IMG/VR virus record: IMGVR_UViG_3300042556_002406
Coordinates: 1 to 20,990 of that record
Strand: one strand, 5' to 3'
DNA: 20,990 nucleotides
From: a virus
The notes under the pieces: model-generated
Told to the model about the DNA's origin: nothing
Database searches by the model: none
What the model saw: the letters and a program-made list of their open reading frames with translations, nothing else
Shown: piece after piece, positions 1 to 20,990 of the stretch
Layout: every line of letters starts with the position of its first letter
Numbering within the stretch: the stretch's first letter is position 1
Made by a program: the position numbers and the translations under genes

Positions 1-47
1 GGCAGGTGATGTCGTGCTGGTCGATGATTCGGGATGCGGTCGGCCAT
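1..47 (-). CDS. 5' end of an unknown gene (runs off the window)
   Basis: An ATG on the minus strand at 47-45 overlaps the RusA stop codon as TAATG and has AGGAG six bases upstream, so a coupled gene starts here. Only 15 codons are visible, reading MADRIPNHRPARHHL. The short basic, Pro/His-containing start recalls small phage HNH nucleases, but too little is present to assign a function. Confidence 0.6.
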   Translation of the reverse strand, partial: MADRIPNHRPARHHL

Positions 48-421
48 TAGCGTCTCCTGATTGAGACATCGACGCATGCCCGTGCTCGCGGGAATGTATC
101 GATCTCGATGAGCAGCCCCTGCACGATAGTGCAGTCGTCGCCAGCCAATACCTCCCATCGCACCAGCCAATCCAAGATTGCCTTGGCCACATTGTCAATG
201 TCGCGATTGCTGCGCCAACCTGAGCCGGTGCGCACGACGATCGTGACATGCACCGGATAGTCAAGCTTGTTTCGAGGTATGCGGCTGGTCAGCCCTGCTA
301 GGTCAGCCTCGAGCAGCCAGCGACGATAGTTGCTGCTCTTGATTGTGCGGCCCCTTGCCATGCGCCATAGGGCATTGACACTCGGTGGCACTGGCAGAGT
401 GAGGCTCAAGCATGTACTCAT
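47..421 (-). CDS. rusA: RusA-family Holliday junction resolvase
   Basis: A 124-aa protein, the usual RusA length (about 120 aa). RusA is a dimeric, metal-dependent endonuclease that resolves Holliday junctions during phage recombination and replication. The N-terminal PVPPSVNALWR (residues 10-20) is a family hallmark. The motif RDIDNVAKAILD (73-84) supplies D74, D76 and K80, and D95 follows; their spacing matches the catalytic D70, D72, K76 and D91 of Escherichia coli RusA, so it looks catalytically intact. Its start overlaps the stop of the upstream HTH gene (ATGA), and its own stop overlaps the next gene (TAATG), so the three genes form one minus-strand operon. It is separated in orientation from the other replication genes. 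Confidence 0.93.
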   Translation of the reverse strand: MSTCLSLTLPVPPSVNALWRMARGRTIKSSNYRRWLLEADLAGLTSRIPRNKLDYPVHVTIVVRTGSGWRSNRDIDNVAKAILDWLVRWEVLAGDDCTIVQGLLIEIDTFPRARACVDVSIRRR

Positions 422-579
422 CGTGCACGCTCACGATCGCGGAGCAGCCGGGCCACGTCACGATCACATACATCATGTCTGCCAGTCTGCCCTACGACCC
501 TAAGCTTGCCCTGCTCGATCAGGGTCCGAATGTATCGATCAGAAACGCCAAGAATCCGTGCGGCATCGCGTGTACTCAT
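418..579 (-). CDS. small helix-turn-helix (MerR/excisionase-like) protein
   Basis: A 53-aa ORF starting at ATG 579-577, with GGAGG nine bases upstream (minus strand), and overlapping the RusA start as ATGA. Residues 2-26 (STRDAARILGVSDRYIRTLI, then EQGKL) give a winged helix-turn-helix of the excisionase/MerR type: an AA-x-x-LGVS first helix and turn, an RYIRTLIEQGKL recognition helix, then a basic tail. It probably binds DNA locally, either as a repressor of the divergent promoter region at 580-650 or as a recombination accessory factor. It resembles the HTH protein at 1445-1705 in pattern (xxAAxxLGxSxRxxRxLxExxxL), so the two may be paralogues. Function beyond DNA binding is unknown. Confidence 0.75.
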   Translation of the reverse strand: MSTRDAARILGVSDRYIRTLIEQGKLRVVGQTGRHDVCDRDVARLLRDRERAR

Positions 580-593
580 GCAGTGAGTCCTCC

Positions 594-630
594 ATGATGT
601 CGATCATGATACCACGGCTGGCATGATGCC
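594..630. promoter_or_regulatory. palindromes in the divergent intergenic region (possible operators)
   Basis: Between the minus-strand HTH gene and the plus-strand ORF at 651 lie ATGAT (594-598) inverted to ATCAT (603-607), the palindrome ATCATGAT (603-610), and GGCAT-g-ATGCC (620-630). The position between divergent genes, one encoding an HTH protein, suits an operator. No clear promoter elements are recognisable on either strand here, so the role is a guess. Confidence 0.3.
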
Positions 631-650
631 ACCGATTTGGAGACGGTGAG

Positions 651-782
651 ATGAGATGTTTACTATTGTTTCTCGCAATCTTGATCTTGACAAGCACAAT
701 CGGATGCTCAGGCGTGCAAATTTCTGGAGCTATAACTGTAAACAGCGGCAGCACTTCAGGAACAATATTCCTAAACCGATGA
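651..782 (+). CDS. tiny lipoprotein-like secreted protein
   Basis: A 43-aa ORF. Residues 1-18 (MRCLLLFLAILILTSTIG) form a strong hydrophobic export signal. C19, preceded by STIG, fits a lipobox loosely, since the -3 residue is Thr rather than Leu. The mature part is about 25 Ser/Thr/Gly-rich residues. GGAG lies eight bases before the ATG. If real it would be lipidated in the cell envelope. Phage-encoded small lipoproteins of this type include superinfection-exclusion proteins and Rz1 spanins; it lacks the proline richness of Rz1 and has no Rz gene beside it. It reads divergently from the HTH/RusA operon and is more AT-rich than most neighbours. No homologue is recognised. Confidence 0.5.
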   Translation: MRCLLLFLAILILTSTIGCSGVQISGAITVNSGSTSGTIFLNR

Positions 783-790
783 GGAACTTA

Positions 791-819
791 TTGACATAGT
801 TCCAGACCCGTACTATATT
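791..819 (+). promoter_or_regulatory. sigma70-type promoter for the early plus-strand genes
   Basis: TTGACA (791-796) is a perfect -35 box. After exactly 17 bases comes TATATT (814-819), a 5/6 match to the -10 box. It lies about 50 bases upstream of the ATG at 870 in a non-coding gap and points into the early gene set. It needs only host RNA polymerase, as expected for an immediate-early promoter. Confidence 0.75.
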
Positions 820-869
820 TCTCGTGTCGGGCACATCGCTCGACACGACTTAGAGACACGGAGGCTAAC

Positions 870-1208
870 ATGGCACGAATCATACGGGATATTGTTGATG
901 TACTTAAAACTTATGGTGATAACTTTACCGGCCTAGATGCTTATGCAACTGCCGAAGAATGGGATGACAACAACTTTTCTGCTGAGGAAGTAAATGATTG
1001 GTGCGCAGCTCGTGTATGGGATGCACGCACTGCATCAGCGTGGTGCATGGCAGGCATGACTCCTGATGATGTGGAGCGGGCTAAATGTCAATTGCTTGAA
1101 AATCACGCAGCAGAAAATTACACCGACTATTGCCCTATTTATTCAACCTGCAATGGAGACACTGATCCTCAAGTCATTATTGATGCACACCGACTGCTAG
1201 TCGGATAA
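870..1208 (+). CDS. small acidic protein of unknown function
   Basis: A 112-aa protein with GGAGG seven bases before the start, directly downstream of the strong promoter at 791-819, so probably the first early protein made. It is acidic and Trp/Cys-containing, with no signal peptide or membrane segment. The centre has a repeated helical layout: AEEWDDNNFSAEEVNDW (28-44) followed by AGMTPDDV (61-68), a pattern of short amphipathic helices. The first product of an early promoter is often a host-takeover or anti-defence protein, but nothing in the sequence shows which. Codon use is more AT-rich than in the replication genes. No family was recognised. Confidence 0.75.
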   Translation: MARIIRDIVDVLKTYGDNFTGLDAYATAEEWDDNNFSAEEVNDWCAARVWDARTASAWCMAGMTPDDVERAKCQLLENHAAENYTDYCPIYSTCNGDTDPQVIIDAHRLLVG

Positions 1209-1209
1209 C

Positions 1210-1341
1210 CGATCACGAGCAGCGGGGTCGTCCCAATACCAACGAGCGTTGTGATGCCAAGAGAACCCTCACAACGTATCAGCGGCTACGGGGAATGTGG
1301 ACATCAACTTCTTTGTGCGGTCTCGCTGCTCGCGTTTTTTT
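1210..1341 (+). ncRNA. structured RNA candidate 1 with terminator
   Basis: The 3' end looks like an intrinsic terminator, but its 5' arm is about 100 bases upstream: CGAGCAGCG (1216-1224) pairs perfectly with CGCTGCTCG (1324-1332), followed by T7 (1335-1341). Inside, CGTTGTGA (1247-1254) pairs perfectly with TCACAACG (1269-1276). A short ATGT-GG-ACAT element carries a GGA. The result is a multi-branched RNA closed by a long-range stem. It starts with the same CGATCACGAG as the next element. It could be a free small RNA processed from the early transcript or a structured terminator. No known family recognised. Confidence 0.5.
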
Positions 1342-1345
1342 CAAT

Positions 1346-1430
1346 CGATCACGAGTGATGGGGTTGTCTCGTTGTGCGCGTGCACATCGAGGATTTGTGG
1401 CTCCGTGTGTGTGGCCCCATCACTCGTTTT
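1346..1430 (+). ncRNA. structured RNA candidate 2 with terminator
   Basis: ACGAGTGATGGGG (1351-1363) pairs perfectly over 13 bp with CCCCATCACTCGT (1415-1427), running into TTTT (1427-1430). The enclosed 51 bases hold TGTGC-GCGT-GCACA. It begins with the same ten bases as candidate 1 (CGATCACGAG), and both have GGGG shortly after. The remaining stem bases differ between the copies while pairing is kept in each, which is compensatory change. It ends just before the ribosome binding site of the HTH-csrA operon and could be a small RNA, an attenuator for that operon, or both. Confidence 0.5.
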
Positions 1431-1444
1431 ATAGGAGATAGGAT
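1431..1444 (+). promoter_or_regulatory. ribosome binding site with two AGGA motifs (possible CsrA site)
   Basis: The bases ATAGGAGATAGGAT precede the ATG at 1445 and hold two AGGA motifs (1433-1436 and 1440-1443), the first being the Shine-Dalgarno sequence. CsrA proteins repress translation by binding GGA-containing sites that cover the ribosome binding site, usually in pairs. The transcript also encodes CsrA, so autoregulation is plausible. This is inferred from motif and position only. Confidence 0.35.
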
Positions 1445-1705
1445 ATGGCTAAATCTGGAAAACATGTAACGGTATCGCAGGCGGCGACAATGCTAGGCTG
1501 CTCTGCTCGATGGGTGCGATACCTACTCGAGAATGATCAGCTCAAGGGCAAACAGGTCGGCGCACGGCAGGACTGGCATATCGATGTTCAGTGCCTTATC
1601 GACTGCGTCACGGTGCGGCAGGGCAAGCTTCTGGCACAGGTCAAGGCTAATGAGCTGAAGATTAAACGTGCCCAGGTGGCCCTTGCCAAGATGCGAGGCA
1701 AGTAA
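1445..1705 (+). CDS. helix-turn-helix DNA-binding protein
   Basis: An 86-aa protein. Residues 7-37 (HVTVSQAATMLGCSARWVRY, then LLENDQLKG) form an excisionase/MerR-type winged HTH. A basic helical tail (64-86) rich in Lys and Arg may form a coiled coil or contact DNA. The ribosome binding site is AGGAG/AGGAT, and the stop overlaps the csrA start as TAATG, so the pair is translationally coupled. The likely role is a transcription regulator or recombination accessory protein of the early module. It shares the AAxxLGxSxR pattern with the 53-aa protein encoded at 418-579. Confidence 0.8.
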   Translation: MAKSGKHVTVSQAATMLGCSARWVRYLLENDQLKGKQVGARQDWHIDVQCLIDCVTVRQGKLLAQVKANELKIKRAQVALAKMRGK

Positions 1706-2061
1706 TGGCACTTGTACTAACTAGACGTGCTGGCGAGCACATCGTCCTATCGACTGAGTTCGAGGGCAAGATGGTGACCTTGGCAGTAATCACATACATA
1801 GGGCACGCTGGTGATCGCGGTCGTATCGCAGTCTCAGGTGCGCCATCAATTCGGGTCTCGAGGTCAGAAGTTTTCTTTAACGACATCAAGGAGTTGGATC
1901 ATGAGTGTGGTGGCAATAGAGCAGGAGGCTCCTGCGGGAGTGATGGGCAGGGGGGCAGCAGTAGCAGCAGCCTGCCGACAGATAGTGCTCAGCACGACGA
2001 TGGATCTAAGGGGCAAGAAATATATCAGAGCGGAGGGGTGGCAGGCATTGGCTGCGGCTAA
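1705..2061 (+). CDS. csrA: CsrA-family RNA-binding translational regulator
   Basis: Residues 1-62 match CsrA: LVLTRRAGEHIVL (3-15) corresponds to LILTRRVGETLMI of E. coli CsrA, and GRIAVSGAPSIRVSRSEV corresponds to VRIGVNAPKEVSVHREEI. The conserved RNA-contacting Arg of the last strand is kept in VSRSEV. About nine extra residues separate the two halves. CsrA dimers bind GGA motifs in mRNA leaders to block or stabilise transcripts; a phage copy could reprogramme host carbon metabolism or regulate phage mRNAs. Beyond residue 65 the ORF continues for about 53 Gly/Ser-rich residues that lie out of frame over the start of the next gene; this tail looks like a by-product of overlap. It is preceded by the HTH gene with a TAATG overlap. 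Confidence 0.85.
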   Translation: MALVLTRRAGEHIVLSTEFEGKMVTLAVITYIGHAGDRGRIAVSGAPSIRVSRSEVFFNDIKELDHECGGNRAGGSCGSDGQGGSSSSSLPTDSAQHDDGSKGQEIYQSGGVAGIGCG

Positions 2062-2632
2062 TGGGCTGAGCCCTCGCATCTCGATGGTCGAGGAGATGCA
2101 GAACGGTGACATTCGAGCTGTATGCGATCTCATCAGGCTGAGCGATGGCGAGACGGTGGCCAGCAGTGAGGGCTTTGTCGGCACCGATGAGCCAATGTGG
2201 CAGGGTCGCCCGCGCTACGCGCGGCGAGGCATGGCACAGACTCGGGCAACATCACGGGCCTGCCGATCAGCACTTGCGTGGATCGTGCCCTTACTTGACG
2301 CGGATCTCAGCACTACTCCGGCTGAGGAGATGGAGGAGGCAGCGCCAGTCAGTAAAGGTAAGGCCAAGGCTCCGCAGATCACCACATTCGTGCAGGAGGT
2401 TGTCGAAGCGGCTGCGACACCACCAGAGCTGCCCACTAAAGCAGCCCTCGAGCGCATCTTGTCGCTCTATCGCCAAGCCACTGCTGCTGGTGTGGTAGGT
2501 GCTAACTATTGGGATCTGGTGCGTGAGGATTACGCTATCAAGACTCTAAAGGTTAGCGAGGGGCTTACGGCAGCTCAGGTAGCTGAGATTGAGGATCATT
2601 TACTAGTTCTCTTGAAAGGAGTCGCAAAATGA
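1901..2632 (+). CDS. recombination-module protein of unknown function (annealing-type candidate)
   Basis: A 243-aa protein. I chose ATG 1901 because AAGGAG stands seven bases upstream and the reading from the upstream ATG at 1811 overlaps CsrA-coding DNA. The conserved-looking core has KYIRAEGWQALAAANGL (40-56), MAQTRATSRACRSALAW (111-127) and TTPAEEM (138-144). I recall this combination (an EGW box, a MAQTRAxSRAxR box, then TPAEEM) from uncharacterised phage and actinobacterial proteins encoded near recombination genes. Together with DUF669 and RusA it suggests a role in homologous recombination or ssDNA annealing, but I do not assign it to RecT, ERF or Rad52. Residues 146-175 look like a flexible Ala/Lys/Pro linker, followed by a helical C-terminal domain. 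It overlaps DUF669 by ATGA. Confidence 0.7.
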   Translation: MSVVAIEQEAPAGVMGRGAAVAAACRQIVLSTTMDLRGKKYIRAEGWQALAAANGLSPRISMVEEMQNGDIRAVCDLIRLSDGETVASSEGFVGTDEPMWQGRPRYARRGMAQTRATSRACRSALAWIVPLLDADLSTTPAEEMEEAAPVSKGKAKAPQITTFVQEVVEAAATPPELPTKAALERILSLYRQATAAGVVGANYWDLVREDYAIKTLKVSEGLTAAQVAEIEDHLLVLLKGVAK

Positions 2633-3057
2633 AGCTGACAGGATTTGACGCGGCCAAGCATCAGCCAACCCAAGAAAAACTGGGCGCACTGCCTCCGGGT
2701 GACTACACGGTCGAGATTACGGATAGCCAGCAAAAAACTACCAAGGCAGGCAACGGCTCATACCTCGAGCTGGTGCTGCGGGTAGTCGAGGGCAGCTATG
2801 AACGACGGCAGCTATGGGTCAGGCTTAATCTAGACAATCCTAACCCACAGGCCGTTAAATTAGCTCAGGCAGAGCTAAGCGCAATCTGTCGAGCCGTCGG
2901 TGTGCTCACACCGGACGACTCGAGCAATCTCCATGGGCGGCCCATGGTGGTGACGGTGACGCAGGTACCTGCTCTCGGCAGCGCAGGCATGCGCAATGAG
3001 GTGCGGGCATATCATCCTGCCGTCGCGGCATCTGGTGCGGACGAGTCGGCCTTCTAA
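2629..3057 (+). CDS. DUF669-family phage protein (probable ssDNA-binding)
   Basis: A 142-aa protein, the usual size for DUF669. Its pattern fits: GFDAAKHQPTQEKLGALPPG (4-23), YTVEITDSQQKTTKAGNGSY (25-44), LELVLRVVEGSYERRQLWVR, LNLDNPN, LSAICRAVGV, and HGRPMVVTV. DUF669 genes sit in phage replication/recombination modules next to recombinases and primases, and family members are thought to act as single-strand DNA-binding accessory proteins. The start overlaps the stop of the preceding gene as ATGA, and GGAG lies just upstream. The C-terminus ends in acidic DESAF, reminiscent of the acidic-hydrophobic tips of SSB proteins that recruit partners. Confidence 0.85.
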   Translation: MKLTGFDAAKHQPTQEKLGALPPGDYTVEITDSQQKTTKAGNGSYLELVLRVVEGSYERRQLWVRLNLDNPNPQAVKLAQAELSAICRAVGVLTPDDSSNLHGRPMVVTVTQVPALGSAGMRNEVRAYHPAVAASGADESAF

Positions 3058-3130
3058 AGTGCGTGCTCACGCACACAACCGCTCCCGGCGGAGTCATGAT
3101 GACAACCGGGACAATACACACGAGGTGATG

Positions 3131-5215
3131 ATGAGCGAGTCTCTGATGAGCGCAGCCCTGCGGTATGCGCAGCTAGGATATGCCGTGTTTCCCTGCGCAC
3201 CGGGTCGCAAGGTGCCCATGGTGACCAATGGTCGCAATGCTGCCACTACTGACTCTGCACAGATCGAGGCATGGTGGCAGGCTGCGCCACGAGCAAACAT
3301 CGGCATATCGACAGATGATCTGATCGTGATCGACATCGACGGCAGCGACAACGGCTGGCCCCACGATGGCGAGCTCGGTGCGCAACTGGCTAGCGCGGCG
3401 ACAAGCATGACTCCTCGAGGCGGTCGGCATCATGTCTATAGGCAGCCAGACGGCAAGTCATGGCGTTCGAGTGCTGGCAGGCTTGCAGACTCAGTCGATA
3501 CTCGAGGATGGGGTGGCTACATCTGCGCTGAGCCCAGTGTGCTGCCCGGTGGTGCATACCGATGGGTGCCTGGGTGCGAGCTGGATCTGCCCCGGGCCAA
3601 ATTACCAGTGCCTCCACCATGGCTGGCTGATCTGCTCGACGGCTTAGCGGCAGGTCGCATCTCTCGAGCCGTGTCTGCTGTAGCTGGTGATGGTGACGCT
3701 AACCCGCTGCCAGAAGGTAGTCGCAACGAGGCACTGGCTCGACTGGCTGGCTCGATGCGTCGAGTCGGCATGAGTCGTGCGGAGATCACGGCAGCCCTGC
3801 GCCAGATCAATCGTGATCGATGTCAGCCCCCGCTCGACGAGCAGGAGGTCGATGACATCGCCCGCAAGATCGCGCGGTATGAGCCTGATCAGATATGGGT
3901 GGCATTTGCGGAGGATCACGCGGCGCAGGATGCTGCGGAGGCATGCACGGTCGAAGTATCGGTGCCCGGTGATCCGGGTCCAATGCCGGATCATCTGCTA
4001 CATGTGCCCGGCATCATTGGTGATGTCATGAGGTACATCGACTCGATCAGCCATCGACCTCAGCCAGTGCTTGCCCTTGGTGCGTCGATCTGTCTCATGT
4101 CTGTGCTCTGTGGTCGCAAGGTGCGAGATGCCCATGGCAGCAGGCCCAATGTTTACGTGATTGGTGTGGCACCATCAGGCGCTGGCAAGGAGGCTGCCCG
4201 TCAAGCGATCAAAACAATACTGGCCGAGTGTGGCGGCATTCATTTGCTTGGCGAGGGCATCGCTAGTCATACGGGGCTTGTCAACGCTCTAGTTTCTCAG
4301 CCATCACGGCTCTACGCGATCGATGAGATTGGCAGATGGCTGCGATCAATCAGTGGCGCGGTATCAGCTCCCCACTTGGCTGGCATCATCACGGTGCTGA
4401 TGCGTTTGTACAGCAGTGCGGGCAATGTGTTTGTCGGCGAAGACTACGCCGATGTGACTAAGCGATCAGAGATCTCTCAGCCCAATTGTGTGCTCTATGG
4501 CACGACAGTGCCCGGCAATCTGTTTGCAGGTCTGACCAGCGAGAGTATCACGGACGGCTTTCTCTCTCGCATGTTGTTGTTTGAGAGCTCTCAAGTGCGC
4601 AAACGCAAGGTACGGCCCAGTGATGTGCCAGCCGATCTGGTCGAGCGTTGCAAGAAATGGGTGACATTCACCGGCCACATCACTGCGGGCAACCTTAACT
4701 ACCTTACACCCAAGCCGCTGGTCGTGCCCACGACTGACGATGCCGCGGCCCTACTGGACTCATTTGACACGGTGTGCGATGACCAGATGGAAGCAGAGAC
4801 GCACGATGTCGGCAGCCTTTGGACTCGAGCATCAGAGAAGGCCCACAAGCTCGCTTTGCTTTATGCCTGCTCTAGGGCAGAGCACAGTAGGGAGCTGGTC
4901 ATCGATGAGGAGGCGGCATCATGGGGAGCAGGTCTCAGCCAGTACCTTACGGCCCGGTTGGTGTGGCTGGCTCGGTCATGGGTGGCCGATGGTGCCTTCG
5001 ATGCTAAGCGTCTGCGTGTGCTGCGTGCCCTGCGTCGAGCTGGTACTAAGGGCATGTTGCGTAGCGAGCTGACCAGAGCCACGCAGGCATTGAGGCCCGC
5101 GGAGCGTGAAGAGATCTTGAATTCACTGGTGACCAGCGGCGAGATCGAGCTAGTTCAAGGTGAAGTTGGAACTAACGGCAAGAGGCCGACTCGCTATATC
5201 TGCCGTGGCAGTTAG
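3131..5215 (+). CDS. bifunctional primase-polymerase fused to a P-loop ATPase/helicase-type domain
   Basis: A 694-aa replication protein. Residues 5-200 are a Prim-Pol (AEP) domain: YAQLGYAVFPCAPGRKVP (12-29), NIGISTDDLIVIDIDG (56-71) with catalytic-type D68 and D70, and TPRGGRHHVY (94-103) with the conserved His. A primase C-terminal domain follows (EGSRNEALARLAG, then EVDDIARKIARYEP). Around residues 340-360 GVAPSGAGKE is a Walker A loop and YAIDEIGRW a Walker B, as in DUF3987/VirE-like ATPase domains. The C-terminus (about 620-694) looks like a winged helix. It should prime, and perhaps unwind, phage DNA. The start at 3131 gives GAGG five bases upstream; ATG 3128 or an extension to 2996, overlapping DUF669, is less likely. 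Confidence 0.88.
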   Translation: MSESLMSAALRYAQLGYAVFPCAPGRKVPMVTNGRNAATTDSAQIEAWWQAAPRANIGISTDDLIVIDIDGSDNGWPHDGELGAQLASAATSMTPRGGRHHVYRQPDGKSWRSSAGRLADSVDTRGWGGYICAEPSVLPGGAYRWVPGCELDLPRAKLPVPPPWLADLLDGLAAGRISRAVSAVAGDGDANPLPEGSRNEALARLAGSMRRVGMSRAEITAALRQINRDRCQPPLDEQEVDDIARKIARYEPDQIWVAFAEDHAAQDAAEACTVEVSVPGDPGPMPDHLLHVPGIIGDVMRYIDSISHRPQPVLALGASICLMSVLCGRKVRDAHGSRPNVYVIGVAPSGAGKEAARQAIKTILAECGGIHLLGEGIASHTGLVNALVSQPSRLYAIDEIGRWLRSISGAVSAPHLAGIITVLMRLYSSAGNVFVGEDYADVTKRSEISQPNCVLYGTTVPGNLFAGLTSESITDGFLSRMLLFESSQVRKRKVRPSDVPADLVERCKKWVTFTGHITAGNLNYLTPKPLVVPTTDDAAALLDSFDTVCDDQMEAETHDVGSLWTRASEKAHKLALLYACSRAEHSRELVIDEEAASWGAGLSQYLTARLVWLARSWVADGAFDAKRLRVLRALRRAGTKGMLRSELTRATQALRPAEREEILNSLVTSGEIELVQGEVGTNGKRPTRYICRGS

Positions 5216-5227
5216 GGGTTAAGTGTC

Positions 5228-5350
5228 ATGGCAGGCAAGTTCACAGATTCACGGCCACTATTAGATAAGTACCTAACCAATACTAAAACAATAGTGGCAA
5301 TGAATCTGGTGAAGTTGGAATTAGATGAAACAGGAAACAATATAATATAA
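5228..5350 (+). CDS. possible 40-aa peptide
   Basis: A short ORF, MAGKFTDSRPLLDKYLTNTK then about 20 more residues, beginning 10 bases after an AGGGG just downstream of the primase stop and ending inside the AT-rich tract. Its composition is AT-rich. It has an ordinary mixed hydrophilic/aliphatic make-up, no export signal and no recognised motif. It may be a real small gene or chance coding in the intergenic region. Confidence 0.35.
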   Translation: MAGKFTDSRPLLDKYLTNTKTIVAMNLVKLELDETGNNII

Positions 5351-5384
5351 TAATAATATATATTTAATATTATATTATATTATA
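5341..5384. repeat. AT-only palindromic tract, candidate origin unwinding element
   Basis: These 44 bases contain no G or C. TATAATATAATA (5341-5352) is perfectly inverted as TATTATATTATA (5373-5384), and the core between is also A/T only. It lies just after the primase-polymerase gene, where many phages keep their origin, and is the lowest-melting part of the window. Alternatives are a promoter region for the gene at 5410 or a weak transcription barrier. Confidence 0.45.
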
Positions 5385-5409
5385 GTTATCTTTCTTTAGG
5401 AGTATATCT

Positions 5410-6075
5410 TTGTCTAGCAGAATTCCAATTATGGTTGGCGAGCGGTTGTTCCCTAATCGGGCTGCCCTATTCGGCCACTACAGCGCCATCGTCCAGAGCT
5501 ACCTCCATGGGCAGGAGGTCAGCCCTGAGCACGCTGCTGAGTTCACCGCGCTCCTGGTCTCTCAGCATCCCGATGGTGAGGAGATCACATCTGACGTGAC
5601 GGGCTATCGGGTCATCCATGAGCACTCGGTGTTTCGACGCTCAAAGAACCACGTCGAGATCCTGCGCCAGTCAGTCGAGCCGTGCCTTGTCGGTTGGGTC
5701 AAGGCTTGCAGGGGCTTTGCCAGCGTCGATTGGGGCCGCCTAGGGGCTCGATCTGCTATACACGGCCAGATCGTCGAGTTCCGCCAATCATCGCTCCTAC
5801 GGGCACCAGAGTGCGCAGAAACGGGCGTGATGCTTGATGAGGATACCGCGGTCGTCGATCACTTCCCGATTACATTTAGCCAGCTCTACTCCGCATGGCT
5901 ACGTGAGCGGGGGCTCGATAGTCGCAAGATCCTAGTCACTCACCGGCCTAACACCCCAGTGCAGATGTCAGACCCTGCCTTGCGCACTGATTGGCAAGAT
6001 TATCACGAGACCCACTGCACGCTGCGGATTGTGACCCGTCAGGTCAATTCGCAAAGTTGGCGCGAGGTCATTTGA
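5410..6075 (+). CDS. DCL-family (DUF3223) protein with putative metal-binding C-terminus
   Basis: A 221-aa protein starting at TTG 5410, chosen because AGGAG (5398-5402) sits seven bases upstream; the next ATG would remove conserved residues. Residues 11-103 follow the DUF3223/DCL pattern: a LFPNRAALFGHYSAIVQSYL opening, then EHAAEFTALLVSQHPDGEE and a V-GYRVIHEHSVFR core that binds nucleic acid in plant relatives involved in rRNA maturation. The C-terminal part contains LLRAPECAETGVML and VVDHFPITFSQLYSAW, which resembles the Cys-x-x-Cys-G/VDH-x-x-P-x-F half of HNH-like phage DCL proteins, although the second Cys appears replaced. Phage DCL proteins are common but uncharacterised. Confidence 0.7.
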   Translation: MSSRIPIMVGERLFPNRAALFGHYSAIVQSYLHGQEVSPEHAAEFTALLVSQHPDGEEITSDVTGYRVIHEHSVFRRSKNHVEILRQSVEPCLVGWVKACRGFASVDWGRLGARSAIHGQIVEFRQSSLLRAPECAETGVMLDEDTAVVDHFPITFSQLYSAWLRERGLDSRKILVTHRPNTPVQMSDPALRTDWQDYHETHCTLRIVTRQVNSQSWREVI

Positions 6076-6078
6076 GCC

Positions 6079-6162
6079 ACGATGGCCATGGCCCCTGCTG
6101 CTCGTTGTAGCAGGGATTTTCTGCGGGCATGCTGCCGTTGAACTGTCATCCATGGCCATCGT
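6079..6162 (+). ncRNA. long inverted repeat with inner hairpin (structured RNA or terminator)
   Basis: ACGATGGCCATGG (6079-6091) pairs perfectly with CCATGGCCATCGT (6150-6162) and is followed by TTTAAAT. Inside, CCCTGCT (6093-6099) pairs with AGCAGGG (6109-6115) across a nine-base loop and is followed by ATTTT, itself a plausible intrinsic terminator for the DCL gene. The design (13-bp closing stem, inner hairpin, T-rich end) repeats that of the elements at 1210-1430, and CTCGTTGT occurs here (6101-6108) and in candidate 2. ATGGCCAT within each arm is itself palindromic, so DNA-level protein binding is an alternative. Confidence 0.45.
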
Positions 6163-6175
6163 TTAAATCCCCTAG

Positions 6176-6330
6176 GACCGGCGGCGCATTAAGCCAAGTT
6201 CTGCGCCGGGGCTTCGGGGGTGCGGTAGGTACCCGGTCACCTATCGCTCTCACGTGTGTGATCGGACACTAGCCCACTGTCGGAGGTGGGGCGTGAGATG
6301 CCGCGCTTTGCGGTTGTTTGAGGGAGTTTA
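6176..6330 (+). ncRNA. GC-rich structured leader upstream of the ParB-like gene
   Basis: A non-coding stretch with several nested complementary pairs: GACCGG and CCGGTC enclosing GGCGCA/TGCGCC; GGTAGGT with ACCTATC (one wobble); TCTCACG with CGTGAGA enclosing a smaller hairpin (GACA/TGTC); then CCGC/GCGG close to the gene. It is far more GC-rich than the gene it precedes. It does not form a tRNA cloverleaf and no riboswitch class was recognised. It may be the 5' UTR of the ParB-like gene or a separate RNA. Confidence 0.35.
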
Positions 6331-6342
6331 GAGGAGCCTGCA

Positions 6343-7410
6343 ATGGATACTAATGATTTGTTTACTTTGCCTTTCTATGCGTATCGAAATCCACAAGTTG
6401 AGCAATTGCTGCTTGATGAAAAGTTTAATTTTAAGTTGACTGAATTGCCAAGCTCAGTTATCAGGCAAATTGATGTCAACAGATTTCAAACAAGAAATCT
6501 TGAAGGTGAAAATATTGTAAACAACGATTATGTGGCATTAATGCTAGAAACTATAAAAAATGATGATGTTCCTTTACCTGCTGTCGTTTTATTCTTTGTA
6601 AACAATAAATATATAGCTTGTGATGGTCGTCATAGACTTGAAGCTTATAAATTATCTGGCAAGACTTCATTTGTTGCATACGTTATTGAATGTATTAATG
6701 AACAGAATATTTGGCTTAATGGCCTACGTCTTTCCAATTTGATTAATGAAATGAATGGCGAAAGAGCTGGTAGAGATGCCGAGGAAAAAGCTAAAAGAAA
6801 AGTTGCTCAACAGCTTTGCGCTACCGAAATGTTTGCTTTGATTACTCAAAATGGAAATAGAAACGAGGTGATTGAAGAAACATTAAAGAAATTTAAAATT
6901 ACCGAGGCTTCTTGTCGCAGAGCAACAATTAATATTTTGGCAAAGAAAGAAGTATTACATGACTTGGTGTGTCAAACTACCACGCCAGTGGCGCAAAGAT
7001 TAGTAGATGGAATAGCAAATAATGAAATTCAATCTGTGCAAGCAATCATGAAACGATGTGAACCTGAGCACAAAGTTAAAATAGTTCAAGCTCTTACTGC
7101 GGCTAAAGATTATGCAGCAAGTGCAAAAATTGTTGAAGTGCTTAAAAATAATGCGGACAATGCTCCAAGCATAATTATATCAGCTTTGCAAAACGCGGCG
7201 GGCCTTGATGAAAACAACAGGAAAATGGCAGTTGCTGAAAGAACACATCAGGCAAATCAAACATTTTTAAGAAAAATATTTGGTGACCTGTTTAGAGTAT
7301 TGACTTATAATGTCCCATTTAATGGCCAAGAAAAACAAGCGGTTATCAAAGACAGTGAAAAATTAATAGACGCGTTGAAAACATACAAAAATAATTTGGA
7401 GGCTTTATAA
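6343..7410 (+). CDS. ParB/Srx-like nuclease-domain protein in an AT-rich island
   Basis: A 355-aa protein with a GAGGAG ribosome binding site. Residues 40-120 match the ParB N-terminal (ParB/sulfiredoxin) fold: IDVNRFQTRN (43-52), a V-ALMLETIKNDDVPLPAVV segment, then KYIACDGRHRLEAYKLSG (89-106), whose DGRHR (94-98) is the nucleotide-binding box. The rest (about 130-355) is mainly helical and unlike chromosomal ParB, with no clear HTH recognised. In phages such proteins are variously DNA-binding, nuclease or modification-associated; partitioning is not implied because no ParA is present. The gene is strikingly AT-rich against GC-rich neighbours on both sides, which suggests recent acquisition. 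The gene at 7412 starts one base after its stop codon. Confidence 0.75.
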   Translation: MDTNDLFTLPFYAYRNPQVEQLLLDEKFNFKLTELPSSVIRQIDVNRFQTRNLEGENIVNNDYVALMLETIKNDDVPLPAVVLFFVNNKYIACDGRHRLEAYKLSGKTSFVAYVIECINEQNIWLNGLRLSNLINEMNGERAGRDAEEKAKRKVAQQLCATEMFALITQNGNRNEVIEETLKKFKITEASCRRATINILAKKEVLHDLVCQTTTPVAQRLVDGIANNEIQSVQAIMKRCEPEHKVKIVQALTAAKDYAASAKIVEVLKNNADNAPSIIISALQNAAGLDENNRKMAVAERTHQANQTFLRKIFGDLFRVLTYNVPFNGQEKQAVIKDSEKLIDALKTYKNNLEAL

Positions 7411-7411
7411 C

Positions 7412-7702
7412 ATGTGGCATATTTGCAGAAAACTAATTCAAACTTATTTGGATAACAATGGATACGTAAGCTATAAGATAGCTCGTAATTTAATTGAATC
7501 TTCAATTCCAAAGCAAATAATAGAAAAAATGGAAAATCCTAAAAAACGCCATGCGGGATATTGGTCTCATGGTACTATTTCAGCTTTACTTAAAGGCAGT
7601 CGATATAGGAAAAGAATGCCACATGAAGCACCAGGAGTTTACGTCAGAGACCTGCCAGATAGCCAGATCGATGGCGATGACAAGAGCGCGGCACATGTGT
7701 GA
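7412..7702 (+). CDS. small basic protein of unknown function
   Basis: A 96-aa basic protein starting one base after the ParB-like gene, with GGAGG upstream, so the two are co-expressed. The first 70 codons share that gene's AT-rich composition and the last 20 or so are GC-rich, marking the island boundary. Features include YVSYKIARNLIESSIPKQII (19-38) and Lys/Arg clusters such as KKRH and RYRKR, suggesting nucleic-acid contact. Its 3' end overlaps the HNH gene in another frame. It may be a partner of the ParB-like protein; no family is recognised. Confidence 0.6.
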   Translation: MWHICRKLIQTYLDNNGYVSYKIARNLIESSIPKQIIEKMENPKKRHAGYWSHGTISALLKGSRYRKRMPHEAPGVYVRDLPDSQIDGDDKSAAHV

Positions 7703-7847
7703 GCATATTGACGATCTGGGCAATCGTTGCGCGTCCTGCCTTGATCTTGACGCGCATCATTTGACATACCATCGGTATGGCAAAGAATTGCCGGAAGATC
7801 TTATGATTTTGTGTCGCAATCATCATATCCAAATACATGGTAGGTAG
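7623..7847 (+). CDS. small HNH endonuclease-like protein
   Basis: About 74 aa from ATG 7623 (AGGA 12 bases upstream); ATG 7671 or 7677 would give a shorter form that keeps the domain. It contains a compact HNH/zinc module: C26, C36 and C39, then DAHHLTYHRYGKELPEDL (43-60), and MILCRNHHIQIHG (61-73) with C64, H67, H68 and H72. The HHLTYxRxGxExxxDLxxLC layout is characteristic of phage HNH nucleases. The N-terminal half is short for the family, and it overlaps the preceding ORF in a different frame at the edge of the AT-rich island. It could be a free-standing homing-type nuclease that moved with the island, or a truncated remnant. Confidence 0.7.
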   Translation: MKHQEFTSETCQIARSMAMTRARHMCEHIDDLGNRCASCLDLDAHHLTYHRYGKELPEDLMILCRNHHIQIHGR

Positions 7848-7855
7848 GTATTTGA

Positions 7856-8128
7856 ATGCCCACTCTATGGCAGGTAATGGTCGATCATCGTGGTCGCCAG
7901 TGGGCCATAATTAGCAACCTAACGGAGGAGGTTGCCCGCGAGCTGAGTACAGAGCTTAATCGCTCAGCTAAGGCAGGAGAGCCTATTTTGTTTTGGCCTG
8001 AGCATGTCTCACGGACTTGGGCCATTGGCAGGGAGGATACGACAGATGAGCAATGCAGTGATGTGCGATGCCTGGGCGATCGAGATGGCATGGATCGAGA
8101 TGATCCTGACAATGGAGAAATGGAATGA
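7856..8128 (+). CDS. small acidic-tailed protein of unknown function
   Basis: A 90-aa protein beginning MPTLWQVMVDHRGRQWAIIS, which looks like a small beta-rich domain, followed by an amphipathic helix (TEEVARELSTELNRSAKAG). The C-terminal 25 residues are very acidic (DRDGMDRDDPDNGEME). It is preceded by a TAGGTAGG repeat that supplies a weak ribosome binding site and overlaps the next gene by ATGA. An acidic tail raises the possibility of DNA mimicry or protein binding, but no family is recognised. Confidence 0.65.
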   Translation: MPTLWQVMVDHRGRQWAIISNLTEEVARELSTELNRSAKAGEPILFWPEHVSRTWAIGREDTTDEQCSDVRCLGDRDGMDRDDPDNGEME

Positions 8129-8364
8129 AGATTGTACCGATAACGACTAAGGTTCGTGGCGATGACGGGCGGATATGGCATGTGCCACTGCACACCAAGT
8201 TGCTCGATTGTGCCCGGTGTGGCACTGCCATGAGCGCTAGCCTAGTGACATTGGCGCGAGGTGGTGGTACTCTGCCCCTGATGCGTGGAAGACTGCCAGA
8301 CATCGGTGGCAATATGAGGCCTTATTGCGAGACGTGCTATGACGGCGTGAGGATCAACCAATGA
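8125..8364 (+). CDS. small zinc-ribbon-like protein
   Basis: A 79-aa protein with two CxxC pairs, C29-A-R-C32 and C68-E-T-C71, separated by 35 residues, the pattern of a zinc ribbon. The start GRIWHVPLHTKLLDCARCG suggests a small beta-hairpin fold. The gene is coupled to both neighbours by ATGA overlaps, and GGAG precedes it. A nucleic-acid or protein-binding adaptor role is plausible; the specific function is unknown. Confidence 0.65.
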   Translation: MKIVPITTKVRGDDGRIWHVPLHTKLLDCARCGTAMSASLVTLARGGGTLPLMRGRLPDIGGNMRPYCETCYDGVRINQ

Positions 8365-8549
8365 GCATCTGGCAGAATATCAACAAGGCTTTTGTCGCTG
8401 GCGAAGAGCTGACCGAGCTGGACATCCAGTGGCTGCTCGATGAGGCTGAGGCTGCTGCTCGACTGCGGGCAGCGATTAAAAAGAACTGCACTCTCCGCGC
8501 AATGGGCACGGAGATGATCCAAGATTGGGCTCGTGAGGCACTAGGATGA
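8361..8549 (+). CDS. short helical protein of unknown function
   Basis: A 62-aa, Ala/Glu-rich and almost certainly all-helical protein (ELTELDIQWLLDEAEAAARL, then RAAIKKN). It overlaps its neighbours by ATGA on both sides, with GAGG eight bases before the start. It has no export signal, Cys pair or catalytic motif. It is part of the run of small coupled early genes that in phages often encode host-interacting or anti-defence factors, but nothing specific is visible. Confidence 0.6.
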   Translation: MSIWQNINKAFVAGEELTELDIQWLLDEAEAAARLRAAIKKNCTLRAMGTEMIQDWAREALG

Positions 8550-8791
8550 TCTACGCTATTTGCTCGATTTTATTGTTTGGCCAGTCAGCTCAGCAGAGCG
8601 CGAACATGAGCGCGGCCCAGGGACGCATGGCGCATCGTGGCGGGTCATATCGTTACGAGGGCGTTGGGTTCTCCTCAGCCAGTGCGCAGCAGGCGATCCG
8701 CAATTGCTGCTACTACGGGCAGCGCACACCGATCGAGATTGCGGTGAGCAGGGGGCGAAACGGCTGGTATGCGTGTGTGAGGTACCGATGA
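8546..8791 (+). CDS. small secreted protein, planctomycete-type (inferred)
   Basis: An 81-aa protein. Residues 1-19 (MIYAICSILLFGQSAQQSA) are a short export signal with an Ala-x-Ala-like end. The mature part has GGSYRYEGVGFSSASAQQAI (32-51), RNCCYYGQRTPIEIAVSRG and RNGWYACVRYR: a small Cys-containing domain with a strongly patterned aromatic/Gly core. I recall secreted proteins with this RNCCYxGxRxPxEIxVxRGxxGWYAC signature from Planctomycetota genomes; this is memory, not a search. It would act outside the cytoplasm, perhaps in the envelope. The gene overlaps its neighbours by ATGA. Confidence 0.7.
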   Translation: MIYAICSILLFGQSAQQSANMSAAQGRMAHRGGSYRYEGVGFSSASAQQAIRNCCYYGQRTPIEIAVSRGRNGWYACVRYR

Positions 8792-8919
8792 TGGATGAGC
8801 GCTCACCACCGACACGATATGACGAGACGCTTGCATGGTGCGGCGTTGGGCTGCTCGCCGCGGCCCTTGGTTGGACTCTCTACTGGTGCGTCTGGCTTGT
8901 ACGTGAGATCCTAGGCTGA
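8788..8919 (+). CDS. single-pass small membrane protein
   Basis: A 43-aa protein starting at ATG 8788, overlapping the preceding stop as ATGA. A polar N-terminus of about 13 residues is followed by one transmembrane segment, roughly residues 16-38 (WCGVGLLAAALGWTLYWCVW). Coupling to the secreted protein before it suggests both act at the envelope. A holin-like, superinfection-exclusion or membrane-stress role is possible but not supported by a specific motif. Confidence 0.65.
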   Translation: MMDERSPPTRYDETLAWCGVGLLAAALGWTLYWCVWLVREILG

Positions 8920-8929
8920 GGAGGACATC

Positions 8930-9157
8930 ATGAGCGATCCGATTAGCCCTGATCACTATCGACCTCGAGACGGCAGCAACATCGACTGTGCTGCTGCGCA
9001 GCGGGCAGGCCTTGGCCTTGCTGGCTATCGATCCTACCTAGCAGGATGTGCGGCCAAGTATCTGTGGCGGCACACCGAGAAAAACGGTATCGAAGATCTG
9101 CGCAAATCGGTGCAGTGCATCAATATGCTAATCGATACCTACGAGGGCAGCAGATGA
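8930..9157 (+). CDS. DUF3310 (SaV-like) family protein
   Basis: A 75-aa protein with the whole DUF3310 signature: PDHYRP (8-13), NIDCAAAQRAGLGLAGYRSY (17-36), LAGCAAKYLWRHTEKNGIED (37-56), then a helix ending in INMLIDTY. DUF3310 proteins are common in phage early/nucleotide-metabolism regions; a nucleotide-binding or hydrolase role has been proposed but not established. A strong GAGGAGG ribosome binding site precedes the start, and the stop overlaps the next gene by ATGA. Confidence 0.88.
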   Translation: MSDPISPDHYRPRDGSNIDCAAAQRAGLGLAGYRSYLAGCAAKYLWRHTEKNGIEDLRKSVQCINMLIDTYEGSR

Positions 9158-9522
9158 CGCACCTACAGCTACTGATCGAGTCGCAGCAGCGAGTCCTGAA
9201 ACTCGAGCGCCACATCGGCCAAATCAACAAGGGCATCGATGTCGTTGATGTGCTTCACAAGCAGATCAGCGCATACCAGAAAGAAATCAGGAGGCTACTC
9301 AATCGGCTATTTCGTTATTCGATGGATGATGGCACTGAGCATCAACATCGTTATGCTCTACTGGTACCTAGCCTCGAGACCAAGGGCGAGGGTCGATACA
9401 CCACCATCACGACCATGGCAGACAAAGAGGAGGCGCTCAGCCTCGCGCATGAGATGCTCACGCTCTACGACTTACACTGCGAAGTCATGGATACCGAGAC
9501 GCAGAATCTCCTAGATACCTAG
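9154..9522 (+). CDS. coiled-coil plus small alpha/beta protein, unknown function
   Basis: A 122-aa protein read from ATG 9154, coupled to DUF3310 by ATGA and with GAGG upstream. Residues 1-50 form a long amphipathic helix likely to be a coiled coil (LLIESQQRVLKLERHIGQIN, then KQISAYQKEIRRLLNRL). The rest (60-122) resembles a small domain with YTTITTMADKEEALSLAHEM. This is the last plus-strand gene; its TAG shares the bases CTAG with the convergent methyltransferase stop. Function unknown. Confidence 0.65.
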   Translation: MTHLQLLIESQQRVLKLERHIGQINKGIDVVDVLHKQISAYQKEIRRLLNRLFRYSMDDGTEHQHRYALLVPSLETKGEGRYTTITTMADKEEALSLAHEMLTLYDLHCEVMDTETQNLLDT

Positions 9523-10106
9523 TCTCGACGCAGCACGGTAAGACCATTGTTGTTCTGGCGGATCAGCTCGATCCGCCATTTATTATTTGCATCTATGAAC
9601 TCGTCAATAGCCATCAGCAGCCCTGCCTTGCCAGCATAGGTCGGCCTAGCCAATGGCGAGGCATGAGGGTAGATAGGCTCATCCTGATGACCGTAGGTCA
9701 CGGTGTCATGTAAGATAATCACGCCATTTTTTCTTATGCGATCGGCGTGTTTTGCGAGCTCGCCGCGGAGCTGAGCATAGGTGTGCAACGTGTCAATAAA
9801 TAGCAGATCGGTCTCCTCCATCACACTCATCGTCAGCACATCGGCCCGCCGAAACTCATACTCGATGCCAGCAGATGCCGCGTGCTCAGCTACTAGGCTC
9901 GTGTCCACATGCACGATGTCATAGCTGATCATGCGCTGAGGCAGCCCCGCCAGCAGAGCCCACGTGGAGATCACGCCACGCACGCCCATCTCGGTGATGT
10001 GCTCCTGATTCCAGGCATAGTCGCGCAGGATGCTGAGATGCTGGTTGATGTCGCTCGGCGTGTCCCGTACACGGGCATACTCGGTCAGTATCGACATGAT
10101 GGTCAT
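9519..10106 (-). CDS. class I SAM-dependent methyltransferase (Methyltransf_24-like)
   Basis: A 195-aa protein. TEMGVRGVISTWALLAGLP (38-56) is the SAM-binding E/D-x-G-x-x-x-G loop of motif I. SYDIVHVDTS supplies the acidic residue at the end of strand 2. DLLFIDTLHTYAQLRGEL (100-117) with VIILHDT (129-135) is the FIDxxHxYxxxxxDL/HD signature of the Methyltransf_24 group. Such enzymes often methylate sugars or small molecules in glycan clusters. It overlaps the upstream glycosyltransferase by ATGA, which suggests both modify the same glycan, on a virion protein or the host surface. It is the last gene of the minus-strand late cluster. Confidence 0.82.
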   Translation of the reverse strand: MTIMSILTEYARVRDTPSDINQHLSILRDYAWNQEHITEMGVRGVISTWALLAGLPQRMISYDIVHVDTSLVAEHAASAGIEYEFRRADVLTMSVMEETDLLFIDTLHTYAQLRGELAKHADRIRKNGVIILHDTVTYGHQDEPIYPHASPLARPTYAGKAGLLMAIDEFIDANNKWRIELIRQNNNGLTVLRRD

Positions 10107-10822
10107 CTCTGCACCGGAAGGTAGTCCGTGTACTCGTACGGCCAGTGCGGCGTGAGCTCGACGATGCCGCGTGTGGTGTTGTGCAGTCGCAGATGATTAG
10201 CAGCCATCTCGCTGACGATGTTGGTGCTCCACCCTGATGCGTGATAGCCTCCAGACGTGCCCCAACGATAGATGTAGAACCTATCCTTGTCCTCGATCTC
10301 CTGCGTGATGGTGCCGTATTTCTTGCGCAACTCATCAAATAACAGAACGTCTATTGATCCGCTATCTCTGACCTCGCTGTATCTGCCGATTGAGTCAAAT
10401 ACTTCACGACTCATCATCAGGTTGCAGTGGTAGAGATTGCGGCTTGCTGTAAGCTTGTGCGCGTCCTCCTCGAACCATGCGCTAGCCGTGTGGTAGATGC
10501 GATTACTGTCGAGATGCTCGACGCTGTAGCTCAGCCGCCACGGCAGATAGATGTCATCATCTTCCCAGATCGCTAATAAGTCGCCGGTGGCCATGGATGC
10601 AGTCGCGTTGAACTTTGCCCCAAGCGGCCGGATCTGATCTGCCACGTTGTAGATCTTGACCTGCGGGTGATCGTAGATCAGCGTCTGATCGCCGTAATCG
10701 TTAAGGATTATCAGCTCTTTCTCGCCTGCGTAATCCTGCCGTAGAAACGACTCGATAGCATGCTCGAGCTGGCGAGGCCTGCCATATGTCGGGCATAGGC
10801 AACTGATCTTTGGCAGCGTCAT
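10103..10822 (-). CDS. family 2 glycosyltransferase (GT-A fold)
   Basis: A 239-aa protein. The start KISCLCPTYGRPRQLEHAIE (5-24) and ELIILNDYGDQ are the nucleotide-sugar-binding half of a GT-A domain, and LLAIWEDDDIYLP (82-94) carries the metal-binding acidic cluster E87-D90 (DxD equivalent). HCNLMMSREVFDSIGRYSEV resembles the acceptor region. The normal catalytic features appear present; the sugar and acceptor are unknown. GGTGAG two bases before the start supplies the ribosome binding site, and the gene begins just after HNH. Coupled to the methyltransferase, it may build a methylated glycan on a phage structural protein or on the cell surface. Confidence 0.88.
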   Translation of the reverse strand: MTLPKISCLCPTYGRPRQLEHAIESFLRQDYAGEKELIILNDYGDQTLIYDHPQVKIYNVADQIRPLGAKFNATASMATGDLLAIWEDDDIYLPWRLSYSVEHLDSNRIYHTASAWFEEDAHKLTASRNLYHCNLMMSREVFDSIGRYSEVRDSGSIDVLLFDELRKKYGTITQEIEDKDRFYIYRWGTSGGYHASGWSTNIVSEMAANHLRLHNTTRGIVELTPHWPYEYTDYLPVQR

Positions 10823-10825
10823 AAC

Positions 10826-11176
10826 TCACCCCTGAGGTCGTGATCGTACTCTCTCGAGCCATGTCGCGGCATCGACTCTCACTAGCGGATTGTGGCTGCG
10901 CCAGTCTGAATAATGGCCAAAAATGAAATGGCAATCCTCGCACAACGTCATGAGATTGCCGGGTGCCAGCTCGAGCTCAGGATGCAGGTGATAGGGCATC
11001 ACATGGTGTACCTCGAGCGAGGTGACACGATCACATGCCTCGCATTTCTGCTGCTGCTCGAGGTGCTTGCGCCTTACAGCTGACCATCTTGGAGATCGAG
11101 GAGTGCCGCCGTAGACATCTGCCACGCCGGGCGATGTCAGCAGGCGATCGAGCCAGCGAGACAATGCGTTAAACAT
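10826..11176 (-). CDS. HNH endonuclease
   Basis: A 116-aa protein read from ATG 11176 (GAGG six bases upstream, overlapping the previous stop by eight bases); the longer form from 11194 has no ribosome binding site. It contains CEACDRV (C45, C48), SLEVHHVMPYHLHPELELAP (53-72) with the H57-H58 pair, and GNLMTLCEDCHFIFGH with N74, C79, C82, H83 and H88: a complete beta-beta-alpha-metal HNH site with its zinc cysteines. Late-cluster HNH proteins are usually packaging partners of terminase, but here it lies between an unknown protein and glycosyltransferases, so it may be free-standing. Confidence 0.88.
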   Translation of the reverse strand: MFNALSRWLDRLLTSPGVADVYGGTPRSPRWSAVRRKHLEQQQKCEACDRVTSLEVHHVMPYHLHPELELAPGNLMTLCEDCHFIFGHYSDWRSHNPLVRVDAATWLERVRSRPQG

Positions 11177-11474
11177 TGCTTGCCTCAAGCACATGAGTGC
11201 GGATCAGGTCAGTGCAGAACTCGGCCAGCATGCGCCAGCCGTGACCGTCTGGGTACTCAGGATCGGCGAGAATGGCATCACATACCTCCTCAGCCCACAC
11301 CCGTAGCAGTTTAGGATCGGGAATAGCTTGGCCCGGCTTTACCTTGATGGCTTGGAGCGTGTGTGCCTTGACCAGCGCCTCGCTCAATACTGTAGTTGCG
11401 CTAGTCAGACAGAGCTGAGACCATCCCTCCTGCCCGCGCGCCAGTCGTCGTACTCGCTCGATGTGCTCGACCAT
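11169..11474 (-). CDS. helical protein of unknown function
   Basis: A 101-aa, predominantly helical soluble protein with an AGGAGG ribosome binding site. No export signal or transmembrane segment. Notable stretches are RVRRLARGQEGWSQLCLTSA (7-26) and PKLLRVWAEEVCDAILADPE. It lies directly after the C1A peptidase and before HNH. It could be an accessory to either; nothing recognisable. Confidence 0.65.
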   Translation of the reverse strand: MVEHIERVRRLARGQEGWSQLCLTSATTVLSEALVKAHTLQAIKVKPGQAIPDPKLLRVWAEEVCDAILADPEYPDGHGWRMLAEFCTDLIRTHVLEASNV

Positions 11475-11483
11475 ATCAGCCTC

Positions 11484-12380
11484 CTATATGATCCATGAGA
11501 TCTTGCGTGTCGGGAATCCCTCGACGTTGCTAAATATCCAGCAGTCGCCAGACTTGAGCATCGCCTCGATTGTGCTACTCGAGGCATAAAATCCTTCTGG
11601 CCCAGGACTGCCCGGTCCTACTGGGCCAGTGTGCGACGATGCGCCCCAACTGTTATCGATGCGCCCATACTCGCGGCCAGTGATGGTTGCGTAACCGCAG
11701 AGACACATGCAGTGCTGCCACGTGCCAGCGGCCATGGCGATGCCGTTGGTGTCTCGAGTCATCGTGAATCCCTGCGACGAGCACATCGCTATGCCGTAGC
11801 CGTTGGCCAATGCTTTCTTCGCATCGACCCATGTGCGCACTCTCGTGACGGCTCGCACCGGGTGGATTTTCGCAATCTGCTCAAGCTCGAGGGGCACACC
11901 TTTACTGCCATACTCACGACATCGAGACTCTGAGTACTCACGCAGGTCGATGCCCAGATACTCCTCACGGCCAAGCACGCCCCAATCTCTCACCCAAGCC
12001 GCAGCATTAGCGCCGATCGCACCATCACCGCGAATACTGCCACCACCTACCTCGACGCGGGCACCGCCGTAGATCGGCTCAGTTGCGAGCGGAATGTACT
12101 GCTCAGACTCGCCAGCGACGATCTCGGCGCACATGGTGTACTCAATGGCGCGAGCAGTGCCGAACGCAACGCAAGAGCCAACCTTGCCCTGATTGCGTGG
12201 AGGCAGGAGAGCGCCAGTTGCCTTGCGAGCGAGATCCCAGAGATAGACGTGATCGGGCAGATCCTCGATAGGAGTCGAGCCGATAGGCGTACTACTGATG
12301 TCTGCATCAACGCAGGTTGCGACGATGTCATCGACTGCCTGCTTGTCGTCTACCCATCCCGGCACATACTGGCTATTCAT
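11484..12380 (-). CDS. papain-like (C1A) cysteine peptidase
   Basis: A 298-aa protein with all four landmarks of peptidase family C1: RNQGKVGSCVAFGTARAIEY (62-81) has the oxyanion-hole Q64 and nucleophile C70; WQHCMCLCGY (221-230) has catalytic H223; and RIDNSWGASS (240-249) has N243 in NSWG. It has no signal peptide, and the 50-residue N-terminal extension is shorter than the usual inhibitory propeptide. PVGPGSPGPEG (253-263) is a collagen-like loop after the active-site Asn. C1 peptidases are rare in tailed phages; possible jobs are virion maturation, degradation of a host surface protein layer at entry, or lysis. It is coupled by ATGA to the secreted protein encoded upstream. Confidence 0.9.
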   Translation of the reverse strand: MNSQYVPGWVDDKQAVDDIVATCVDADISSTPIGSTPIEDLPDHVYLWDLARKATGALLPPRNQGKVGSCVAFGTARAIEYTMCAEIVAGESEQYIPLATEPIYGGARVEVGGGSIRGDGAIGANAAAWVRDWGVLGREEYLGIDLREYSESRCREYGSKGVPLELEQIAKIHPVRAVTRVRTWVDAKKALANGYGIAMCSSQGFTMTRDTNGIAMAAGTWQHCMCLCGYATITGREYGRIDNSWGASSHTGPVGPGSPGPEGFYASSSTIEAMLKSGDCWIFSNVEGFPTRKISWII

Positions 12381-13018
12381 CGGATGGTCTCCAGAGCTGA
12401 CACGATGCGGGCAGATAATGTGGTTGCTGCGTCTCGTAGCTCAGGCGTCAGGGCTCGATCGTCTGCGCCCATAACTGCGGTCCACTCGACTGCGATGCGC
12501 TCTCTGACGGGCGACAGAGCAGCGTCAGCGATGCCAGCATTTTTGCGAGCGGCGACCATGGCGGCATAGAGCTGCTCGGTGGTCGTGATCGTGGGTGACC
12601 GTATTGTCGCAGGTGCTGCCCTGTACAGCGTCACAAGGCGCGCCAGTGTTGTGGCCTTGTCTTTCTCCTGCGATCCGCCATAGATACCGCCGAGCGCATC
12701 GGCGAGCGTGTCAATCGGCGGTACTGGTGGAGTCGAGCTGCCGATGATCACGGTTGTGATCACTGGCTCGGTAGGGACATCGGCAACGCTGGTATATGCG
12801 AGGAGGCGATACCTGCCGGGTCGTGCGCTGGTGACCACTGTCGCTCGCTGATTAGCTAGTAGCGAGCTAGGGAACACCTGCAATCCCTGATCGAGCGCAA
12901 CATACCGGACGACCTTGCCCTCAGTGCTTGCAATGACCGTAACAAACTCGGCCACCTCGCCGCGTACCTCAGCAGGTACGACGAGCTGACCTATCACGAG
13001 CAGAGCTGCGAGCATCAT
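12377..13018 (-). CDS. secreted/envelope protein of unknown function
   Basis: A 213-aa protein starting at ATG 13018, which overlaps the previous stop as ATGA; a 13-residue longer form from 13057 would bury the signal peptide. Residues 1-20 (MMLAALLVIGQLVVPAEVRG) are an export signal. Next comes a beta-rich domain (about 22-95, EVAEFVTVIASTEGKVVRYV and on), a linker with STPPVPPIDT, and an Ala-rich helical domain ending in LRDAATTLSARIVSALETIR. The order membrane protein, exported protein, peptidase (all overlapping) hints at a lysis or envelope-crossing cassette. No family is recognised. Confidence 0.72.
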   Translation of the reverse strand: MMLAALLVIGQLVVPAEVRGEVAEFVTVIASTEGKVVRYVALDQGLQVFPSSLLANQRATVVTSARPGRYRLLAYTSVADVPTEPVITTVIIGSSTPPVPPIDTLADALGGIYGGSQEKDKATTLARLVTLYRAAPATIRSPTITTTEQLYAAMVAARKNAGIADAALSPVRERIAVEWTAVMGADDRALTPELRDAATTLSARIVSALETIR

Positions 13019-13287
13019 TGTGGTGTGATCCCTGAGTTGCGGGGCTGAGGTCTGCACCCTAGTGTATCGATTTTTGCGGAGATGACAGTTGCCGTGTCTG
13101 CGAGGTCATGCTGAGTAGACGAGATGTCCTTGATGCTGCCCCGTAGCTCCTTCAAGAATTCCCGGTGATCATCTCGCACCGGGATGAGGATATTCTGAGC
13201 CAGCCACCATGCGGCAGCACTGACTCCGCAGAGCACGACATAGAGCAGCCAGACGTGGGGGCCAAAGGAACGGCTAACCTCATCCAT
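13015..13287 (-). CDS. single-pass membrane protein with coiled-coil tail (holin/spanin-like candidate)
   Basis: A 90-aa protein. Residues 11-35 are one transmembrane segment (VWLLYVVLCGVSAAAWWLAQ), after about ten N-terminal residues and before a charged amphipathic stretch (DDHREFLKELRGSIKDISST, then DLADTATVISAKID) likely to be a coiled coil. GGAG lies eight bases upstream. The layout resembles phage hemolysin XhlA-like and holin-accessory proteins, but no signature was recognised. Its gene overlaps that of the exported 213-aa protein. Confidence 0.65.
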   Translation of the reverse strand: MDEVSRSFGPHVWLLYVVLCGVSAAAWWLAQNILIPVRDDHREFLKELRGSIKDISSTQHDLADTATVISAKIDTLGCRPQPRNSGITPQ

Positions 13288-13298
13288 GACCTAATCTC

Positions 13299-14168
13299 CT
13301 AGTCGTGAGTTTTGACGGCTGGCACATGGTCGTACCTGCCGTCGAATATTTGCGGGTAGATCTCGAGAACCTGCTGCTCAACCTCAAGCCGCTGAGCTTG
13401 AGGTAGCTTCCTGCCAAAATACTCTCTAAATTGGCTGATATTCCAGCCCATTTCATACGCGCCGATGAGATAGTTGCGTAGCTTGTCGTTGAGCGTCAGG
13501 CTGTACGGCACGGCACCAAATCGCGGGAAACGATGGCACCATCCTAGCCATGGCTGATATAAGACCTTGCCTCCATGGAGACGCACTTTGTCGTGAATGT
13601 AAACCTCTTCGCCAGCGAATCCGCGGAAGTGCTGCGAGAATTTTGGCCAGTCGGCCTTGCGCATAAACGACAGTGCGCTGCCATGGGCATGCACTTCGCG
13701 CGTCTCGCTGACCGGGTAGCGACTATCGACTAGCCACGTGCCGAAAAAGTCACCGCGTAGCTCGGGACTCAACTCGGTGGCGATGATATTGCCCGCCTCA
13801 GAGCGTAATGGCCCGACCCACATATCACGACCAACTGCGTCAGCGCGGGCAGCAGCTATCAGTGCCTCTACCGCTCCAGGCACGAGCAGGACGTGACAGT
13901 CGATGACGAGGACGTGAGAGCCCTGCGCATGCTCCCAGACGCTATTCTTGGCGTGCGCTGGCCCCATGGCTTTGGGCGCATGGACATATCTGGCTCGTGA
14001 ATTAGCGCAGACATGATGGATATCGCCACGATTAGGCTCGGGGTGATCATCGACGACCAGCAGCTCCACACCGTCGAGCTGGTGGTGCATGCGCAGAGAG
14101 GATAGGGTCCACCAGACGCCTTGCGGGTCGTCATAGGTTGCCATCCCGATCGTCAGGTCAATTTTCAT
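13299..14168 (-). CDS. glycosyltransferase with a DxH motif, polypeptide GalNAc-transferase-like
   Basis: A 289-aa protein from ATG 14168 (11-base overlap with the Cys-rich gene); the ORF extends to 14324, but that extension does not look like a GT start. DLTIGMATYDDPQGVWWTLS (4-23) and ELLVVDDHPEP (35-45) open a GT-A fold. GSHVLVIDCHVLLVPGAVEA (83-102) gives D90-C91-H92, a DxH metal motif where GT2 enzymes have DxD. GFAGEEVYIHDKVRLHGG and VLYQPWLGWCHRFPRF (184-217) follow the GGE...R...GG...P...GxxxR order of polypeptide GalNAc-transferases (GT27). This suggests O-glycosylation of Ser/Thr. The Thr-rich adhesin is encoded two genes upstream. Substrate and donor are inferred. Confidence 0.82.
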   Translation of the reverse strand: MKIDLTIGMATYDDPQGVWWTLSSLRMHHQLDGVELLVVDDHPEPNRGDIHHVCANSRARYVHAPKAMGPAHAKNSVWEHAQGSHVLVIDCHVLLVPGAVEALIAAARADAVGRDMWVGPLRSEAGNIIATELSPELRGDFFGTWLVDSRYPVSETREVHAHGSALSFMRKADWPKFSQHFRGFAGEEVYIHDKVRLHGGKVLYQPWLGWCHRFPRFGAVPYSLTLNDKLRNYLIGAYEMGWNISQFREYFGRKLPQAQRLEVEQQVLEIYPQIFDGRYDHVPAVKTHD

Positions 14169-14541
14169 CTTTCGCTCTCGGCTCGTAGTCATCGCAGGAA
14201 ACGCAGTTGCGATTGCTCTGATCCCGCGATGATATCCTACAGCGATCATGTCTACCACACACGTGCAGGATTGCCAATGTGCCACCGCATCCGCAGGAGG
14301 GCTTAGCCTCAAGGGCTTCGCCAAGATGCTGGCAGGGCGAGGCCATGTGTAGCTTGATTTTGCGCAGCATCTCGAGCTGGTCGGGATTTAGGCCCGGAGA
14401 TCTGTCAGGAGCTGGTGCATATGTCACCCTGCGGGCGTTCACATCGGCAGACCAGAGTTTGGCATAACGCTCATCATTCTGGCTCAGCCAGCAGATCCGG
14501 CAGCCATCGCGTGGCGTTGTATGCTTGCACGGCAAAAACAT
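14158..14541 (-). CDS. Cys-rich, probably zinc-binding small protein
   Basis: A 127-aa protein from ATG 14541 (GGAG five bases upstream), encoded between the adhesin and the DxH glycosyltransferase. It contains ten Cys: C5, C14 and C17 near the N-terminus (PCKHTTPRDGCRIC), and a dense C-terminal knot (C70, C83, C85, C95, C101, C113, C116) with CQHLG, CGCGG and CVSCDDY. The spaced pairs suggest two or more zinc sites; the C-terminal part would otherwise be disulphide-bonded if exported, but there is no signal peptide. Its position suggests an accessory of the glycosyltransferase or a chaperone for the Cys-rich adhesin. I recall similar Cys-rich ORFs beside glycosyltransferases in metagenomic phages. 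Confidence 0.68.
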   Translation of the reverse strand: MFLPCKHTTPRDGCRICWLSQNDERYAKLWSADVNARRVTYAPAPDRSPGLNPDQLEMLRKIKLHMASPCQHLGEALEAKPSCGCGGTLAILHVCGRHDRCRISSRDQSNRNCVSCDDYEPRAKDEN

Positions 14542-14543
14542 CG

Positions 14544-16442
14544 TCACTCCGTGATCGTGTAGTAAATCAATCCATCGGTTGCGCCGTAGTTCCAAGTATA
14601 AAATCCATCTATAAATGAACCAGCAAATGTAAATTCAGCCACGCTAAAACTACCAGAATAACTAACCGGATCGCACGAGTCAAAAACACAATTGCCTTTA
14701 TATGGATCATATTGGTCGATAAGACCGCATCGATTTAAAAAGTTTTTCATAGGCAAAACACTGCACATGTTGCCTATACCCATTCCTTGACTTGTTCTCT
14801 GATATGTCCCAATCGATGCATAAACACCAAATTCAAATGGCTTTTTCTGAATAGTTTCATTTTCACAAATGCAATTATTGTAGATAGGCGTTGCCGCGTA
14901 TCCGCCGGTTGTTCTAACTCGGTAACCATACCCGTAACTTTTTGGGTTTATATTAAAAGCAGTTATCCACAATGTCTTTGGCACGCCGGGCGAAGTGCCG
15001 TGATAACCGGGGATTCCACCACATGCGGTATCGCATCTAAATCTGATGGGGTCTCCAGTTGTTGAATTAAAAATGCTTGGCGCGCAAGCAGGCACCTCGA
15101 CCATAGCACCAAGCGTGTAGGCAGGACGTGGTTGGCTATCTTGCGCAGGCCTAATCAATGTCAGCGTGACGCCGTCCATGCAAGGCCAGACGCCGTCATC
15201 ATCATGGAATGTGACAGTCAGCGTATTAGGCCTGCGCTTGGCCACGCCACTATCATCGCACCACCACCTATCGGCGCAGCCGCAATTGGTGCAATCGATT
15301 TTGCCACAGTTGGTTGTGGTAATTTCGTTGTCTGTCGTTCCAGGCGTTGTGGGATAGATACATGAGCATTTTCTATATACAAAATTATTGCCAACTTGAA
15401 CAACTGACCGACATTTATTCCAATCCTGATAACTACCTGATGCCCCATAAGGCACCCATTGATTGCTTACTGCCGACCATCGCCAAGTACATGTGCCAGC
15501 GCATGGTGGCTCGGTAGATGTCGTCGTAGTGACTTGAGGATAAACGGTTGTGCCACATGGGGCATAGACACGCCATTGAGCAGGTGCAGAGAAACCATAA
15601 GCCGGTTGATTCTGCAAGTTGCAAGTGCATGTCCCTATGCAATCATTTGTGACAGATACGGAATTTGTTGTGCCATTAGCGTAGTACACATCTCTAATGC
15701 AGCATCTGTCAGCGCATGGCGTTGTCGTTGTTGTCGTCGTGCTAGTCGTCGTACTGGTTGTTGTGCCAGTACCAGTGCTGGTAGTCGTAGTTGTCGTTGG
15801 TGCCGCGGTCGTGGTAGTAGTAGTTGTCGGTGGCGTGCTTTGGCAGCTAGCGCTCACGTACTCATTGACAAATGCCCCTGCTCTGGCAGGCGGCGATCCA
15901 CAGTAGCACCCGTCTGGACATGCGACAGCGCTAACCCATGCGCTACCATTCCATCGATAAATACATGTCTGATATTCGCATGCTCCCGGCGTGCTGCTTG
16001 TGGTCGTGGTCGATGTGCCGACGCATGATGTCGTGGCAGTCTCGCCCTCGGTTGTGCCATCATATGAGGGACTTGCGCAGGTACATCCCTCGAGGCAAAT
16101 AGCCACCGAGACCCACATGCCGGACATCCACACGTAGCTACATCCAGAGTTCTCGCATGTCGGCGTGGTGGTCGTGCTGGTCGTTGTCGGCTGGACAGAG
16201 TCTCGGCAGCTCTCGACTGCTACCGCGCCTTCGATGCCTGGGGTCGATGGCACCCAGCAGAAACACCCTGCGCCACAGTTGCCGGAGACAAGCAACCATG
16301 AGCCCATAGTCCAGATGTAGATACACGAGTCAGGACACGGAGTTGTTGATGTTGTCGTGGTCGTGCTGGTAGTCGTGCTCGAGGTTGTCGATGACGAGCT
16401 ACTACTCGACGTGCTCGAGGTCGTTGGCGGCATTGTGCTCAT
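14544..16442 (-). CDS. mucin-like Thr/Ser-rich, Cys-modular adhesin or tail fibre
   Basis: A 632-aa protein of alternating Thr/Ser-rich linkers (about 5-35, 85-94, 143-152, 202-241, 305-310) and five Cys-rich modules (C36-C79, C96-C140, C155-C200, C243-C296, C314-C379). Modules 1-3 share the frame C-x3/4-C-x-Y-x-W-x5-W-x5/6-C-x2/3-GC-x-C...C, so they are homologous repeats; 4 and 5 diverge. The linkers resemble O-glycosylated mucin stalks and the Cys pairs are probably disulphides. Residues 400-632 form a different, less Thr-rich, AT-richer receptor-tip-like domain. Encoded between tail and glycosyltransferase genes, it is probably a tail fibre or virion decoration exposed to solvent. No family name is recognised. 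Confidence 0.75.
   Translation of the reverse strand: MSTMPPTTSSTSSSSSSSTTSSTTTSTTTTTSTTPCPDSCIYIWTMGSWLLVSGNCGAGCFCWVPSTPGIEGAVAVESCRDSVQPTTTSTTTTPTCENSGCSYVWMSGMWVSVAICLEGCTCASPSYDGTTEGETATTSCVGTSTTTTSSTPGACEYQTCIYRWNGSAWVSAVACPDGCYCGSPPARAGAFVNEYVSASCQSTPPTTTTTTTAAPTTTTTTSTGTGTTTSTTTSTTTTTTTPCADRCCIRDVYYANGTTNSVSVTNDCIGTCTCNLQNQPAYGFSAPAQWRVYAPCGTTVYPQVTTTTSTEPPCAGTCTWRWSAVSNQWVPYGASGSYQDWNKCRSVVQVGNNFVYRKCSCIYPTTPGTTDNEITTTNCGKIDCTNCGCADRWWCDDSGVAKRRPNTLTVTFHDDDGVWPCMDGVTLTLIRPAQDSQPRPAYTLGAMVEVPACAPSIFNSTTGDPIRFRCDTACGGIPGYHGTSPGVPKTLWITAFNINPKSYGYGYRVRTTGGYAATPIYNNCICENETIQKKPFEFGVYASIGTYQRTSQGMGIGNMCSVLPMKNFLNRCGLIDQYDPYKGNCVFDSCDPVSYSGSFSVAEFTFAGSFIDGFYTWNYGATDGLIYYTITE
15720..15839 (-). 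repeat. degenerate ACN-codon tract (Thr linker) of the adhesin
   Basis: Forty consecutive codons are almost all Thr with Ser, Ala, Gly and Pro, giving a degenerate trinucleotide repeat at DNA level. A second copy with a related AAP-TTT core lies at about 16446-16520 in the preceding gene. Shorter tracts occur at about 16330-16430, 16160-16190 and 15985-16015. Such tracts could recombine with each other and vary linker length or module number. Confidence 0.6.
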
Positions 16443-16975
16443 TACCCACCACCCGTCGAGGTCGTGCTAGTTGTCGTTGGTGCTGCGGTACTGGTCGTCG
16501 TAGTGGTCGTTGTAGTCGTGCATATATTTGCACCGGGAATACAGAGTGTCGTCCAGTTAGGCAGCATCTCGCCATCGACACATTGCAGGGATGTAACTAC
16601 GTCGATCGACAGGATTGTGCCACCACCGCCACCAGAGAGAATAACCATGTACACCGGATTGCCGTAGCTGTTAATCCCCGCGTACCGCCCCAAGTATCTT
16701 TGCACTGACGGCACACCACCGTTGATGTCCTTGATTTTGATATCGACATCGTCGGTCCACGTGTCGGTATCGGCAACGTAGGTCAGCAATTTACCCGGAT
16801 AGTAGCCTGATGTTGGCGTTGTCGATGTGACACGCACCACATGCACGATCGGGTAACTTGGCCCGGATCGAGGCATGACGTTGCGGTCACGATTGCCAAG
16901 ATTGCCCGCCTCATAGTCACGCAGGAGCGTGGCGAGGCGCGCGATTGATTGGTCGTCTAGGAGATAGCCAGCCAT
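16442..16975 (-). CDS. probable tail/fibre-base protein ending in a Thr-rich stalk
   Basis: A 177-aa protein with AGGAGG ten bases upstream. Residues 1-35 are helical and charged, and about 40-150 are beta-rich with Tyr/Gly/Asp loops (YYPGKLLTYVADTDTWTDDV, LSGGGGGTILSIDVVTSLQC). The last 26 residues (152-177) are a Thr/Ser run ending in Gly. That run continues in a different frame, across a TAATG junction, as the N-terminal Thr/Ser run of the large adhesin. A short capsid-proximal collar bearing the same stalk type is one reading. No recognised family. Confidence 0.65.
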   Translation of the reverse strand: MAGYLLDDQSIARLATLLRDYEAGNLGNRDRNVMPRSGPSYPIVHVVRVTSTTPTSGYYPGKLLTYVADTDTWTDDVDIKIKDINGGVPSVQRYLGRYAGINSYGNPVYMVILSGGGGGTILSIDVVTSLQCVDGEMLPNWTTLCIPGANICTTTTTTTTTSTAAPTTTSTTSTGGG

Positions 16976-16989
16976 CGTCTACGGGCCTC

Positions 16990-17889
16990 CTAGAGTGCTG
17001 GGAATGCAACGCGCGGATAGATATGAAATGTGTTAAACACTGGCGTTCCGCCACCAGCTAGCACGCCACCAGATCCGTCAAGATTGACGGGCACAGATAC
17101 GGGGACACCGTTAATATCGATAGGAGTACGAGTGCCTCCTGATTTTTTAAACATGCCCATATCGGCGACAACGTACGCCCAACCAGCAGGGCGATATTCA
17201 AAGACTAGCGTCCAGCGCCAATAACTGACGTTGTTCTCATAGACCAAGTTTGCACTAACACTATTGAGCTTGGCGAGTGCCGTGCCGATCACATATGGCC
17301 CAACAGTGTACGAGCTGGAGTTGATATAGCCGATTGCGCCGATCCATGCCGCAGATGGTGAGCTTGTAGAGTTGAGCCCTACCGTTATCGTTGCGCCCCC
17401 TTTGACAATCTCAGCAGGTGGCAAATATGGATCGTCGGCACTATTTTTGATGAGGTTATTGTTGCGATCATACGTAACTGCGAGCGGGTATGAGATCGTC
17501 GAGACGCTGTAGTCTCTCGGCCTCGATAGCGGGCTCTCCACACGATCCGCGGGCGCTTGCCCAGTCTGCTGAGTCTCGACGGCAGGGTCGCCGGATGGCG
17601 CAGATGCTGCCGATGGTGCATCGACGTTGTAGCCATAATTGACGCTAATTCGCCATAACGTAGGGTCGCCCTGATCCTGAGACGGGCTAATGCTCAGGCA
17701 GTACGCGTTGGCATCCTCATTGTGCGCTGAGAATATGACCGGCAGCGATGGATGCGATGCTGCGTACGCTGGCCCGTATGTCGCAGCGTCAGTGCGCACC
17801 AGAAATACACGGGTGTAGGTGCGATTGAATTTCTGATCGACGGATGCAGTGCGCCCTTCGGCGACCTCGGTAAACAGTGTATATGCCAT
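16990..17889 (-). CDS. structural-type phage protein, unknown (baseplate/tail region)
   Basis: A 299-aa, beta-rich protein encoded directly after the tape measure gene, with GGAGG nine bases before the start. It has no signal peptide or membrane segment. It is rich in Ser, Ala, Tyr and Pro with a low-complexity linker (SAASAPSGDPAVETQQTG, about 93-110). Gene position after the tape measure is where distal-tail or baseplate proteins lie in siphophages, so a tail-tip role is likely, but no motif confirms it. Confidence 0.6.
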   Translation of the reverse strand: MAYTLFTEVAEGRTASVDQKFNRTYTRVFLVRTDAATYGPAYAASHPSLPVIFSAHNEDANAYCLSISPSQDQGDPTLWRISVNYGYNVDAPSAASAPSGDPAVETQQTGQAPADRVESPLSRPRDYSVSTISYPLAVTYDRNNNLIKNSADDPYLPPAEIVKGGATITVGLNSTSSPSAAWIGAIGYINSSSYTVGPYVIGTALAKLNSVSANLVYENNVSYWRWTLVFEYRPAGWAYVVADMGMFKKSGGTRTPIDINGVPVSVPVNLDGSGGVLAGGGTPVFNTFHIYPRVAFPAL

Positions 17890-17898
17890 GTCGCCTCC

Positions 17899-19869
17899 TT
17901 ATTTGGGGATGACCAGAGTGCCGGGCTTGATGATGTTGGCATTCTCCGCTGCTTTGACGAGACGTGCCATTTGCACGGCTTGGATCGCATCTTGTCGCGC
18001 AGCCTCAGCGGCAGCAGCGACCAATTGTTTCTGTGGGTCTACATTTGCATTAATCGACTCGACTCTCGCCCTGATCTGAGCCTCAGCAGCACCGGCAGAG
18101 CCAGCCACAAACGCCTGCGCAGTGCCTGCCTGGGGCGTCGCAAATTGCTTGATCATGTCTTGGAGCTGCTTGCCGACGACTCTAGTTTGTGCTGCTCGCA
18201 ATTTGTCCGCGGATTCCTTGCTGCCCTTGGCTGCCTGCGCCATCATCGATTCGAGATTGCCGGTCATCTCGGCGAATTTCTCGGTGATGGTCATATTGTT
18301 ATTTAGTATAGTCGCGGTCAATTTGGCGTTGTCTTTGGTGGCAAGCTCTAAATCAAGATTAGCTTTTTTCTCATTCTCAGCTTGCTCTAGAGCAAATTGA
18401 GCGTTGAGTTTTTGCTGATATGCAAGATTCTTTGCGTTGACCGCAGCCTCCTCGGCACTGACTCCTACTTTGGGCAGCTCATTATTGAGTTGCAAAAATG
18501 ATGACATCGCAGAAATCAAAGCAAGATTTGATTTTGACGCTATCTCTTTCTCAAGTTTTATTTGAGCTCGCACCTCATCGCCAATCGTCATCTGCCCTGG
18601 TCTATTTGGATCGACACGCGGTCCTTTGACAAAATCTCCAACTGCCATAGTCATGGCCTTGCCAATCTCAAATGGCGCGGTGACGACTGTTGTAGCGGCG
18701 GTGGTTGCGACCTTGCCTGCGGTCATGCCTTGGTAGTCCTGCATCAATTTGCGTATGCCAGCAACTACCTCGTCAAACATGCCCTTTAGCTGAGTAATAC
18801 CCTCGACCAATTTATTGACAACATCCTTGGCAATCTGTTTGCTCGACTCAAATATAGAGGCTAGCCCTGCTGCTTTATCTTTGGGGTCAACCACAGGCAA
18901 GAACGCCGCGGCGATCTCTTGCACGACTTCTTTGACGCCCTGAAACGCACCCTTGAGCGCAGAAAATGCCTTCTCTGGCTGTAATATGGCAAGCATCTGC
19001 TTGCCTATTTCTGTGAGCAGATCATTGAAGCCAGACGACAATTGTCGCAATTGCCCGTCAAATGACGCACCAAATGCTTCAGCGGCTGCCTTAGCCTCTG
19101 GTGAATTGCTCGCTCTGAATACTGCGCGTACTGCCGTTGCACTGCTCACCGAGCCTTGTTGCACGGCAGCCATTGCCTCCTCGACTGAGTAGGCATTGCC
19201 CGTGACTGCCTCGAGCTCTTGGGCAAGTGCCTCAAATACTTTCAGCCCGCCTCTTTGCAATGTTTTGAGCGGCCCGTCAGTGGCGATGGCTGCGCCACGG
19301 ATCTCAGTGATTGCCGCAGCAACTGCCTGAGCACCAGAAGCTCCACCACCGAGCAGCTCGATGGCGTTGCCAGCATTGGCTAGGATTGTCGATGCGCCTG
19401 CCGTGCTTATGCCAGCAGCCGTGAATTGTTCAAATGCCTTGGCCAGATCCTGCAATGGCACGCCACTGCTGCTGCTAAGGTCGCGTAGATCCTTGATTAC
19501 TTTATTGCCAGCCTCGATTGATTTGGCAGCGTACTGAGCTCGTATCGTCATGGTCTCAAGAGCGCCACCCATCTTTAAAATGGATACGGCACCTTGGATG
19601 GGTAGTCCAACAAAGAATTGGAACACGCCGCGTGCCATGTCCAATAGGCCTTTGACATCGTTCAAAGATTTCAGGCCTAGTGACTCTGCTAAGTTTAGTT
19701 TTTTCTCGCCTAGTTTGTCTTTTTCTTTCTTCAGCGCTTCAAGCTCTTCTTTAGTTTTCTTTGCTTTGTCGCCTACATTCTTGAGGTCTTTGCTGGCATC
19801 GGCAGCGCCCTTAGTCAGCTCAGCGCCCTGCCATGCCATCTGTACCGAGAGCTTAGCGATACTAGCCAT
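17899..19869 (-). CDS. tail tape measure protein
   Basis: A 656-aa protein. Residues 1-100 start MASIAKLSVQMAWQGAELTK then a Lys/Glu-rich coiled coil (KKTKEELEALKKEKDKLGEK). A helical, hydrophobic middle follows, with Ala/Gly-rich stretches (about 160-260 and 370-400) typical of tape measure proteins, which contain membrane-active segments. The first coiled coil and position directly after the tail assembly chaperones are the established order G, GT, tape measure. Length sets tail length at roughly 1.5 angstrom per residue, so about 100 nm if that rule holds. It overlaps the end of the T frame by eight bases (GGGAG upstream). Confidence 0.82.
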   Translation of the reverse strand: MASIAKLSVQMAWQGAELTKGAADASKDLKNVGDKAKKTKEELEALKKEKDKLGEKKLNLAESLGLKSLNDVKGLLDMARGVFQFFVGLPIQGAVSILKMGGALETMTIRAQYAAKSIEAGNKVIKDLRDLSSSSGVPLQDLAKAFEQFTAAGISTAGASTILANAGNAIELLGGGASGAQAVAAAITEIRGAAIATDGPLKTLQRGGLKVFEALAQELEAVTGNAYSVEEAMAAVQQGSVSSATAVRAVFRASNSPEAKAAAEAFGASFDGQLRQLSSGFNDLLTEIGKQMLAILQPEKAFSALKGAFQGVKEVVQEIAAAFLPVVDPKDKAAGLASIFESSKQIAKDVVNKLVEGITQLKGMFDEVVAGIRKLMQDYQGMTAGKVATTAATTVVTAPFEIGKAMTMAVGDFVKGPRVDPNRPGQMTIGDEVRAQIKLEKEIASKSNLALISAMSSFLQLNNELPKVGVSAEEAAVNAKNLAYQQKLNAQFALEQAENEKKANLDLELATKDNAKLTATILNNNMTITEKFAEMTGNLESMMAQAAKGSKESADKLRAAQTRVVGKQLQDMIKQFATPQAGTAQAFVAGSAGAAEAQIRARVESINANVDPQKQLVAAAAEAARQDAIQAVQMARLVKAAENANIIKPGTLVIPK

Positions 19870-20188
19870 ATGCCTGCTCCCTAGTCATGACCTTGGCCCC
19901 GGTCTCGACCAGTGCCGTGAGTGTCGTTCGTTCTGACTCCATCTCGGCGCAGAGATCGCGAGGCAGAAAGTCCGTAATCTTAGCACCCTTGGACCATGCC
20001 GCCATCGGTGCCCAAGCGGATAGCGCATGCTGTAGGTCGCTGCGGTAGTAGCCCCAAGGATCGAGCCGTATGAGTGCGACCCACTCAGCCAGCTCTGTGC
20101 TACTCATCCGCTCCTCGATCTCGCCGACCGTCATGCCCAGATGGCCAGCGAGCCGAAATAGCACCCGCCTGAGCGGGCGCTTGGCTAG
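19862..20188 (-). CDS. T extension of the GT tail assembly chaperone (made by -1 frameshift)
   Basis: The open -1 frame after the slippery site encodes 108 residues, beginning LAKRPLRRVLFRLAGHLGMT then VGEIEERMSSTELAEW and DPWGYYRSDLQHAL. The GMTVGEIEERMSSTELAEWVAL-x-R-x-x-PWG order is the gpT / DUF4035-type signature. It has no ATG at its start (only GTG 20164) and is read by fusion to G, giving a 220-aa GT protein. GT chaperones bind tail tube and tape measure proteins during tail assembly, and the G:GT ratio is set by frameshift efficiency. Confidence 0.85.
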   Translation of the reverse strand, partial: LAKRPLRRVLFRLAGHLGMTVGEIEERMSSTELAEWVALIRLDPWGYYRSDLQHALSAWAPMAAWSKGAKITDFLPRDLCAEMESERTTLTALVETGAKVMTREQAYG

Positions 20189-20194
20189 TTTTTT
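20161..20194 (-). promoter_or_regulatory. programmed -1 ribosomal frameshift signal (A AAA AAC plus stem-loop)
   Basis: In G the codons are GAA AAA AAC TAG. The heptamer A-AAA-AAC (20194-20188) is a canonical X-XXY-YYZ slippery site in the zero frame. Seven bases downstream GCGCCCGC pairs with GCGGGTGC across a four-base TCAG loop (20180-20161), an eight-pair stem with one G-U, at the spacing expected for a stimulator. The -1 frame leads directly into the T coding frame. Confidence 0.92.
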
Positions 20195-20523
20195 TCCACG
20201 TCCTCAGGGCGCAGTCCTACAAGCTTGCAGGAAGCGTCCCAGAGCCTATCAATCGACATGGCGGGCAGCCCGCTCACCACTGCGATGTCATTGTCGGCAA
20301 ATAGGCGCGCACCCTGCTCGTCGCAGATGGTGAGCACCAGCAGGCGAGCGCGGATGTTGGCGTATCGTGCCGCGCCCTCATTCTCAATTTGCCATGCGTC
20401 CCACTGGTCGCGCTGGCCTGCTGTGATCTCGCGCAGGCATACATCTCCGCCCCACTCGGGCACGGAGATCGTGACGATGCGTGGCTTTGCGCCTGCGATG
20501 ATAGCTGCTCTGTCTAGTGGCAT
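20185..20523 (-). CDS. tail assembly chaperone G
   Basis: A 112-aa protein. It has the start IVTISVPEWGGDVCLREIT (16-34), AGQRDQWDAWQ, a helical RARLLVLTICDEQGARLF, and NDIAVVSGLPAMSIDRLWDA, the layout of phage tail assembly chaperones (G of the G/GT pair). It ends EDVEKN at the slippery sequence, exactly as expected for a G product whose minor form frameshifts into T. Its start overlaps the tail tube stop as TGATG. It is expressed with the tail tube and tape measure genes and is not part of the finished virion in characterised systems. Confidence 0.88.
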   Translation of the reverse strand: MPLDRAAIIAGAKPRIVTISVPEWGGDVCLREITAGQRDQWDAWQIENEGAARYANIRARLLVLTICDEQGARLFADNDIAVVSGLPAMSIDRLWDASCKLVGLRPEDVEKN

Positions 20524-20957
20524 CAGGTGTTACTCTTGTCGCTCAATTGGAGAGTTACTGTGTACCTCAGCGCTTCATCAGTCGCGCCGATATCAGGATA
20601 CCCGATCTCGCTGATGTAGCCATCGTACACTGCGATTGTATCGATATTTGCGCCACCGAGATCGACGGTTACGCGAGTGTGAACCTTGGCGAGCCGACGA
20701 GTATCGAGCAGGCTCAATAGGTTAGTGGCAGTCGCGGTATCGTCGAGGTACAAAGTAAATTGCACAGTGCCTGGGTCGTTGCGTACTGGCACGCGCTGCA
20801 TTTTCGTGTCGCTCAATGCGGTCACATCAGCAAACGTGGTAGATCGCGCGTTGGCTGCGATGCTGATCAGCCCGCTCAGAGCTGCTGTAGTGCCTGCGGT
20901 GCTGCTGCTCAGCGTCGCGTAGGCTGCGGTCGTTCCCGGTCCTAGTACATTTGGCAT
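20523..20957 (-). CDS. probable major tail (tube) protein
   Basis: A 144-aa protein, the usual size for small tail tube subunits, encoded immediately upstream of G. Beta-rich, with a SLSGL-x-SIAANARSTTFADVT opening region, an RVPVRNDPGTVQFTLYLDDT (55-74) core recalling the 'PG...V.F.L..D' of tube proteins, and VYDGYISEIGYPDIGATDEA near the end. AGGAG seven bases before the start supports strong expression. Synteny (tail tube, G, GT, tape measure) is the main evidence. Confidence 0.72.
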   Translation of the reverse strand: MPNVLGPGTTAAYATLSSSTAGTTAALSGLISIAANARSTTFADVTALSDTKMQRVPVRNDPGTVQFTLYLDDTATATNLLSLLDTRRLAKVHTRVTVDLGGANIDTIAVYDGYISEIGYPDIGATDEALRYTVTLQLSDKSNT

Positions 20958-20969
20958 GTCGAGACTCCT

Positions 20970-20990
20970 TTACTGGTATGTGCCGACTAC
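20970..20990 (-). CDS. 3' end of an upstream late gene (partial)
   Basis: The minus strand from 20990 reads six codons (VVGTYQ) to a TAA at 20972-20970, 12 bases before the start of the tail tube gene. An adjacent gene (tail completion or terminator protein by synteny) ending here is plausible. Six codons cannot be assigned. Confidence 0.3.
   Translation of the reverse strand, partial: VVGTYQ

Follow-up and report, generated by a model that had tools for sequence, protein, structure and literature searches.

Mucin-type O-glycosylation is thought of as an animal system, and the GT27 polypeptide GalNAc-transferases are the enzymes that start mucin sugar chains. In Gram-positive bacteria, serine-rich repeat adhesins are low-complexity Ser/Thr surface proteins with accessory Sec export, which are O-glycosylated inside the cell by their own dedicated glycosyltransferases and undergo further glycan modification (PMC6973325, PMC7948813). 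In phages, glycans have been reported at the C-termini of capsid and tail-tube subunits of mycobacteriophages (Freeman et al. 2023, as cited in PMC12619734), but no mucin-like stalk or linker-enzyme pairing is described in that account. Here, we analyzed a 20,990-base IMG/VR virus record of an uncultivated siphophage (hereafter the window), which is not shown to be complete. It encodes Thr-rich, mucin-like tail proteins beside a glycosyltransferase (GT1) whose predicted structure best matches GT27 enzymes. A protein of an uncultured Caudovirales phage, A0A6J7WYC1, is the same enzyme (58% identical, TM 0.94), but it is annotated only as a GTA-type domain protein without a proposed function. Searches of the literature, which did not cover most subscription papers, found no phage pairing of a GT27-like enzyme with mucin-like stalks.

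The minus strand of the window carries tail genes in the order of a tape measure (17899-19869, Pfam TMP_3), a 299-aa protein, the 177-aa and 632-aa tract proteins, a Cys-rich protein, GT1, a 90-aa protein, a 226-aa protein, a papain-like peptidase, an HNH gene, a second transferase (GT2b) and a methyltransferase (MT). The features concerned are as follows.

16442-16975, minus strand: 177-aa tail protein with a conserved N-terminal domain, a short C-terminal domain and a Thr tract at the C-terminus (acceptor candidate)
16454-16519, minus strand: Thr tract of the 177-aa protein (residues 153-174), with mixed Thr codons
14544-16442, minus strand: 632-aa mucin-like adhesin with Cys/Trp domains of about 45 residues (three regex matches) joined by Thr/Ser tracts, plus a C-terminal region (acceptor candidate)
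16338-16430, minus strand: Thr/Ser tract, residues 5-35 of the 632-aa protein
15717-15839, minus strand: Thr/Ser tract, residues 202-242 of the 632-aa protein
14158-14541, minus strand: 127-aa Cys-rich protein with CxH/CxxC motifs (Zn-ribbon-like by eye), proposed partner of the transferase
13299-14168, minus strand: GT1, a 289-aa GT-A glycosyltransferase, GT27-like by prediction, with D90-x-H92, E187 and H212
11484-12380, minus strand: papain-like cysteine peptidase
10103-10822, minus strand: GT2b, a second GT-A transferase (WEDDD motif), proposed to extend the glycan
9519-10106, minus strand: MT, a SAM methyltransferase (Methyltransf_24), proposed to methylate the glycan

The first-pass annotation had proposed a mucin-type O-glycosylation cassette at this locus, and the underlying observation was confirmed. 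The 632-aa protein has Thr/Ser tracts at residues 5-35 (28 T/S in 30), 86-95, 143-154 and 202-242 (41 residues of T/S/A/P/G), and the 177-aa protein ends in one (19/30). In contrast, other proteins of the operon peak at 5-11 per 30, and 500 shuffles of all residues never exceeded 16. The tracts mix all four Thr codons and give only weak DNA tandem repeats, indicating that they are maintained as protein rather than as a microsatellite. A regular expression (C..C.[WY].W...W...C..GC.C..P) found three domains of about 45 residues in the 632-aa protein, each preceded by a Thr/Ser-rich stretch. The same domain occurs in the stalks of several of the loci gathered for comparison (denoted by L and a number), namely L059, L067, L071, L208, L209 and, with Ser-Gly linkers, L113. 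The layout resembles that of mucins, which appear to alternate PTS and Cys domains. Elsewhere in the window, G+C drops to 40-43% at 6000-8000 (plus strand), against 49-62% in other parts, over a 355-aa protein without a Pfam match and a small HNH-looking ORF, possibly a recent acquisition. A small ORF at 1705-2061 (plus strand) has a start (MALVLTRRAGEHIVL) that looks by eye like the regulator CsrA.

GT1 starts at ATG 14168. It matched Pfam Glycos_transf_2 (PF00535, E 3.8e-10) above its cut-off and no other model, and GT2b matched the same family, while MT, which overlaps GT2b by 4 bases, matched Methyltransf_24 (PF13578, E 5.8e-8). With an alignment of 20 sequences, the AF2 model of GT1 reached a pLDDT of 91.5 and a pTM of 0.90. 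Foldseek ranks 1-43 in the PDB are all GT27 polypeptide GalNAc-transferases (best E 1.4e-13), which also fill the top 27 rows of the structural re-alignment. Against GalNAc-T2, the re-alignment gave Z 22.5 and 3.6 A over 264 residues, whereas the first other families were chondroitin polymerase (19.4) and the fucosyltransferase WrtF (18.7). Against the GalNAc-T2 sequence, D90-x-H92 corresponds to D224-x-H226, and E187...G199-G200...P206...H212...F214 runs without a gap on E334...G346-G347...P353...H359...F361, so that both parts of the Mn site and the E-GG-P-H spacing are kept. D-x-H, E-E (within G-x-E-E), the R and W-x-H are invariant in a wide alignment of relatives 29-49% identical to its first row. 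Of 109 distinct GT1 sequences, 100 have D-x-H-V and 105 have GF-x-[GC]-EE. The first-pass annotation was thus right about D90-C-H92, about the motif order in the 184-217 region and about the by-eye GT27 resemblance, but the first motif reads F-A-G-E-E rather than GGE.

However, GT1 should not be filed as GT27 proper. It ends at 289 aa, GalNAc-T2 aligns only up to residue 440-449, and no Pfam lectin model was matched, showing that the C-terminal ricin-type lectin domain is missing. F184 stands in place of W331 of the WGGE catalytic-loop motif of GalNAc-T2, and identity to GT27 enzymes is about 14%. Moreover, Pfam and NCBIfam gave only generic GT2-type models, and hhalign against the GalNAc-T2 segment aligned the same stretch with a probability of only 4.6. 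GT1 is also not assigned to the GT60-like GlcNAc transferases, as no match to PF11397 was found at E<=1 and phage proteins named 'Glycosyltransferase, GlcNAc' reach only TM about 0.6. By prediction, GT1 works like a GT27 catalytic domain.

We next examined whether GT1 is associated with the tracts in other phages. GT1 genes from the loci gathered were thinned to 35 clusters under 70% identity with at least 3 kb upstream. Of these, 17 have a same-strand gene with T/S of at least 22/30 within 5 kb, and 16 of the 17 end within 1.5 kb upstream of GT1. Such a tract occurs in 17 of 144 genes within 1.5 kb of GT1, but in 2 of 302 genes over 2.5 kb away in the same loci (Fisher p 2e-7), and in 0 of 403 genes of 23 loci with GT2b but no GT1. 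L183-L188 and L190-L192 have GT2b homologues without GT1, MT or Thr tracts nearby but close to a papain-like gene, perhaps reflecting a different acceptor. Similar papain-like proteins lie upstream of GT2b in loci without GT1 (L183-L192), and the peptidase is conserved at the end of the tail operon in all siphophage relatives examined. Seven more GT1 clusters have weaker Thr-rich stretches (16-21/30) in a neighbouring upstream gene, and 11 clusters have no notable Thr run nearby, although one of them, L078, has runs elsewhere in its contig. Four large GT1 contigs (87-165 kb: L074, L075, L077 and L078) have runs of eight Thr codons elsewhere in the contig, whereas two shorter GT1 contigs and three contigs without GT1 have none.

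GT2b and MT are also linked to GT1. GT2b is 44-50% and MT 40-43% identical to copies linked with GT1 in L059, L067, L074 and L075, on contigs from 26 to 186 kb. In distant phages GT1 and MT are one polypeptide (L208, L209/L210, L212, L266, L269, L279, L282, L283 and L326), usually with GT2b next to it, and in L208, L209, L266 and L326 a protein with a strong Thr tract lies directly upstream. Linkage and fusion thus support the suggestion of the first-pass annotation that the second transferase and the methyltransferase belong to the pathway.

With the 299-aa tail protein as hook, 101 loci were found to hold the whole interval from tail protein to peptidase, forming 15 clusters at 90% identity. 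All 11 GT1 clusters have T/S of 27-30 per 30 and Ser-Gly counts up to 5. Three clusters carry instead a PF11051 (Mannosyl_trans3) transferase, which scored 40.5-64.2 bits against a cut-off of 22 in L113, L127, L130, L132 and L137. This transferase is fused to a methyltransferase domain in L113 and L127, and the Cys-rich domain is fused N-terminally to it in L130/L132/L137/L145. The linkers of these clusters are Ser-Gly repeats (12-20 per 30), except in L130, which lacks them. This second stalk system lies at 11456-12991 in L113, 11163-12791 in L127 and 10478-12520 in L137. The predicted structure of the L137 fusion was of low confidence (pLDDT 38), and nothing is claimed about that fold. One cluster (L241-L246) has no GT and no linker of either kind. 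In the family of the 177-aa protein, the flanking domains stay and the linker alone switches, being a Thr tract beside GT1, Ser-Gly beside PF11051 transferases (except the L130 type) and absent where no GT is present. A tree of three tail proteins placed L113 among the GT1 loci and rejected a single clade of PF11051 loci (AU p 3e-6), so linker and enzyme changed together more than once, but the tree allows only two phylogenetically independent comparisons and the statistics by phylogeny are thin.

A further scan with the PF11051 transferase gave 17 clusters, of which 13 have Ser-Gly repeats and none has a Thr tract, compared with 17 Thr and no Ser-Gly among the GT1 clusters (Fisher p 8e-9), although the clusters are not fully independent and the thresholds were set after the siphophage loci had been seen. 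Leaving out clusters already known, 10 of 13 have Ser-Gly repeats, and two of the three without are weak matches (131 and 117 bits). In addition, L059 (186-kb contig) and L239 (62-kb contig) share 91.6% over 4.3 kb and 98.3% over 5.4 kb on either side of the cassette region. Between these flanks, L059 has a 781-aa tract adhesin, the Cys-rich protein, GT1, GT2b and MT, as well as a Thr tail on the preceding protein, while L239 has none of these but three other proteins (151, 361 and 511 aa), the last ending in the Cys-rich domain. The module of L239 is shared with a different phage type (L236, about 70% DNA identity). A bacterial host was also sought, but a scan of genome contigs gave a single weak hit, the genome behind it has no match, and tblastn against phages and plasmids gave no close relative. 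Tunturi_4 (22%) lies in a head-gene context and was not used.

Enzyme class follows linker chemistry across genes and across phages, and the enzyme that goes with Thr tracts has the predicted fold of the animal enzymes that glycosylate such tracts. The simplest account, in which we have fairly high confidence although it rests on sequence and predicted structure without activity or virion data and adhesin and enzyme may travel as a block for reasons other than substrate, is that the window holds a self-glycosylation cassette working like mucin-type O-glycosylation. In this account, GT1, with its D-x-H/H metal site, is inferred to transfer a sugar, not necessarily GalNAc, from a host nucleotide-sugar onto Thr/Ser of the tract linkers in the 632- and 177-aa tail proteins before or during virion assembly. 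GT2b is inferred to extend that sugar and MT to methylate the glycan. The Cys-rich protein probably helps present or recognise the stalk; this is only weakly inferred, although the fusion of its domain to the other transferase suggests that it helps the enzyme. The result would be stiff, protease-resistant, mucin-like stalks carrying small Cys/Trp domains.

Other explanations appear unlikely but should be considered. GT1, GT2b and MT could modify a host surface glycan or a lipid-linked sugar to mask a receptor, with the Thr tracts being plain flexible spacers. GT2-family enzymes with lipid-linked acceptors are common, and the best sequence-level PDB match of GT1 is to a chain named as an undecaprenol-linked glucosyltransferase. 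However, fold comparison puts GT27 above those families, no flippase- or GtrA-like partner was seen beside GT1, and enzyme class co-varies with linker chemistry. Similarly doubtful is that GT1 glycosylates another virion part, such as the Cys/Trp domains, the Cys-rich protein or another tail protein, and that the tract association reflects block inheritance of adhesin modules. The adhesin block recombines as a unit and the Cys-rich domain accompanies both GT classes. Nevertheless, only the linker switches with enzyme class in the 177-aa family, and the association extends to phages with different adhesins. Phage glycosyltransferases can also act on DNA (literature cited in PMC12619734), but hypermodification of phage DNA by this cassette is very unlikely, because the genes lie in the tail region beside adhesins and swap with adhesin linkers, and Pfam scans of the window named no base-modification gene.

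A broader reading, which we consider slightly more likely than not, is that a linker-enzyme pairing exists across many unrelated phages, in which Thr/Ser-tract stalks go with a GT27-like transferase and Ser-Gly-repeat stalks with a PF11051 transferase, often together with a methyltransferase. In this case, phages would have evolved mucin-like and proteoglycan-like O-glycosylated adhesins whose linker chemistry is matched to a dedicated enzyme. A widespread phage family (at least 555 stretches matched) with a GT27-like catalytic domain beside mucin-like stalks would give a small, lectin-free model of polypeptide O-glycosylation, a new layer of phage-host recognition, and a source of enzymes that modify defined Thr or Ser-Gly linkers.

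Follow-up and report, generated by a model that had tools for sequence, protein, structure and literature searches.

A six-cysteine module on threonine/serine-rich linkers, encoded behind phage tail genes and beside a glycosyltransferase

Mucin-type stalk proteins and the linkers of fungal cellulases share a simple design, in which Thr/Ser/Pro-rich linkers run between small compact Cys modules. The viral protein described here resembles them in its Thr/Ser-rich linkers between such modules and differs from them in coming from a virus of a bacterial host, in showing no sequence match to them and in that its glycosylation is one we infer. A second point of comparison is provided by phages whose glycosyltransferases (GTs) are thought to glycosylate virion proteins. 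For mycobacteriophage Maravista, GTs of the phage have been proposed to glycosylate the capsid (PMC11256854). Both cases involve GT genes of a tailed phage and a structural protein as the proposed target; in Maravista the proposed acceptor is the capsid protein, whereas in our virus it would be the Thr/Ser stalk that bears the Cys modules, whose gene lies beside the GT or is fused with it. Tail adhesins and glycosylated virions are already known kinds of phage feature, and what is new here is the domain family and its GT partner; an abstract-level survey of the literature found no description of an arrangement of a module stalk with a GT.

The module-bearing gene and its tail neighbourhood

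The window, that is, the whole stretch of DNA analysed, is a virus record of 20,990 bases from IMG/VR, and its features lie on the minus strand unless stated otherwise. Genes for the tail tube, the tail assembly chaperone and the tape measure protein (17899–19869; TMP_3 match, 1.8e-13) are followed on the same strand by two further genes and then by the module-bearing gene (14544–16442), so that the link to the tail proposed in a preliminary description of this DNA was borne out. The tail-tip position after the tape measure gene, expected of tail fibres and receptor-binding proteins, was found in the window and in the related locus L103. Between the tape measure and the stalk genes lies a tail gene with no family match (16990–17889), and the next gene upstream of the module gene (16442–16975) encodes a tail protein with its own Thr linker at its end. 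The TAA stop of this gene overlaps the ATG of the module gene (TAATG), a junction at which two Thr linkers meet, and similar overlaps occur in many relatives. The overlap suggests coupled translation. A programmed frameshift joining the two genes was considered since the Thr linkers meet there; coupled re-initiation is simpler because the stop and start codons overlap.

Downstream of the module gene, a small Cys/His-rich protein (14158–14541, with the start at 14541 chosen by hand) showed no Pfam match and has a homologue with 37% identity in L103. It is followed by a GT2 glycosyltransferase, the conserved partner of the module gene (13299–14168; Glycos_transf_2 match, 3.8e-10), whose likely start at 14168 was set by hand within a longest ORF extending to 14324. 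Farther along are a second GT2 gene (10103–10822), co-linear in several diverged phages, and a Methyltransf_24 methyltransferase (9519–10106), a relative of which is fused to a GT2 in the Gemmatales genome G471. Two other genes of the window deserve mention, namely a papain-family cysteine protease downstream of the tail genes (11484–12380; Peptidase_C1, 8.2e-9; 98–99% identical in relatives) and, on the plus strand, a CsrA-like ORF (1705–2061; 4.4e-5, 23.8 bits, under the cut-off of 27), a possible phage-encoded translational regulator.

The module-bearing ORF comprises 632 amino acids, and relatives of it are known. Its translation shows three close six-cysteine modules and two diverged ones with Thr/Ser-rich linkers between them, the residue positions being taken from alignment and profile output and from hand counting. 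An N-terminal Ser/Thr linker (residues 1–35; 16338–16442), whose length differs among relatives, precedes M1 (residues 36–79; 16206–16337), M2 (residues 96–140; 16023–16157) and M3 (residues 155–200; 15843–15980), each with six Cys, M3 being the member modelled with AlphaFold2. A long Thr linker (residues 201–242; 15717–15842) leads to M4 (residues 243–296; 15555–15716), where the Trp pair is absent and C-x3-C-x-C and a last Cys are kept, and then comes M5 (residues 314–379; 15306–15503), which carries an insertion of about 16 residues. The remainder (residues 380–632; 14547–15305) is a variable, Cys-containing C-terminal domain, with a variable middle framed by conserved strands; the model of this tip was of low confidence (pLDDT 44), too poor for a structure search. 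Thr and Ser make up 28% of the whole ORF, and extended Thr/Ser-rich segments are present, as expected of a mucin-like protein.

The A2 profile scored M1, M2, M3 and M5 at 44, 42, 45 and 13 bits, respectively, and did not list M4 at 10 bits or above. At the position equivalent to M5, other phages carry a canonical module (38–41 bits with the same profile). The DNA core patterns matched M1, M2 and M3 in the window and were absent from all 100 shuffles run for each pattern. The claim of three near-homologous and two diverged modules on Thr/Ser linkers therefore stands on the translation, the profile and the shuffles, with M4 assigned by eye alone. The consensus given for the module in the preliminary description, C-x3/4-C-x-Y-x-W-x5-W-x5/6-C-x2/3-GC-x-C, was correct as far as it went and left out an invariant sixth Cys about 18–20 residues past C-x-C. 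A chance or low-complexity ORF was also considered and ruled out, the pattern being absent from shuffles and conserved in many phages.

Spread, fold and relations of the module family

A protein search of IMG/VR with the module-bearing protein returned nine loci that were 81–100% identical. The core DNA pattern found 27 stretches and a second spacing 23, many of them on the same contigs, with L044 as the sole new true module locus from the second spacing, judged by its ORF context. The ORFs at these matches encode a wide variety of proteins, each carrying between one and seven modules, and the phages concerned reach 224 kb in size. Across 30 diverse aligned modules, six Cys and one Trp were invariant; a second Trp and single Pro and Gly positions were nearly so, and no His was conserved. 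AlphaFold2 on this alignment predicted a three-strand core with a pLDDT of 87 and a pTM of 0.63. As the preliminary description had required, the module has homologues in many other phages and a confidently predicted, foldable beta core. The module is a real, widespread and previously unnamed domain family. Small ORFs with a diverged module (15–17 bits) were also seen directly upstream of the module gene in L032 (5447–5641), L015 (5864–6289) and L035 (1086–1523).

Modules and C-terminal domains reassort between phages. Across six relatives of the window lineage, M1–M3 are 93–98% identical, the C-terminal domain 72–77% and M4 63–100%; L015 and L031 have a common C-terminal domain and different modules, and in L032 a module is carried by the upstream tail gene itself.

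No credible match was obtained for the whole protein or for its modules in Pfam, PHROGs, PDB sequences or the annotated phages of INPHARED, or in NCBIfam, where the modules alone served as queries. The best values among the 30 modules, 0.025 for PHROGs and 0.76 for NCBIfam, do not amount to family membership, and a profile search of the PDB gave 0 matches at E ≤ 10. The earlier statement that no family could be recognised was upheld, in that the module is new in the libraries searched. Foldseek against the PDB and BFVD returned nothing at E ≤ 0.001, a result that says nothing either way on the novelty of the fold.

VWC domains have a pattern of aromatic spacing together with C-x2-3-C-x-C. The modules share with VWC-like domains and with the tick protein CirpT1 (PDB 6rqj) a small Cys-rich beta domain, a similar aromatic spacing and C-x2-3-C-x-C, and CirpT1 (6rqj_D) was the sole chain with Z ≥ 2 among 30 that were re-aligned, a weak likeness (Z 2.9, TM 0.47, rmsd 3.4 over 41 residues). 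The CirpT1 authors reported that its sequence resembles VWC domains and that Dali gave beta-microseminoprotein as the nearest fold (PMC6955305). This neighbour, and a TILa (PF12714) match at 0.044 in one of the 30 modules, would fit a distant membership of the modules among the extracellular Cys domains of the VWC/TILa group. We regard this as improbable: the VWC profile (PF00093) gave no match at E ≤ 10 in any of seven records, VWC is absent from the families matched by the 30 modules, TILa matched one of seven records at E 1.87 with 12 bits against a cut-off of 27, and the PDB profile search was empty. The modules differ from VWC-like domains in occurring in phages, on Thr linkers and beside GTs. 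By sequence, VWC membership finds no support, and a structural likeness as weak as this one speaks neither for nor against it.

The six Cys might instead bind zinc. Spacings such as C-x2-3-C-x-C can do so, phages assemble in a reducing cytoplasm, and zf-RING_16, a RING-like family, matched two of the 30 modules weakly (best 0.19). We give this reading little credence, as the invariant Cys come without a conserved His, six Cys suit three disulphides and matches to zinc families did not rise above noise.

Glycosyltransferases beside and within module-bearing proteins

A GT2 homologous to that of the window lies downstream of the module gene throughout the window lineage (87–100% identity) and in L012 (57%), L019 (58%), L018/L026 (66%) and L103 (57%), with more distant homologues in L021 (34%) and in the chromosomal locus L098 (30%). 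The linkage was also recovered in the reverse direction. With the GT as the sole query, IMG/VR yielded 39 viral loci, 11 of which were too short upstream for the test. In all 28 with at least 1500 nt upstream, many of these being close relatives or contigs already found, a module ORF ended at most 409 nt before the GT or overlapped it. Eight of these 28 GTs are 53–66% identical to that of the window (L162, L163, L166–L168, L170–L172), and among the 11 short loci, L154 carries a module ORF and L145 and L148 the C-terminal end of a stalk. We told nine viral lineages apart by eye (the window, L012, L019, L018, L016/L103, L021, L022, L044, and L171/L172 as one), two of which have no adjacent GT: in L022/G004, with the module on a Gly/Ser linker, nine GT queries found no GT in 19 kb, and in L044/G002 a GT9-type gene lies about 7 kb downstream of the module gene. 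The module gene and the GT are tightly conserved partners. In L126, a single protein (9779–11605) combines GT2, Methyltransf_24 and DUF6171, and the last of these may be the counterpart of the window's small Cys/His-rich ORF.

Fifteen module loci were found in planctomycete chromosomes (G001, G327, G448, G471, G450, G409, G407, G493, four in G408, two in G406, and one cluster in G403), several of them among phage-like genes by our reading of the ORFs. A genome pattern scan gave 39 stretches, of which L074 alone was module-like in context, the others lying in chance-looking frames; weak profile matches were left out of the counts, namely G172 (E 7.7e-4, two stops) and the single matches from the phyla to which G501 and G500 belong (L133, L134), both judged to be ordinary frames on reading. 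A GT was fused or nearby in 14 of the 15 loci, one of them by a weak match. In G001, the tail protein that bears the modules also contains a fused GT25 domain; in G448, a GT25 lies two genes on; G450 has a fused GT8 at 0.0014, under its cut-off; and the other GT-bearing loci have GT2, about 1.2 kb past the module ORF in G403 and with a Methyltransf_24 domain in G471. No GT was found on the 5.3-kb contig of G493. Because these genomes hold 21–51 GT2 matches in 5.5–12.4 Mb, a gene picked at random would, by our arithmetic, have a GT2 within 3 kb in roughly 1% of cases. In G327, the module protein lies beside a fusion of GT2 and Fringe/Galactosyl_T (L106; G327:C1:1328000-1346000), together with a giant GT/methyltransferase/TPR protein and a GT4-type protein; with many glycosyltransferases around, this locus may be cellular, a glycoprotein locus.

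The linkage bears on two further explanations. On the first, the modules are carbohydrate-binding heads of a lectin- or CBM-like kind, the linkers are plain flexible spacers and the GT has an unrelated task; repeated small aromatic-rich modules on linkers recall the CBM1 of cellulases and comparable designs, and the invariant Trp, if exposed, could stack on sugars. However, family and fold searches gave no module match pointing to a lectin or CBM, Foldseek included, and the 28 of 28 GT linkage and the fused GT25 would be left unexplained, making this reading unlikely. Alternatively, the GT might act on the host surface, for superinfection exclusion, or on some other component of the phage, and have no more than an operon in common with the stalk; there are well-known phage GTs that act on host O-antigen or on DNA, and the type of GT differs between loci. 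This is a distinctly unlikely account, given that the link holds specifically for the module gene even where identity falls to about 30% and that the GT25 of G001 is part of a module-bearing tail polypeptide, which argues against host-surface modification as the main role of the GT.

Host range and a proposed role in the virion

The module profile matched 10 of 102 genomes of the order of a Gemmata genome at E ≤ 0.001 (eight at ≤ 1e-4), the larger size of these genomes favouring matches there somewhat. At similar depth, there were none in 102 genomes of the order of a Hydrogenophaga genome and none in 98 of the phylum of a Verrucomicrobia genome. A broader, shallower search of the phylum of Gemmata matched 3 of 392 genomes. 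Two other such searches gave 1 of 379 and 1 of 390, and both matches were judged false on reading. We infer the planctomycete assignment of the chromosomal loci from L074, a locus of a Gemmata sp. The virus probably infects planctomycete bacteria, with Gemmatales as likely hosts; to our knowledge, viruses of Gemmatales have hardly been studied. Three points go beyond the preliminary description: the adjacent or fused GT, the way in which modules and C-terminal domains reassort, and the probable planctomycete hosts.

We propose, with a probability of about 60%, that the gene encodes a tail-attached adhesin in which a dedicated enzyme O-glycosylates the Thr/Ser stalk, the disulphide modules act as spacers or as heads for binding, and the C-terminal tip is variable. 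The stalk would be mucin-like, with small beta modules, each with three predicted disulphides, strung on Thr/Ser linkers. The GT2 encoded downstream would place an O-linked sugar on these linkers, and the second GT2 and the methyltransferase may extend or cap the glycan; a finishing role for the methyltransferase is suggested by the related domain fused to GT2 in G471. As the cytoplasm of assembly is reducing, the disulphides would need to form after lysis, when the module Cys would pair up. The variable C-terminal domain probably contacts the host, and reassorting modules and tips would tune reach and specificity towards planctomycete (Gemmatales) cell surfaces. Counted against the stalk reading are this late formation of disulphides, the lineage in which no GT was found (L022/G004), the GT about 7 kb away in L044/G002, the absence of any known family that would support a lectin or adhesin function, and the low pLDDT of the tip. 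Since the GTs span three families (GT2, GT25 and, weakly, GT8), the chemistry and the acceptor are unconstrained. The wider formulation, to which we would give slightly less than an even chance, is a self-contained 'phage mucin' system of planctomycete phages and prophages. In it, a tail stalk of the new six-Cys modules strung along Thr/Ser cords, with its own O-glycosyltransferase adjacent or fused, would give the virion an adhesin with a tunable coat of glycans, and modules, tips and sugars would all reassort.

If true, this would give a role to an unnamed domain family, show that viruses of bacteria have a counterpart of mucin stalks together with an enzyme dedicated to it, and offer a marker for phages of Gemmatales. 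A tight pairing of enzyme and acceptor would also supply new Thr/Ser glycosyltransferases together with their natural substrates.
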